A stretch of DNA of 64,000 nt from an uncultured Erythrobacter sp. Its GTDB lineage: Bacteria; Pseudomonadota; Alphaproteobacteria; Sphingomonadales; Sphingomonadaceae. The notes under the pieces were generated by a model. The model was given only the letters and a program-made list of their open reading frames with translations, had not been told where the DNA came from and ran no database searches. This document shows, piece by piece, positions 1 through 64,000 of this stretch (the first letter of the stretch is position 1; every line of letters begins with the position of its first letter). The stretch is from positions 2,442,501 through 2,506,500 of the forward strand of contig CANMTU010000001.1 of assembly GCA_947501005.1 (NCBI GenBank), written 5' to 3'. A program made the position numbers and the translations under genes.

Positions 1-73
1 CGCTAATCCCAATCCGTAACCCGCAGTCATGGTTTGCAAGAACCAGCTGCGGACAGGGACGGAAGGGAACATT

Positions 74-2161
74 ATGGCGGAACATTACGCACGCAATAAC
101 GAGGAGCTCAGCAGCTTCATCGCCAACGCTTCGGCGGGCGACACGATTTACCTGGCCGGCGGCACGTATAATACTGTCTGGATCAAGAGCCAGGGAACGC
201 TCGACATCAAGATCGCCTCGCTCGATGAAAGCGATCCGGCCATTCTTACCGGTCTGCGCATGAGCGGATCGAGCGGCGTGACGTTCGAGGGACTGGTCTT
301 TTCGGCGCCGGCGGGCGTGCTGCATTCGTTCCTCGTCACCGGGGCAGACGACGTTCACTTTTCGAATATCGTCATGCATGGGCCGGACAATATGGGCTCG
401 GGCGCCGAGGTTACGCCTTTCTTCATCCGGTCGAGCACGAACGTCTCGGTTACCGGATCCGAATTTTATGACGTAAAGAACGCACTGATGTTGCTGGATA
501 TCGACGGGATCGAAATTTCGGGCAACAGCTTCCACGATATTCGCTGCGATGGGGTCGCCGGCGGCGGCGTGTCGAATGCGCTCATCACCAACAACGTTTT
601 CACCGATTTCTACCCGCTCAACACGGGGGGGTCGGGCGATCACCCCGATGCCATCCAGTTTTGGTCGAACAACCAGGACGAACCGGGCCGGAACATCACC
701 ATCTCCGACAATCTGATCTACCGCGGAAATGGCCTGCCGATGCAGGGCATCTTTATCCGCGATACCTACAGCGAGATGCCCTTCGAAGACCTCACGATCA
801 GCGGCAACGTCGTGCTCGGCGGCCTGTACAATGCAATCAGCGTCGGCGGCGTGAACGGGGGTCAGCTGGTCGACAACATCGTGATCGGCATGGATGGGCA
901 GAAATCGTGGATCCGGGTGAGCGCCGACACGGACTTCGTTATCGAGGACAATTTCGCGTCGCACTATTCCGCTTACAACCGCGACACGCCTTACGATGCA
1001 TCCAACCTCACGATTCCGGGCGGAACGCTCATCGTCAACGAGGCGCTTCGCACCTGGATTGCATCCGGATCCTCGCTGATCGGTGATCTTCAGGACATCC
1101 TCGTCGGCGATTACCGGCCGCAGGTCTCGGAGCCGGTCGATACGGCGCCCCTGCCCATCATCGTTGTGGAGCCGACCGAAACCTCCGCTCCCGAAGCAGG
1201 TTCCTCCGGTGACGACGCCCCGGCAACCGATCCGGTCGAAACCCCGACGAGCGAGGTGCAGCCCGAAGCTCCCGCGCCCAGCGAGCCCGCACCGGCCCCG
1301 ATACCCGCACCCGCACCAGCACCGACGGGAACCGAGGATCCTACCCCGGTCGTTTCGATCGTTGAGACGGAACTGTCGATCACCCCCGCGCCGGGCGATG
1401 CGCCGACTGCTCCGGAAGTGATCCCGGACGTTCCGGCAGTTCCGGCCACGGCAGAGCCGGAAGTCGCCCCGGCCCCGCAGGAGGAGCAGCCCGAAGCTCC
1501 GGTTCCCAGCGAGCCCGCACCGGCCCCGGTACCCGCACCCGCACCAGCACCGACGGGAACCGAGAGTCCTACCCCGGTCGTTTCGATCGTGGAGACGGAC
1601 CTGTCGATCGACCCGGCGACGGGCGATGCGCCGACCGCTCCGGAAGTTCCGGCAGTTCCGGTAGCGGCAGAGCCGGAAGTGGCCCCGGCTCCGCAGGAAC
1701 CGACGCGGGGCAACGGAAGCCAGGCGTTCATCGACAGGTTCCTCGCGCGGTTCGGCGATGATGTGCCTCTGGATTTCGGTCCGGCGTCGAACCCCGGGTC
1801 CTCCCGTCTGTTCGGGCATGCGCATCGAGCAGGTCCCTCGGAAGCGGTCGGTATCACGCTGCAAGGCCAGAACATCATGCTTGACGAAATGCTCAATCTC
1901 CACGCGAACCAGGCGACCCAAGGGTCCGGACGCGGCCTCGGCCGGATCGATCAGATCTTTTCCTCGGTGCAGGCGCACGGCGCCGTCGATGCACGGCCGG
2001 CGCCGACCGCGATCGACACGATCTTCCAGACGAGCGAACCGACGCATCTGGCGGACAATGCCGGCTCGACTTCGCGGTTCGCGGATACCGGGTTCGTTGG
2101 CTTCGGCTTGAGCGGTCGCGGCGAACTGACGCATCTCGGAATGACACCCGAGATCGTGTAA
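74..2161 (+). CDS. Parallel beta-helix (pectate-lyase-like) protein with Pro/Ala/Glu-rich tandem-repeat C-terminal region
   Basis: ORF 29..2161; likely ATG at 74 (MAEHYARNNEELSSF). Repeated N/G/I-rich beta-helix coils (SDNLIYRGNGLPMQGIFIRD...); PAPAPAPTGTE repeats; shares long blocks with the protein at 5189..6565. Confidence 0.8.
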   Translation: MAEHYARNNEELSSFIANASAGDTIYLAGGTYNTVWIKSQGTLDIKIASLDESDPAILTGLRMSGSSGVTFEGLVFSAPAGVLHSFLVTGADDVHFSNIVMHGPDNMGSGAEVTPFFIRSSTNVSVTGSEFYDVKNALMLLDIDGIEISGNSFHDIRCDGVAGGGVSNALITNNVFTDFYPLNTGGSGDHPDAIQFWSNNQDEPGRNITISDNLIYRGNGLPMQGIFIRDTYSEMPFEDLTISGNVVLGGLYNAISVGGVNGGQLVDNIVIGMDGQKSWIRVSADTDFVIEDNFASHYSAYNRDTPYDASNLTIPGGTLIVNEALRTWIASGSSLIGDLQDILVGDYRPQVSEPVDTAPLPIIVVEPTETSAPEAGSSGDDAPATDPVETPTSEVQPEAPAPSEPAPAPIPAPAPAPTGTEDPTPVVSIVETELSITPAPGDAPTAPEVIPDVPAVPATAEPEVAPAPQEEQPEAPVPSEPAPAPVPAPAPAPTGTESPTPVVSIVETDLSIDPATGDAPTAPEVPAVPVAAEPEVAPAPQEPTRGNGSQAFIDRFLARFGDDVPLDFGPASNPGSSRLFGHAHRAGPSEAVGITLQGQNIMLDEMLNLHANQATQGSGRGLGRIDQIFSSVQAHGAVDARPAPTAIDTIFQTSEPTHLADNAGSTSRFADTGFVGFGLSGRGELTHLGMTPEIV
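1261..1716 (+). repeat. Two-copy in-frame tandem repeat, 228 bp (76 codons) period, encoding PEAPxPSEPAPAPxPAPAPAPTGTExPTPVVSIVETxLSI...
   Basis: Near-identical DNA beginning gcccgaagctcc at 1261 and again at 1489. Confidence 0.85.
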
Positions 2162-2193
2162 AGCGCACGGAACCCATCCTACTAAAGACTGCC

Positions 2194-2231
2194 GGCTCGC
2201 CCCATCGCAATGGGGCGGGCCGAGCTTTTTT
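2194..2231 (+). terminator. Rho-independent terminator after beta-helix gene
   Basis: GGCTCGCCCCAT-cgca-ATGGGGCGGGCC hairpin followed by a six-T run. Confidence 0.85.
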
Positions 2232-2298
2232 GCGATCATTTTTGTGATGTTAACTGAAGAGCATGCTATCTGCCGTTAGATCGACCTGAAACGCGGGC

Positions 2299-3885
2299 AT
2301 GTGGGCAAAAATGACGATGTTATCGAGGATACGGCCTTTGATATTCCGGCCCTTGCCCGAGGTGCTGCAAGGCTATTCGCGTGGCGCGTTCTGGCAGCGA
2401 AGCGTCGTGCTGTTCGGCCTTCTCTATGTCCTCGTGCTGATCGCAGCGGGCGTGTCTTTCGCGGTCTACGGCACGAATATTCTCATGCCGGTGTCCGGCT
2501 TGCTTGCGGTCATCGCGATGCTGATTGTTTGGGTTCTGCCCGAAAGCAACAATCCGCCGCTGCGCTGGATGCGGCGCCTGTTCTTCGGCTTCCTGGTCGC
2601 GTTCCTGTTCTGGCCGGACTATCTCGCGTTCGACTTCCCGGGATTGCCCTGGATTACCGCCATGCGGTTGTTCGCCGTGCCTCTGGCGGCAACGTTTTTC
2701 ATATCCCTTTCGGTTTCAAAGACGTTCAGAGCCGAGCTGAAGGCGATACTCCAGCCGACATACCTGACGAACAGGTTCCTGCTGATATTCATCGCTGCGG
2801 CCGCGTTGAGCGTGCTTTATTCCCGGTCTCCGGGGGATTCAGCCAACAAGTTCGTTGTCGCGATCATGTACTGGTTCGTGGTGTTCTATGTTTCCGTGTG
2901 GGTCTTTTCGAAGCCCGGAACGATTCGGACATTCGCCTATTTAATGTGGATTTTCGCGGTACTGACAAGCTTGGTGGGGCTTCAGGAATGGCGCCTGCAA
3001 GCGATCCCTTGGGCCGGGAGTATCCCGTCGTTCCTCACGATCGAAGATCCGGTAATCGCGACGATTCTCTCTGCAACAGTGAGATCAACGCTTGGTATCT
3101 ACAGATTGAAAAGCAAATTTTTCACTCCGCTTTCTTTTGCAGAGTTTCTTGCTTTTACGACGCCATTCATCATTTACTTTATCGTATTTAGCCGCAACTA
3201 CGTTACGAAGTTTGCTGGGCTTGCGACCCTGCCCCTTGTTTTCCTATCGATCCTGCGGACCGACTCCCGTTTGGGCGCTACGGGCTTCTTCCTTTCCTTC
3301 CTGTTCTTCCTGGTCGCATGGGGTGTGGTTCGCTGGATGCAGCGCAAGGAAAGCATTTTCGGACCGGCGATAACCTTATCCTACCCGATCGTTGCCGTAG
3401 GCTTCCTGGTTTCGACGTTTTTCGTAGGGCGGTTGCGCAACATGGTATGGGGTACCGGTGCGCAATCCTTCAGCACCATGGCTCGCGAAGCCCAGTGGGA
3501 TGGGGGAATACCCAAATTGCTCGCCCAGCCTTGGGGTTACGGAATGGGCCAAGGCGGGCAGGTATTGAACTACCGCAACCCGGCAGGGGCCCTTACCATC
3601 GATAGCCACTATCTTGCCGCATTGCTGGACTTCGGGATCGTAACCTTCATCATCTATGCGATGATTTTCGTTACATGCCTCCTTTATGGAGCGTATTACC
3701 TGTTCAAGGCCAATACGACCGAACATCTTTTAATCATTCCATGCCTCATACTCGTTTCGATCTTCGTCATTGAAAAGTATGTCTTTGCGCAGCAGGAAAA
3801 TCACACGCTCGTGTATATGAGTGTCGCCGCGATCTGCGCGATGTGTTGGCGCATTAAGAATGAAGGAAAAGGCAGTACACTGTGA
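2299..3885 (+). CDS. O-antigen ligase/Wzy-like polysaccharide polymerase membrane protein
   Basis: 528 aa, many TM segments, WaaL/Wzy-like layout, precedes a Wzz/GumC-like gene with ATGA-type overlap. Confidence 0.75.
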   Translation: MWAKMTMLSRIRPLIFRPLPEVLQGYSRGAFWQRSVVLFGLLYVLVLIAAGVSFAVYGTNILMPVSGLLAVIAMLIVWVLPESNNPPLRWMRRLFFGFLVAFLFWPDYLAFDFPGLPWITAMRLFAVPLAATFFISLSVSKTFRAELKAILQPTYLTNRFLLIFIAAAALSVLYSRSPGDSANKFVVAIMYWFVVFYVSVWVFSKPGTIRTFAYLMWIFAVLTSLVGLQEWRLQAIPWAGSIPSFLTIEDPVIATILSATVRSTLGIYRLKSKFFTPLSFAEFLAFTTPFIIYFIVFSRNYVTKFAGLATLPLVFLSILRTDSRLGATGFFLSFLFFLVAWGVVRWMQRKESIFGPAITLSYPIVAVGFLVSTFFVGRLRNMVWGTGAQSFSTMAREAQWDGGIPKLLAQPWGYGMGQGGQVLNYRNPAGALTIDSHYLAALLDFGIVTFIIYAMIFVTCLLYGAYYLFKANTTEHLLIIPCLILVSIFVIEKYVFAQQENHTLVYMSVAAICAMCWRIKNEGKGSTL

Positions 3886-5138
3886 ACTTCCAATCTGTCC
3901 TTATCCGCCTCTGGCATCTGAAGTTCTTTATCCTCGCCTCGGCGGTCCTGTGTGCGATCGTTGCGATGTTGGCCACGATGTCCATGGCGAACAGGTATTT
4001 TGCGAGCGCCACGATCCAGCTCGACACGCGATTCGAGAACGCGACGGACAGGTACTCGGTAGGAAGAAGGCAGATCGATACGTTCGTTCGATCGCAAGCC
4101 GCAATCATCAAGGATATTTCGGTGACCGGGCGGGTGGTTGACCAGCTTGGCTGGACGAATTCCTACTCGCTCGCGCAGGAATACAATCAGTCTGGCGCGC
4201 AGACCGGGGTCGATTTTCGGACCTGGTTGGGAAATTCGGTTGCCGACAGGATCGTGCTGACGTTCGAAGATGACAGTCCTACTTTTACTGTCGGATATAT
4301 CGGGCTGTCCCGAGAAGAAGCGAGTACGATGGTGGATTTGGTTCGCCAGGCCTATATCGATTTTACGGTGGAGCGCGCGAGGGGCGATGCTGCCAAGAAC
4401 CAAAGATGGTTCGATGATCAACTAGCTGCATTACGGCGGCAAATGAGCGTTCTAGAAAAGCGAAATTCCGATTTCGGACTTGCAAACGACGTGATTCTTG
4501 ATGCCAACGGTATCTCGCAGACCGAGATGGAGTTGCGCGGTGCACCTTACGCAGTCATCGCGGAAAACCAGTTTCCGACGCAGCCTGCGCAAAGCATTCC
4601 CCATCCTCTTGATGGGGAACTTGAGGAGATCGACGCCGAAATTGCGCGTCTGTCGACGACAATGGGTCCTAACCACCCACGCTTGAAGACGCTGCAGGCG
4701 GAAAGATCGGAGATGGCGAGTATAATCGCGCGAACGACGCCGGAGACCGTCCAGGCTCCGGTCACCCCAACCGGACCCACTCAACAGGACATTGAAGCCA
4801 AATATTTGGCCAAGGCCGAGGTTATTCAGACGGCCAAGCGTTATGCCGATGAGCTGGCCGCCCTGGAGGCGCAATTCGCCAGGTTCAGCCAGCGACGGCA
4901 GGCTTTCGCTCTCGATAGTGCGTCGCTCAGGCCAACTGCCTCCAGCGAGGGCGCGGTCGTTCCTCTGGGAGAGGTCTACTATCCACGCAAAACTTTCGCC
5001 GTCGCCGGCGCGGCAGGATTTGGTGCCTTGCTGGCCAGCCTGCTTGGTCTGCTTTTCTCTTTCACCCAGCATCGCGTGAAATCGAACGAGGACTTGCGGC
5101 ATCTCGAAATGCCCGTTCTAGGGCTAGCGTCGGCGTAA
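3882..5138 (+). CDS. Wzz/GumC-family chain-length determinant (polysaccharide co-polymerase), copy A
   Basis: N-terminal TM, coiled-coil periplasmic region, GPNHPRLKTLQAER motif, C-terminal TM. Confidence 0.85.
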   Translation: MNFQSVLIRLWHLKFFILASAVLCAIVAMLATMSMANRYFASATIQLDTRFENATDRYSVGRRQIDTFVRSQAAIIKDISVTGRVVDQLGWTNSYSLAQEYNQSGAQTGVDFRTWLGNSVADRIVLTFEDDSPTFTVGYIGLSREEASTMVDLVRQAYIDFTVERARGDAAKNQRWFDDQLAALRRQMSVLEKRNSDFGLANDVILDANGISQTEMELRGAPYAVIAENQFPTQPAQSIPHPLDGELEEIDAEIARLSTTMGPNHPRLKTLQAERSEMASIIARTTPETVQAPVTPTGPTQQDIEAKYLAKAEVIQTAKRYADELAALEAQFARFSQRRQAFALDSASLRPTASSEGAVVPLGEVYYPRKTFAVAGAAGFGALLASLLGLLFSFTQHRVKSNEDLRHLEMPVLGLASA

Positions 5139-5188
5139 GGACGCCGCAGCCTGACCAGGCTGCGACGCCCATCTTCACAGACGCTTAT

Positions 5189-6370
5189 TCAAGCGCCCGT
5201 TTTCATCAATCTCAGCAAAACCGCCCCGCGGTGGGAAGCGAACACCCGCTTTTCCCGCGCCCACTGACTGATCGTGCGCGCCATGTTGCGATCCGTCGCC
5301 TCGATCTTCGTATTGCCCCTCGAGCTGGGCTCTTCGCGATTTTTCCTGAAGATGTATGCCCCGGCGGTGTTGTTTACCGTCGATGCCCGGCGAACGTTTT
5401 CGAGCCGGATCCAGCTTTTCTGATCGGTCCGCGGGATGACCGAATTATCAATAATCCTGACGCCGTTGGCCCCGCCGACCGAGATGCCGTTATACATGCC
5501 CCCGACAACCAGATTGCCTTCGATCACGAGATTCTCGAACGGCAGTTTCAGATGCGTATCCCGCACAAAGATGCCCTGGATCGGACTGCCGCGGCCACGA
5601 ATGATGAGATTGTCCGCGATCGTGATGTTGCGACCGGGTTCGCTCTGATTGTTCGACCAGAGCTGGATGCCATCGGGATGGTCGTAGCGCGCCGGACTGA
5701 GATTGGTTATCACGTTGGAGCGGATCGCCGTATCCTGAGTGCCGCCACCGCGGATCGCGTCGGTCTGAAGGTTCTCGAACTCGTTGGCCTCGATAAGCGA
5801 ATTCTCCAGGTTGAGGACCGCCATACCATGTTTGAAGTTCGTGAAATACGAACGGGAAACGGTGATATTCGAACTCGAACGGAGCATGATCGCGGTATTG
5901 ATCTTGCGGCTGAACGTACGGCCCGGCCCGACAATTCGCACGTGTTCGATTTTTACGTTCCGGCTGCTGAGAACGATCGCGCCATAATGGCCGCCGACCG
6001 ACCCCCCTGCGGGCGGGTTGATGTCGATGTTCTTGATCGACAACCCTCTCACCCCGGAAAGATACAATCCATCGAACACCGCCGGCCGGTTCGGCACGGC
6101 GGACCTGATGACCGTGCCGTAGGGAACGATCAGATTCTTGATCGACAAGCCGTGATAGCGCCCGGGAGCGACGAGTATCGCGGTCGCCCCGTTGACGTTG
6201 CGCAAGGCCTGATTGAGCTGCGAAAGCGACGATACCGTAACTTGCGACCGCTCGATGGTGGAGGGCGCGCTTCCAGGAATGGCGTGGGCGAGATGAGACG
6301 TCGTCAACGCCGCTACGCATGCAGTTAAATAAAAGAAGTATGAACCTTTTTTAAGGTTATTCCGTATCAA
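5189..6370 (-). CDS. Secreted parallel beta-helix protein, paralog of 74..2161
   Basis: ORF 5189..6565; signal-peptide-like IRNNLKKGSYFFYLTACVAALTTSHLAHA suggests a TTG start near 6370. DGIQLWSNNQSEPGRNITIADNLIIRGRGSPIQGIFVRDT closely matches the 5' protein. Confidence 0.75.
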   Translation of the reverse strand: MIRNNLKKGSYFFYLTACVAALTTSHLAHAIPGSAPSTIERSQVTVSSLSQLNQALRNVNGATAILVAPGRYHGLSIKNLIVPYGTVIRSAVPNRPAVFDGLYLSGVRGLSIKNIDINPPAGGSVGGHYGAIVLSSRNVKIEHVRIVGPGRTFSRKINTAIMLRSSSNITVSRSYFTNFKHGMAVLNLENSLIEANEFENLQTDAIRGGGTQDTAIRSNVITNLSPARYDHPDGIQLWSNNQSEPGRNITIADNLIIRGRGSPIQGIFVRDTHLKLPFENLVIEGNLVVGGMYNGISVGGANGVRIIDNSVIPRTDQKSWIRLENVRRASTVNNTAGAYIFRKNREEPSSRGNTKIEATDRNMARTISQWAREKRVFASHRGAVLLRLMKTGA

Positions 6371-6845
6371 GTCCCGTCTCCTGACAAATCCGAATTTCGA
6401 GCCGGCTTTCCGATCCTGAAAGCATCCCGAGTGGGGGAACGACTCTTTCGCGGCTAAGGCGCAATTCCCCCGGCGCCGCATTAACCCCGCGATACGTCGG
6501 GCAGATTTAGCGACGATGAGAGCGGGGGTTTCATCAATTGAAACGAAACGCGCCGTAACTGCCACGCGCAGCTTATTGGAAACGACACGAGTTGATCGGG
6601 GAGAGCAGCAGATGCGCTTTGCCGATCGCGCTAAACGCGCCAGCGGCTACCAGGTTGAGACAAGGAAACGCTCTTGCGAGTTCGCGTATGACAGAAAGGA
6701 CGTGGATCCCCGATGTCACCTCGCTCTTAGGCAACGAATGGCCCGCTCTCGCCGCCAGAACCTCCCCCAACCCTGTAAATTGCGGCATTGGCCGGAGCTG
6801 TCTAACCGACGGCCCTCCGACACAGCCGCAAAGCCGTGCAAACAG

Positions 6846-7892
6846 TCAGCGCAATGGCAGTCCGAACGTCGCCCGCGCGGTCGCGCGGGCTTGCGCGGGT
6901 TGTCTGCGAATTATCCGCCGCGCGACGATAATCAGGTTCTGCGCGAAATAGAGAGGCACCAGCAGAGGGTAGTGCTTGCGCGCGAAGATCATCTTGCTGC
7001 GGATGTGGTGGTATTCCGACAGGGGCGACCGCGCTCGGTGCGAGAGCTTGCTGGCCGATCCCGCCGACGCCCCTTCCTTGTGATAGACGACGGCATCGGT
7101 AACGAAGCCGGTCCGATGCCGTCCCTTGCCACGCAGGGCGAGATCGATTTCCTCGTAGTAGAGGAAGAAGCGTTCCTCCAGCAGGCCCACATCCTCGAGG
7201 AACGCGCGGGTCATGATGAGGGATGCGCCGCAGACGAAATCGGTCTTCGCCGTCACCTCCGCTGCGTCATAGGCCTGCTCGACCGAACTGCCCCCGGCGA
7301 TCCCGCCCGCTGCGCCGGTCCATTTGCTGAAATGCATGCCGTTCAAAAGCTGATAGCGGGACGGCTCGTGATACAGCCGGATAGGCGTTCCCGCCATGCC
7401 CCACGTCGGATGGGCGGCGAACGCCTGTTTGACGGCGGAGACGGTCTGCGGCCCCACCGTCGTATCGTTGTTGAGAAGCCAGAAAAGGTCGATTGCCGGA
7501 TGCAGGCGCGCAATCTCGAGCCCGCGATTGTTCCCGCCGGCAAAACCGAGATTGCCCCCGGTGTCGATGATCGTCAGCCGCTTTTCGACCGGGCGGGTCA
7601 GATCGTCCGCCGTGCGCACCTCGAAGTCGATCGGAAAGGCGACCGGCCGCGCGACGGACTGTTCGTGAAATGGATGGGCGGCACCTGCCACCCGCTCGCC
7701 CCTCGCCCACTCGCAGATCGCTTCAATCGACCCGTCGCGCGAATCGTTGTCGGCAACGATCACGAATGGCACTCGGTCGCCGGAAAACAGCGAGTGCAGA
7801 CATTCGATGGTATCCTGCGCACTGCGATAATTAACCGCGACGACAGCGATCGTATCGTCTTCGACGGCGGGGGACGATGCAGCGTGCGACAA
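6846..7892 (-). CDS. Glycosyltransferase family 2 (rhamnosyltransferase-like)
   Basis: VVAVNYRSAQDTIECLHSL...ADNDSRDGS...NNDTTVGPQT...YYEEIDLALR. Confidence 0.85.
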   Translation of the reverse strand: MSHAASSPAVEDDTIAVVAVNYRSAQDTIECLHSLFSGDRVPFVIVADNDSRDGSIEAICEWARGERVAGAAHPFHEQSVARPVAFPIDFEVRTADDLTRPVEKRLTIIDTGGNLGFAGGNNRGLEIARLHPAIDLFWLLNNDTTVGPQTVSAVKQAFAAHPTWGMAGTPIRLYHEPSRYQLLNGMHFSKWTGAAGGIAGGSSVEQAYDAAEVTAKTDFVCGASLIMTRAFLEDVGLLEERFFLYYEEIDLALRGKGRHRTGFVTDAVVYHKEGASAGSASKLSHRARSPLSEYHHIRSKMIFARKHYPLLVPLYFAQNLIIVARRIIRRQPAQARATARATFGLPLR

Positions 7893-8081
7893 ACCGGTTT
7901 CCTACTCTGTTTCGCGCCATCTAGGGGTGGTGCCGTCGTTCACCAACCGCAAACGGGGCTCGGGCCGGTCCTAGACCCCGACCATCCGCCTCGGCTCCCT
8001 TTCCATTAGCCGTGCGCCATTCCGGGATGGTTCGTCCACCGTAGGTACGAACCGGGCAGCGCGGCAAACAGGGCCATCGCC

Positions 8082-9098
8082 TCAACTGCGTTTGGCGTCG
8101 CTCATCCAGCCGTCGAGATAGGTCATCAGCTCCGCATAATTGGTCGTCGCCCGGACCGGGTCGCGCTGGCTCAGCCGCTCTACCGCCTGGGCGAACTCCT
8201 CGGGCGTGTCCGCCACCTCGATCAGGCCGCGCTTGCGAAAGTTCTCGGTGATCTCGGCCTGGTGATTGTCGTAATGCTCGCCCAGTTCGTAACGGCGCGG
8301 CACCGCGATCACCCGGCATCCGGCGCGCAATGCGGTAATGAGCGAGCCGGTGCCGCCATGGCACACGACATAGTCGGCCCGGGAAAGCATGTCCTGAATA
8401 TCGCCGAAGGAATAGCTTTCCGCCCACTCGATGCCCTCGTGATCGACCGTGGCACCGTCGCCGACCTGCAGCACCACGCGGCCCTTGATCACCCCGTCGC
8501 GATAGGCCGCAGTGACCAGTTCGACCAGGCGTGGAAAGGGTAGCGTCGCGCCGACCGTGCCGAACATCAGGGCATCCTTGGGCGGGCGCGGTTCCTCGAT
8601 CGTGCGAAACGGATCGAACACGATCGACCCCTTCCAGTTCTGCGCGAGCTTTTCCGCCTGGGCGATACGCAGATGCGCGAAGGGGCCGATCAATCTGGCG
8701 AAGGAGGACGGCCTTTCGAAGCGGGCGAAGGAATCGATCAGGGCGATCCGCGCACCGTGCAACCGCGCCCAGATGACGAGCAACGCCATCGACCCCGCTC
8801 CTGTGGTCAGCACCACGTCAGGCCGCGTCTTGCGGATAATCTGGAGCGACCGGCGCAGGCTGACCAGCGCCCCGCGTAACATGGCCAGGGGATTGCCGAG
8901 CTTGGCCTGGCCAAGCGCGACATGTGGGACGAAATAGGTTTCCTGGGTCTGCGCGATCGAGCGGCCAAGGGCCGATTCCTCGGTCACGAAGAAACTGTCG
9001 TGCCGGCTCCACAGCGGCTCGAGATCGAGCAGCTGGCGAACGTGCCCACCGCCGGACGCAGCAAGGCACACGCGCAGTCGGCGTGTCTGCTCGGCCAT
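8082..9098 (-). CDS. Fused Alg14/PssD-Alg13/PssE-type glycosyltransferase (SpsK/WelK-like)
   Basis: N-terminus LRVCLAASGGGHVRQLLDL (Alg14-like); C-terminus MFGTVGATLPFPRLVELV...ADYVVCHGGTGSLITALRAGCRVIAVPRRYELGEHYDNHQ (Alg13/GT28-like). Confidence 0.8.
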   Translation of the reverse strand: MAEQTRRLRVCLAASGGGHVRQLLDLEPLWSRHDSFFVTEESALGRSIAQTQETYFVPHVALGQAKLGNPLAMLRGALVSLRRSLQIIRKTRPDVVLTTGAGSMALLVIWARLHGARIALIDSFARFERPSSFARLIGPFAHLRIAQAEKLAQNWKGSIVFDPFRTIEEPRPPKDALMFGTVGATLPFPRLVELVTAAYRDGVIKGRVVLQVGDGATVDHEGIEWAESYSFGDIQDMLSRADYVVCHGGTGSLITALRAGCRVIAVPRRYELGEHYDNHQAEITENFRKRGLIEVADTPEEFAQAVERLSQRDPVRATTNYAELMTYLDGWMSDAKRS

Positions 9099-9291
9099 GG
9101 CTAGAGAGACTCCCTCACTCGGAATGATTACGACACATTTGTTAAAGGCTTCTGCCGTTCAATTCGCACATTTGCGAGATTGAAACACCTGAAACCTTTT
9201 CCCTTTAACGAATTTTCGAGTGTGTTATCGCACCCCCTTCGCGCTGGCACATGGATTGCCATCGGGGGGCTCACTGTTGCCGGAGTTAAGG

Positions 9292-10194
9292 ATGATCAGG
9301 AATTCCGTAAAGGTTTTTGTTGCTGTGGGGGCGCTCGCGCTGGCCGGTTGCGATTCCTCCGACGCGCCGAGCGGGCAGGTCGCAGCCACCCTCGACGGGG
9401 AAGAGATCACGGTTAGCCAGGTCGGCTCGGAACTGTCGGCCCTGGGCGTGCCGCAGGATCAGGCGAACCCCGAACTCGCCAACAGCGCCCTGGATGCGGC
9501 GATCAACCGCAAGATCCTGGCGAACGAGGCGCGCGAGCGCGGGCTGGACAAGACGCCCAATGGCGCACTGGCGATCGAACGGGCAGAGGAATCGGCGCTG
9601 GTCGACATGCTGCGCCGCGAATTGCAGTCGCAATCGCCCCGCCCGTCCGACGATGAGGCGCGCCAGTTCATCTCCGCCAATCCGGGGATGTTCGCCGACC
9701 GTTTCGTTACCGTGGTCGAACAGATCGTCGTGCCGCAGATCAACCCGCAATTGCTGCAGCAGATGGGCCCGATCGACACGCTGGACGGGATCCGCGCCCT
9801 GCTCGATCGCAACAATGTGCAGTACCAGACCACGATGGGCAGCGTCGATTCGCTGACGGTGGCGCCCAATGTCGCGCGCCAGCTGGTCGATCTCGGCGTT
9901 GGCGAGGTCTATGTCCTTCCGCAGGGCAATGGCGCGCGGATCAACGCGATCGTATCCAAGAAGACCTATCCGATCTCGGGCGAGCAATCGATCAACCTCG
10001 CACGCGAAATGTTGGCGCAGCAACGCTCGCAGGGTCAGGTGCAGAGCGTGTTCCAGTCGGTCATCGAAGAGAAGAAGCAGAACGTCCGCTACGCCGATCA
10101 GTACAAGGCACCGGCCCGCCCGAACGCGCCCGGCGCGCCTTCTGCCGCCGCAGGTGCGGCCGCGCCCGCCCGCGCAGGTGGCACGACGCAATAA
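9292..10194 (+). CDS. EpsD-family peptidyl-prolyl cis-trans isomerase lipoprotein
   Basis: Lipobox ALALAGC; SurA/parvulin-like N-domain; EPS cluster context; internal ATG at 9292. Confidence 0.75.
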   Translation: MIRNSVKVFVAVGALALAGCDSSDAPSGQVAATLDGEEITVSQVGSELSALGVPQDQANPELANSALDAAINRKILANEARERGLDKTPNGALAIERAEESALVDMLRRELQSQSPRPSDDEARQFISANPGMFADRFVTVVEQIVVPQINPQLLQQMGPIDTLDGIRALLDRNNVQYQTTMGSVDSLTVAPNVARQLVDLGVGEVYVLPQGNGARINAIVSKKTYPISGEQSINLAREMLAQQRSQGQVQSVFQSVIEEKKQNVRYADQYKAPARPNAPGAPSAAAGAAAPARAGGTTQ

Positions 10195-10237
10195 CAAGCC
10201 ACCCGCCGCGAACCGGCGGAACGCAATCGAGGGTATC

Positions 10238-11416
10238 GTGAAGCCTTTACGTATAGGACTGCTCTGGCATTCGCTCAGGGCCGGAAATCTCGGCGTCGGT
10301 GCCCTGACGCTGGGCAATATGGCCATTATCCGCGAAGTGGCGGAGGAGATGGGCCGCGAGATCGAGTTCGTCGTCCTCTCGATGCGCGAGAGTTCGACCC
10401 GGCCCATCGCGGAAGGCGTCGCGCAATACGAGATCGATACCAAGGCGATGCTGCTTCCCTCGGGCTATCGCGCCACGGTGGGCGAGCTCGATTGCGTCAT
10501 CGATATCGGGGCGGGCGACAGCTTCGCCGATATCTACGGCAAGAAGCGCTTCGGGTTCATGTGGCTGTCCAAGCAATGGACGATATCGCAGAACGTCCCC
10601 CTCATCCTTGCCCCCCAGACGATCGGCCCGTTCACCCGGCCGCTCTATCGCCCTTTCGCCGCCTCGGTGATGCGCAAGGCGGCCGCCGTCGTGGCGCGCG
10701 ACGAACAATCGCTTGCCGCGATTCGCGAACTTGCGCCTGCGGCCGATGCGCACCTTTCGGTCGACGTCGCTTTCAAGCTGCCGTTCCGGGATCGCTCCGC
10801 CGAGCGTGGGGGAAGCGGCATCAAGCGAATCGGCATCAACGCCTCGGGCCTATTGTGCAAGCAGGCCGAAAGCGGCGAAAACCGGTTCGGCCTCTCCTAC
10901 GACTATCTCGCGCTGCATCGCCGCCTGATCGAACATTTTACCGGACGCGAGGATTGCGAGGTGCATCTCGTCATCCACGCCAACTCGATCGGCGATCAGG
11001 GCGACGACGACGGCGCCTGGGCGGACCGGTTGAAGGCGGAGTTTCCCGAAGCTATCCGCGTGCCGAACTTCGAGGGCCCTTCAGAGGCGAAAAGCTACAT
11101 TTCGAGCATGGATTTCGTCGTCGCGGGGCGGATGCACGCCTGTATCGCGGCGTTTTCCTCGGCCACGCCGGTCGTCCCCACGGCTTACAGCCGCAAGTTC
11201 TCCGGCCTGTTCGGCCTGCTGGAATATCCGCACTACACTCCGGTATCCGGCATCACACAGGATGAGGCGTTCGCCTTCATCCTCGACGGATTCGAACGGC
11301 GCGCCAGTCTGCAAGAAAACGAGCAGCGTGCGCTGACCACGGTGGACCGCAAGCTCGATACCTACCGCGATGTGCTGCGGCGCGAATTCGCCCGCATCGA
11401 CGGTTCGCGAAATTGA
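10238..11416 (+). CDS. Polysaccharide pyruvyl transferase family protein
   Basis: GTG start; IGLLWHSLRAGNLGVGALTLGNM...APQTIGPF...RMHACIAAFSSATPVV. Confidence 0.85.
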   Translation: MKPLRIGLLWHSLRAGNLGVGALTLGNMAIIREVAEEMGREIEFVVLSMRESSTRPIAEGVAQYEIDTKAMLLPSGYRATVGELDCVIDIGAGDSFADIYGKKRFGFMWLSKQWTISQNVPLILAPQTIGPFTRPLYRPFAASVMRKAAAVVARDEQSLAAIRELAPAADAHLSVDVAFKLPFRDRSAERGGSGIKRIGINASGLLCKQAESGENRFGLSYDYLALHRRLIEHFTGREDCEVHLVIHANSIGDQGDDDGAWADRLKAEFPEAIRVPNFEGPSEAKSYISSMDFVVAGRMHACIAAFSSATPVVPTAYSRKFSGLFGLLEYPHYTPVSGITQDEAFAFILDGFERRASLQENEQRALTTVDRKLDTYRDVLRREFARIDGSRN

Positions 11417-12636
11417 CGATGTCCCCCTCTCTGGCGAAGGTTCGCAAGGGTTCGCTGTGCGCGGGCTGCGGGCTGTGCGCAGGCATCTCGGCGGATGCCA
11501 TCGCCATGCAGATCGACGAGGCCGGCTTCGCTCGCCCGCGGCAGACCCGTCCGCTCGCGCCTGCCGGCGAGCGTGTCTTCGCCGATGCATGCCCCGCCCT
11601 GAAGGTGGAGCCATGGGAAGGTTTCGCGCCCGGCGCGGCCATCGATACCTATTGGGGTCCGTACCGCCAGTGCCTCACGGGTCACGCGGTCGAGAGCGAA
11701 ACGCGGCATACCGGATCCTCGGGCGGGGCCATCTCCGCCCTCGCCATCCATGCGCTGGAAACCGGAATCGTCGCGCAGGTTCTGCAGGTCATCGCCGATC
11801 CCGACCGGCCGCTGGGCAATCGCCTCACGGTCAGCCGTTCGCGCGAGGAAATCCTGCAGGCGGCGGGGTCGCGCTATGCTCCTTCCTCGCCGCTGGCGGA
11901 CATCGCGGCGTTCCTCGATGCCGGTGTCCCCACCCTGTTCATCGCGAAGCCGTGCGACGTATCGGCCCTGCGCCGGCTCGCGCGCCATGACGAGCGGGTC
12001 GACACCGTGTTCCCGGTGAAACTCTCCTTCTTCTGCGGCGGTATTCCCAGCGAGAAGGGCGCGGAGACCATCGTTCGCGAGATGGGGATGGAGCCGGACC
12101 GCGTGGTTAACTTCCGTTATCGCGGGAATGGCTGGCCCGGTCTAACGGTCGCCGAAGACGACGAGGGGCGGTCCGGCGAAATGAGCTACGAGCAGAGCTG
12201 GGGCAAGCACCTTTCCGGCAAGGTCCAGTTCCGCTGCAAGATTTGCCCCGACCCGGTCGGCGGCGTGGCGGACATCGCCTGCGCCGATGCATGGTATGGC
12301 GGGGAAACCGGTTATCCGCAATTCGATGAAGCCGAGGGTCGCAGCCTCGTCATGGTGCGCACGGCGGCCGGCGAACGCCTGCTCGACAGTGCGCGTGCCG
12401 CGGGCGTCATCGCGACCGAGGGGCTCGATATTCGCGAAATCGACCTGATGCAGCCGGCCCAGGCCCGCCGCAAGCGCCGCATATCCGCGCGCATGGCGGC
12501 CTGCCGCGCGGCGCTGCGGCCGGTTACGCGAACCGCCGGCCTGCGCGTCGCGGCGGCGGCGCGGCGCGAGCCGATCATCATACGAATCAAGGAATTCGCG
12601 GGAACAATGCGGCGTATTGTTCAGGGACGGATTTAA
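11413..12636 (+). CDS. Coenzyme F420 hydrogenase/dehydrogenase beta-subunit (FrhB)-like iron-sulfur protein
   Basis: CAGCGLC near N-terminus, TGSSGGAISALAIHALETG, AKPCDVSALRRL, FRCKICPDPVGGVADIACADAW; overlaps the pyruvyl transferase stop (TTG at 11413 or ATG at 11419). Confidence 0.8.
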   Translation: MTMSPSLAKVRKGSLCAGCGLCAGISADAIAMQIDEAGFARPRQTRPLAPAGERVFADACPALKVEPWEGFAPGAAIDTYWGPYRQCLTGHAVESETRHTGSSGGAISALAIHALETGIVAQVLQVIADPDRPLGNRLTVSRSREEILQAAGSRYAPSSPLADIAAFLDAGVPTLFIAKPCDVSALRRLARHDERVDTVFPVKLSFFCGGIPSEKGAETIVREMGMEPDRVVNFRYRGNGWPGLTVAEDDEGRSGEMSYEQSWGKHLSGKVQFRCKICPDPVGGVADIACADAWYGGETGYPQFDEAEGRSLVMVRTAAGERLLDSARAAGVIATEGLDIREIDLMQPAQARRKRRISARMAACRAALRPVTRTAGLRVAAAARREPIIIRIKEFAGTMRRIVQGRI

Positions 12637-12703
12637 GATAGTATTGGCTAACTACACACGATCCCGCCTATCCGCGGGAGCCATCCGCAAGGGGAGATCA
12701 TCG

Positions 12704-13942
12704 ATGGCCAAATTCATTCGCGAAGGAGCGGCGCTCGTCGCAATCGCGTCGGCGTTCGGCGTCGGCAGCCTTGCGCCCGGCGCGGCCGCGCAAACCGTGG
12801 GGGACGATTTCCTCGAATTCGGCGTCGAGGTCGATCTGCGCCACGACAGCAATGTCGTCCGGGGATCGCGCGAATGGGCCGACGATACGGGTTTCGACGG
12901 GTCCGACCAGATCATCAGCCCGGCGCTGACCGCGGCCGTCAACAAGTCGTTGGGCCGTCACGCGGTACGTGCGGCGGTCGTGGCCGGCTACGATTTCTAC
13001 CTGCAAAACGACCGGCTCAACAGCGAGCGGATCGGCGTTAACGTCGATGGCCTGGTCAACCTCGCCATTTGCCAACTGCGTCCGGGCGCAAGCTATCAGC
13101 GGCGTCAGGCGCGCCTGGGCGATCGCGGCCTCATCATCGACCCCGGCGTCGATGTCGACAGCGTGCAGACCGTGCAGTCATACAAGCTGGATGCCGCATG
13201 CGGCCGGGGCGTCGGCATTCGCGTGATCGGGGGAACGAGCGTCGCCAGCGGCCGCAACGACAGCGAATTTCGGCAACTCAGCGATTACGACAGCTTCACC
13301 TATTACGGCGGTCTCGGCTACCAGCAGCCCTCGATCGGCAAGCTCGACCTGTTCGCTTCGAGGGAGGAAACCGAATACAAGAATCGCATCATCGAAGGTG
13401 AGCTCGACGAGTACGCGGTCAGCCGGTACGGCGGGACCTTCTCACGCGATATCGGCGCACGCTGGAACGCCCAGGCGGGCGTGTTCTTCGTGGATGTCGA
13501 TGCCCCCTCCGTCGTCGGCGAAAACTATAGTGGCGTCGGCTGGAACATTGGCGTCAACGGCACCTTTCCGCCCCGGTTGCAGGTCGGTTTGCAATTCGGA
13601 AAGGACGTTCAGCCCGTACTTAACAATGATTCGCTGTATACAACGCAGACGCGCTACGGCGTGACGGCCAATTACGCATTGAATCAACGATGGAACTTGG
13701 GCGCCGCCTACTCCATGCAGGATCGCGAATACGTTTACAGCGAGGCCCTGCCGCCGAGCACGGAATTCAACCTGCTGGAAGAGCAGTTCAACCTCGCGAC
13801 AGTATCCGCGACCTATAACACGGGCAGCCCTTTGAGTTTCTCTCTATACGGCGGGTACGAAAATCGGTCTGCGAATAACACCTTGTTCAATTATGACGGG
13901 TATTATGCGGGCATAACGGTGAAGTACCTGATCCGTCGCTAG
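12704..13942 (+). CDS. Outer-membrane beta-barrel protein (EPS-associated, BBP2-like)
   Basis: Signal peptide to AAAQ; alternating aromatic/polar strands; DLRHDSNVVRG; C-terminal VKYLIRR. Confidence 0.7.
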   Translation: MAKFIREGAALVAIASAFGVGSLAPGAAAQTVGDDFLEFGVEVDLRHDSNVVRGSREWADDTGFDGSDQIISPALTAAVNKSLGRHAVRAAVVAGYDFYLQNDRLNSERIGVNVDGLVNLAICQLRPGASYQRRQARLGDRGLIIDPGVDVDSVQTVQSYKLDAACGRGVGIRVIGGTSVASGRNDSEFRQLSDYDSFTYYGGLGYQQPSIGKLDLFASREETEYKNRIIEGELDEYAVSRYGGTFSRDIGARWNAQAGVFFVDVDAPSVVGENYSGVGWNIGVNGTFPPRLQVGLQFGKDVQPVLNNDSLYTTQTRYGVTANYALNQRWNLGAAYSMQDREYVYSEALPPSTEFNLLEEQFNLATVSATYNTGSPLSFSLYGGYENRSANNTLFNYDGYYAGITVKYLIRR

Positions 13943-13952
13943 GATACGCATT

Positions 13953-14849
13953 ATGAAGATTGGTTCCCTTATGCTCGGTTCGAAGGTTCGATGGCTTGCT
14001 CCGCTTGCCGCGGCCGCCATGCTGTCGTCGCCTCTCGCCGCCCAGATGTCCGCTTTCCAGCAGGGCGGCACCGCGCAGTCCGACGAAGCCGAGACAACCT
14101 CTGAGGAAAGCAACGCCTCGAGCATGCCGCTGGCCGCTGGCTATATCCTGGGTTCGGGCGACATCATCGAAGTCTCCGTCGCCGGTCAGGACGAATACAA
14201 GTCTCGCGTCCAGGTCCAGGTCGATGGCACGGTCCAGCTTCCTTTTATTCGCGACGTGCAGGCCGAAGACATGACCGTCGCCCAGTTGCAGACCGAGATC
14301 GCCTCGCGGCTGCGCAGCGGCGGTTACTATACCGATCCGGTGGTGAACGTGATCGTCGCCGGTTATGCCAGCCGCTACGTCGTGGTTCTCGGCCAGGTCG
14401 GCTCGCCCGGATTGCTGCCGATCGACCGGAATTACCGTTTGTCCGAAGTGATCGCGCGGGTCGGCGGCATCGGCGCCAACGGTTCCGAAACTGTCGTTCT
14501 GACGCGCGCGAGCGGCGAGAAGCTGAACGTGACCCTTGAAGACATGGCGACCGGCGGTGACGATCAGGATCCTTACGTCGCGGCAGGCGACAAGATTTTT
14601 GTCGACCGAGTCAACGAAGCCGAGCAGGCAACTTACTGCATCTATGGCGCGGTCCGCTCTGCCGGTTGTTATCCGGTGGGCGATAGCATGTCTCTGCGCA
14701 TGGCGCTGGCGCGCGCCGGCGGCCTGAGCGAGCTCGGCTCGGAAAAGAAAATCGACGTGTATCGTAACGGCCGTGATATCGGACGGATGAGCCTTAACCA
14801 GAACGTGCTCGAAGGCGACGTGCTGAAGGTTGGCGAACGCTTCTTCTAA
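13953..14849 (+). CDS. Polysaccharide export protein (Wza/GumB/SpsD-like)
   Basis: AGYILGSGDIIEVSVAGQDEYKSRVQVQVDGTVQLPFI...SLBB-like VLGQVGSPGLLPI. Confidence 0.9.
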   Translation: MKIGSLMLGSKVRWLAPLAAAAMLSSPLAAQMSAFQQGGTAQSDEAETTSEESNASSMPLAAGYILGSGDIIEVSVAGQDEYKSRVQVQVDGTVQLPFIRDVQAEDMTVAQLQTEIASRLRSGGYYTDPVVNVIVAGYASRYVVVLGQVGSPGLLPIDRNYRLSEVIARVGGIGANGSETVVLTRASGEKLNVTLEDMATGGDDQDPYVAAGDKIFVDRVNEAEQATYCIYGAVRSAGCYPVGDSMSLRMALARAGGLSELGSEKKIDVYRNGRDIGRMSLNQNVLEGDVLKVGERFF

Positions 14850-14873
14850 TCCCGTACAGGGCGGACCGATTAC

Positions 14874-16196
14874 ATGAGCATCAATCAATTTTTCCGGATT
14901 CTGTGGTCGTGGCGGCTTCTCATCACTGCCACGACGGTCGGCGCCGTCGTTCTTGCGTTGTTCGTGGCCTGGCTCATGCCGCCCCGCTACGAAGCGACGT
15001 CGCGCCTCATGCTCGATATCGTTCAGCCCGATCCGGTGACCGGGGAGGTCATCCAGTCGCAATGGGCGCGAGCCTACGTCAATACCCAAACTCAGCTCGT
15101 TAACGATGAACGCGTTGCCGATCGTGTCGTAGAGCAATTGGGGTGGATGGACTCGCCAATCCTACAGCGGCAATACCAGGAAAGTGGTCAGGCCGAGACC
15201 ATGGAATACCGCCGCTGGCTGGCTCAGCGGATCGTGGAGCATACCACGGCGGGGATGGCCCCTGGCAGCAACATTCTCGAGATTACCTTCGATAGCACTT
15301 CCCCCGAACCGGCGGCAAAGTTCGCCGATCTGGTGCGCGATGCCTATGTCGATCACACGCTGGAGTTCCGGCGCCTTGCGGCACAGCGTAATGCGGAATG
15401 GTTCGAGGGACAGACGAAGGAACTGCAAGCACGGCTCGCCGAAGCACAGCAGCGCAAGACAAATTTCGAGCGTGAAAATGGCGTCATTCTGACCGATGAC
15501 ATGATCAGCACCGAATCCACGCGCCTTGCAGCCCTTGCGGGCACCGCACCGGCATCGCAGACGCAAACGACTCAAGGCGGCGGGCTCGCGCCTTCGGCCG
15601 GCCGGCTGGCTCAGATCGATGCCACGATCGCGGCCGCTTCGCGGACGCTTGGGCCGAATCACCCCAATCTGCAGCAATTGCGTCAGCAACGCGCGGCGTT
15701 GGCGAGTTCCGTCGCACAGGAATCGGCTGCCCAGCCGCAGGTCGTGACGACCGGTCCTTCGCTCGAATCGCTGTACAATGCGCAACAGCAACGGGTCCTG
15801 GCCAAGGCCGGTGCCACCAACGAGGCACGCCGTCTCGCGACGGACGTGCTGGTCCTGCGCAACCAGTATCAGGCGACCGCTCAGCGTGCCGCGCAGCTCG
15901 AGCAGGAAGCCCAGTCCAACGAAAGCGGGTTGACGCTGCTGAACGACGCGATCGTGCCGCAGACCCGCGAGTTCCCGCACTATCCGAGCATCGCCGGCTT
16001 GGCGTTCGCGGGCGGTCTCGGCCTGGGGCTGTTGCTGGCCTTGCTGCTCGAACTGTTCCGGCGGCGCGTGCGCGGCGTGGAGGAATTGCGGCTCGTCGAC
16101 GCACCGGTACTGGGCGCGATGCACACGACGCCGAAGTCGAATAACGAAAGCGTGTTCTCCTTTTCACGCTTCCGGGGGGAAAGATACGCGACATGA
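14874..16196 (+). CDS. Wzz/GumC-family polysaccharide co-polymerase, copy B
   Basis: LGPNHPNLQQLRQQRAAL; two TMs; homologous to 3882..5138. Confidence 0.88.
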   Translation: MSINQFFRILWSWRLLITATTVGAVVLALFVAWLMPPRYEATSRLMLDIVQPDPVTGEVIQSQWARAYVNTQTQLVNDERVADRVVEQLGWMDSPILQRQYQESGQAETMEYRRWLAQRIVEHTTAGMAPGSNILEITFDSTSPEPAAKFADLVRDAYVDHTLEFRRLAAQRNAEWFEGQTKELQARLAEAQQRKTNFERENGVILTDDMISTESTRLAALAGTAPASQTQTTQGGGLAPSAGRLAQIDATIAAASRTLGPNHPNLQQLRQQRAALASSVAQESAAQPQVVTTGPSLESLYNAQQQRVLAKAGATNEARRLATDVLVLRNQYQATAQRAAQLEQEAQSNESGLTLLNDAIVPQTREFPHYPSIAGLAFAGGLGLGLLLALLLELFRRRVRGVEELRLVDAPVLGAMHTTPKSNNESVFSFSRFRGERYAT

Positions 16197-16930
16197 TGGA
16201 TATGGTCGAACACGTGCATGACGACGATCGTCTTGCTGACGAACCCCCGATGGGTTTCGCTGACGAGACGCAAGATTTCGGCGCCGCCCGCAGCGATTAC
16301 ACTTTCTCCGACAAGCTTGCTCTGCTTTCGGGGCGCGAAACGCTCGATGCGGAAACGATATCGCTGCTCCTGTCGGAACTGCTTTCGCGGCATGTACAGC
16401 ATGCGCGGCGGGGGATCACCTTTTGCGGCGCCGCGAAAGATGCCGGATGCAGCTACATGGCGGCGAACATCGCGGTCGCCATGGCGCTGTCGGGGATCCG
16501 CACGATCCTCGTCGATGCGAACATGCGGGATCCGGCGATCCAGACCTTCATCACGCCACACCGGGATCAGGGCGGCTTGCTCCAATGCCTGGGCGATGAG
16601 CGCATCGGGCTTGGCGAAGTGGTCCATCACGAGGTCATTCCCAATCTGTCGGTCCTTTATTCTGGCGGCGTCTCGAGCGATGCGGGGCTTCTCGCTTCGA
16701 CCCGGGCGAAGGACGTCTTTTCGGAGTGCCTGCGCGATTATGCCTGCACGATCGTCGACACGGCGCCGGCCAATCGCAGTTCCGATGCGGTGCGGGTGTC
16801 CAACATCCTTCGTTACGCCCTGATCGTGGCGCGCAAGGACCGGACCTACGTTAACGACATCAAGAAGCTGGCTGCCGATATCCGGCAAAACCGCGGCGAA
16901 ATCCTCGGCACCTTCCTGAATGCCTACTGA
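16193..16930 (+). CDS. CpsD/CapB-family ATPase-like protein (tyrosine autokinase-related, degenerate Walker A)
   Basis: ITFCGAAKDAGCSYMAANIAVAMALSGIRTILVDANMRDP...TIVDTAPANRSSDAV. Confidence 0.8.
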   Translation: MMDMVEHVHDDDRLADEPPMGFADETQDFGAARSDYTFSDKLALLSGRETLDAETISLLLSELLSRHVQHARRGITFCGAAKDAGCSYMAANIAVAMALSGIRTILVDANMRDPAIQTFITPHRDQGGLLQCLGDERIGLGEVVHHEVIPNLSVLYSGGVSSDAGLLASTRAKDVFSECLRDYACTIVDTAPANRSSDAVRVSNILRYALIVARKDRTYVNDIKKLAADIRQNRGEILGTFLNAY

Positions 16931-17825
16931 GGCCGTCCTTCCGAGATCGGCTGCGCCCGCACAGCCAACGGTCCAGCGTCGCAATATCGACCGGCTGCTC
17001 GGCTATTGGCCGTTGCTGCTTATCTGCGTTGCCTTCGCCATACCGACGATCGTTCGGCTGGCGGAGGATTCGTGGACGCTGGAGATCGGCGCGCACGGGC
17101 CGATCGTGCTGGCGACGGGCCTTTGGCTCCTCTCGCGCTGCGACTGGAGCGGCGAGGGCGCGCCAGGCAACAGCCGATTGATCGATGTCGGCGCCTGGAT
17201 CGCGGTGATCGGCGCGCTGGCCGTCTACGTGTTCGGGCGGGCCTATGATTTCCTCGCGCTGGAAGCGGCCGGTCTCTACGCGGCGTTTCTCGGCGTCCTC
17301 GTTCTGACGGCCGGATTGCGGACCGTCTGGCGCAATGCCTTTCCGCTGCTTTACCTGGCGTTCCTTATCCCGCCGCCGGGCTGGGTGATCGACGCGGTGA
17401 CTGCGCCGCTGCAACATTTCATCTCGTACTCGTCGACCGAATTGCTGCGCTGGTTCGACTATCCCGTCCAGCGGAGCGGCGTGGCGATCGAAGTCGCGCA
17501 GTACCGCTTGCTGGTGGAGCAGGCGTGTTCGGGCATGAACTCGATCGTCGGACTGACTGCCGTTACCCTGTTCTACATCTACCTGCTGCACGGATCGAGC
17601 TGGCGTTACGCGGTCCTGCTGATCGCGCTGATCCTGCCGATCGCCGTCTTCGTCAATTTCCTGCGCGTGATCACCCTCATCCTCGTGACGTATCACTACG
17701 GCGACGCGGTGGCGCAGGGCGTGTTCCACAACACCGCCGGGGTCGCGTTGTTCGCGGTCGCGCTCGCCCTGATGTTCCTGATCGATGCCGGCTTGCGCAA
17801 GGTTCTGGGAGAACGCCTGCAATGA
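16920..17825 (+). CDS. Exosortase (probably XrtV type)
   Basis: Multi-TM; catalytic signatures EQACSGMNS, FVNFLRVITL, GVFHNTAGV; followed by an EpsI-like gene. Confidence 0.85.
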   Translation: MPTEAVLPRSAAPAQPTVQRRNIDRLLGYWPLLLICVAFAIPTIVRLAEDSWTLEIGAHGPIVLATGLWLLSRCDWSGEGAPGNSRLIDVGAWIAVIGALAVYVFGRAYDFLALEAAGLYAAFLGVLVLTAGLRTVWRNAFPLLYLAFLIPPPGWVIDAVTAPLQHFISYSSTELLRWFDYPVQRSGVAIEVAQYRLLVEQACSGMNSIVGLTAVTLFYIYLLHGSSWRYAVLLIALILPIAVFVNFLRVITLILVTYHYGDAVAQGVFHNTAGVALFAVALALMFLIDAGLRKVLGERLQ

Positions 17826-18511
17826 GCACGCTCGATCGCCGGTCCCTGCTTCTGGGCGGCACCTTCGCCGCGGCGTTCGGTGCGGCGGCGTGGCTCACCC
17901 CGCGCACCCAGATGCGCTACCTCAAGGATGCGACTCTCGCGGATGTCATTCCCGAACGGTTCGGGCCGTGGGTGTCGCAATTCGATCCCAACCTCGTGGT
18001 CCCGCCGACCGAAGGCAGCCTGACCGATCGCCTGTATGAGGATCTGATCACCCGCCGGTACCGCAATACCGAGACCGGGGAGCAGATCATGCTGCTGGCG
18101 GCCTATGGCGGGTTGCAGACCGACGACCTGCAATTGCACCGGCCCGAAACCTGCTATCCCGCGGTCGGCATGGCGATCACCTCGCGCAATCCGGTGGAGC
18201 TGCAATTGGGCGGCCGCTCGGTATCCGCCGTCGCGCTGACCGCCGAGGCGCCCGGTCGGGCCGAGGATATTCTTTACTGGAGCCGGATGGGCAACAGCTT
18301 CCCGCAATCCAACGGGGCGCAGCGGAGCGAGAAATTGAACCTCGCGCTGCGCGGCTACATACCCGACGGAATTCTCGTTCGAGCGTCGCAGGTCCGCTCT
18401 ACCGGCGCACCCCAGGCAGCCAATCTGGGGAATTTTCTGACCCAGATGGTGGCATCGGTCGGCGCGCGGGACCGGCTGGCCCTGATCGGGTCGAACGCGG
18501 GTCAGGTCTGA
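17822..18511 (+). CDS. EpsI-family exosortase-associated protein
   Basis: ATGA overlap with exosortase; Tat/TM-like N-terminus; LLAAYGGLQTDDLQLHRPETCYPAVGM. Confidence 0.85.
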   Translation: MSTLDRRSLLLGGTFAAAFGAAAWLTPRTQMRYLKDATLADVIPERFGPWVSQFDPNLVVPPTEGSLTDRLYEDLITRRYRNTETGEQIMLLAAYGGLQTDDLQLHRPETCYPAVGMAITSRNPVELQLGGRSVSAVALTAEAPGRAEDILYWSRMGNSFPQSNGAQRSEKLNLALRGYIPDGILVRASQVRSTGAPQAANLGNFLTQMVASVGARDRLALIGSNAGQV

Positions 18512-18629
18512 GCGCGGCGCACTCGGCATCCGTAACCGCTGCGAAATATCGTCATCACAAGGTCCAGCGGCGGACCTTGCGCCGGGTTGATCCGTTGATG
18601 TCCCACCAGGACACAACAAGGAGAACTCC

Positions 18630-19037
18630 ATGAAACTGCCGCACAAGGCCCATGTCGCAATCGTTGATGGCGAGAATTTCGTGCTGATGCACAATTCCGG
18701 ACAGCCGTTCGAACCCAAGCTGGAAGGCGCGCAGAAGCCCGACCTGACCGCCAGCAATTACAGCGCCGGGGTCAAGCATCAGGACGACGCCGGGCAGCGC
18801 ATGGGCAGCACCGATCTCGAGGAACTGGCCCACGCCGCAGCCGCCGCGAGCTGGCTGAACGCCAAGGTCATTGCCAACGAGATCGGCGATCTTCTCGTGA
18901 TCGCCGACCCGAAGACGCTGGGCGAAATGCGGCGGCATTATCATGGCGAACTGGAAAAGCGGCTGGTCGGCGAGATCGCCAAGACGATGACGGGCGAGCC
19001 GACCGCCAAGATCGAAAAGGCCATCGCCGCCGCCTGA
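18630..19037 (+). CDS. Host attachment family protein
   Basis: AHVAIVDGENFVLMHN...GSTDLEELAHAAAAASWLN...LLVIADPKTLGEMRRHYH. Confidence 0.8.
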   Translation: MKLPHKAHVAIVDGENFVLMHNSGQPFEPKLEGAQKPDLTASNYSAGVKHQDDAGQRMGSTDLEELAHAAAAASWLNAKVIANEIGDLLVIADPKTLGEMRRHYHGELEKRLVGEIAKTMTGEPTAKIEKAIAAA

Positions 19038-19147
19038 TCCCCTGCCCGCCCGGTCCTGGCGCTGCGACCGCTCGGCCAAGGGCGGGCTTGCCAACCGCGT
19101 GCAAACCGTTAATTTCTGAATAATCACGGTTTTGTACACTGGGCGGC

Positions 19148-20215
19148 ATGCAGATCAGAAATTTCGGACATTTCGTTGTGGCGGGCTTGCTCGCGTGGGC
19201 CATGCCCGCGACGGCGCAAGCCCAGTCGCAAGCCACGTCGCAAGCCCGTGCCCAATCGCCGGTCCAGGCACAGGCGCGGGACTTCCAGGCGCAGTTCGAC
19301 ACGACGCTCGGCACCCAGCCGCGCGCCCCGCAGACCTTCCACGCGATCTACGAAAATGCCTTCGAGCAACGAATCGCCGAATTGGCGAACGGGGCCAAGG
19401 GCCGGATCGGCGTGGCGGCGGTGGATCTTTCGACCGGTCAGCAGATCTCGGTCCTCGGCGATCAGTATTTCCCGATGGCCAGCACCAGCAAGATCGCCGT
19501 GGCGGCGACCTTTCTCGAAGGGGTGGAAAAGGGGCGCTGGTCGCTGACGAGCGAGTTCCCCCTGTTGCTGTCCCGGCGGTCCAGCCCGTTCTCGGGCAAG
19601 GTTGCGCCGGTCTATGAAGGCCAGCACATGAAGGCGGCCGACCTCATCGAGATCATGATAACCCGGTCGAGCAACCCCGCCACCGATGCTCTATTGCGCG
19701 TTGTCGGCGGGCCAAAGGAAGTCACCGCGTGGACGCGGCGCGCCGGCATCCGCGATTTCAGCATCGACCGCGATATCGCCACGCTGGTGCGAGACGACGG
19801 CGAATTCGATCCGGCGAGCCATATCGACAAGCGCGACAGCGCCACCCCCAATGCGATGCTCGACCTGCTGACGGGCCTCTACCAGGGCAAGTTCCTGTCC
19901 GCCGAATCGCGGCGTGTGCTGCTGGGTGCGATGAGCCGGACGCGAACCGGCACGCGGCGTATCCCGGCGCTGATGCCGGCGGGCGTCCGGGTCAGCCACA
20001 AGACGGGGTCGCTGAACAACACGTCGAGCGATATCGGAATACTCGAAATGCCGGACGGGCGCGCGGTCGCCGTGGCGATCTACGTGACCGGGCAGGGATC
20101 GCGGCTCAATCGCGAGGCGAAGATTGCGCAGATCGCCCGCGCGCTTCACGATGGCTACGCGGCGCAGAAGGCGCAGCGCAATTTCACCGGCGCCACCCAT
20201 AATGGCGGCCAGTAG
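19148..20215 (+). CDS. Class A beta-lactamase-like serine hydrolase
   Basis: Signal peptide; STSK (SxxK), SSN, SHKTGS (KTG) motifs. Confidence 0.85.
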   Translation: MQIRNFGHFVVAGLLAWAMPATAQAQSQATSQARAQSPVQAQARDFQAQFDTTLGTQPRAPQTFHAIYENAFEQRIAELANGAKGRIGVAAVDLSTGQQISVLGDQYFPMASTSKIAVAATFLEGVEKGRWSLTSEFPLLLSRRSSPFSGKVAPVYEGQHMKAADLIEIMITRSSNPATDALLRVVGGPKEVTAWTRRAGIRDFSIDRDIATLVRDDGEFDPASHIDKRDSATPNAMLDLLTGLYQGKFLSAESRRVLLGAMSRTRTGTRRIPALMPAGVRVSHKTGSLNNTSSDIGILEMPDGRAVAVAIYVTGQGSRLNREAKIAQIARALHDGYAAQKAQRNFTGATHNGGQ

Positions 20216-20269
20216 GCGCGTTCCGTTACGCGGTTGAACGCGGCTTCGAACGCTGAAACCAAGGGCAAC

Positions 20270-20300
20270 GAAAAAGGGCAGCGCCATCCGGCACTGCCCT
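20270..20300 (-). terminator. Intrinsic terminator of the small Ala-rich lipoprotein gene
   Basis: Minus strand AGGGCAG-loop-CTGCCCT followed by T run. Confidence 0.7.
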
Positions 20301-20332
20301 ATTGTTCGTCAACGCGAGGCGTTGCGCCCGGA

Positions 20333-20602
20333 TCAGTCGACCTGAGCGTCGGTCGCGGTTTCGTCCTGCGCGTCGGCTTCGACGTTGGCAGCAGCCTGAT
20401 CGGCTTCGGCAGCGGCGTTGTCGGCGGTGGCGGCAACTTCGTCGCCAGCCTGCTCGAGCTCGGTGCCGGCGGCTTCGAAATTGGCTTCGGTGTCGGCAGC
20501 GGCGCTGTCAGCAGTCGTCGAAGCGGCGTCCTGCGTTTCTTCCGAGCACGCAGCGAGCGAGAGAGCGACAGCCGAAGCGGCCAGAAGAGCGATCTTGCGC
20601 AT
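20333..20602 (-). CDS. Small Ala/Asp/Glu-rich lipoprotein
   Basis: MRKIALLAASAVALSLAAC lipobox; low-complexity remainder. Confidence 0.7.
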   Translation of the reverse strand: MRKIALLAASAVALSLAACSEETQDAASTTADSAAADTEANFEAAGTELEQAGDEVAATADNAAAEADQAAANVEADAQDETATDAQVD

Positions 20603-20838
20603 AATGATAATCCTCAAAAATCAGTTCGAGTGCGGCGCCGATCCAGTCCGACCCGGCGCCACGCGAAAGCCTCTCGGCCCCCACGACGACTCAAATAATG
20701 GCGATAATGTGGCATTGCAAGTGCTTTCGCCACAATGTGCCTTATTTCCCTCCGACCGCCTCTTGCAAATCCGGTGTCGGGTAATCGCACACCGGTTTCG
20801 GCTCCCTTTCGCAGCCCGGCGCTGCTAGAAGGCGGGCG

Positions 20839-23703
20839 ATGTCAGACAAGAACCATCTCTACCTCGTCGACGGGTCGGCCTATATCTTCCGCGCCTACCA
20901 TCGCCTTCCCCCGTTGACCAATCCGCAGGGTACGCCGGTCGGCGCGGTGTATGGCTACACGACCATGCTGTGGAAGCTGGCGGAGGATCTCGACAAGGCG
21001 GATGGGCCGACCCACCTCGCGGTCATTCTCGACAAGGGGTCGACCAGCTTTCGCAACGACCTCTACCCCGAATACAAGGCGCACCGCCCCGCCCCGCCAG
21101 AGGATCTGGTGCCGCAGTTCCCGCTGATCCGCGATGCGACCCGCGCCTTCTCCCTGCCTTGCATCGAGGAAGACGGGCTGGAAGCGGACGATCTCATCGC
21201 GTCCTATGCCCGCACCGCGACGCGCAAGGGGTGGGACGTGACGATCGTCTCGTCCGACAAGGATTTGATGCAGGTCGTCGGCGATTGCGCGAAGGAGGAT
21301 CTGGAGCCGGGCGTCGAGAAAGGCGGCTGTATCGACATGCTCGATACGATGAAGAACGCCCGCATCGGTCCGGCCGAGGTCGAGGAGAAATTCGGCGTCC
21401 CCCCGCATCTGGTTGGCGACGTCCTCGCGCTGATGGGCGATTCGGTCGACAATGTGCCGGGCATCTACGGCGTCGGTCCGAAGACCGCGTCCAAGCTGAT
21501 CGCCGAACACGGCTCGCTTACCGCCGCGCTCGATTCCGCGCCGAACATGAAGAAATCGAAACTGCGGGAACGGCTGATCGAGGGGCGCGAGATGGCGGAA
21601 CTCAGCCGGGTGCTGGTGACGCTGAAGGAGGATTGCGACCTGCCCATCCCGATCGAGGACATGAAGCTCGACGGGACGCCGCCCGAACCGCTGGCGGCGT
21701 TTCTCGAACAGCATGGCTTCACCAGCCTTTCCCGCCGGCTGGAGGCGGGGACGGGCAGCCCGGGCCGCAGGACCGACCTTAACCCGGCCAAGCAGGTGAC
21801 CGCCGCCGCGCACGCGGTCGAGGGTGCGAATGTGCAAGCCCTGCCCGAAATGCCGGCGGTGGACCGCACCGCCTATGAATGCGTCCAGAGCGAAGAGCGC
21901 CTGAATGCCTGGATCGAACGGGCCTTCGCCGCGCGGCTGGTGGCGGTCGACACGGAGACGAGCTCGCTTGACTGCATGCAGTGCGATCTGGTCGGGGTCA
22001 GCCTGGCCCTCGGGCCGAACGACGCCTGCTATATCCCGCTGGCTCATGGTGGGAGCGACATGTTCGCCGACCGGCCCGCGCAGGTGCCGATGGACGGCGC
22101 CCTCGCCGCGCTCAAGCCGCTGCTCGAAGCCGGCAGCGTGCTGAAGATCTTCCAGAACGGCAAATACGACCTCAACGTGCTGGCCCGCAACGGCATCCAT
22201 GTCGCGCCGATCGAGGATACGATGATCATGAGCTTCGCCCTCGACGCAGGCCGCAGCGAGCAGGGCATCGGCGGCGGGCACGGGATGGACGAGTTGGCCG
22301 AGCGTCATCTCGGCCACAAATGCCTCGCCTACAAGGAGGTCTGCGGCACCGGGAAGAAGGCGATCCCGTTCGGCGAGGTCCCGCTCGACAAGGCAACCGA
22401 ATATGCGGCCGAGGATGCCGACGTCACCTGGCGGCTGTACAAGCACTTGAAACCCCGTCTTGCCATCGAAGGCGGCACGCGGGTGTACGAGCGGGTCGAC
22501 CGGCCGACCATTCCGGTTATCGCCGACATGGAACGCCACGGCATCAAGGTCGACCGGGCGCAGCTTGCCCGCCTATCGGAGGAGTTCGCCGCCGAAACCG
22601 CCCGGCTCGAGGCCGAGATCCACGAGATCGCGGGGCAGGAATTCACCATCGGCAGCCCCAAGCAGCTGGGCGAGATCCTGTTCGACAAGCTCGGCTACAA
22701 GGGCGGGAAAAAGGGCAAGAGCGGACAGTATTCGACCGACCAGTCCGTGCTGGAACGGCTCGCCGCCGGCGGCGCCAAGGTACCGGGCAAGGTGCTGGAA
22801 TGGCGCCAGCTAAGCAAGCTGAAGTCCACCTATACCGATGCCTTGCAGACCGCGATCAATCCGTTCACCGACCGGGTGCATACCAGCTACAGCCTGGTCG
22901 GCGCGCAGACCGGGCGCCTGTCCTCGACCGACCCGAACTTGCAGAACATCCCGATCCGCACCGAGATCGGCCGCCAAATCCGCGATGCGTTCGTAGCGGA
23001 GGAGGGCCATATCCTCCTCGCCGCCGACTATTCGCAGATCGAACTGCGCCTTGCCGCGCACATGGCCGATGTCGGCCCGTTGAAGGATGCGTTCGAGAAG
23101 GGCGAGGACATCCACGCCCGCACCGCCAGAGAGATGTTCGGCGACGTCACCCGCGACACGCGGGCGCAGGCGAAGACGATCAACTTCGCCATCCTCTACG
23201 GCATTTCGCGCTGGGGGCTGGCAGGCCGTCTCGATGTGGAAGCGGACGTGGCGCAGGACATGATCGACACCTATTTCCAGCGTTTCCCCGGCATCCAGCG
23301 CTATATCGTCAACACGCTCGAACAGGTGCGCGAGCGCGGCTATTCCGAGACGCTGTTCGGCCGCAAGACGTGGTTTCCGCGGATCAATTCCAAGAACCCC
23401 AACGAACGCTCCGGCTCCGAACGGGCGGCGATCAACGCGCCGATCCAGGGCACCAGCGCCGACATCATCAAGCGGGCGATGGCGCGCATGAAGCCGGCCC
23501 TGGCCGAAGCCGGCCTGCCGCAGGTAAGGATGCTGCTGCAGGTGCATGACGAACTCGTGTTCGAACTGCCGGAAGGCGATGTCGCGGCGGCGTCGCCGGT
23601 CATCGAACGGGTGATGGCAGGGGCCGCCGGGCCGAGCGTGGACCTGTCGGTCCCGCTCGGCGTCGAGATCGGCCATGGCCACAGCTGGGGTACCGCGCAT
23701 TGA
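20839..23703 (+). CDS. polA: DNA polymerase I
   Basis: 954 aa; 5'-3' exo, 3'-5' exo and polymerase domains (LLAADYSQIELRLAAH, QVHDELVFE). Confidence 0.98.
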   Translation: MSDKNHLYLVDGSAYIFRAYHRLPPLTNPQGTPVGAVYGYTTMLWKLAEDLDKADGPTHLAVILDKGSTSFRNDLYPEYKAHRPAPPEDLVPQFPLIRDATRAFSLPCIEEDGLEADDLIASYARTATRKGWDVTIVSSDKDLMQVVGDCAKEDLEPGVEKGGCIDMLDTMKNARIGPAEVEEKFGVPPHLVGDVLALMGDSVDNVPGIYGVGPKTASKLIAEHGSLTAALDSAPNMKKSKLRERLIEGREMAELSRVLVTLKEDCDLPIPIEDMKLDGTPPEPLAAFLEQHGFTSLSRRLEAGTGSPGRRTDLNPAKQVTAAAHAVEGANVQALPEMPAVDRTAYECVQSEERLNAWIERAFAARLVAVDTETSSLDCMQCDLVGVSLALGPNDACYIPLAHGGSDMFADRPAQVPMDGALAALKPLLEAGSVLKIFQNGKYDLNVLARNGIHVAPIEDTMIMSFALDAGRSEQGIGGGHGMDELAERHLGHKCLAYKEVCGTGKKAIPFGEVPLDKATEYAAEDADVTWRLYKHLKPRLAIEGGTRVYERVDRPTIPVIADMERHGIKVDRAQLARLSEEFAAETARLEAEIHEIAGQEFTIGSPKQLGEILFDKLGYKGGKKGKSGQYSTDQSVLERLAAGGAKVPGKVLEWRQLSKLKSTYTDALQTAINPFTDRVHTSYSLVGAQTGRLSSTDPNLQNIPIRTEIGRQIRDAFVAEEGHILLAADYSQIELRLAAHMADVGPLKDAFEKGEDIHARTAREMFGDVTRDTRAQAKTINFAILYGISRWGLAGRLDVEADVAQDMIDTYFQRFPGIQRYIVNTLEQVRERGYSETLFGRKTWFPRINSKNPNERSGSERAAINAPIQGTSADIIKRAMARMKPALAEAGLPQVRMLLQVHDELVFELPEGDVAAASPVIERVMAGAAGPSVDLSVPLGVEIGHGHSWGTAH

Positions 23704-24977
23704 TCGCGGCGCTGCCCTTCACGCGCCTCGGCCGGCGCTGGCCCAACGTCATCATCCTGCTGATGATCGGCGGGATGATGTTCGCGCTCATCTTCCTCGT
23801 CTGGCGAACGCTCGAATCGGAGCGTCTGACCCGCGAGCAGAGCCGCGAGACCGACGAGATCATGCTCGAATTGCGGAACGTTCACACCGCCGCGCTCAAT
23901 GCGGAGACCGGCCAGCGCGGCTATCTCCTCACGCTCGACCGGCGGTATCTCGAGGCATACGAGCTGGGGCAGGAGCAGATCGAACCCGCGCTCGGCCGGC
24001 TGCGCCGACAGGTCGAGGGGGACAGCACCCGCCGCCAATCCGAACTGCTCGACCAGATCGACGCGCTGGCCCAGGCGAAGTTCGCCGAACTCGACAGCTC
24101 GATCACGCGCGCGCAGAACGGCGACCTGATCGAGGTGCGCCGCGCCATCCTGTCCGACGAAGGGCAGGAGGTGATGGAACGCCTGCGCCGCGCGATCCGC
24201 GAGATGGAGGATATCGAACGCTCGATCTTCGCGGAGCAGCTTGCCGAGACCGCGCGGGCGGAAGGCCGGGTGCTGCCGCTGCTCGGCATGTTGCTACTCC
24301 TGCTGCTGTTCGCGATCATCTTCGGTGCGCGGCTCGTTTCGCGAGCGGCGCGGGCCGAAGCCGACGCGGCGCAGGCGACGATGATCGGCGAAGCGCGCGA
24401 CCGTGCGGACCTGCTGGCGCGCGAACTCAATCACCGGGTCAAGAACCTGTTCGCGGTCGTCCTCGCCATCGTGCAGATGAGCGCGCGCGACAAGCCCGAG
24501 GCCAAGGAGGTCACCGAGAGCATCGCGCAGCGCATCCGCGCGCTGCTGACCGCGCACGAGGTCAGCCAGGGCGAACTCGACCGGCAGGTCGCCTCCCTCT
24601 CCGCGCTGGTCCGCACGACGCTTGCCCCTTACGAATCGCGCACCAAGAAGGCGCGGGTCGAAGGCCCCGAGGTGGAGCTTCCGGCCAAGCGCGTGACCCC
24701 GCTCGGCCTCGTGCTGCACGAATTGACCACCAATGCCGTCAAGTACGGCGCCTGGGCGCATGACGGCACGATCGACGTGACGTGGGATTACCGGGACGAT
24801 CGCACGATCCGCTTCGTCTGGCGGGAACATGGCGGGCAAGGAGTGCGCGAACCGGCCAGCACCGGTTTCGGCAGCATGCTGATGACCAGCGCGGCGCGCC
24901 AGTTCGGCGGGACGGTGGAACGCCGCTTCCTCGACGACGGAATCGAGGTCGTGATCGAGATTCCGTCCGACGAATGA
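23700..24977 (+). CDS. CHASE3-domain sensor histidine kinase (HWE/HisKA_2 class)
   Basis: N-terminal TM + ETGQRGYLLTLDRRYLEAYE; LNHRVKNLFAVV; overlaps polA stop (TTG start). Confidence 0.85.
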   Translation: MIAALPFTRLGRRWPNVIILLMIGGMMFALIFLVWRTLESERLTREQSRETDEIMLELRNVHTAALNAETGQRGYLLTLDRRYLEAYELGQEQIEPALGRLRRQVEGDSTRRQSELLDQIDALAQAKFAELDSSITRAQNGDLIEVRRAILSDEGQEVMERLRRAIREMEDIERSIFAEQLAETARAEGRVLPLLGMLLLLLLFAIIFGARLVSRAARAEADAAQATMIGEARDRADLLARELNHRVKNLFAVVLAIVQMSARDKPEAKEVTESIAQRIRALLTAHEVSQGELDRQVASLSALVRTTLAPYESRTKKARVEGPEVELPAKRVTPLGLVLHELTTNAVKYGAWAHDGTIDVTWDYRDDRTIRFVWREHGGQGVREPASTGFGSMLMTSAARQFGGTVERRFLDDGIEVVIEIPSDE

Positions 24978-25026
24978 CTGCGCGGCGGTTGAAACCGCGC
25001 GACGCAGGCCATACGGCGGGCTGATC

Positions 25027-26106
25027 ATGCTCGAGCGTCTGAAACCCGAAAACTGGCCGGTAAGCTACGAAGCCGGTCTCGATACGCTGGTGGTGCTGGG
25101 CATCGCCCTTGTGACGGCCTTCATCCTGCACTGGATCGTCATGGCGATCCTCGGCCGGGTGGTCCGCGTTTCCAGCGGGCGGGTCGATGACGTGGTGTTG
25201 CGCATGGTCTATCGCCCGCTGCGCTGGGCGATGGTGGCGCTGGCCATTTCGGTGCTGGCGGAAAACGATGCCCTGATCGGCCCCGGCTGGGACATTCTCG
25301 CCAGCTTCCTCAACCCCGCCGTACTCGGCTGGTTCTTCTTCGCCGCCGTCAAGGGCGTGGCGATGGGATACGAGGAACAGGTCGCATTGTCGGGCGACGA
25401 GGTCGCGCTGCGCTCGCACCGGACGCGGATCGCGATCCTGTCGCGCACCGCGCGCGTCGCGATCATCATCATCACCGTCGCGCTGATCCTGTTCAACATA
25501 CCGGGCGTGCGCGATGTCGGCACGACCATGCTCGCTTCCGCCGGTCTCGCCGCTCTGGCGGTGGGCGCGGCGGCCCAGCCGGCGCTCAAATCGCTGATCG
25601 CCGGGCTGCAGATGGCGTTGACCCAGCCGCTGCGGATCGGCGACCTCGTCAAGATCGACGGGCAGGCGGGGCGGGTCGAGGAAATTCGCATGAGCTTCGT
25701 CACGGTCCGCACCTGGGACGAACGCGTGCTGGTGGTGCCGACCAGCCGCTTTCTCGACAACACGTTCGAGAACTGGTCGCGGGTGAGCGAGAGCCTTACC
25801 GGCCCGGTCATGCTGCACCTCGATCCGCTCACCAAGGTCGAACCGATCCGCGAGGAGTTCGAACGGTTCGTGAAAGCACACCCCCTGTGGGACAAGCGCA
25901 ATCTGGCGCTCGTCATGACCGAGGCCTATCCCGAAAGCATCGAACTCCGCCTCTCGATGAGCGCGGAGACGATCGGCGACCTGTTCACCCTGCGCTGCGA
26001 CGTGCGCGAACACATGGTCGCCTGGCTGCGGCAGAACATGGAAGGGGCGCTGATCCGCCACCGGCTCGAGGTGGAGGCAGCCAACCAGCGGGCGACGGGC
26101 GGCTGA
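25027..26106 (+). CDS. Mechanosensitive ion channel (MscS family)
   Basis: GLAALAVGAAAQPALKSLIAGLQMALTQPLRIGDLVKIDGQAGRVEEI. Confidence 0.9.
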   Translation: MLERLKPENWPVSYEAGLDTLVVLGIALVTAFILHWIVMAILGRVVRVSSGRVDDVVLRMVYRPLRWAMVALAISVLAENDALIGPGWDILASFLNPAVLGWFFFAAVKGVAMGYEEQVALSGDEVALRSHRTRIAILSRTARVAIIIITVALILFNIPGVRDVGTTMLASAGLAALAVGAAAQPALKSLIAGLQMALTQPLRIGDLVKIDGQAGRVEEIRMSFVTVRTWDERVLVVPTSRFLDNTFENWSRVSESLTGPVMLHLDPLTKVEPIREEFERFVKAHPLWDKRNLALVMTEAYPESIELRLSMSAETIGDLFTLRCDVREHMVAWLRQNMEGALIRHRLEVEAANQRATGG

Positions 26107-26139
26107 TCCCGCCCGCGCCCGCCGGCTGGCCCCGTCCGG

Positions 26140-28452
26140 TCAGCCGTGTTTCTTCTCGCGCGTCGGTTGCAGCATGTCCTCGGTGAGGAAGCCGATCGGC
26201 TGCGCTTCGGCGGCGCGCTTCTTCAACTCGCCCCGGATCTTCTTGTATTCCTCTTCCATGCGCTGCGTCACGGTGGCCCGGCTGTCGTCCAGTGCGGCGG
26301 CGAAATCCGCGCCGGTCACCTGCTGCACGTCGCCGCCCCCGCGCTTGAGGGCGCTGAGGCCCGCGCGGCGCACCACGTCTTCCAGATCGGCGCCGGTGAA
26401 CCGCTCGGTCTTCTCCGCGACATCGGCAAGGTCGACATCGGCGGCCAGCGGCATGGTTTCGGTATGGATGCCGAGGATCTGCTGGCGCCCCGCCTTGTCG
26501 GGCGTGCCGACATAGACGAGTTCGTCGAACCGGCCCGGTCGCAGCAGGGCCGGGTCTACCAGCGTCGGGCGATTGGTCGCCCCGATGACGACGACGGATT
26601 GGAGTTCCTCCAGCCCGTCCATCTCGGCGAGGATGGTGTTGACCACCCGCCCCGTCACCTCGGGTTCGCCCGCGCCGCTGCCGCGCGCCGGAACCAGGCT
26701 GTCGATCTCGTCGATGAAGATGACGCAGGGCGCGACCGAGCGGGCGCGCTTGAACATCTTGGCGATCTGCTGCTCGCTCTCGCCATACCATTTTGATAGG
26801 AGATCGCTCGATTTCATCGAGATGAAATTCGCCTCGGCTTCCTTGGCGACGGCCTTGGCCAGCAGGGTCTTGCCGGTTCCCGGAGGGCCGAACAGGAGGA
26901 AGCCCTTGGCCGGGCGAATGCCTAGCCGGTGGAAGGCGTCGGGATTGCGCAGCGGCAGTTCGATGCCTTCCTTCAGCTTCTCGATCGCCTCGCCCACGCC
27001 GCCGATATCCGACCAGCCGGTGCGCGGCACCTGCACCATCACCTCACGCATGGCGGAAGGCTGGATGCGCTTCAGCGCCGAAAGGAAATCCTCGCGGCTG
27101 ACGAACAGTTCGTCCAGCACCTCGGGGGGAATGGTCCGCTCGTCGAGGTCGAGCTTGGGCATGATCCGCCGCACCGCGTCGATCGCCGCCTCGCGGGCGA
27201 GCGCCGCGATATCGGCGCCGACGAAGCCGTAGGTCGCCTTGGCCAGTTCGCGCAGATCGACCTTGTCGCCCAGCGGCATGCCGCGCGTATGGATGCCGAG
27301 GATTTCGCGCCGGCCGCTCTCGTCGGGCACGCCAATGACGATTTCGCGATCGAACCGGCCGGGGCGGCGCAGCGCCTCGTCGATCGCGTCGGGGCGGTTG
27401 GTGGCCGCAATCACCACGAGGTTGGAACGCGCCTCCAGCCCGTCCATCAGCGTGAGCAATTGAGCGACGAGGCGCTTTTCCGCCTCGCCCGGCACACGGT
27501 CGCGCTTGGGGGCGATCGAATCGATCTCGTCGATGAAGACGATGGCGGGGGCGGATTTGGCCGCTTCCTCGAACACCTGGCGCAGCGCCTTCTCGCTTTC
27601 GCCATAGCCCGAGCCCATGATTTCCGGCCCGTTGATGGCGAAGAAATTGGCGTCGCTTTCATTGGCGACCGCCTGCGCCAGCCGGGTCTTGCCGGTTCCG
27701 GGCGGGCCGTGGAGCAGCACGCCCTTGGGCGGATCGACGCCGAGGCGGGTGAACAGTTCGGGATAGCGCAGCGGCAGTTCCACCATTTCGCGCAGTTGCT
27801 GAATGGTATCACCCATGCCGCCGACATCGTCGTAATTGACGACGGCGCGGGCATCGCGCGGCTCCTCGAATTCGGCGCGCAGCTCGACCTCGGTGTTCTC
27901 GTCGATATGGACGATGCCCTTGGGGCTGGTCGCGACGACGCTGAGGCGGATCTGGGTGAGGGCATAGGCCGGCGCGTTGAACATCCGGCGCACTTCGGGG
28001 GGCATGTTCTGCACCGGCTGCTGCCCGGTCGTCGCGACCAGATCGCCGGCCATCAGGGGCTTGCGGAAGAAATTGCGCTTCAACGCCTGCGTCGGCCCTT
28101 GCAGCCGCATCTCGCGATTGGCCGGGGCGAAGACCACCCGGGTCGCGGCGCGCGATTCGGCGGCGGCGACCTTCACATGCTCGCCCGAACCCACTTCGGC
28201 ATTGCCACGCTGCAGGCCGTCGAGCCGGATGACGGACAGCGACTGGTCCTCGTCATAGGCGGACATGGCGATGGCCACCGTGTCGCGCTTGCCGGTGACC
28301 TGCACCACGTCGCCTTCGGTAATGCCGAGCGCCTGGAAAGCCGAACGCGGAATGCGCGCGATCCCCTGCCCGCTTTCCTCCTGCCGCGCGGCGGCGACCT
28401 GCAACCTGACCGTCTTCTCGTCCGTCGCCGTCTCACCATCCGCATCGGCCAT
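26140..28452 (-). CDS. AAA+ ATPase, CDC48/VCP-like, two ATPase domains
   Basis: N-terminal double-psi-barrel-like domain; two GPPGTGKT Walker A and FIDEIDS Walker B motifs; start MADADGE at 28452. Confidence 0.93.
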
Positions 28453-28557
28453 AGGGCAAACTCCTTCGCATCGATCTGAGGGCCCGAAATGGGGAGCGGG
28501 CCTGGTTCTGCAATGAACGAAGGATGCGAGAGGTCCGCAGGGAATTGATCGGACACA

Positions 28558-28592
28558 AGAAAAAAGCCCGGCTGGACGAACCAACCGGGCTT
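28558..28592 (-). terminator. Rho-independent terminator of a leftward transcript
   Basis: AAGCCCGGtTGG-ttcgt-CCAgCCGGGCTT followed by TTTTTT on the minus strand. Confidence 0.65.
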
Positions 28593-28807
28593 GAAAGTCT
28601 TGGGAGAGGATGCCTGAAAGGCCCGCCCTATGTGCGCTGCAGCACGTTATTGTGCAAGTGCGAAACGTTCAAGCGGTCTTGCAGATTTTGCAACCAAGGT
28701 GTTCGCAAGCACCTTATTCGTGCGAATTTCGAACCCCAATATCCCAGCGGCAAAGGGGGTGACAGGGGTTCGGCAGGGTCTTAGACGGTGGCCAACACGG
28801 AGGACCG

Positions 28808-29515
28808 ATGAACAAGCTATACCCCGACGCCGCAGCCGCGCTCGACGGCCTTCTGACGAACGACATCCTGATTGCCAGCGGCGGGTTCGGCCTGTCCGGC
28901 ATCCCGGAACGACTGCTCGGCGCGATTCGCGACAGCGGGGTCACCGGCCTTACCTTCGCCAGCAACAATGCCGGGATCGACAATGAAGGCATCGGCATGC
29001 TGCTGCGCACCCGGCAGGTGCGCAAGATGATCTCGTCCTATGTGGGCGAGAACAAGGAATTCGAACGGCAGTTTCTTTCCGGCGAGCTGGAGGTGGAGTT
29101 CTGCCCCCAAGGCACGCTGGCCGAACGGATGCGTGCGGGCGGAGCGGGCATTCCGGGCTTCTACACCAAGACCGGCGTCGGCACGCAGGTGGCCGAAGGC
29201 AAGGAGGTGAAGTCGTTCGATGGCGAGGACTACATCCTCGAACACGGCATCTTCGCCGATCTGGCCATCGTGAAGGCCTGGAAGGCGGACGAGACGGGCA
29301 ATCTCGTCTTCCGCAAGACCGCGCGCAATTTCAACCAGCCGGCAGCGACCTGCGGCAAGGTCTGCGTGGTCGAGGTGGAGGAAGTGGTCCCGGCCGGCAG
29401 CCTCGATCCCGACTGCATCCACCTGCCTGGCGTCTACGTCCAGCGCATGATCGTGGGCGCCCCCTACGACAAGAAGATCGAATTCGTCACGACGCGGCCG
29501 CGAGAGGCGGCGTGA
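28808..29515 (+). CDS. scoA: 3-oxoacid CoA-transferase subunit A
   Basis: LIASGGFGLSGIPERLLGAIRDSGVTGLTFASNNAG. Confidence 0.92.
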   Translation: MNKLYPDAAAALDGLLTNDILIASGGFGLSGIPERLLGAIRDSGVTGLTFASNNAGIDNEGIGMLLRTRQVRKMISSYVGENKEFERQFLSGELEVEFCPQGTLAERMRAGGAGIPGFYTKTGVGTQVAEGKEVKSFDGEDYILEHGIFADLAIVKAWKADETGNLVFRKTARNFNQPAATCGKVCVVEVEEVVPAGSLDPDCIHLPGVYVQRMIVGAPYDKKIEFVTTRPREAA

Positions 29516-30543
29516 GCCTGCGCCTTACGCAGGCCTTGCCGGCGCTCCTCGCCGCGCTTTCGCTGGGGGGCTGTGCGACCGGTGCGGTGCTAGCCGACCG
29601 GACGATGGCGCCGGTGCTCGATCGCGCGCTGCAACGCCAGGCGGTAGGCGTGCAGCAACAGCAGCCGGTCTTCACCCTGCCCCCGGTACAAGAGGCGGCT
29701 CCCGCCCCCACCGCGATGAATGCGGAGCCATCGCCAGCCGTGCGCTGGCTCTATGGTTCGGGCGAGAGTGCGGCGGCTTCGATCCAGACCTACCGGCAAC
29801 TTGCAGATTACGGCGCGCGTGCCGCGGCGACGCCGCCCGCGCAATCGGTGGCCATGGGGATGCCGGATGTGGAGGAAGGTGTCGGCACCGCCTCGTGCCG
29901 CACCCGCGATGGCGGGCGCAAGCCGCTCGCCGTGGTGTTCGACGCCGATGAAACCGTGTTGCTCAACCGGGGCCACGAATACTGGCGTTCGGGCACCGGG
30001 GCACCGTTTTCGGCCGATAGCTGGTCGCAATGGGAACGCGACGGGATCACGCAGGTCGCCCCCGTGCCCGGTGCGCTGAACACGGTCCGCGCCCTGCGCG
30101 CGGCAGGCATTACGCCGATCTACAACACCAACCGCTCGATCGAGAACGCCAAGGGCACGATCGCGGCGCTGGCCGCTGCCGGTTTCGGCGAGACGGTGGT
30201 GGGCGAGGACCTGTTCCTGCGCGGCATGGATTCAACCGGCAGCAACAAGGACGCCCGGCGCGCCCGGATTGCCGAACGGTTCTGCGTCATTGCGCTGGTG
30301 GGCGACAATCTGGGCGACTTCGCCGACGCCTTCAACGCGCGCGAACTGGGCATACAGGAACGGCGGCGCCTGGCCGGGCGCGGCGAATATGCGCAGCTGT
30401 GGGGCAATGGCTGGTTCCTCCTGGCCAACCCGGTTTATGGCGCGTTCGATCGCGGAACCCTGGACGAGGTTTTCCCTCCCGACGCGCGGTGGAGCCCCAC
30501 ACCGGGCGCGGCGCCTGCAACTTTGAACGAAGGCACGAAATGA
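29512..30543 (+). CDS. HAD-family acid phosphatase lipoprotein (5'-nucleotidase, e(P4)-like)
   Basis: Lipobox [21 protein letters not shown] start overlapping the scoA stop. Confidence 0.85.
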
Positions 30544-31205
30544 GCGATACTGCAGACACGATCGGCTGGGACCGTAACCAGATGGCCGCTCGCGCCGCGC
30601 GCGAGCTGGAAGACGGGTATTACGTCAATCTGGGCATCGGTATCCCGACGCTGGTCGCCAATCACATTCCCGAAGGCATGCAGGTCACCCTGCAGAGCGA
30701 GAACGGCATGCTCGGCATCGGCCCCTTCCCCTATGAGGGCGAGGAGGATGCCGACCTTATCAATGCCGGCAAGCAGACGATCAGCGAATTGCCGCACAGC
30801 GCCTATTTCGACAGCGCGCAAAGTTTCGCCATGATCCGCGGCGGCCATATCGATCTGACCGTGCTCGGCGCAATGGAAGTGGCGCAGAACGGCGACATCG
30901 CCAACTGGATGATCCCGGGCAAGATGATCAAGGGCATGGGCGGCGCGATGGATCTGGTCGCCGGGGTGAAGAAGATCATCGTGGTGATGGACCATACGGC
31001 GAAGGACGGCAGCCCGAAATTTCTTCCCGAATGCACGCTGCCGCTGACCGGGACCGGCGTGGTGGACATGATCGTCACCAATCTCGCCGTGTTCCAGCGG
31101 CCCGACCATCACAGCGATTTCCGCTTGATCGAACTCGCCCCCGGCGTTTCGGCCGAGGATGTCGCCCGGCAGACCACCGCGCGCTACGAGGTGGCGCTGG
31201 GCTGA
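30540..31205 (+). CDS. scoB: 3-oxoacid CoA-transferase subunit B
   Basis: [18 protein letters not shown]-like, [16 protein letters not shown] overlap with upstream phosphatase. Confidence 0.92.
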
Positions 31206-31213
31206 CGGCGCCG

Positions 31214-32359
31214 ATGGCCGACTGGCTGGAGATCCCGCGCAATCCGCACGCGCCGCTGGCCGGGATGCGGGTGCTGGATCTGGCGCGCGTGCTGGCGGGG
31301 CCGTTCTGCGGGCAGATCCTCGCCGATCTCGGGGCGGACGTTATCAAGGTCGAAAGCCCGGACGGCGATCAGACGCGGCAATGGGGGCCGCCCTTCATCA
31401 CGCATGATGGCGAACGGACCGCCGCCTATTACCATGCCTGCAATCGCGGCAAACGCGGCATCGTCGCCGATTTCCGCCAAGCCGCCGATCTGGAGCGGGT
31501 GATGGCGCTGGCCGCGGGGGCGGACGTGGTGCTCGAGAATTTCAAGCCGGGCACGCTGGACCGGTTCGGCCTGGGTTACGCGCAACTGGCCCAGACCAAT
31601 CCCGCCCTCGTCTATTGCTCGATTACCGGTTTCGGGCAGACCGGGCCGAGGCGGGACGAGCCGGGCTACGATTTCGTCGTGCAGGCGATGAGCGGGATGA
31701 TGTCGCTGACCGGGGAACCGGATGGCGAGCCGATGAAGCACGGGCTGTCGATCAGCGACCTGTCCTGTGCCCTGTGGTCGGCCAATGCCATTCAGGCGGC
31801 GCTGTTGATGCGGCAGCGCACCGGCACGGGGCAATGGATCGACATGAGCCTGTTCGATTGCTCGGTCGGCCTGCTGGCCAATCAAGCGATGACCTATTTC
31901 GCCAGCGGCGCCAATCCACCCCGGATGGGCAATGCCCATGCGCAGGTCAGCGCCTATGGCGTGTTCCCGACGCAGGACGGGCCGGTGGTGCTGGCCCCGG
32001 CGAACGATGGCCTGTTCCGCAAGCTGCTAAAGGTGCTGGCGCGCGGCGACCTGCTCGACGATACCCGATTTGCCATCAATGAGGGCCGCATCGCCCACCG
32101 TGCGCTGATCGACGGGATCATCGCCGGCGAAACCGCCGGTTGGTCGCGGCAGACCCTGCTGGATGCGTGCGCCGAAGCCGGTATCCCCGCCGGGCCGATC
32201 AACGATCTCGACCAGGTCATGACGGACCCGCAGACGCAGGCGCGGGGTATGGCGATCGACTTGGACGGCGTTCCAGGCCTGCGCAGCCCGTTCCGCTTTT
32301 CGGACGCGGCGCTGGCGCTCGATGCACCGTCCCCCCGGCATGGGAAGCACGCCGAATAA
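31214..32359 (+). CDS. CaiB/BaiF family CoA-transferase
   Basis: PLAGMRVLDLARVLAGPFCGQILADLGADVIKVESP. Confidence 0.93.
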   Translation: MADWLEIPRNPHAPLAGMRVLDLARVLAGPFCGQILADLGADVIKVESPDGDQTRQWGPPFITHDGERTAAYYHACNRGKRGIVADFRQAADLERVMALAAGADVVLENFKPGTLDRFGLGYAQLAQTNPALVYCSITGFGQTGPRRDEPGYDFVVQAMSGMMSLTGEPDGEPMKHGLSISDLSCALWSANAIQAALLMRQRTGTGQWIDMSLFDCSVGLLANQAMTYFASGANPPRMGNAHAQVSAYGVFPTQDGPVVLAPANDGLFRKLLKVLARGDLLDDTRFAINEGRIAHRALIDGIIAGETAGWSRQTLLDACAEAGIPAGPINDLDQVMTDPQTQARGMAIDLDGVPGLRSPFRFSDAALALDAPSPRHGKHAE

Positions 32360-32384
32360 TCATCTACGCTTGACGCTTCGCTCT

Positions 32385-32402
32385 TTTCTGTATAGACAGA
32401 AA
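32385..32402. promoter_or_regulatory. 18-bp palindrome TTTCTGTATAGACAGAAA, candidate operator
   Basis: Inverted repeat TTTCTGT-N4-ACAGAAA; overlaps a TATAGA -10-like hexamer, 23 bp upstream of the GbsR/MarR-like ATG. Confidence 0.6.
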
Positions 32403-32424
32403 TTCAAGAAATGGAGCCGATCCC

Positions 32425-32967
32425 TTGGCCGACATCATGGACATCCCCGAAGCGCGCGCCTTCATCCTCCACTGGGGGGAGATGGGCAGTCAGTGGGGGG
32501 TCAACCGTTCGGTGGCGCAGGTTCACGCGCTCCTCTACCTTTCCGATCGTCCGCGCCATGCCGAGGATATCTGCGAGAAACTCGGCCTCGCGCGTTCCAA
32601 CGTCTCGAACGGGCTGAAGGAATTGCAGTCCTATGCGATCGTGCGCCGTGTTCACGTGGAAGGCGACCGGCGCGATCATTTCACCGCCGAGACGGATCTG
32701 TGGGACATGCTGCTCAAGATCGCCGCCGAACGCAAACGGCGCGAAATCGACCCGACCATCCAGCTGCTCGGCGAGCTGGCCGACAGTCTCGAAGGGCGCG
32801 CCGATGTGCCGGCGCACATCCGCGAGCGGATCGGGCGTATGCACGATTTTATCGGCACGCTCGCCGATTGGTACGCCGATATCCGCCGCCTGCCCAAGGC
32901 GACACTCGTCACCCTGATGAAGCTTGGCAGCAGGATCACCCGCTTCCTGCCCGGCTCCAAGCCCTGA
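32425..32967 (+). CDS. GbsR/MarR family transcriptional regulator
   Basis: WGEMGSQWGVNRSVAQVHALLYLSDRPRHAEDICEKLGLARSNVSNGLKEL. Confidence 0.88.
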   Translation: MADIMDIPEARAFILHWGEMGSQWGVNRSVAQVHALLYLSDRPRHAEDICEKLGLARSNVSNGLKELQSYAIVRRVHVEGDRRDHFTAETDLWDMLLKIAAERKRREIDPTIQLLGELADSLEGRADVPAHIRERIGRMHDFIGTLADWYADIRRLPKATLVTLMKLGSRITRFLPGSKP

Positions 32968-33015
32968 GCAACTGAAAGGAGATCGCCGCTGACCGACCCG
33001 AAATGCGACTGCCTA

Positions 33016-33033
33016 TTTCTGTAATTACCGAAA
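33016..33033. promoter_or_regulatory. 18-bp near-palindrome TTTCTGTAATTACCGAAA, candidate operator
   Basis: Matches the palindrome at 32385 at 14/18 positions; just upstream of ORF 33047. Confidence 0.55.
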
Positions 33034-33046
33034 CAGGAGAAACATC

Positions 33047-33454
33047 ATGTATCTCGTTCCCGCATACATCGTCTATCTGCTCGTCAGCGTCGGCCTTACC
33101 ATCTGGGTCGCGCGCACGCTGTCCCGGAACGGCATCGTCTTTCTGAAGGAATGCTTCGGGCATGACGACATGCTTGCCCGGTCCACCAACCACCTGCTGG
33201 TCGTCGGCTTCTATCTCGTCAATCTTGGCTGGATATTGCTGACCTTGCGGTTCGGGCGCGCGCCGGAAAGCGTGGCCGACACGATCCGCTTCCTCTCCAG
33301 CAAGATCGGCCTCGTCGTCGTGGTGCTGGGCGCGATGCACTTCTTCAACATGAATGCCATCGCCAAGTTCGGACGCAAGGTCGGCCAGTGGCTGCGCGAG
33401 GACGCCTTCGGCAATCCGCAGGAAGAAGCGGCACGAAACGTCGTCCTGCGCTGA
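33047..33454 (+). CDS. Small integral membrane protein of unknown function
   Basis: 135 aa with about three hydrophobic segments; good RBS spacing. Confidence 0.75.
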   Translation: MYLVPAYIVYLLVSVGLTIWVARTLSRNGIVFLKECFGHDDMLARSTNHLLVVGFYLVNLGWILLTLRFGRAPESVADTIRFLSSKIGLVVVVLGAMHFFNMNAIAKFGRKVGQWLREDAFGNPQEEAARNVVLR

Positions 33455-33473
33455 GCGCGGACCGACAAACCAG

Positions 33474-33501
33474 AAAGGGCGGCCCTTGCGAGCCGCCCTT
33501 T
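33474..33501. terminator. Bidirectional hairpin terminator between convergent genes
   Basis: AAAGGGCGGC-ccttgcga-GCCGCCCTTT. Confidence 0.8.
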
Positions 33502-33506
33502 TCGTG

Positions 33507-34754
33507 TCAGCCGACCGCCGCCTTGAGATCATCGACCAGATCGGTCCGCTCCCACGGGAAACGGTCGCCTTCCGCCTGCCGCCCGAAATGGCCGTAGGCG
33601 GCGGTTTCGCGGTAGATCGGCTTGTTCAGTTCGAGATGGGTGCGGATCGCGCGCGGGGTCAGCCCGCCGAGCTTCTCGATCCCGCGAATGGCCTTCTCCA
33701 GCCCCTCGTCGGTCACGCCGTCCGCCGCCGTGCCATGCGTATCGACATAGAGCGAGAGCGGCTTCGACACGCCGATGGCGTAGGACAGCTGGATCGTGCA
33801 GCGCCGGGCGAGGCCGGCTGCGACGATGTTCTTGGCCAGATAGCGGGTGATGTAGGCCGCGCTGCGATCGACCTTGGTCGGATCCTTGCCGCTGAACGCG
33901 CCGCCGCCATGCGGAGCCGCGCCGCCATAGGTGTCGACAATGATCTTGCGCCCGGTCAGGCCGGCATCACCGTCCGGCCCGCCGATCTCGAAGGCACCGG
34001 TGGGATTGATGTGCCATTCGGTCGCCTCGCTGACCCACCCATCGGGCAGGATCTCGCGCACCACGCCCTGAACATAGTCCTTGAGCTCGGCTTCCTTCTC
34101 ACCCTCGTGATAGCCTTGCCCGTGCTGGGTCGAGACGACGATGGCCGTGCATTCGACCGGCTTGCCGTTCTCGTAGCGCAGCGAAAGCTGGCTCTTGGCG
34201 TCAGGCTCCAGGAACGGCGCCGCCCCGCTCTTGCGGTCGGCCGCCAGCCGTTCGAGGATCTTGTGGCTGTAATCCAGTGTCGCCGGCATCAGGTCGGGCG
34301 TCTCGTCGCAGGCGAAGCCGAACATGATGCCCTGGTCGCCCGCACCTTCGTCCTTGTTCGAGCCTTCGGCACCGGCATCGACGCCCTGCGCGATCTCGAC
34401 CGACTGGCCGTGCAGGTGATTCTCGAAGGTTAGCGTTTCCCAGTGGAAGCCGCTTTGCTCGTACCCGATGTCCTTCACCGTGCGGCGCACCGCGCTTTCA
34501 ATTTCGTCACGCGCGCCGGGCGCCCAGTAATGGTTGAACTTCCAGTCCTCACGCTCGCGATCGTACATCGGCTTGCAGCGGATTTCGCCGGACAGGACGA
34601 CGCGCTGGGTCGTCGTCATGGTTTCGCACGCGATGCGCGATTCCGGGTCCTTCGCCAGCATCAGGTCGACGATCGCATCGCTGATCTGGTCCGACACCTT
34701 GTCAGGATGGCCTTCGGAAACGCTTTCGGACGTGAACAGGTAATTGGTGCGCAT
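33507..34754 (-). CDS. metK: S-adenosylmethionine synthetase
   Basis: [48 protein letters not shown]. Confidence 0.97.
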
Positions 34755-34789
34755 CGAAACCCCGCAGATATGGAAATATAAAGAAAGCT

Positions 34790-36424
34790 TTATGTGTTGC
34801 GGGACTGGTAACGACCCATGAGGCGCAAGGCAACCAGTGATGCCGCCATCAGCACCGTGCCCCAGATCAGCGTGAGCCAATGGCCGAGCTGGGCGAACGG
34901 CGTGGTCGCGGCGGCAGGCGGCACCAGCGTATCGATCCGCGCGGCTGCATTACGGCCGATATATTCGCGCACCACGCCGCGCGCATCGATCACCGCGCTG
35001 ATCCCGGTCGTGGTGGCACGCAGCACCGGCAGCCCCTCTTCCGCCGCGCGCATGCGGGCCTGGGCGAGATGCTGGGGCGGGCCGAATTCGCCGAACCACC
35101 CGTCGTTCGAGGGATTGAAGATGTAGTCCGGCCGGTTGGCCCGTTCGGTCACCTCGCCCGAGAACACGATCTCGTAACAGATCTGTGTGCCCACCTTGCC
35201 CCATGGTCCGAGGTCGATCGTGCGCGGCCCCGCGCCGGGGATGAAATCGAACGCCCCGGGCACGAGGCGCGACAGCCCGACCGGTTCGAGCAGGCCGCGC
35301 ATCGGCAGGTACTCGCCGTAGGGAACCAGATGCGCCTTGGCATACCGTTCGCCCAGCGTGCCGTCGGCCGAGATCGGGGTAACGACGTTGTAGGCGCCGA
35401 CCGCCGCCGCCCTGCCATCCCGCATGCCGATTTCCAGATCCTGCGTGCCGGTTAGCAGCAGGCTTCCCTCGCCGATCACCTTGCCGATGCGGAAGCGGGC
35501 GAAGGCGGGATCGCCGCCGGCGGTCATCATGTCATAATAGCGCTGGGGATACCCGTCGCGCAAATAATCGGGCACGCCGCTTTCGGGCCAGAGCACGAGG
35601 CGGCGGTCAAGCTGCCGCCCCGGCAGGCTGAGCCCGCCGATCCGCTGGAACTGTTCCTCGTACAGCGCGGGATCGTCCATCTCCGCCTGCTGGAAATTCG
35701 GCTGCACCAGCGTGAGCGGGAGGGCGCCCTGCCGCCCCGCCCCGGCCGGCCAGTAGACCATGGCGGCAAGCGCGATGCAGATAGCGCCGACAGGCAGGAA
35801 CCGCCGTCGCATCAGCAGGGCGACGAGGATGCCGCACAGCGCCACGAGCAGGCCGGAAAGGGCATAGGTTCCGAGGTAGGGAAGAATGCGTCCGAAGCCC
35901 GGCCGGTCCCACGGCCCCAGAATCGCGAGCGAGAACGGCCCCCAGGCATAGCCGGTGAAGACCCAGCTGCGGAACCACTCGGCCGCGATCCAGCATGCGC
36001 CGAATGCGAGAGCGAAGGGGGTCAGCCCGCCCCGGCGGGCGATCAGCCACGCGGCCAATGTGGCGAAAGCGGGCCATACCGCGAGGTAGCACGACAGCAG
36101 CGGCACGGCCGCCCATCCCAGCACGGCGGGCATGTTGGCCTGATAGGTGAACGCCGTGGCGATCCAGTTGTTGGTGACCGTGAACAGGGCGACCCCGAAC
36201 AGCCACCCGTTGAGGAACGCTACCTTCCCGCTCGCGCTGCGCCAGGCGAGCCATACGAAGGCCCCCATCGCGGCGAGCGCCACGGGCCACAGATGCAGGG
36301 GCTGGAACCCAAGGGCTGCCAGTCCGCCGAGCAGCAGCGACGACCAGCGCGGGTGCCGCAGCGGCCATGCGACGGCATTGCCCTGCGACGCTTCGTCTTT
36401 CGTGCGGGACGACAGACCGTGCAT
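34790..36424 (-). CDS. lnt: Apolipoprotein N-acyltransferase
   Basis: Multi-TM N-terminus + carbon-nitrogen hydrolase domain ([29 protein letters not shown]). Confidence 0.93.
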
Positions 36425-36437
36425 CCGGCGAAGGGTC

Positions 36438-37160
36438 CTAACCGGCGACGCCGACCTCGGCGTCATCCTCCTGCTTGCGGCGGCGGCGACGCGGGGCGGG
36501 CTTTTCCTCGTCTTCGCCCTTGCCGATCGGCGGCGGCAGGGCCGCAGCGTCGATCTCGCCGGCCGCACCGGAGGCGGCAGCGGATTGCGCATCGTCGGCC
36601 TTGCGCGGTTTGCGCGGGGCGCGGCGCTTCTTGGGTTCCTCGGCGGATTTCACGAAGGGGTTGTCGGCGGCCTCGAACGCATCGCCGGTTTCGCCGCCAT
36701 TCGCCTCGGGCCTGGAGCGAGAGGTGCGGGTGCGGGCCGGTTGCCGCTCCTCCCCACCGTCGCTGTCGGCGCGGCGCGCGCGCGGCTGGCGCGCGGGGCG
36801 ACGGTCGTTCTCGTCCTCGTCGCCGTCGTCGTCATTGTCCTGCCGGTCGTTGTACTGGCGATCGTTGTTGTACTGGCGATCGTCGCTGGACTGGCGATCG
36901 TCGTCGCGCCGGGGGCGGCCTTCGTCCTGCCGGACCTTGTTGTCGGCCAGGACCCGGAAATAGTGGTCCGCGAATTGCAGATAGTATTCCGCCTGCACCC
37001 GGTCGCCGTGATGCTGGGCGTCCTGCGCCAGCTTCTTGTACTTGTCGAGCATCTGGGGCGCGTTGCCCCGGGCGCGGCTGTCGATCCGGTTGCCCGAATT
37101 GCCGCCGCCCTGATTGCGGTTACCGCGTCCGCGACGACGGTTATTGCGATTGTTGTTCAA
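36438..37160 (-). CDS. DUF4167 domain protein with low-complexity charged tail
   Basis: NNNRNNRRRGRGNRN...LDKYKKLAQDAQHHGDRVQAEYYLQFADHYFRVL. Confidence 0.88.
   Translation of the reverse strand: MNNNRNNRRRGRGNRNQGGGNSGNRIDSRARGNAPQMLDKYKKLAQDAQHHGDRVQAEYYLQFADHYFRVLADNKVRQDEGRPRRDDDRQSSDDRQYNNDRQYNDRQDNDDDGDEDENDRRPARQPRARRADSDGGEERQPARTRTSRSRPEANGGETGDAFEAADNPFVKSAEEPKKRRAPRKPRKADDAQSAAASGAAGEIDAAALPPPIGKGEDEEKPAPRRRRRKQEDDAEVGVAG
36851..36904. repeat. 18-bp tandem repeat (about 3 units) within the DUF4167 gene
   Basis: tgtactggcgatcgttgt / tgtactggcgatcgtcgc / tggactggcgatcgtcgt; encodes DDRQYNNDRQYNDRQ-like repeat. Confidence 0.75.
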
Positions 37161-37407
37161 GGGTATCGATCCTCATTCATGGCGCGGCGCGAACCACCGG
37201 TTCGCATCTGGCCGCGTTCCCCCTCGCGCGCATGGTACGACCATGCGCCAGCTCCGCTTTCCTACAAGGTATGCGCTGCCTTCTGGCGGCGCACCTGAAC
37301 TGCAATGTCGGAGCACGACCCTGCGGAAATACGATCCATATCCCGCAAGTCTTGAACGAGAGGTAATCGCACCCGATCCATTTGCCAACCCCTTTATGCG
37401 CGGCCCT

Positions 37408-38241
37408 TCATGAAAGCACCAGCGCACGAGGCCGCCCGGCCAGATCGCGGCGCAGGGCGACGGCGAACCCCTGAAGGGCGAACAGCGCGGTCACCGCCTC
37501 GGCCTGCCCGGCCCCGATCTCGAACACCGCCGCCCCGCCCGGTCTCATCAAAGCGCGGATTTGGGGGGCGAGGCGGCGATAATCGTCGAGGCCCTCGGCG
37601 CCCGCGAACAGCGCCGAATGCGGTTCGTGGTCCGCCACGTCGGGATCGAGCGCAGCGCCGCTTTCGACATAGGGGGGATTGCAGAGCACGAGGTCGAACA
37701 ATCCGAGATGATCGCGCCACCCCGGCAGCGTCCAGTCGCCCAATTCGATCTTCGCCCGGTCCGCCAGGCCGAGACGCGCCGCATTGCGCCGCGCCACGGC
37801 GACCGCGCCCTCGCTGGCATCGAGGGCCACGCCCTGCGCATCGGGCCACAGATCGAGCGCGACCAGCAGCAGCGCCCCGGTCCCGGTGCCGAGATCGAGG
37901 ATCCGGCGCGGCGGGGCGCGATCGGGGAACAGCGCGCGGGCGGCGTCGATCAGCGTCTCGCTGTCGCCCCGCGGGATCAGCGTGGCGGGCGTCACTTCGA
38001 AATCGAGGCCGTAGAATTCCTGATGCCCGACGATATGCGCCACGGGTTCGCGCCCCATGCGTCGTTCGATCAATGCCTCGAACCGCGCGGGTACCGGATC
38101 GCGCATTATGTGCAGCAACAGGTGCGACCGGCTGGCACCCAAAGCATGGGCCATCAGCAGTTCGGCATCGAGGCGGGGGGTGTCGCTGGTGTGCGACAGG
38201 CGCTCCGTCGCATGGCGCAGCGCCCTGCCGACCGTCACCAC
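37408..38241 (-). CDS. prmC: Peptide chain release factor N5-glutamine methyltransferase
   Basis: LDLGTGTGALLLVAL, LVLCNPPYVESG; adjacent to prfA. Confidence 0.95.
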   Translation of the reverse strand: MVTVGRALRHATERLSHTSDTPRLDAELLMAHALGASRSHLLLHIMRDPVPARFEALIERRMGREPVAHIVGHQEFYGLDFEVTPATLIPRGDSETLIDAARALFPDRAPPRRILDLGTGTGALLLVALDLWPDAQGVALDASEGAVAVARRNAARLGLADRAKIELGDWTLPGWRDHLGLFDLVLCNPPYVESGAALDPDVADHEPHSALFAGAEGLDDYRRLAPQIRALMRPGGAAVFEIGAGQAEAVTALFALQGFAVALRRDLAGRPRALVLS

Positions 38242-38242
38242 C

Positions 38243-39310
38243 TTAATCCTCCAGCGCCGCCAGCCGCTTCGCCTCGTCTTCTGCGATCAGCGCGTCAACC
38301 AGCTCGCCCAGCCCAGGTCCGGCGATGATTTCGGGCAGCTTGTGCAAGGTCAGGCCGATGCGATGATCGGTCACCCGACCTTGCGGGTAATTGTAGGTGC
38401 GGATGCGTTCGGAGCGGTCGCCGCTGCCGACCATGGCGCGGCGCGCCTCGGCCTCTGCGCCCTGCGTCGCCTCGCGCTCCGCTTCGTAGAGCCGGGCGCG
38501 CAGGACCTGCATCGCCTTTTCGCGGTTCTTGTGCTGGCTGCGCCCGTCCTGGCAGGTGACCACCGTGCCGGTGGGAAGGTGGGTGATGCGGATCGCGCTG
38601 TCGGTCGTGTTGACGTGCTGGCCGCCCGCCCCGCTCGAGCGATAGGTGTCGATCTTGAGGTCGCCGGCATCGATCTGCACGTCGACCTCGTCCGGCTCGG
38701 GCAGGACGGCGACCGTCGCGGCCGAGGTGTGGATGCGCCCCCCGCTTTCGGTTTCCGGCACACGCTGCACCCGGTGGACACCGCTTTCGAATTTCAGCTT
38801 CGCGAACACGCCCTTGCCGGCGACGTTGGCGACGATTTCCTTGAAGCCGCCGACTTCGCTGGCATTCATGCTGACCGGCTCGACCTGCCAGCCCTGTTCG
38901 GCGGCGAAACGTTCGTACATGCGATAAAGGTCGCCGGCGAACAGCGCCGCCTCGTCGCCGCCGGTGCCGGCCCGGATTTCGAGCATGGCGGGCTTGGCAT
39001 CGGCACTGTCACGCGGCAACATCGCGAGCGACAGCGCGCGTTCCATTTCTGGCAGCGCCTTGCGCAGGCTTTCCAGCTCTTCTTCCGCCATCGCGCGCAT
39101 TTCCGGATCGGCGAGCATGTCTTCCAGCTCGCCCATCTCTTCGCGCGCAGCCCTGACCCGAGCTGCGACGAGGGCGACCGGTTCCAGCTCGGCATAATCG
39201 CGTGAGGCCTGAACGAAGGCATCCCCCTCGAGCTGGCCGGATGCCATCCGCGCCTCGAGTTCGGCGAAGCGATGGGCGATCTGTTGGAGGCGTTCGGCGG
39301 GGATGGTCAT
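38243..39310 (-). CDS. prfA: Peptide chain release factor 1
   Basis: [24 protein letters not shown] motif. Confidence 0.97.
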
Positions 39311-39327
39311 TCGGTCATTCTCTTACA

Positions 39328-39418
39328 CGTCATGCTGATCCTGGTTCAGCATCCAGTTCTCAGCCTTCGATGAAGCCAAGTGAGGAAAGATGGACCCTGA
39401 AACAAGTTCAAGGTGACG
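39328..39418. repeat. Intergenic imperfect inverted repeat (REP/MITE-like)
   Basis: Arms CGTCATGCTGATCCTGGTTCAGCATCCA (39328-39355) and revcomp of TGGACCCTGAAACAAGTTCAAGGTGACG (39391-39418) agree at about 20/28 positions. Confidence 0.7.
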
Positions 39419-39432
39419 GGTTGCATCGAAAC

Positions 39433-40680
39433 TTATGCGTAAGGCTTTATGGCTTGCAACACCGGAGCATCTGAATTCTCGTGCGACACACTGTGCCCCA
39501 TGTTCTGTTGCAAGGAAACGATCACGTCATGCGGCTTCTTCTTCGCTTTGTCGAAGCGCTTCCGATTGGATCCTTCAGCGATCAATTCCGCTGAAAACCC
39601 TTGTTCGCGGACGCTTCGCATCAAGCCGAACGCTTCCGTCAGGCGGGTGTCATCCTCGACCACGACGATGAGATCGCTCGAGCTTTCCGTCGGCTCCCCC
39701 ACCAGCATCGCCAGCCGCTCGATCCCCGCAGCCCAGCCGACCGCCGGCGTCGGCGCGCCGCCAAGCGATTCCATCAGCCCATCATAGCGCCCGCCGCCCA
39801 GCACCGTGCTCTGCGAGCCGAGCTTCGACGCTGCCTCGCTGCCCTCGTCCGGAATGAACTCGAACGCGGTGTGCCGGTAATAATCCAGCCCGCGAACCAG
39901 ACCATCGGCGCGTGTCCACTTCACCCCCGCCGCATCCAGCCCGCTCGTCACCGCCTCGAAGAACGCGCGCGCATCGTCAGACAGGAACTGGTCGATTTTT
40001 GGCGCGTCGGCCACGAACGCCCGGTCGCGCCGGTCCTTGGAATCGAGAATGCGCAGCGGGTTCTTCTCCAGCCGCTCCTGCGAATCCTCGCTCAATTCAC
40101 CACGCACGGCGCGGAAATGCTCGACCAGCGCGGCGCGCCAGGCCTCGCGGCTGTCGCCGTCGCCCAGCGTGTTGAGGTGCAGCGTCACACCCGCGATCCC
40201 CAGCTCCTTCAGCAACTGATCGGCGAAGGCGAGCAGTTCCACGTCCGCCTGCGGTTCGGCCGCGCCGACGATCTCGGCGTCGATCTGGTGGAACTGGCGA
40301 TAGCGGCCCTTCTGCGGGCGTTCGTAGCGGAAGATCGGGCCATGGGTCGCCAGCTTGAGCGGCGCGTGCTGCTGCCAGCCATTGGTGAGGAAGGCGCGCG
40401 CGATGCCGGCGGTGAATTCAGGCCGCAGGGTCAGACTGTCGCCGCCGCGATCCTCGAACGTGTACATTTCCTTCGACACGATGTCGGTCGTCTCGCCGAT
40501 CGAGCGCGCGAACACCTCGGTCTTCTCGAACACCGGCATTTCCACCCGGCGAAAGCGATAGAGCTTGCGCACGCGTTCGAAGGTTTCGACGACGAAGGCG
40601 AAGGCTTCGGCATCGGCGCCGAAGATGTCCTGCGTACCGCGAATGGCTTGGGGGGTGCTGCGGGAGGGGGTCTTGCTCAT
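39433..40680 (-). CDS. hisS: Histidyl-tRNA synthetase
   Basis: [42 protein letters not shown]. Confidence 0.95.
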
Positions 40681-40763
40681 GATGCGCTGCGCCCTAGCGC
40701 GTTCGGTGGGAACGGAAAAGCCGCTCGTCGAGCGAAAGCTTGCCTTCGCGCAGGCGGGGCAGC

Positions 40764-42719
40764 ATGGCAGGCGCCATGATCAAACGCACCGCGCCGCTCG
40801 CCCTTGCCCTCGTTCTCGCCAGCCACCCGGCACAGGCCCAGATCCGCCCCGACACGGCCTCCGCCCCGGTCGCGCCGAAATTGAACGACGCGACCCCGCT
40901 GCCGCAGGACACGCCGTGGCCCGGCGGGCCGATCCGGCTGGACATCGATGCGACCGATACGCAGCGCGGCATCTATTCCGTCACCCAGACGATCCCCGTG
41001 CCCGCCGGGATGCGGCAGCTCGGCCTGCTGCTGCCCGAATGGCTGCCCGGCAACCACGCGGCGCGCGGGCCGATCAACCTGCTGTCCAACATCCGCTTCA
41101 CCGCGAACGGCGAGCCGCTGACCTGGCGGCGCGATCCGTACGACGTCTACCGCTTCGTCGTCGACGTGCCGCAGGGCACGCGCGAGGTGACGGCGAACTA
41201 CCTTCACACCTCGCCCATCACCGGCAGCGAGGGGCGCATCACGATGACGCAGGAGATGCTCAACCTTCAATGGGAGAAGATGAGCCTTTATCCCGAAGGG
41301 CATTACGTGCGCCGGATCGTGGTGCAGCCGACCGTGACGGTGCCCGAGGGCTGGCAGGTGTTCACCGCGCTCGACGGGCAGACCCGCACCGGCAACACCC
41401 TCGCCTGGGATGCCACCGATTACGAGACGCTGGTCGATTCGCCGATCTTCGCCGGCAAATATGCCAAGCGCTGGGACGTGGGCGAGAACGTCAAGCTCGA
41501 CGCGGTGGCCGACGCGCCGAAATATCTCGACATCGCGCCCGCCAATCTCGACCGCTTCGAACGGCTGGTGAACGAGGCCGACGCCCTGTTCGGGGCGCAG
41601 CATTTCGACCATTACGACATCCTGCTGGCGCTGACCGATCGGATGGGCGGCATCGGCCTCGAACACCATCGTTCGGCGGAAAACCAGTACGAGCCGGAAG
41701 CCTTGATAAAGTGGGACGAATACGACTGGGATCACAATGTCGTCAGCCACGAACTCGTGCACAGCTGGAACGGCAAGTTCCGCCGCCCCGAAGGGCTGTG
41801 GACGCCCGATTATCGCACGCCGATGGATGACAGCCTCCTGTGGGTCTATGAAGGGCAGACCCAGTTCTGGGGCTGGATCCTCGCCGCACGCTCCGGCCTG
41901 CAGACGAAGGACACGATCCTGGGCACGATCGCGCTGGCGGCAGCGAACTATGCCGAAGGCCAGCCGGGCCGCGAATGGCGCAGCGTGCAGGACACGACCT
42001 ACGATCCGATCATCAGCTCGCGCCGCCCCCTGCCCTACAGCTCCCTCCAGCGCAGCGAGGACTATTACGTCGAGGGCGCACTGATCTGGCTGGAAGCCGA
42101 CCAGATCATCCGCAAGGGAACCGGCGGGAAACGCGGGCTGGACGATTTCGCCGAGGCGTTCTTCGGCAAGACCGATGGCGATTACGGACAGCTGACCTAC
42201 GATTTCGGCGAGGTCGTGCGGACCCTGAACGGCGTCTACGCCTATGACTGGGCGGATTTCCTCGACACGCGGCTGCGCCGGCCGGGCCAGCCGGCGCCCC
42301 TGCGCGGGCTGAACGTGGCGGGCTACGAACTGGTGTGGAAGGATACGCCCAACCCCTATGCCAAGGGGCGGATGGACAATGCGAAATATCTCGACCTGTT
42401 CTATTCGCTGGGCTTCAACCTGACCTCCGACGGCACGGTGACGAGCACCCTGTATGACGGGCCGGCCTTCGATGCCGGGATCGTCAACGGCGCGCAGATC
42501 GTGGCGGTGAACGGCGCGGCCTTTTCGGGCGAGGCGATCAACGAAGCGGTTACCGCCGCGAAAGGCACCGAGGCGCCGATCGAATTGCTGGTGAAGCGGG
42601 GGGAGCGGTACGACACGATCGCGCTCGATTACCACGGGGGCCTGCGCTATCCCTGGATCGAACCGACGGGCAAGGGCACGCAGGGCCTCGACCGGCTGCT
42701 GGCGCCGCGCACGAAATAA
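40764..42719 (+). CDS. M61 family metallopeptidase with C-terminal PDZ-like domain, signal peptide
   Basis: [25 protein letters not shown] zinc site; signal peptide [18 protein letters not shown]. Confidence 0.92.
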
Positions 42720-42882
42720 GGCGCCGGCCGAGGGAAAGCGCATTCTGTCAATATGTTGGCACCGTCCCGCGGTCGAACGGGGCGGTGCGGCGGCGCTTGC
42801 CCTTGCGCCACGCTCTGGCTACGGCGCCCGGCATACGTCCTTCCGGGTAGGGGCGACCGATAACCATTCGAGAGACCATCAC

Positions 42883-43416
42883 ATGCGTATCGATCTCATT
42901 CCCATCGGCGACAATCCGCCGGAAAGCCTCAACGTCATTATCGAAGTACCGACCGGCGGCGAGCCCGTGAAATACGAGTTCGACAAGGAATCGGGCGCGC
43001 TCTACGTCGATCGCATCCTGCACACGCCGATGCGCTACCCCGCGAATTACGGTTTCGTGCCGCACACTTTGTCGCCGGACGGCGACCCGCTCGATGCGCT
43101 GGTGATTGCCCGTTCGCCCTTCATTCCCGGCTGCGTCGTGCGTGCCCGCCCGATCGGCGTGCTGAACCTCGAAGACGAGCATGGCGGGGACGAGAAGCTG
43201 GTCTGCGTGCCCGTCGACACGACCTTCCCGTATTACTCGGACGTCGGCGAAACCAAGGACTTGCCGAGCATCATTTTCGCACAGATCGAACACTTCTTCA
43301 CCCACTACAAGGATCTGGAGAAGGAAAAGTGGGTCCGCGTCGGCGCCTGGGGCGATGCCGCCGAAGCCAAGCGGATCGTGCTGGAATCGATCGAACGCTG
43401 CAAGAACGCCGGCTAG
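42883..43416 (+). CDS. ppa: Inorganic diphosphatase
   Basis: VEYEFDKESGALYVDRIL-like, NYGFVPHTLSPDGDPLDALVI. Confidence 0.97.
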   Translation: MRIDLIPIGDNPPESLNVIIEVPTGGEPVKYEFDKESGALYVDRILHTPMRYPANYGFVPHTLSPDGDPLDALVIARSPFIPGCVVRARPIGVLNLEDEHGGDEKLVCVPVDTTFPYYSDVGETKDLPSIIFAQIEHFFTHYKDLEKEKWVRVGAWGDAAEAKRIVLESIERCKNAG

Positions 43417-43417
43417 G

Positions 43418-44821
43418 TCACTCCACCGGGCGGCCGTGGTCGAGCAGGTCCTTGTCCTGCTCGCCCCCGCTCTGGCGGCGTTCGTCCTCGACCATCTCCT
43501 CGATCTCGGCGACGGGGCGGACGTCCTCCTCGTGGGGCACGGGGCTAACCTGGCGCACGGTCTTCTTGGGGGCCTTGCGCTCTTCTGACGGCCCCGCCCC
43601 CCCGATCGGCACATTGGCCGAGCGCGGATCGAAGCGCAGGCGGTAGATCGGTTCGGGCAGGCCGAACCCTGCCTCCTCGAGCGCCTGCTTCACCGCCGGG
43701 ATGGCGCGCGTCTGCGCCTTGAACCAGTCCGTCTCGGTCTGGTCGATCCAGCCCAGAAAGCGGATCACGACATTGGAATCGCCGACCTCGACGATGCGCC
43801 CCTCGGCGGGCGGCTTGGCGAGGATGAAGGGCAACGCCTGCAACGTCTCGCGCCCGAGATTGCGCGCCGCCAGCGCATCGTCATCGGCATCGACGCCGAG
43901 GTCGAATGCGAAGCGGCGCTGGGGATTGCGGGTGTAATTGGTGATGACCGCCTTGAACACCTGGCTGTTGGGCACGCGCAGATGATTGCCGTCGAGCGTC
44001 ATCAGCACGGTCGCGCGGCTGGTCAGTCGGATGACCCGCCCTTCCAGATCGTCGATCTTCACCAGGTCGTTGCCGCGAAACGGCTGGCGCAGGCTGAGCA
44101 TGAGCGAGGCGACATAGTTCTCGATCGTGTCGCGCAGCGCGAAGCCCAGAGCCAGGCCGATCACCCCCGCCCCGCCCAGTACCGCCCCCAGCAGCGCCCC
44201 CGCCCCCACGATGTCGAGCGCGATGACCAGGCCGCCGACGATGAAGACGAAGCGGATGGCGCTGGCGATCAGTTCTTCGAGGAAGCCGTTGGGCGCGATC
44301 CGGCGCCACAGCCCGCCGAGCCCGGCGATCAGGTAACCGATCAGCGCGATCACGCCCCACACCACGATGGCGAAGCCGAACAACGGAATCATGGCGACGA
44401 AATCGTCGAGCTTTCCGGTCAGCGCGGCGATGCCGCCCGCCTGCGACGACAGCGAGGTGTCGCGTTCCAGCCCGTTCTCGATCGTGACGACGCCCGCCAC
44501 CCGGCCGACGATTGCCTCGGCCCGGGCGATGTCTTCCTGCTGCGGAACCTGGCCCGAAAGGGTGACCACCCCCTGCCGCACCGAAACCCGCACCCCGCGA
44601 AAGGCCGGCAGTTCGGCGAAGATTCCGCGAATGCGTTCCGTGATGCGCGTGTCATCGCCCGCGTTCTGGGTGTTGTCGATGGTCTGAGCGGGCGGTTCCG
44701 GCTCGGGCGCGGCGGTGTCCGCCGGGGCGGCCGCCGGCAACATCGCGGCAACCGGTGCCGCCACGGGCAATGCCGTCGCACAGGCGGCAAGCAGCGCGGC
44801 GGGGGCCAGCAGGCGCCTCAT
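43418..44821 (-). CDS. BON-domain/MscS fusion mechanosensitive channel
   Basis: N-terminal ITERIRGIFAELPAFRGVRVSVRQGVVTLSGQVPQQEDIARAEAI (BON); MscS core GLALGFALRDTIENYVASLMLSLRQPFRGNDLVKI. Confidence 0.88.
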   Translation of the reverse strand: MRRLLAPAALLAACATALPVAAPVAAMLPAAAPADTAAPEPEPPAQTIDNTQNAGDDTRITERIRGIFAELPAFRGVRVSVRQGVVTLSGQVPQQEDIARAEAIVGRVAGVVTIENGLERDTSLSSQAGGIAALTGKLDDFVAMIPLFGFAIVVWGVIALIGYLIAGLGGLWRRIAPNGFLEELIASAIRFVFIVGGLVIALDIVGAGALLGAVLGGAGVIGLALGFALRDTIENYVASLMLSLRQPFRGNDLVKIDDLEGRVIRLTSRATVLMTLDGNHLRVPNSQVFKAVITNYTRNPQRRFAFDLGVDADDDALAARNLGRETLQALPFILAKPPAEGRIVEVGDSNVVIRFLGWIDQTETDWFKAQTRAIPAVKQALEEAGFGLPEPIYRLRFDPRSANVPIGGAGPSEERKAPKKTVRQVSPVPHEEDVRPVAEIEEMVEDERRQSGGEQDKDLLDHGRPVE

Positions 44822-46164
44822 TCCCCGGCCACCATCATGCCGTCGATCCGCAAGGTCGGCACGTTGACCGCCCGGTGCATCTCCAGATCGTTCGCCGGCA
44901 CCAGCGCGCGGAACATGTCGAGCAGATTGCCGGCAATCGTGATCTCCGCGACCGCGCCCGCGATCTCGCCGCCCCGGATGCGCATCCCGGTCGCGCCGCG
45001 GCTGTAATCCCCGGTCACCGGGTTGACGCCCTGCCCGAACAGCGCGGTGACGTAGAGCCCGTCTTCGATATCCTGCATCAGTTCGGCAGGGGTGGTGCCG
45101 CCCGCCTCCAGATGGACATTGCTCGCCGAAACGCCCGGCGATCCCGCGCCCCCGCGCGAGGCGTTGCCGGTGAGGCCGAGGCCGAGTTGCCCGGCCGAGG
45201 CGACATTGGTCAGCCAGCCGCCGATGCGGCCGTTCTCGACCAGCGCTCGGGGCGCGCAGCCGACGCCTTCACCGTCGAAGGCGCGCGAGCGCAGACCGCG
45301 CCGGCGCAGCGGATCCTCGACGATGCGAATCGCGGAATCGAACAGCGCCTCGTCCTCGTGGCCGAGCAGAAAACTCGCCTTGCGCGCGACCGCCGGGGCC
45401 GACAGGGCGCCGATCAGATGGCCGACCAGCCCGGCGCCGACGCGCGGATCGAACACGACCGGCAGCTTGCGGCTGGGCATGGAGCCGGGATCGAGGCGGG
45501 CCACCGCCCGCTCCCCCGCCTTGCGCCCGATCTCGTCCGCGCCCGGCAGGTCGCCGCGATGGCGCGTGGTGCGCATGGCATAGTCGGTCTGCATTCCGCT
45601 TCCCGCGCCAGCGATCATGCTGGCCGACAGCGAATGGCCACTTGCCGAATAGCCGCGGGCGAAGCCGTTCGAGGTGGCAAGGGCCGCGACCGACCGGCTG
45701 GCAGCCGCGCTGCCCCCGTCGCTGTTGGTGACGCCATCGACGGCGCGCGCCGCGTCTTCCACGGCGGTCGCCGCCTCGCGCAGGGCGGCGGGCGACGGTT
45801 CTGCCGGATCGCACAGGTCGAGATCGGGCAGGGGGCCGGCGAACGGCCGATCTTCGGGTGCGAGCCCCGCAAACGGGTCTTTCGGCGCGATCCGGGCCAT
45901 CTCCACCGCCCGCTGGGCCAGGGCGGCAAGGCTTTCGGGGAGGAAATCGCTGGTGCTGATCGAGGCGGAGCGGCGGCCGACGAAGACGCGCAAACCGATC
46001 TCCTCGCCCTCCGATCGCTCGACCTCTTCCAGTCTGCCCAGCCGGACTGTCACGCTCTCGGATGTCTGGGCGCTGGCGACCGCATCGGCCGCGTCCGCCC
46101 CCTTCGCAAGTGCCAGCGCAATAAGGTCGTTGCAGCGCGCGAGCGCGGTATCGGTATCGATCAT
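44818..46164 (-). CDS. pmbA: TldE/PmbA family metallopeptidase-like protein
   Basis: VRLGRLEEVERSEGEEIGLRVFVGRR...GEGVGCAPRALVENGRIGGWLTNV. Confidence 0.92.
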   Translation of the reverse strand: MIDTDTALARCNDLIALALAKGADAADAVASAQTSESVTVRLGRLEEVERSEGEEIGLRVFVGRRSASISTSDFLPESLAALAQRAVEMARIAPKDPFAGLAPEDRPFAGPLPDLDLCDPAEPSPAALREAATAVEDAARAVDGVTNSDGGSAAASRSVAALATSNGFARGYSASGHSLSASMIAGAGSGMQTDYAMRTTRHRGDLPGADEIGRKAGERAVARLDPGSMPSRKLPVVFDPRVGAGLVGHLIGALSAPAVARKASFLLGHEDEALFDSAIRIVEDPLRRRGLRSRAFDGEGVGCAPRALVENGRIGGWLTNVASAGQLGLGLTGNASRGGAGSPGVSASNVHLEAGGTTPAELMQDIEDGLYVTALFGQGVNPVTGDYSRGATGMRIRGGEIAGAVAEITIAGNLLDMFRALVPANDLEMHRAVNVPTLRIDGMMVAGE

Positions 46165-46236
46165 ATCTGGTGCAACGCCTGACGGGCGATCCGGCCCCCG
46201 TCAAGGACGAGGCGGCGATCGGCCCCGGCGCTGGCC

Positions 46237-46611
46237 TTACGTCGCGGGGCTGACCAGGCGGAACAGCGCGGTGATCAGCGGCGGCAGGCCGAGCGCCAGC
46301 AGCCACAGCGCGAGGATATCGCGGCGAAAGGCCGGGCGCAGCGCGATATCGGCTGCCGCCTCGTCCGGCAGATCGCGCCAGCGCCGCTCGAACCAGCGGC
46401 ATGCCGGAATGATCGCGGCGACCAGCAGCACCAGCGTGACATAGGGCAGGATCGACGGCAAACCGTCCTGCAAGGCGTGCACGGTGAGGAAGATCTGCAG
46501 CGCGGTATAGACGATGAGAGCGAACGCGACATGGTCGCTCATCGATTTGCGCCAATCATGCGGCTTGGATGCTGTGCGCCCAGCCGCGACATTCTCTATG
46601 ACCTTCGCCAT
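46237..46611 (-). CDS. Small membrane protein of unknown function
   Basis: 124 aa with three predicted TM segments. Confidence 0.6.
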   Translation of the reverse strand: MAKVIENVAAGRTASKPHDWRKSMSDHVAFALIVYTALQIFLTVHALQDGLPSILPYVTLVLLVAAIIPACRWFERRWRDLPDEAAADIALRPAFRRDILALWLLALGLPPLITALFRLVSPAT

Positions 46612-46716
46612 GCCATTCTCCTGACATTTCCTCTATCCCGACGCGGAGCATCTCAAAACCGGGGCAGGATGGCAAGCGGGCTCACAAGCGGGGTTTGCGC
46701 ACGCCCCCTTCCTGCT

Positions 46717-47514
46717 ATGCTGGCGCGGATGGCCGAACCTGTTCTCCACCCCGATGCCGCACCGCCTGCCGACGCCGCGCCGCCCATCCCGCAGGGCGGG
46801 CTGGAAGTCGTGTCGATCGCCAAGAGCTACGACAAGCGCGCGGTGCTGACCGATATCTCGCTGTCGGTCGGCAAGGGCGAGGTGCTGGGCCTGCTGGGGC
46901 CGAACGGGGCAGGCAAGACGACCTGTTTCTATTCGATCATGGGGCTGGTGCGGCCCGACAGCGGCCGCATCCTGATGGACGGCGAAGATGTGACCAAGCT
47001 GCCGATGTATCGCCGCGCGATCCTGGGGTTGGGCTATCTGCCCCAGGAAACCAGCATCTTTCGCGGCATGACGGTCGAACAGAACATTGCCTGCGTGCTC
47101 GAAATGGTCGAGCCGGACAAGCAGACCCGCGCCGCCGAACTCGACCGGCTGCTGGACGAGTTCGGACTGCAACGGCTGCGCACCAGCCCGGCGATGGCGC
47201 TGTCGGGCGGCGAACGGCGGCGGGCGGAGATCGCCCGGGCGCTGGCGGCGAAACCCTCGATCATGCTGCTCGACGAGCCCTTTGCCGGGATCGACCCCCT
47301 CTCGATCAGCGATATCCGCGATCTCGTCGCCGATCTGAAGACGCGGGGCATCGGAGTGCTGATTACCGATCACAATGTGCGCGAGACGCTGGAAATCGTC
47401 GACCGGGCCTGCATCATCTATGGCGGCCAGGTGCTGTTCGCCGGCACCCCGCAGGACCTCGTCGCGGACGAAAACGTCAAGCGGCTCTATCTCGGCGAAA
47501 GCTTCACGCTGTGA
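46717..47514 (+). CDS. lptB: LPS export ABC transporter ATP-binding protein
   Basis: LLGPNGAGKTTCFYSIMGLVRPDSGRILMDGEDVTKLPMYRRA; followed by rpoN. Confidence 0.95.
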   Translation: MLARMAEPVLHPDAAPPADAAPPIPQGGLEVVSIAKSYDKRAVLTDISLSVGKGEVLGLLGPNGAGKTTCFYSIMGLVRPDSGRILMDGEDVTKLPMYRRAILGLGYLPQETSIFRGMTVEQNIACVLEMVEPDKQTRAAELDRLLDEFGLQRLRTSPAMALSGGERRRAEIARALAAKPSIMLLDEPFAGIDPLSISDIRDLVADLKTRGIGVLITDHNVRETLEIVDRACIIYGGQVLFAGTPQDLVADENVKRLYLGESFTL

Positions 47515-47553
47515 GGATCGTGCCGCCGCGATTCCCTGGATAGGCCAAGGCCG

Positions 47554-49002
47554 ATGGCCCTCGCCCCCCGCCTCGACCTCAGGCAGACGCAATCGCTGGT
47601 GATGACGCCGCAATTGCAGCAGGCGATCAAGCTCTTGGCGCTGTCAAACCTCGAGATCGAGAGTTTCGTGGCCGACGCGCTCGAGGCGAACCCCTTGCTC
47701 GAAATCGGCGAGACGCGGAGCGAGGCGATGGACACAACCGCCCCCGCGCCCGGAGAACACGATTCGAGCCCCGGCCCCGGGGGCGGGGAAGCGCTCGACA
47801 TTGCGGACCATGCGCTGGACCCCGATGCCGCGCCGGGCGACAGGGGCGACTGGTCCGGCGCGGCGGGTACGGCCAGCGGCGAGGACGCGCCTTCGATCGA
47901 GAACCGCAGCGACGACGAACTTTCCCTGGCCGAACACCTCATGGCGCAGCTCGGCAGTCTTGCAGGCGACCGGCGCGAGGCGCTGGTTGCGCAGCGCATC
48001 ATCGCCGAACTCGACGATGCGGGCTATCTCCATGCCGACCTCCGCCAGCTGTCGGACGAGTTGGGCGCGCCGCTGGCCGAGGTGGAGCGCGGCCTGGAAC
48101 TGGTCCAGCGCCTCGACCCGACCGGCGTGGGCGCACGTACCTTGGGCGAATGCCTCGCGCTGCAGGCCAAGGAGGCGGACCGCTACGATCCGTGCATGGC
48201 ACGGCTGATCGACAATCTCGATCTCGTCGCGGGCGGCGAAGTCGCGAAACTCAAGCGCCTGTGCGATGTGGACGACGAGGATTTCGCCGAAATGCTCGCC
48301 GAACTGCGCGCCTACGATCCCAAGCCCGGCTGCCGCTACGGCCGGTCGGACCATGCGGCCATCGTTCCCGACGTCATCGTCGAGCCGGCGGCGAAAGGCG
48401 GCTGGACCATCCGGATCAACGAGGAAACCCTGCCCCGGCTGGTGGTGAACCGCCATTATTACGTCGAACTCGATCGCGGCGCGCCCGACAAACGGACTAA
48501 GGCCTGGCTCAACGAACAACTGGGCGAGGCGGACTGGCTGATCCGCGCGCTCGACCAGAGGCAGAAGACGATTCTCAAGACCGCCAGCGAGATCGTGAAG
48601 CGGCAGGAGGGCTTCTTTCGCGAAGGCGTGTCGGCGATGAAGCCGTTGACCCTGCGCGAAGTGGCCGAATCGATCGAGATGCACGAATCGACCGTCAGCC
48701 GGGTGACCAGCAACAAGTATCTGTGCTGCCCGCGCGGCACGTTCGAGATGAAGTACTTCTTTTCCAGCGGCGTTCCCCACGCCGACGGGGAAGGCGCCAG
48801 CTCGCAGGCGATCAAGGCCCGCATCAAGGCGCTGTGCGACGCGGAGCCGCCCGCCAGGGTCCTGTCCGACCAGAAACTGGTGGATCTGCTGAAGGCGGAA
48901 GGGTTCGATCTTGCCCGCCGCACGGTCGCCAAATATCGCGAGGCGATCGGCATCGGCTCGTCCGCCCAGCGTCGGCGGCACAAGAAGCTGCGCGGGCTGT
49001 AG
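47554..49002 (+). CDS. rpoN: RNA polymerase sigma-54 factor
   Basis: LDLRQTQSLVMTPQLQQAIKLLALSNLE; RRTVAKYREAIGIGSSAQRRRHKKL RpoN box. Confidence 0.97.
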   Translation: MALAPRLDLRQTQSLVMTPQLQQAIKLLALSNLEIESFVADALEANPLLEIGETRSEAMDTTAPAPGEHDSSPGPGGGEALDIADHALDPDAAPGDRGDWSGAAGTASGEDAPSIENRSDDELSLAEHLMAQLGSLAGDRREALVAQRIIAELDDAGYLHADLRQLSDELGAPLAEVERGLELVQRLDPTGVGARTLGECLALQAKEADRYDPCMARLIDNLDLVAGGEVAKLKRLCDVDDEDFAEMLAELRAYDPKPGCRYGRSDHAAIVPDVIVEPAAKGGWTIRINEETLPRLVVNRHYYVELDRGAPDKRTKAWLNEQLGEADWLIRALDQRQKTILKTASEIVKRQEGFFREGVSAMKPLTLREVAESIEMHESTVSRVTSNKYLCCPRGTFEMKYFFSSGVPHADGEGASSQAIKARIKALCDAEPPARVLSDQKLVDLLKAEGFDLARRTVAKYREAIGIGSSAQRRRHKKLRGL

Positions 49003-49159
49003 CCCCCGGCCCGCATCACGCATGCCCCGTCAATCATGCGGAAAGATTTGTTAACGCGCTTTACCCGCTGTTAACCTTTTTCCTTCATTCCCGGTGTGGT
49101 TAAGGAATTACGAGACTGTCCATCGAGACACTTACGGGAAACAGACGACGGGGGCGTTT

Positions 49160-49855
49160 ATGCGCGTATTGCTGATCGAAGACGAACCGACCACCTCAAA
49201 GGCGATCGAGCTGATGCTCACGACCGAAGGGTTCAACGTATATGCTACCGATCTTGGCGAGGAAGGCCTCGATCTGGGCAAGCTCTATGATTACGACATC
49301 ATCCTGCTCGATCTCAACCTGCCGGACATGCACGGCTACGACGTGCTCAAGAAACTGCGCGTCGCCAAGGTGCAGACGCCGGTCCTGATCCTGTCCGGCA
49401 TCGCCGAGATGGACAGCAAGATCAGGAGCTTCGGGTTCGGTGCCGACGATTACGTCACCAAGCCGTTCCATCGCGAGGAACTGATCGCCCGCATCCATGC
49501 GGTCGTGCGCCGATCGAAGGGCCACAGCCAGTCGATCATCCGCACCGGCAAGCTGGCGGTTAACCTCGATGCCAAGACGGTCGAGGTCGACGGCGCACGG
49601 GTCCACCTGACCGGCAAGGAATACGCCATGCTGGAGCTGCTATCCTTGCGCAAGGGCACCACTCTGACGAAGGAAATGTTCCTCAACCACCTTTACGGCG
49701 GGATGGACGAGCCCGAACTCAAGATCATCGACGTGTTCATCTGCAAGCTGCGCAAGAAACTGAGCCATGCCTGCGGGGGCGAGAACTACATCGAGACCGT
49801 ATGGGGCCGCGGCTACGTACTGCGCGATGCCGAAACGGAAGCCGAAGCGGCCTGA
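49160..49855 (+). CDS. ctrA: Cell-cycle response regulator CtrA
   Basis: [20 protein letters not shown]...[25 protein letters not shown]...[22 protein letters not shown]. Confidence 0.96.
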
Positions 49856-49878
49856 ACCGAGCGCACTGAACCCAAGAA

Positions 49879-49912
49879 AAATGGCCCCGGGGCGCAAACC
49901 CCGGGGCCATTT
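49879..49912. terminator. Strong bidirectional hairpin terminator between ctrA and the CHRD gene
   Basis: AAATGGCCCCGGGG-cgcaaa-CCCCGGGGCCATTT, perfect 14-bp stem. Confidence 0.9.
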
Positions 49913-49936
49913 CGTATCTGTCTGCAATCGGTCCGA

Positions 49937-50662
49937 TCAGAAGGCGAAATTGACCTTCCGCCGGCCGTTGGCACGGCGCATGAGGCCGCCCAGCGCAAAG
50001 AAGCCGAGCAGCATCGTCGCCCATGTGCCGGGCTCGGGAACCGCGCCTGCCGCCATGATCTGACCCGATGCGACCGGAAGCACCGTGAGATAGCCGTTGG
50101 TGCCGTCCACTTCGCCGGTCGTGCCGGCGCCCGGCCCCGGGGGAACGGTGAGGCCGTGAATCACGATTTCGCGGAAGGTCAGCGGAATGAGATCCTCGAA
50201 CGAGAACCCTTCGGCAAACGTTGCCGCATCAGTCAGATCGAACATCGTCGTGAACATCGAGGTTCCATCGGCATTCACGCCGATGTCCATGAAATCGATG
50301 AGGATGGGGCCGTAACGCGGCACGCCTTCGCCAAGCTCTACGAACCCGTCGCCATCCATATCGTCCGCGATGGTCGGCGACACCGAGTTCACCGGATTGC
50401 CGGTATCGTCGAACGCGCCGTGAATATGCGCGACATGGGTCTGGTTGGGTTCGAGACCCGAGACATCGAACCGCACCTGCAGGGTCTGCGCCTCCTCGTC
50501 GTGGTCGAGCGTCGCGGTCCCGGTCACGCCGCTGTCGTTGAGCGTTTCGAAATTGACGACGTAGATGGCGGCCTGCGCCGGAATGGCAGCGGTGCCCGCT
50601 ATCATGACGGCGGCGATGCCGGCGGCTTTCAAACCGGGTGGATTGAGATTGATGAACGACAT
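49937..50662 (-). CDS. CHRD-domain PEPxxWA-CTERM sorting-domain protein
   Basis: Signal peptide; THVAHIHGAFDDTGN CHRD-like; C-terminal VPEPGTWATMLLGFFALGGLMRRANGRRK. Confidence 0.88.
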   Translation of the reverse strand: MSFINLNPPGLKAAGIAAVMIAGTAAIPAQAAIYVVNFETLNDSGVTGTATLDHDEEAQTLQVRFDVSGLEPNQTHVAHIHGAFDDTGNPVNSVSPTIADDMDGDGFVELGEGVPRYGPILIDFMDIGVNADGTSMFTTMFDLTDAATFAEGFSFEDLIPLTFREIVIHGLTVPPGPGAGTTGEVDGTNGYLTVLPVASGQIMAAGAVPEPGTWATMLLGFFALGGLMRRANGRRKVNFAF

Positions 50663-50865
50663 AGTCTTCCCTTTCAGTGGTTCCACGCCCGCCGCCCCCG
50701 CGGCCGACAACTTCTCCCCTGTTAACCATAGTTAACTATTCCGTTATGGTTCCGGAAAGGTTCGGATATATTTCGCGATCCGCCGAGCCCGCGAAGATAA
50801 CCCGCGGGTTCGCGTTACCGGTTGGCGGTTGAGATCGCTCGCCCGATCCCCTAGCTGCGCGCACC

Positions 50866-51567
50866 ATGAGTGCATTCAAGGAAGGGGATCCCACCACGCT
50901 GGGGCGGCTCTATGGCCGCAGTCAGGGCAAGCCCCTGCGCGCCGCGCAGCAGGATCTGGTCGAGCGGTTGCTGCCGCAGATCGCGGTTCCGGCCGATGGC
51001 CCGATCACGGCCGAACGCCTGTTCGGTTACGACCGCCCGCTGCATTTCGAGATCGGGTTCGGCGGCGGAGAGCATCTTGCCCACCGCGCCGACCTGCTGC
51101 CCGATCACGGTTTCATCGGCGCCGAACCGTTCATCAACGGCGTGGCCCAGGCGCTCGGCCATGTGCGGGACCGCAGCCTCGGCAATGTCCGCCTGCACGC
51201 CGGCGATGCGCTGGAAGTGTTGCGGCGCGTGCCGGACGGCGCCCTGACCATGCTTTACCTCTTGCACCCAGACCCGTGGCCCAAGAACAAGCATGCCAAG
51301 CGCCGCATGATGAACGAGGGGCCGCTGCGCCTGTTCGCCGACAAGTTGAAACCGGGCGGCGAATTCCGCTTCGGCACCGACCATCCGGTCTATCTGCGCC
51401 ACGCCCTCATGGTGATGCGCCGGTTCCCCGACGTGTTCGAATGGCAGGTGGACAGCTGCGCGGACTGGCAACGACGCCCCTCGGGCTGGCCCGAAACCCG
51501 TTACGAGCGCAAGGCCCGCGACGTGTTCGGGCACGAGGTGTGGTACTTTCGATTTAGACGACGCTAG
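50866..51567 (+). CDS. trmB: tRNA (guanine-N7)-methyltransferase
   Basis: LHFEIGFGGGEHLAHRA, LLHPDPWPKNKHAKRRM. Confidence 0.96.
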   Translation: MSAFKEGDPTTLGRLYGRSQGKPLRAAQQDLVERLLPQIAVPADGPITAERLFGYDRPLHFEIGFGGGEHLAHRADLLPDHGFIGAEPFINGVAQALGHVRDRSLGNVRLHAGDALEVLRRVPDGALTMLYLLHPDPWPKNKHAKRRMMNEGPLRLFADKLKPGGEFRFGTDHPVYLRHALMVMRRFPDVFEWQVDSCADWQRRPSGWPETRYERKARDVFGHEVWYFRFRRR

Positions 51568-51694
51568 AGTACGATATTCTTGTATTACCAAGTACTTAGA
51601 TGACTCGGCTTACGCCAGAATAGCCTCCATTTCGCTCCTTTTTCCGCTTGCGTGATTACCCGGTGATTGCCAGAAAAGGGACACGAGGTTTCGG

Positions 51695-52924
51695 ATGGCA
51701 ACAGGAAAAATCACGAAAAAATCGATAGACGCGGTTGAGGCTGGCAGCTCGAGCCAATTTTTATGGGACACTGATCTCAAAGGTTTTGGTGCCAAGATCA
51801 CGCCTTCAGGAAGCATCTCTTACGTCCTTCAATTCAGGATGGGAGGGCGTGAGACAATCGCACGGCGTTATACGATCGGCTCACATGGGTCTCCATGGAC
51901 ACCTACGACCGCCCGCTCGGAAGCCGAACGTCTGCTCTTGCTCGTCGGCCAGGGCATTGATCCTGTGGAGGCTGACAAACAGAGGCGTCGGGAGGCAATC
52001 GATCTGGCGTTCGACAATTACGCGCGGCATTTCACCCGTTCCTGCAAAGGCGAGGGATGGCGTCGTCTGGTCGAGCGTGTGATCAGGCTCCATCTTGAGC
52101 CAGTTCTACGCAAGAAGCCGCTGCCTTCGATCACCAGGGCAGATATCGTATCAGTTCTCGACCAGATGCCGGAAGAGCAGGTCGCCAATCGTCGGAACGT
52201 CTTTGCGGTAATGCGGCGCCTATTCCGCTGGGCTGTAAGTCGTGGCGATCTCGAACGCAGCCCTATGGAGGGCATGGAGACGCCGCCGCCGGTAAGGCCG
52301 CGGGATCGCTGGCTTTCTGACAAGGAGCTGCGCTTGATCTGGCATGCCACGCCCGAATGCCACCCCTGTTTCGGGCCGATTGTCCGCTTATTGATTTTGA
52401 CCGGACAGCGCCGCGAAGAAGTTTGCGGGATGCACTGGCAGGAACTCGACAGAGCGGAAAGACTATGGACCCTGCCCGGCCAGCGCACGAAAAACAGCGA
52501 GTTCAACACCATTCCATTGAACCAACTCGCCATGATCGAACTTGATCGGTTGGCTGGCGGAGAGAAATGGCCGCGCAATGGCAGAGTGTTTGCGACCGCG
52601 AGTGGGGCAGGCTTCGCAGGCTACCATAAAGGCAAAATGAAGCTGGATAGCGCCATCGAGGAAACCGAAGGCGAACCTTTGCCTCCCTGGCGCCTTCACG
52701 ATTTGCGACGAACGCTCGCGACGAATTTCCAGCGTTTAGGTGTAAGGTTCGAGGTTACCGAAGCGGTATTGAATCATGTAAGCGGTTCACGTGCGGGCGT
52801 GGCGGGAGTTTACCAGCGCCACGATTGGAAAGAGGAGAAACGCCATGCTCTTGATGACTGGAACAAGCATCTCGATTGCGTTTTGCATGATGCGACCCCC
52901 TCTACTGCGGTAGACAGCAAGTAG
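51695..52924 (+). CDS. Tyrosine recombinase/integrase
   Basis: ILTGQRREEV, LHDLRRTLATN, HVSGS...GVYQRHD catalytic pattern; Arm-type N-terminus. Confidence 0.93.
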   Translation: MATGKITKKSIDAVEAGSSSQFLWDTDLKGFGAKITPSGSISYVLQFRMGGRETIARRYTIGSHGSPWTPTTARSEAERLLLLVGQGIDPVEADKQRRREAIDLAFDNYARHFTRSCKGEGWRRLVERVIRLHLEPVLRKKPLPSITRADIVSVLDQMPEEQVANRRNVFAVMRRLFRWAVSRGDLERSPMEGMETPPPVRPRDRWLSDKELRLIWHATPECHPCFGPIVRLLILTGQRREEVCGMHWQELDRAERLWTLPGQRTKNSEFNTIPLNQLAMIELDRLAGGEKWPRNGRVFATASGAGFAGYHKGKMKLDSAIEETEGEPLPPWRLHDLRRTLATNFQRLGVRFEVTEAVLNHVSGSRAGVAGVYQRHDWKEEKRHALDDWNKHLDCVLHDATPSTAVDSK

Positions 52925-53129
52925 TACCGCCACCATTTTCCCGCGCCTTCTGAATAGGCGGGCACGGGACATCACCATAAGAGCAAAAGACACAACAGTC
53001 CCCTGGCAGTGGCTGCAGTCTTTTCTGGCAATGCTGGCATTCATAAAAAAACCAGCATGCGTTGGTCGGCATGGTTTCGGTGGTGGCCGCTTGGCAATGA
53101 GGGCACGTGATCGTGGAGACAGTCTGCAT
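52902..53129 (-). CDS. GDCCVxC domain protein (Cys-rich, mer-associated)
   Basis: 75 aa with CPHC, CQHC and GDCCVFCSYGDVPCPPIQ. Confidence 0.85.
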   Translation of the reverse strand: MQTVSTITCPHCQAATTETMPTNACWFFYECQHCQKRLQPLPGDCCVFCSYGDVPCPPIQKARENGGGTTCCLPQ

Positions 53130-53524
53130 CAGGCTCCTCCGAGCGCGCGCATCAATGGTTGTTCAATAAAGCCCCATAGCGCAGACAGGACGATCATCGC
53201 GGTGGCCATCAGCAATGTCAGTCGCGCAGTGCTGCTGCGAGCAGGCCTCTCACAGCCATCGGCACTGCAGAAACGTACTTTGCGCAAGTGGAGAAACCAC
53301 CCAAAGGCCACGATTAGGAAGGCTGCGACTGTGAGCGGCAAGTGGTAGGGAACAAACCAAGCCAGCCCTCCAGCGCCGAGTCCGACAGCAACGAGTACCA
53401 AGGGCAGAACGCAGCAAGCAGCCGCGGAGAGTAGCGCCGCTGCACTCGCCAGCACTCCAACGCCTGCAACCCCGCGATCGCTCACGCTTTTCGGCTCGTC
53501 GTATTGGATAGCGTGCTCAGTCAT
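53129..53524 (-). CDS. MerT-like mercuric/metal transporter
   Basis: TM-CC motif (AAACCVLPLVLVAVGLGAGGLAW), second Cys pair FCSADGC; TGATG overlap with downstream gene. Confidence 0.8.
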   Translation of the reverse strand: MTEHAIQYDEPKSVSDRGVAGVGVLASAAALLSAAACCVLPLVLVAVGLGAGGLAWFVPYHLPLTVAAFLIVAFGWFLHLRKVRFCSADGCERPARSSTARLTLLMATAMIVLSALWGFIEQPLMRALGGA

Positions 53525-53549
53525 CTTTGCCTCTATTCGATTCGATCCC

Positions 53550-53580
53550 TATGTACTTCCTGTAGTGGATACAGGTTCAA
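53550..53580 (-). promoter_or_regulatory. MerR-type promoter/operator: TTGAAC-N19-TACATA with CCTGTA-N5-TACAGG dyad
   Basis: 19-bp spacer and 6-5-6 dyad between -35 and -10 elements of the MerT-like gene. Confidence 0.75.
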
Positions 53581-53591
53581 GGAGATTCGGC

Positions 53592-53996
53592 ATGGGCGGC
53601 CTTTCGATAGGTGAATTGGCACGCAAGACGGGCGTCCATATCGAGACAATCCGGTACTTCGAGAAGATCGGAATGCTCGGTGCGCCGGATCGCACAGCAG
53701 GCGGACACCGGGTTTTCGACGACAGTCATCTCCGCACGCTCAAATTCATCAAGCGGGCGCGCGAGCTGGGTTTTGCGCCGAAAGAGGTGCGGACACTTCT
53801 CGACCTGGGCGGTCCTGCCAAAGCATGCTGCGACGAAGTGCGCAAGATTGCAGTTCATCACCTCGAAGACGTGCGGCGCAAGATTGACGATCTCACTCGC
53901 CTGGAACGGCACCTGTCCGCTACCGTCGAGCAGTGTTCGGGCGGTCATGTGCCCGACTGCGCAGTCATAGACATGCTGGAGTCCGCTCGGCCCTAA
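53592..53996 (+). CDS. MerR family regulator
   Basis: LSIGELARKTGVHIETIRYFEKIGML; metal-binding-like Cys (CC...C-x7-C). Confidence 0.9.
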   Translation: MGGLSIGELARKTGVHIETIRYFEKIGMLGAPDRTAGGHRVFDDSHLRTLKFIKRARELGFAPKEVRTLLDLGGPAKACCDEVRKIAVHHLEDVRRKIDDLTRLERHLSATVEQCSGGHVPDCAVIDMLESARP

Positions 53997-54005
53997 ACCC
54001 CACCC

Positions 54006-55352
54006 CTAGACCATGTATCCGATGTCAGACGCACCGGTTGGATAGGCGAACATTGTAGTCTTCAGATCGTGAGCGGTGAGCCCATGGCGAATCGCCAGTC
54101 CGAAAATATTAATGGCCTGGTCTGCGCCGGGTCCGACGAGATGCGCGCCTAGTATCCTCCCTGTCTCCTCCTCAACCAGTGTCTTGAAGCCGTAGACAGC
54201 TTCGGCGACCCGCCTGGCAGTAAACCAGTCAGAGGCGCGCTCGCACTTGAGACGAAATTTCAACCCCGCGTTATTCGCTTCGGCCTCGGTGAGACCAACC
54301 CGGGCGATAGGCGGAAGAGTGAAGGCAACGCTCGGCACCCCTTTGTAATCGGGCTTGCGGTGATTGCCGTCGACAAGATTGGCCGCGACGACTTTTGCAT
54401 CATGGCTGGAAACCGGCGTGAGTGGGGGGCCGTTCGCGGCAGCATCACCGGCAGCATAGACGGCCGGATTGCTCACGCTTTGCAGAAACTCGTTGAGCTT
54501 CGGCTTTCCGTTTTCGACTGCGATACCGCCCTTTTCGAGATCGAGCCGCTCGATGGCGGGAGCTCGTCCAGCCGCGTGGACGACGAGATCGGCTTCGACC
54601 TCGATCGGTTCGCCCTCACCGCTCGCGTGGACCACATACGCTCCGCCCCGTTCCCGAATTGAGTCGACAGTCGTATCGGTGATCACGCAAACACCGATCC
54701 GGTCGAAAGCATCCATAAGCCAGTTCACCAGTTCGGGTTCGAACTGCGTCAACATGCGCGGTCCCCGCTGGAGGATCGTGACGTCGGCTCCTGCACGGGC
54801 GGCGATATGAGAAAACTCGGCAGCGATATATCCACCCCCGACCAGAACGATGCGCTTCGGCAGCGAAGGCAGTTCGAGAAAGCCCTCATTATCGATCAGG
54901 TGCTCTTCGCCCGGAATGTCTAACGGTATCGGTCTGGCTCCCGACGCGATCAGGATTTTGCGGTATTCGATTTCCTGGTCGCCTACGGAGAGCCGATCAG
55001 GACCCGTGAATTTTGCCGTTCCATGCAAGGTCACGATGCCCTCCTTTTCATACTGGCGCGCGTGCTTTTCAGGTACCGGATCGGTAAAGCTGCGCTTGAA
55101 GCGGATAAGGTCGGGCCAATCGATGCGCAGATCCCCCTTTACCCCGTGACGAGCCATTCGCTGTTTCGCGTCGATTGCTTCTGCGCCTGCTACCAGCATC
55201 TTCTTGGGATCGCAGCCGCGTAGCGCGCAGGTGCCGCCGAACGGCTTTTCGTCGACAACCGCGACTTTCCAACCCGCCTTCGCCACGCGCATGGCGCAAA
55301 CCATGGCTGCTGTGCCCGTGCCGATAACAACCAAATCGAATTCCATATCCAT
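54006..55352 (-). CDS. FAD/NAD(P)-dependent disulfide oxidoreductase (glutathione reductase/MerA-like superfamily)
   Basis: FDLVVIGTGTAAMVCAMRVAKAGWKVAVVDEKPFGGTCALRGCDPKKML; C-terminal dimerisation domain; no HMA, no C-terminal CC. Confidence 0.88.
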   Translation of the reverse strand: MDMEFDLVVIGTGTAAMVCAMRVAKAGWKVAVVDEKPFGGTCALRGCDPKKMLVAGAEAIDAKQRMARHGVKGDLRIDWPDLIRFKRSFTDPVPEKHARQYEKEGIVTLHGTAKFTGPDRLSVGDQEIEYRKILIASGARPIPLDIPGEEHLIDNEGFLELPSLPKRIVLVGGGYIAAEFSHIAARAGADVTILQRGPRMLTQFEPELVNWLMDAFDRIGVCVITDTTVDSIRERGGAYVVHASGEGEPIEVEADLVVHAAGRAPAIERLDLEKGGIAVENGKPKLNEFLQSVSNPAVYAAGDAAANGPPLTPVSSHDAKVVAANLVDGNHRKPDYKGVPSVAFTLPPIARVGLTEAEANNAGLKFRLKCERASDWFTARRVAEAVYGFKTLVEEETGRILGAHLVGPGADQAINIFGLAIRHGLTAHDLKTTMFAYPTGASDIGYMV

Positions 55353-55584
55353 TCTCCTGTATCTTCAACGAAGCTGGAGTGGCTACGGGTTCCGACGCAC
55401 CTCAATCAGGGTAATCGTCCATTCGAACCTCGTGAATGGTACCGGAGCCAAGCGAAGGGTGGCCTTTCGGACTGATTCTGATCTCAATACCGCCCCGACC
55501 CGCTCAGATTAAAATCTCCTTTTTGCTATTGCGAGTTATTTGCACGCGCCTTAATGGCGCCGATCAGAAATGGAAGGAAAGTTC

Positions 55585-57720
55585 ATGCATAGGCACCTCA
55601 CCGGCGTTATTTCACTCGTTCTCGCAACGCCGGCACTGGCTCAAACCGCAACGCCAGAAATCGACGAAAGCGTACCGCATGCGAGCGAAGATGTGGCGAT
55701 CATCGTCACTGCCGCTCGATCGCAACTACCGGCTAGCGCCCTTCCCCTTACCGTCGATGTTATCGATAGCGAGACACTTGACCGGCAGGTCCTGATTTCG
55801 GGCTCAACAATCGATGCAGTGTCCGCACTTCTTCCATCCTTTTCGCCCACGCGCGAAAAACTGAGCGGGGCAGGCGAAAGCCTGCGCGGTCGCTCGCCGC
55901 TCTACGCGATCAACGGCATCCCGCAGTCGACACCGGTTCGCGACGGTTCCCGCGATGGCTACACCATCGATCCCTTCTTCATCGATCGAATCGAGGTCAT
56001 CTACGGCTCCAACGCCTTGCAGGGCATCGGCGCGACTGGCGGTGTGGTGAACCAGGTCACGATCGGCGCCCCGCGTGAAGACGGCGTGGCCGTTCAGGCC
56101 CTTGCACAAGTAACCGTGCCGGACGGCTTCGACGGCGAAGGGATTGGCGCCAAGACCGGCGCCCTTATCGGCTACCGGACGGGCCGCTTCGATGCGAGCT
56201 TCGGAGCGACGCTGGAGCGCAGGGGCGCCTTCTTCGATGGGGCGGGCAACCGGATCGGGGTCGATGGCACCCAAGGCGAAATCCAGGACAGCGACAGCTG
56301 GTCGGTGTTCGGACGGCTGGGTTACCAGCTGGCAAGCGGTGCGCGGCTCGAGCTGGTCGCCAACCGCTACGAACTGCAAGGCAACGCGAACTATGTACTC
56401 ATTCCGGGGGATCGGACCGCCGGAATTCCGGCCACCGGCGAACGAGGGGTAACCCAAGGCGATCCACCATCGAATACAGCCGAACTGCTGTCCGCATCGC
56501 TCATCGATCCCGATCTTGCCGGAGGGACCTTCGTCCTCCAGGGATTTTACAGCCGGACCGACGATGTATTCGGTGGCGGGGTGTTCCCCGTATTCCAGGA
56601 TCCTGCCATCGATCCGACGGGCTCGCTGTTCGACCAGTCGGCCAATCGTTCGCGCAAGCTTGGCGGCAAGGTCAGTTACGAACGCGTCGTTCCCGGAATT
56701 GAAGACCTTGTCCTGACAGCAGGCTTCGATGCGCTGTTCGATCGCACCGAACAATCGCTGGTCCAGACCGACCGGGTGTGGGTGCCGCGCAGCGATTTTC
56801 GCAGTCTGGCACCCTTCGTCCAGGGTAACCTTGCGCTTGCCGACGGGCTTTTCCGTCTGGCGGGCGGCCTGCGCTACGAGAACGTGCAATTGTCGGTCGA
56901 TGATTTCCAGACCCTGGCAAGTTACGGCCCCGTCCAGGTCGATGGCGGCGCGCCCTCCTTCAAGGACCTGCTCTGGAACGCCGGGGTTATCGTCGAGCCG
57001 ATTGAAGGCCTGCGCGCCTATGGCAGTTATGCCGAAGGCTTCACGATCGCCGATGTCGGTCGGATCCTGCGCGGCATCACCCAGCCGGATGTCGATATCG
57101 ACGATTTCCTCTCGCTCGAACCGGTCGTCTCGAACAATCGCGAACTGGGCCTCGAATGGGACCGTGGGCCCTTGAAAGCGTCGGCGAGCTACTTCTGGTC
57201 ATCAAGTGATTTCGGGTCGCTGCTCGTCCTTCGCGGCGGCGTGTTCGAGGTGGAACGCCAGCCGATCGAGATCGAAGGGTTCGAAGCCAGTCTCGACTGG
57301 GAGACACCTGTGCCGGGCCTGTCGCTCAGCGGCGGCTATGCCAATCTGTCCGGTCGGACGGACGGTGACGGTGATGGCCGGATCGATGACGATCTCGACG
57401 GGGCGAACATTTCGCCCGACCGGGTCAATCTCGCCGCGGATTACACAACCGGACCATTCAGCGCCCGGGCACAGGCCCGCTTCTACCTGGCGCGTGAGTT
57501 CGACGATATCGCGACGCAGACGGATTTCGAAGGCTACACACTGCTCGATGCCTTCATCTCCTATCGGACCGCCATCGGCGAATTCTCGCTCGCGGCGCAG
57601 AACCTCACCGATGCGTTCTACATAACCTACGACAGCGACACCGTGCGCGTCGCGGATAACAGCCGCTTCTTCGCGGGACGCGGCCGCACCTTCACGCTGG
57701 CATGGCGCGGCGAATTCTGA
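55585..57720 (+). CDS. TonB-dependent receptor
   Basis: Signal peptide, plug domain (RGRSPLYAINGIPQS), C-terminal aromatic FTLAWRGEF. Confidence 0.92.
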   Translation: MHRHLTGVISLVLATPALAQTATPEIDESVPHASEDVAIIVTAARSQLPASALPLTVDVIDSETLDRQVLISGSTIDAVSALLPSFSPTREKLSGAGESLRGRSPLYAINGIPQSTPVRDGSRDGYTIDPFFIDRIEVIYGSNALQGIGATGGVVNQVTIGAPREDGVAVQALAQVTVPDGFDGEGIGAKTGALIGYRTGRFDASFGATLERRGAFFDGAGNRIGVDGTQGEIQDSDSWSVFGRLGYQLASGARLELVANRYELQGNANYVLIPGDRTAGIPATGERGVTQGDPPSNTAELLSASLIDPDLAGGTFVLQGFYSRTDDVFGGGVFPVFQDPAIDPTGSLFDQSANRSRKLGGKVSYERVVPGIEDLVLTAGFDALFDRTEQSLVQTDRVWVPRSDFRSLAPFVQGNLALADGLFRLAGGLRYENVQLSVDDFQTLASYGPVQVDGGAPSFKDLLWNAGVIVEPIEGLRAYGSYAEGFTIADVGRILRGITQPDVDIDDFLSLEPVVSNNRELGLEWDRGPLKASASYFWSSSDFGSLLVLRGGVFEVERQPIEIEGFEASLDWETPVPGLSLSGGYANLSGRTDGDGDGRIDDDLDGANISPDRVNLAADYTTGPFSARAQARFYLAREFDDIATQTDFEGYTLLDAFISYRTAIGEFSLAAQNLTDAFYITYDSDTVRVADNSRFFAGRGRTFTLAWRGEF

Positions 57721-58784
57721 TGAAGCTGCTCTCGTGGCTGCATCGCTGGACAGGCGGGATCGCCGGGCTTCTGCTCGCCATTCTCGGCCTGTCCGGGACG
57801 GTGCTGCTGTGGGAAGATAGCTGGATCCTGCTACGCGGCGCGGACGAGCCCGCGATCACCGATCCCGCAAGGCTTGGCGAGACGGTCTCGGCTGCGCTGG
57901 AGGAAGGTCCGGGCCTCTCCCGGATTACGTTCGCCAGCGACGAGATTGGCCTTCACCAAGCCGTTTACGCGGATGGAAGCGGAGCCTATTTCGCGCAGGA
58001 TGGCGCGCTCGTCGATCGCTGGACGAGCATCTGGGGTAGGCCCGAGCTGTGGCTTTTCGACCTTCACCACTATTTGCTGGTCGGCGAGACAGGCAAGATT
58101 ACTACCGGCATTCTTGGCCTGCTGCTCCTTGGTTTCAGCATCAGCGGGCTGATCCTGTGGTGGCGCACCCGAAAGACCTTCCGCTTGCGCCTCTGGCCCG
58201 CGCGTATCACGACGAGCGCCGTGATACGCCATCATCGAGATCTCGGGGCCGTCGCATCGCCGCTCCTGATCCTGACGGCGCTGACCGGCGCGATGATGGT
58301 ATTCCCGTCCATATCCAATGTCCTGCTCTGGCCATTGGCAAGCGACACGCAGGACATTGTCCTGCCCGACGATCTGGCCGGATATTCGAGGCAAACCGAC
58401 TGGACGCAGGTCATGACGAGAGCCCAAGCTGCCTTCCCCGATGCGGTGCCGCGCAGGATCATGCTGCCCGGCAAAGCTGGAGCACCGATTACTCTGCGTT
58501 TCCGGCAGGATTTCGAATGGACGCCCAACGGTCGCACCTACATCTGGCTCGATCCAGCAGACGCCAGCATCGTAGGAACGGGCGATCCCGCGATGCAGGA
58601 TCTGGCTTCGGCAGTGACCGAAAAATTCTACCCGGTTCATGCCGCCAAGGTGGGCGGTCTTGCCTGGAGACTACTCATGACCGCGGGAGGGCTGGCGCTG
58701 GTACTGCTCGGCTCCCTGGCGACCTGGAGCTTCTGGGCAAGGAGAGCCGGCGGAACGCCGCGCCAGAGGTCCCGAAAGGCGTAA
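57720..58784 (+). CDS. PepSY-associated TM domain protein (iron-uptake-linked)
   Basis: LLSWLHRWTGGIAGLLLAILGLSGTVLLWED; LFDLHHYLLVGETG; TGATG overlap with receptor. Confidence 0.88.
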   Translation: MKLLSWLHRWTGGIAGLLLAILGLSGTVLLWEDSWILLRGADEPAITDPARLGETVSAALEEGPGLSRITFASDEIGLHQAVYADGSGAYFAQDGALVDRWTSIWGRPELWLFDLHHYLLVGETGKITTGILGLLLLGFSISGLILWWRTRKTFRLRLWPARITTSAVIRHHRDLGAVASPLLILTALTGAMMVFPSISNVLLWPLASDTQDIVLPDDLAGYSRQTDWTQVMTRAQAAFPDAVPRRIMLPGKAGAPITLRFRQDFEWTPNGRTYIWLDPADASIVGTGDPAMQDLASAVTEKFYPVHAAKVGGLAWRLLMTAGGLALVLLGSLATWSFWARRAGGTPRQRSRKA

Positions 58785-58871
58785 GCCGCAGCTTCCGCAA
58801 AAGCGCAGGACTGATAATTTTCCCTCGTTTCGATGGGTTGACCGCCTGGCAAAACCTCTTGGACATGCCGC

Positions 58872-59465
58872 TTAGTCAGGAAAATGATTGACCAACCGGG
58901 ACACCTGGTCCTGACATTGCGCGTGATAGTGGTTGAGAGCGTTGCGGCGCTCGTTTCGCGAACCGTGAAGACTAGCCTCGATCCGTTCCAGAAGGTGTTG
59001 CGCGTCAGGCAGAACCTGCGGTTCGCGCGAACGAACCGCATGGAGCCGTTCGCTGATCCAGTTGATCGCGTCGATGAGAAGCCGGTTGCCGGATCCCCTT
59101 GCGAGTGCCGAAAACGCCCCGGCCAATCGATGGGCGTAGCCGTTCATACTAGCAACGGTATCGGACCCGCCGGGCAGACACCATTCGTCACCTATCGCTG
59201 CTTCGAGCAGGACCGCATTGACCTCCAGTGTGTCGCGCAAGGCTTGTTCGGTCAGGACAGGCACTCTGAACCCTTCACCAGGGGTGAGGTGGACCAACCC
59301 CTCTCCGACCAGCTGGTTGAGGCTGTCCCGCACAGGGGTCATGCTGACCCCGAAATCGTCGGCAAGCCGCATCGCCTCCAGTTTTGCACCGTCCGGCCAG
59401 GTACCCTCCATCAGCGCACGTTTGAGACGGCGATAGGTTGGTTCGAGGACATGGGCGGGGCTCAT
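58872..59465 (-). CDS. GntR family transcriptional regulator (FadR/FCD-like)
   Basis: TYRRLKRALMEGTWPDGAKLEAMRLADDFGVSMTPVRDSLNQLVGEGLV. Confidence 0.85.
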   Translation of the reverse strand: MSPAHVLEPTYRRLKRALMEGTWPDGAKLEAMRLADDFGVSMTPVRDSLNQLVGEGLVHLTPGEGFRVPVLTEQALRDTLEVNAVLLEAAIGDEWCLPGGSDTVASMNGYAHRLAGAFSALARGSGNRLLIDAINWISERLHAVRSREPQVLPDAQHLLERIEASLHGSRNERRNALNHYHAQCQDQVSRLVNHFPD

Positions 59466-60328
59466 CGCTTGCCGCGCTGCGCCTCGGCGAACTCGCGCAC
59501 CGCCGTTTTCTGATCGTCGCGAAGTGCATCGGTCGCCTGCGGAAATTCGGACACACCATCGCGCAGCAGGATCGAGGGGCATTGCCCTTCGTAATTGCCG
59601 AGGTTGGGCCGGTGCTGGCAATAGCCAGCAAGTTCGGCAAGTTCTGCCGGAAATCCCCGCGCCACTTCCGGCGGATAGGCAAGCCAGAGGTTCTCGTACG
59701 GTTTGAGCCAGCCAAGACTGTAGCCGATAACGGCCGCACGGCGCACGTCATGCGTCTGATTTGGCCCAGCCCCGTGAACCGTCGAGCCGAGAAAGCAGAT
59801 CGCATCGCCCGGCTGGCATTCGGCGGCAATGGGCGCGCCGAGCTGGTCGAGCGACTCGACCGTCTGCCGGTGCGTACCGGGATATATCCGCGTGGCGCCG
59901 TTTGCGGCTGTAAACTCGGTCAGCGGCCACATGACGTTGAGCAGATATTCGTGAGCGCCCTTCTCGCCCGCCCACATGTCGTGGTCGCAATGCGGAAACT
60001 GCGCGATCTCTCCGGGATGGATGGCGATCGCCTGCGCGACATTGAGCTGGATGCGCTCGCACGCATCGCCCAGGATTTCCCGCGCCAGGGCAAGGATGAC
60101 AGGTTGTAGCACAAGGTCGGCGGCCCAGCGCGAACGGCGCAGGAGACTGCCGAATCGCTTGGTCCTGAAACCGTAGAAATCGCCACTGCCGAACGGAGCG
60201 GCCGTGTAAGCTCCCGAAAGGTCCGCATCGAGCGCCTCGACGCTCGCGTGCGGCAGCGCATCGGGGATGATGCAGTAGCCGTCCTGCCTGATCCGGTCCA
60301 ACCACGGCGAATGCGCTGCGCCGGTCAT
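59462..60328 (-). CDS. Phytanoyl-CoA dioxygenase family protein
   Basis: HCDHDMW Fe-binding pattern, PGTHRQTVE, PGDAICFLGSTVHGAG. Confidence 0.88.
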   Translation of the reverse strand: MTGAAHSPWLDRIRQDGYCIIPDALPHASVEALDADLSGAYTAAPFGSGDFYGFRTKRFGSLLRRSRWAADLVLQPVILALAREILGDACERIQLNVAQAIAIHPGEIAQFPHCDHDMWAGEKGAHEYLLNVMWPLTEFTAANGATRIYPGTHRQTVESLDQLGAPIAAECQPGDAICFLGSTVHGAGPNQTHDVRRAAVIGYSLGWLKPYENLWLAYPPEVARGFPAELAELAGYCQHRPNLGNYEGQCPSILLRDGVSEFPQATDALRDDQKTAVREFAEAQRGKR

Positions 60329-60936
60329 GCCGCGATTTCCAGCGCCTGACTGGCGATGCGGCAGGAAGTCTGGCGATAAATGCCGCCGCGTGCGAGAGCG
60401 GCCGGTGTCTCGCGGTCGATATCGATCTGAAGCGCGACAAGATCGTCCGCCCCGATCCGGCAGCCACCCCCCAGTACCCGGCACTGCCAGCCAAAACCGG
60501 AAATCTGGCGGTACCAGCTTCGCGTCGCGACCGCGGTGTAACCTGCGATCGCGTTGACGAGCGCATGCTCCGCAAGAGCTGTGACCAGCTCATCGCGCGC
60601 CGCGCGGCGTTCGCTGCGGGGAAGGGTCGGTTCTATGCAGAAACGGGTAATCTCGCGAAAATCATCGCGCACGGGCACGGGACCGTCGCAAAGGCACGCA
60701 AAGAGTTCGCCGAGAATATGCGCGCGATCCGTGCGCAGCAGCCGCGCGGATGCGCGGTGGTCGCCTTCTTCATCGACAAGGATGACATAGGTCGCCTCAC
60801 GCGTGTCGAACTGGTCGATCTCGTAAGCTCCTTCGAGCACGGGGACATCCCATTTGAGGAGATCGACGAAGACGCGCTTGCGAGCCTCGAACATTGTCCG
60901 AAGCAGCCGATCGTCTGGACTGGTCTGGTTCTGCAT
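60325..60936 (-). CDS. Acyl-homoserine-lactone synthase (LuxI type)
   Basis: MFEARKRVFVDLLKWDVPV...YEIDQFDTREATYVIL...EITRFCIEP. Confidence 0.88.
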   Translation of the reverse strand: MQNQTSPDDRLLRTMFEARKRVFVDLLKWDVPVLEGAYEIDQFDTREATYVILVDEEGDHRASARLLRTDRAHILGELFACLCDGPVPVRDDFREITRFCIEPTLPRSERRAARDELVTALAEHALVNAIAGYTAVATRSWYRQISGFGWQCRVLGGGCRIGADDLVALQIDIDRETPAALARGGIYRQTSCRIASQALEIAA

Positions 60937-60973
60937 TGTTGCCGCCTGTGATTGAAAAGACAGGCACCAACTG

Positions 60974-60989
60974 ACCGATCCGGACCGGT
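60974..60989. promoter_or_regulatory. 16-bp dyad ACCGATCCGGACCGGT, candidate LuxR-binding site
   Basis: Near-perfect palindrome 38-53 bp upstream of the luxI-type start. Confidence 0.5.
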
Positions 60990-61057
60990 ACGGACATACC
61001 AAGAACAGGGGATGGCAGCCTTTCGAGAAGACGCGTCTTGGTTGACGGGCGCAGAAT

Positions 61058-61810
61058 TCAGTCCGCGTCTCGCCAGCGAATGATGTCGGCAAAGCCGATC
61101 AGACCGTCGAAGAGCGCGGCGACAACGAGCGATTGCTTGCAATGAACCTGATAGCGTTCGCGGGCCATCTTGAGATGCTGGATGACGGTTTCGGTGCCGA
61201 TACCCAGGATGATCGCGGTCTCGGCGGCGGTCTTGCCGCGCGCGGTCCACACAAGACACTCGCGCTGGCGGTCGCTGAGCACGGGAACAGTTTCCGCTCC
61301 GCGAGAGGGACCAAGGGCAAGGGCGCAACTGAGCGCGAGCGTGCCGACGATCTCGGCAAGGGCGAGGCGGCACCGTGGCAGATCCTTGTCCGGACTGACG
61401 GCAAAGGTGCAAGTTCCGCGCGCGAGCCCGGGCAGGTGTCGCGGTACGGTATAGCCGGTGCCAATACCGCATTCCTTCCCGACGGTGAGCATCTGCCGGT
61501 CCCCGCGGGTTAGCGGAATCATCTGCTCCAGCATTTCCCAAGCGAAGCCGATGAAGCTCTTGTCGCAGGCACGCCTGACCGGGTCCTGGCCCGCCAGATC
61601 GAAGGTCACATAGACCTTTGCCCACTCGTCCGGATAGTCATGCAGCAGCAGACCCGGCGCCTCGCGCGATCCCGAGCGCAATTCAAGGCTAAGAGCAAAA
61701 TGGTCGAAGCCGAGGCGCCGTGACACCCCGGCAAGCGCGTCGCTCAGTTCAGTGTCCGATTGTACGTTGATGAGTTCGGTAGCGAATTCCTCCGCGAAGT
61801 TGGCATACAT
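61058..61810 (-). CDS. LuxR family autoinducer-binding transcriptional regulator
   Basis: FDHFALSLE...DEWAKVYVTFDLAGQDPVRRA; C-terminal LSDRQRECLVWTARGKTAAETAIILGIGTETVIQHL HTH. Confidence 0.9.
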   Translation of the reverse strand: MYANFAEEFATELINVQSDTELSDALAGVSRRLGFDHFALSLELRSGSREAPGLLLHDYPDEWAKVYVTFDLAGQDPVRRACDKSFIGFAWEMLEQMIPLTRGDRQMLTVGKECGIGTGYTVPRHLPGLARGTCTFAVSPDKDLPRCRLALAEIVGTLALSCALALGPSRGAETVPVLSDRQRECLVWTARGKTAAETAIILGIGTETVIQHLKMARERYQVHCKQSLVVAALFDGLIGFADIIRWRDAD

Positions 61811-62050
61811 AGTCCCGCCTGTTCGATCGGCAGGGCGCCATCCAACACGCCCCTGCGTGATCGCCTGCTGGATGTCCCGACCGGCGGTTTCATTCCTCCG
61901 GCCTCGACAGTTGCTGTTGCGACCTGAAAAGTTCGGCCCTTAGTCGTGCTGCAAATTTCAAAAAATTATGCGGCCGCAAAAACATAACGACCCCAGCAAC
62001 TTTGGGAAAGGTTTGGAGGATGTTCATCGCACTTCTGCTGCGCCGGCATT

Positions 62051-62852
62051 TCACCGATCGGCATTTGAGGCAATGGTCGAAGAGGCTGCCATGAGCAGGG
62101 TTCTGAACCCTTCGTCCCTCATGCGCCGGGCTTCCGCGATGAGGCGCTGGGTCTGTCGCCGATGCGAGGACGTTTTCCAGTCGATCGCTCGACCACCGCT
62201 TGTGCCGGGGTAGATCAGGTCCGAGGCGATCTGCCTTATTGTCGGCTGCGCGCCAGAAGGCTGATCGAGCCGATCGAGGATCGCAAGCAGCAGCTGCAAT
62301 CGATAGGCCTGGTAGGCGGTAGGCTTCAGCGTTGCGCGCGCTAGTACGGCCCTCGAGTGCGGCGGATGCACAAGAAAGGCGCTCAGTGCAGCCAGACGCA
62401 GCTCCAGCGGTCCGTCAGCCGCGACAAGATAGCCGGCAGGAGAGGGAACAACGCATTGCGCCACTAGTACGCGGTGGCGGGCGCGAGGACCGGCAATCAC
62501 CAGATGACGTCCGCGCCCGGTTTGCGCTTCGGCAATTATCTTGCGTCTGCCCAAAGTCGCTTCGAGCAAAGCATCGCCGTCGTGCGCTTGCACGACGACG
62601 ACACCGGGGTTGTCTTCATGGCGCCAGATAGCCGGCGAGTGAGTCGTGGGCAGGCAGGGGTCGAAAAGAAAATTCGAGGCCCCACGAACGGGCCATTCGC
62701 CTTGCGGCGAATGATTGCATCTTCCCGGCAGTTTCCAGGTGAGCGTGGGCGAATTGTTCACGATAGACCTTATTGCGCCGCAGGAATTCCTGCGCGAACT
62801 CGGAAAAATCGTAATCGGCACAGCGCTCCTGTGAGATCGCATTTCTGTCCAT
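62051..62852 (-). pseudogene. Frameshifted DUF6499/DUF2285-like (conjugative-element-associated) gene
   Basis: N-terminal half in one frame (62616..62852: DFSEFAQEFLRRNKVYREQF...RPLPAHDS) and C-terminal half in another (SPAIWRHEDNPGVVVV...RLAALSAFL...RRQTQRLIAEARRMRDEGFRTLL); GAGTGAGT duplication at the junction. Confidence 0.65.
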
Positions 62853-63259
62853 GGAGCACCTCCTTTCCGGTTTGGCGTGCTAGCGAAGCGGACCGGAAGG
62901 CGGCATTCCAAGGCCTGGGGTGCCGCATCCCCAGTAATGGGAAGGCGATCAAATATGGGCGGTCGGATTCTGTCCTCAGATTGGATTGTACAAGCTCTGG
63001 ATCAAGCGGCCCGTCCCCGCACACATTTGCCTCTTGCATGCAGATTCTCTCTTGGGCACACTGGTAGAGCGCGGACCGGAAAGCTGGCGCAGGCCGCGTG
63101 GACAATTCCGCCAGACATCATGCACGCCGGTCCGACAGCGGCCCGGCGGTCGCACCGGGCAAGGGGCGAGACTTCGTCCTGAACGGCGACACAGACCTGG
63201 AACCTGTATTCGGCTCGCGCTGACGAGCTTGCGGGTGTGCACGCCGCCCAGATCGATGC

Positions 63260-63844
63260 ATGACCGATATAGCGACCGCTTGCCGGCCCGTTTCTCTTAT
63301 TTCAACGCGAATCTCGAAAGCTCGAACACCACCGGATAAGCCGGCTTGCGCGCGCCGATCCGCATTCGAGGTGCTCTATCGGGAAGAGCGAAGGCCCCTG
63401 CTTGCCTATCTTACCAGTAAGGTTGGCAAAGAGCAGGCCAAAGACGTGGCACAGGAAGTGTTCCTTCGCGCTGCGGCCAGCCCCCAGCTGGCCGAGCTCG
63501 GCAATCCCGGAGGCTTTCTTCGCCGCATCGCGCGCAATTTACTCATTGACGCCGCGCGCAGGCGGAATTGCCGGATCCGGACGCAGCCACTGTTCGAAGA
63601 CAGCGATGCTTGCCGCGACCCTGAACAGGAAGAGCGGATCCACGCTCAGGAAACTGCCCATCTTCTTGAGAAGCTGCTGGCTGGTCTGCCCGAAAGGACA
63701 GCCCGGATTTTCGCGATGAACCGGTTCGAGCAGAAGTCCTATCGGCAGATTCATGCCGAGTTGGGAATCGCTTTGCAAACAGTCGATTATCACATGATGA
63801 AAGCGCTCGCCCTTCTACGCGCGGAGTTAAATGATCGATACTGA
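63260..63844 (+). CDS. ECF-type RNA polymerase sigma factor (FecI-like)
   Basis: FEVLYREERRPLLAYLTSKVGKEQAKDVAQEVFLRAA...LPERTARIFAMNRFEQKSYRQIHAELGIALQTVDYHMMKAL; exact start uncertain. Confidence 0.88.
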   Translation: MTDIATACRPVSLISTRISKARTPPDKPACARRSAFEVLYREERRPLLAYLTSKVGKEQAKDVAQEVFLRAAASPQLAELGNPGGFLRRIARNLLIDAARRRNCRIRTQPLFEDSDACRDPEQEERIHAQETAHLLEKLLAGLPERTARIFAMNRFEQKSYRQIHAELGIALQTVDYHMMKALALLRAELNDRY

Positions 63845-63970
63845 TCGGTTCCAAATTCCCTCACGGTTCCGTACAAAATTAATTTCTTTTGAAACTAAGG
63901 TGGTCTCCATTCCGTGCGTCATCCCCTGCATCGGCAAACCTCAAGGTGCGCCGCGATCAGGGAGACGACA

Positions 63971-64000
63971 ATGAAATTTGGGATGACGGGCCTTTCGGGA
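63971..64000 (+). CDS. 5' end of an ORF truncated by the window edge
   Basis: ATG preceded by GGGAGA Shine-Dalgarno-like sequence; MKFGMTGLSG... Confidence 0.4.
   Translation, partial: MKFGMTGLSG

Follow-up and report, generated by a model that had tools for sequence, protein, structure and literature searches.

Two similar palindromes lie ahead of two neighbouring genes at the locus studied here, one encoding a MarR-type regulator and the other a small membrane protein, and the question is whether a single repressor controls both genes through these sites. The window, i.e., the whole stretch of 64,000 nucleotides from an uncultured Erythrobacter sp. that was analyzed, contains the regulator gene at 32425..32967 (+ strand; 180 aa, TTG start) and the gene of the three-helix membrane protein, which belongs to an unnamed family, at 33047..33454 (+ strand; 135 aa). 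Both genes were as the preliminary description had given them, and CoA-transferase genes, metK, and lnt are the other neighbours of the regulator. With a probability of about 85%, the locus is an autoregulated repressor module, in which a dimer of a GbsR-type MarR protein would bind the two palindromes, the predicted operators O1 and O2, and block transcription of the regulator and membrane-protein genes, the whole regulon in this genome. What the sequences establish is the presence of the genes and sites, how the sites are conserved, and that they depend on the regulator.

The regulator is a member of the GbsR-type MarR winged-helix proteins. It matched MarR_2 (E 8.5e-10), and MJ223 of Methanocaldococcus jannaschii (PDB 1ku9), the template structure for the GbsR family, came out as its best relative of known structure in the sequence-profile comparison (E 4.5e-20) and as the first hit in the fold search with its structure model (E 3.2e-9). 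Both the winged-helix head of MarR proteins and a long-helix dimerisation domain like that of MJ223 were recognized in this way. MJ223 is archaeal, however, and offers no operator or target for comparison. Other members of the subfamily sharing this fold template, GbsR, OpuAR, and CudC, control genes of betaine synthesis or uptake and carry an aromatic cage, which according to a review is absent from GbsR proteins not involved in osmostress (PMC6207618). Their betaine genes, in contrast, are absent at the window locus, and the regulator scored 55.7 bits with the CudC profile, for which the cutoff is 218. Choline-type osmoregulation was ruled out by the gene context, as no betaine synthesis or Opu transporter genes adjoin the locus.

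The first palindrome, O1 (TTTCTGTATAGACAGAAA; 32385..32402, not assigned to a strand), lies over the regulator promoter, and the second, O2 (TTTCTGTAATTACCGAAA; 33016..33033, likewise without strand), ends 13 bases ahead of the start codon of the membrane-protein gene. Their positions and their agreement at 14 of 18 bases were confirmed. The common pattern proposed in the preliminary description, TTTCNGTANNTACNGAAA, held for O2 without mismatch and failed for O1 at one position (GAC for TAC). A better common form is TTTCTGTnnnnACAGAAA, to which O1 conforms at 14/14 positions and O2, with a single mismatch, at 13/14. Allowing up to one mismatch, this form was found in the window only at O1 and O2, with 0.00 occurrences expected in 100 shuffles, and a pattern search of the whole 3.12-Mb genome found it at the same two places only. 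The regulon in this genome would therefore consist of two promoters. Many unrelated copies of the motif, which would have spoken against the original proposal, did not turn up in the genome, where the single extra copy at two mismatches was regarded as background. At that stringency the looser pattern gave three genomic sites versus four for the reversed control pattern, and the third site (C1:2946525-2946542 of the window genome, G000, corresponding to L003 1501-1518) was rejected on this ground; it is intergenic, flanked on one side by a cytochrome c-like reading frame and on the other by a large divergent one.

A putative promoter of the regulator gene is formed by a -35-like element TTGACG (32370..32375, + strand), of which TTGAC is found again ahead of the operator in the promoters of many regulator orthologues, and a putative -10-like element TATAGA (32391..32396, + strand). 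The latter falls within O1, in agreement with the overlap described before. The spacer between the two elements is 15 bases long, and a simple promoter scan, which needs a spacer of 16-18 bases, made no call for this pair.

Relatives of the membrane protein were sought in 84,980 species genomes, where at least 570 stretches coded for one, and the 80 best loci were retained. Together with the window these gave 68 loci, from three phyla, that had both genes and enough upstream DNA to be scored. All 68 regulator promoters matched TTTCTGTnnnnACAGAAA at 11/14 positions or better, 65 of them at no fewer than 13/14, and between the regulator and the membrane-protein gene a site of at least 11/14 was present in 60 of the loci. 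Dinucleotide shuffles reached 11/14 in only 10 of 1360 trials per region (~0.7%). Loci of closely related species are not independent, and most weight was thus placed on the cross-phylum cases, in which the site was carried by Sphingomonadales, Labrys, Pleionea, Planctomycetota, and Opitutae. The sites were kept across the three phyla while the surrounding DNA was not. Short palindromes do turn up by chance when two copies are compared, and O1 and O2 could in principle be accidents or structural elements of the DNA that regulate nothing; this explanation is extremely improbable, being already contradicted by the conservation at every scored regulator promoter and by the shuffles of the window, in which no such site was expected. 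The two operators were not conserved to the same degree. O1 was near-perfect across species, and O2 was looser, with positions 5, 6, and 14 degenerate; in Opitutae, where the two genes form a tight unit preceded by a single site, and in a few sphingomonads, no clear second site was found among the 68 scored loci.

Within the family of the host, the membrane-protein gene was present in 23 of 201 genomes, with a homologue of the regulator adjacent in 22 of the 23, and where the pair is present the palindrome nearly always lies ahead of each gene. The distribution of the module (window 32425-33454) is patchy even within the genus, as it was absent from three genomes and present in two (G080, G148, G200, G207, and G210). 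In many relatives it occupies one conserved site, between the CoA-transferase genes and metK-lnt, and because of this conserved position loss is the likely cause of its absence. Some relatives have an extra gene for a hydrophobic protein of 150-180 aa between or after the pair (L036 6677-7225; L053 6700-7218; L044 6888-7364), and no Pfam match was found for those of these proteins that were scanned.

Twelve loci have a membrane-protein gene without a nearby regulator (in Lysobacteraceae, Undibacterium, Acidobacteriaceae, and some Planctomycetota), and 10 of the 12 scored 9/14 or less. Locus L137 lacks an adjacent regulator yet has a perfect site, and on account of this orphan site a regulator was predicted elsewhere in that genome. 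A distant regulator was indeed found (E 7.6e-81), preceded by the identical 18-mer TTTCTGTATAGACAGAAA. Similarly, L118 has a site of 12/14, and its genome encodes distant regulators, one of which has its own perfect site. The converse was seen in genome G016, which retains, next to metK, the regulator gene with its operator and has lost both the membrane-protein gene and the operator of that gene. The presence of the site follows the regulator and not the membrane-protein gene. Binding of the operators by the regulator is itself a prediction, and the palindromes might instead serve another transcription factor, with the adjacent regulator a bystander. This is very unlikely, considering that the sites follow the regulator gene across phyla, including the distant regulator predicted beforehand, and that their dyad has the same form as the sequence protected by the regulator CydE in a footprint. 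In Lysobacteraceae (L112 3919-4233; also L115, L117, L121, and L124), the membrane-protein gene lacks such a palindrome and is near a regulator of a different kind, the ArsR type, so that one target may here be switched in another way.

Among studied regulators, CydE and CioR come nearest. In Alishewanella sp. WH16-1, CydE is a GbsR-type repressor of cytochrome bd that also represses its own operon, with sulfate as the reported inducer; its DNase footprint protects TATTTCAGAAATTTCTGAAAGTTCA, with the core TTTCAGAAATTTCTGAAA (PMC6096048). CioR of Chromobacterium violaceum is a GbsR-type autorepressor of the cytochrome bd operon CioAB; its binding was demonstrated by EMSA and is lost with zinc or iron (PMC11837568). 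Like the window regulator, CydE is a GbsR-type MarR protein, and its operator has the same 18-bp frame, TTTC-G------C-GAAA, with A at position 5 instead of the T of the window-type operator. The target of CydE is cytochrome bd in one co-transcribed operon, whereas no cyd gene is present at the window locus. CioR likewise represses its own membrane-protein operon, but its target is CioAB, unlike in the window. Among the five operator sequences sought in the papers searched, only that of CydE was found, and nothing was found on GbsR in Sphingomonas.

Homologues of the window regulator adjoin cydAB or cydDC, those next to cydAB being 43-48% identical to it, and two of the cyd-linked loci carry the exact CydE 18-mer. 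In the tree of 113 regulators, the cyd-linked sequences were separated by a branch of 1.47 (support 100/99), and the sphingomonad group linked to the membrane-protein gene was supported by 100/100. The operator dyad of the CydE/CioR group, TTTCAGnAATTnCTGAAA, was not what the module carries, as T occupied position 5 in 66 of the 68 regulator-promoter sites; operators of the cyd group usually have A there, with L159 as an exception. Because the cyd-linked regulators form a separate group, the window regulator would act in the manner of CydE yet is no CydE itself. Given the shared regulator family and dyad form, and the two CydA homologues encoded in the genome, it could still be supposed that a CydE-type repressor has cytochrome bd elsewhere in the genome as its main target, with the membrane-protein gene as a side target. 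The long branch and the lack of such a site at the cydA loci make this slightly less likely even than the bystander explanation. Control of the cytochrome bd genes of this genome was accordingly rejected, as the two cydA loci agreed with the full consensus at no more than 12/18 and 11/18 positions. Residue 56 of the recognition helix is Ala in the membrane-gene group (L059-L111) and Ser in the cyd group (L153-L160, L163, L171, L173, and L174), roughly paralleling T and A at operator position 5. It was not accepted as the cause of the change and is a lead only, for L159 has Ser with a T-type operator. A third regulator branch (L145, L149, and L152) is found next to an enoyl-CoA hydratase gene, without a strong palindrome of the O1/O2 type.

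One repressor very probably docks at both palindromes, switching off its own gene and the neighbouring membrane-protein gene. That the regulator would bind as a dimer, repress, and respond to an inducing signal is carried over from the relatives. The dimer would sit on O1, over the -10-like element, and exclude RNA polymerase, and would also sit on the slightly imperfect O2 and block transcription into the membrane-protein gene. A signal would release the repressor, so that the regulator and the membrane protein rise together and are then shut off again. Repression is preferred to activation because the relatives are repressors and because O1 overlaps the -10-like element. The autorepression and co-control of the 135-aa gene predicted in the preliminary description are thus favoured by the conservation of the two sites (68/68 and 60/68), by their tracking of the regulator, and by the footprint and autorepression of CydE. 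Against the repressor module stand the imperfection of O2, the unclear second site in Opitutae and a few sphingomonads, and the 15-base spacer. The systematic weakness of O2 at positions 5, 6, and 14 also means that the two sites need not act alike, and the regulator could be a dual one that represses itself at O1 and activates the membrane-protein gene from O2, or O2 could be merely auxiliary. This is unlikely, though the most probable of the alternatives, since O2 lies downstream of the usual position of an activator site and CydE and CioR are repressors. Under joint repression from O1 and O2, the same difference between a near-perfect O1 and a looser O2 could possibly free the membrane-protein gene before, or more fully than, the regulator gene.

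The earlier view of a small unstudied regulon fits the window genome, with its two promoters, but in relatives the regulon can include DUF4166/dehydrogenase or desaturase genes. In three genomes (G168, G024, and G016), a perfect operator lies ~165-220 bases ahead of a DUF4166-matched region, and the only homologue of the regulator is of the window type. Behind the DUF4166 gene of G168 comes one that is saccharopine-dehydrogenase-like. Other sphingomonads have a paralogous regulator beside DUF4166, and in G015 a fatty-acid-desaturase gene is preceded by a perfect operator. No DUF4166 gene was found in the window genome.

The 135-aa protein had no match in Pfam, NCBIfam, PADLOC, or PHROGs, and homologues were found in several phyla. 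Its structure model consists of three long helices (mean pLDDT 85), and the fold search of the PDB gave no match better than E 3. A bacteriorhodopsin profile hit (E 0.006) was attributed to hydrophobic similarity, bacteriorhodopsin not being returned by the fold search. In 39-40 sequences drawn from several phyla, residues N48, H98, and N101 did not vary and H49 hardly did; going by the helix order and the positive-inside argument, these polar positions may lie close together near the cytoplasmic face of the membrane. Genes for MBOAT, epimerase, and DCC-type thiol oxidoreductase proteins occur near the membrane-protein gene in other genomes, which together with the DUF4166 and desaturase associations suggests that the protein acts in membrane lipid or redox stress. 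Such a role is also our best guess in view of the operator, which in relatives guards DUF4166/dehydrogenase and desaturase genes, and of the sister regulators, whose target is cytochrome bd. More tentatively, and with the odds rather against it, the protein could found a new three-helix membrane family (Pseudomonadota to Planctomycetota, and Actinomycetota) in membrane lipid/redox homeostasis, controlled together with DUF4166/dehydrogenase and fatty-acid-desaturase genes by a previously unrecognised GbsR-type branch, as a membrane-stress regulon reshuffled between genomes.

The results define a predicted operator code for one branch of the GbsR-type regulators; the papers searched gave none for it, only the CydE paper being returned. 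They tie an orphan membrane-protein family of several phyla to one testable and easily studied two-promoter switch, and the operator provides a handle on co-regulated genes, hence on the roles of the membrane protein, DUF4166, and their partners. A gene for a DCC/DUF393-like thiol-disulfide oxidoreductase directly follows the membrane-protein gene in one member of the Acidobacteriaceae (L123 3402-3845), in one of the Planctomycetota (L128 1102-1533), and in a Streptomyces plasmid record (L139 5396-5827).
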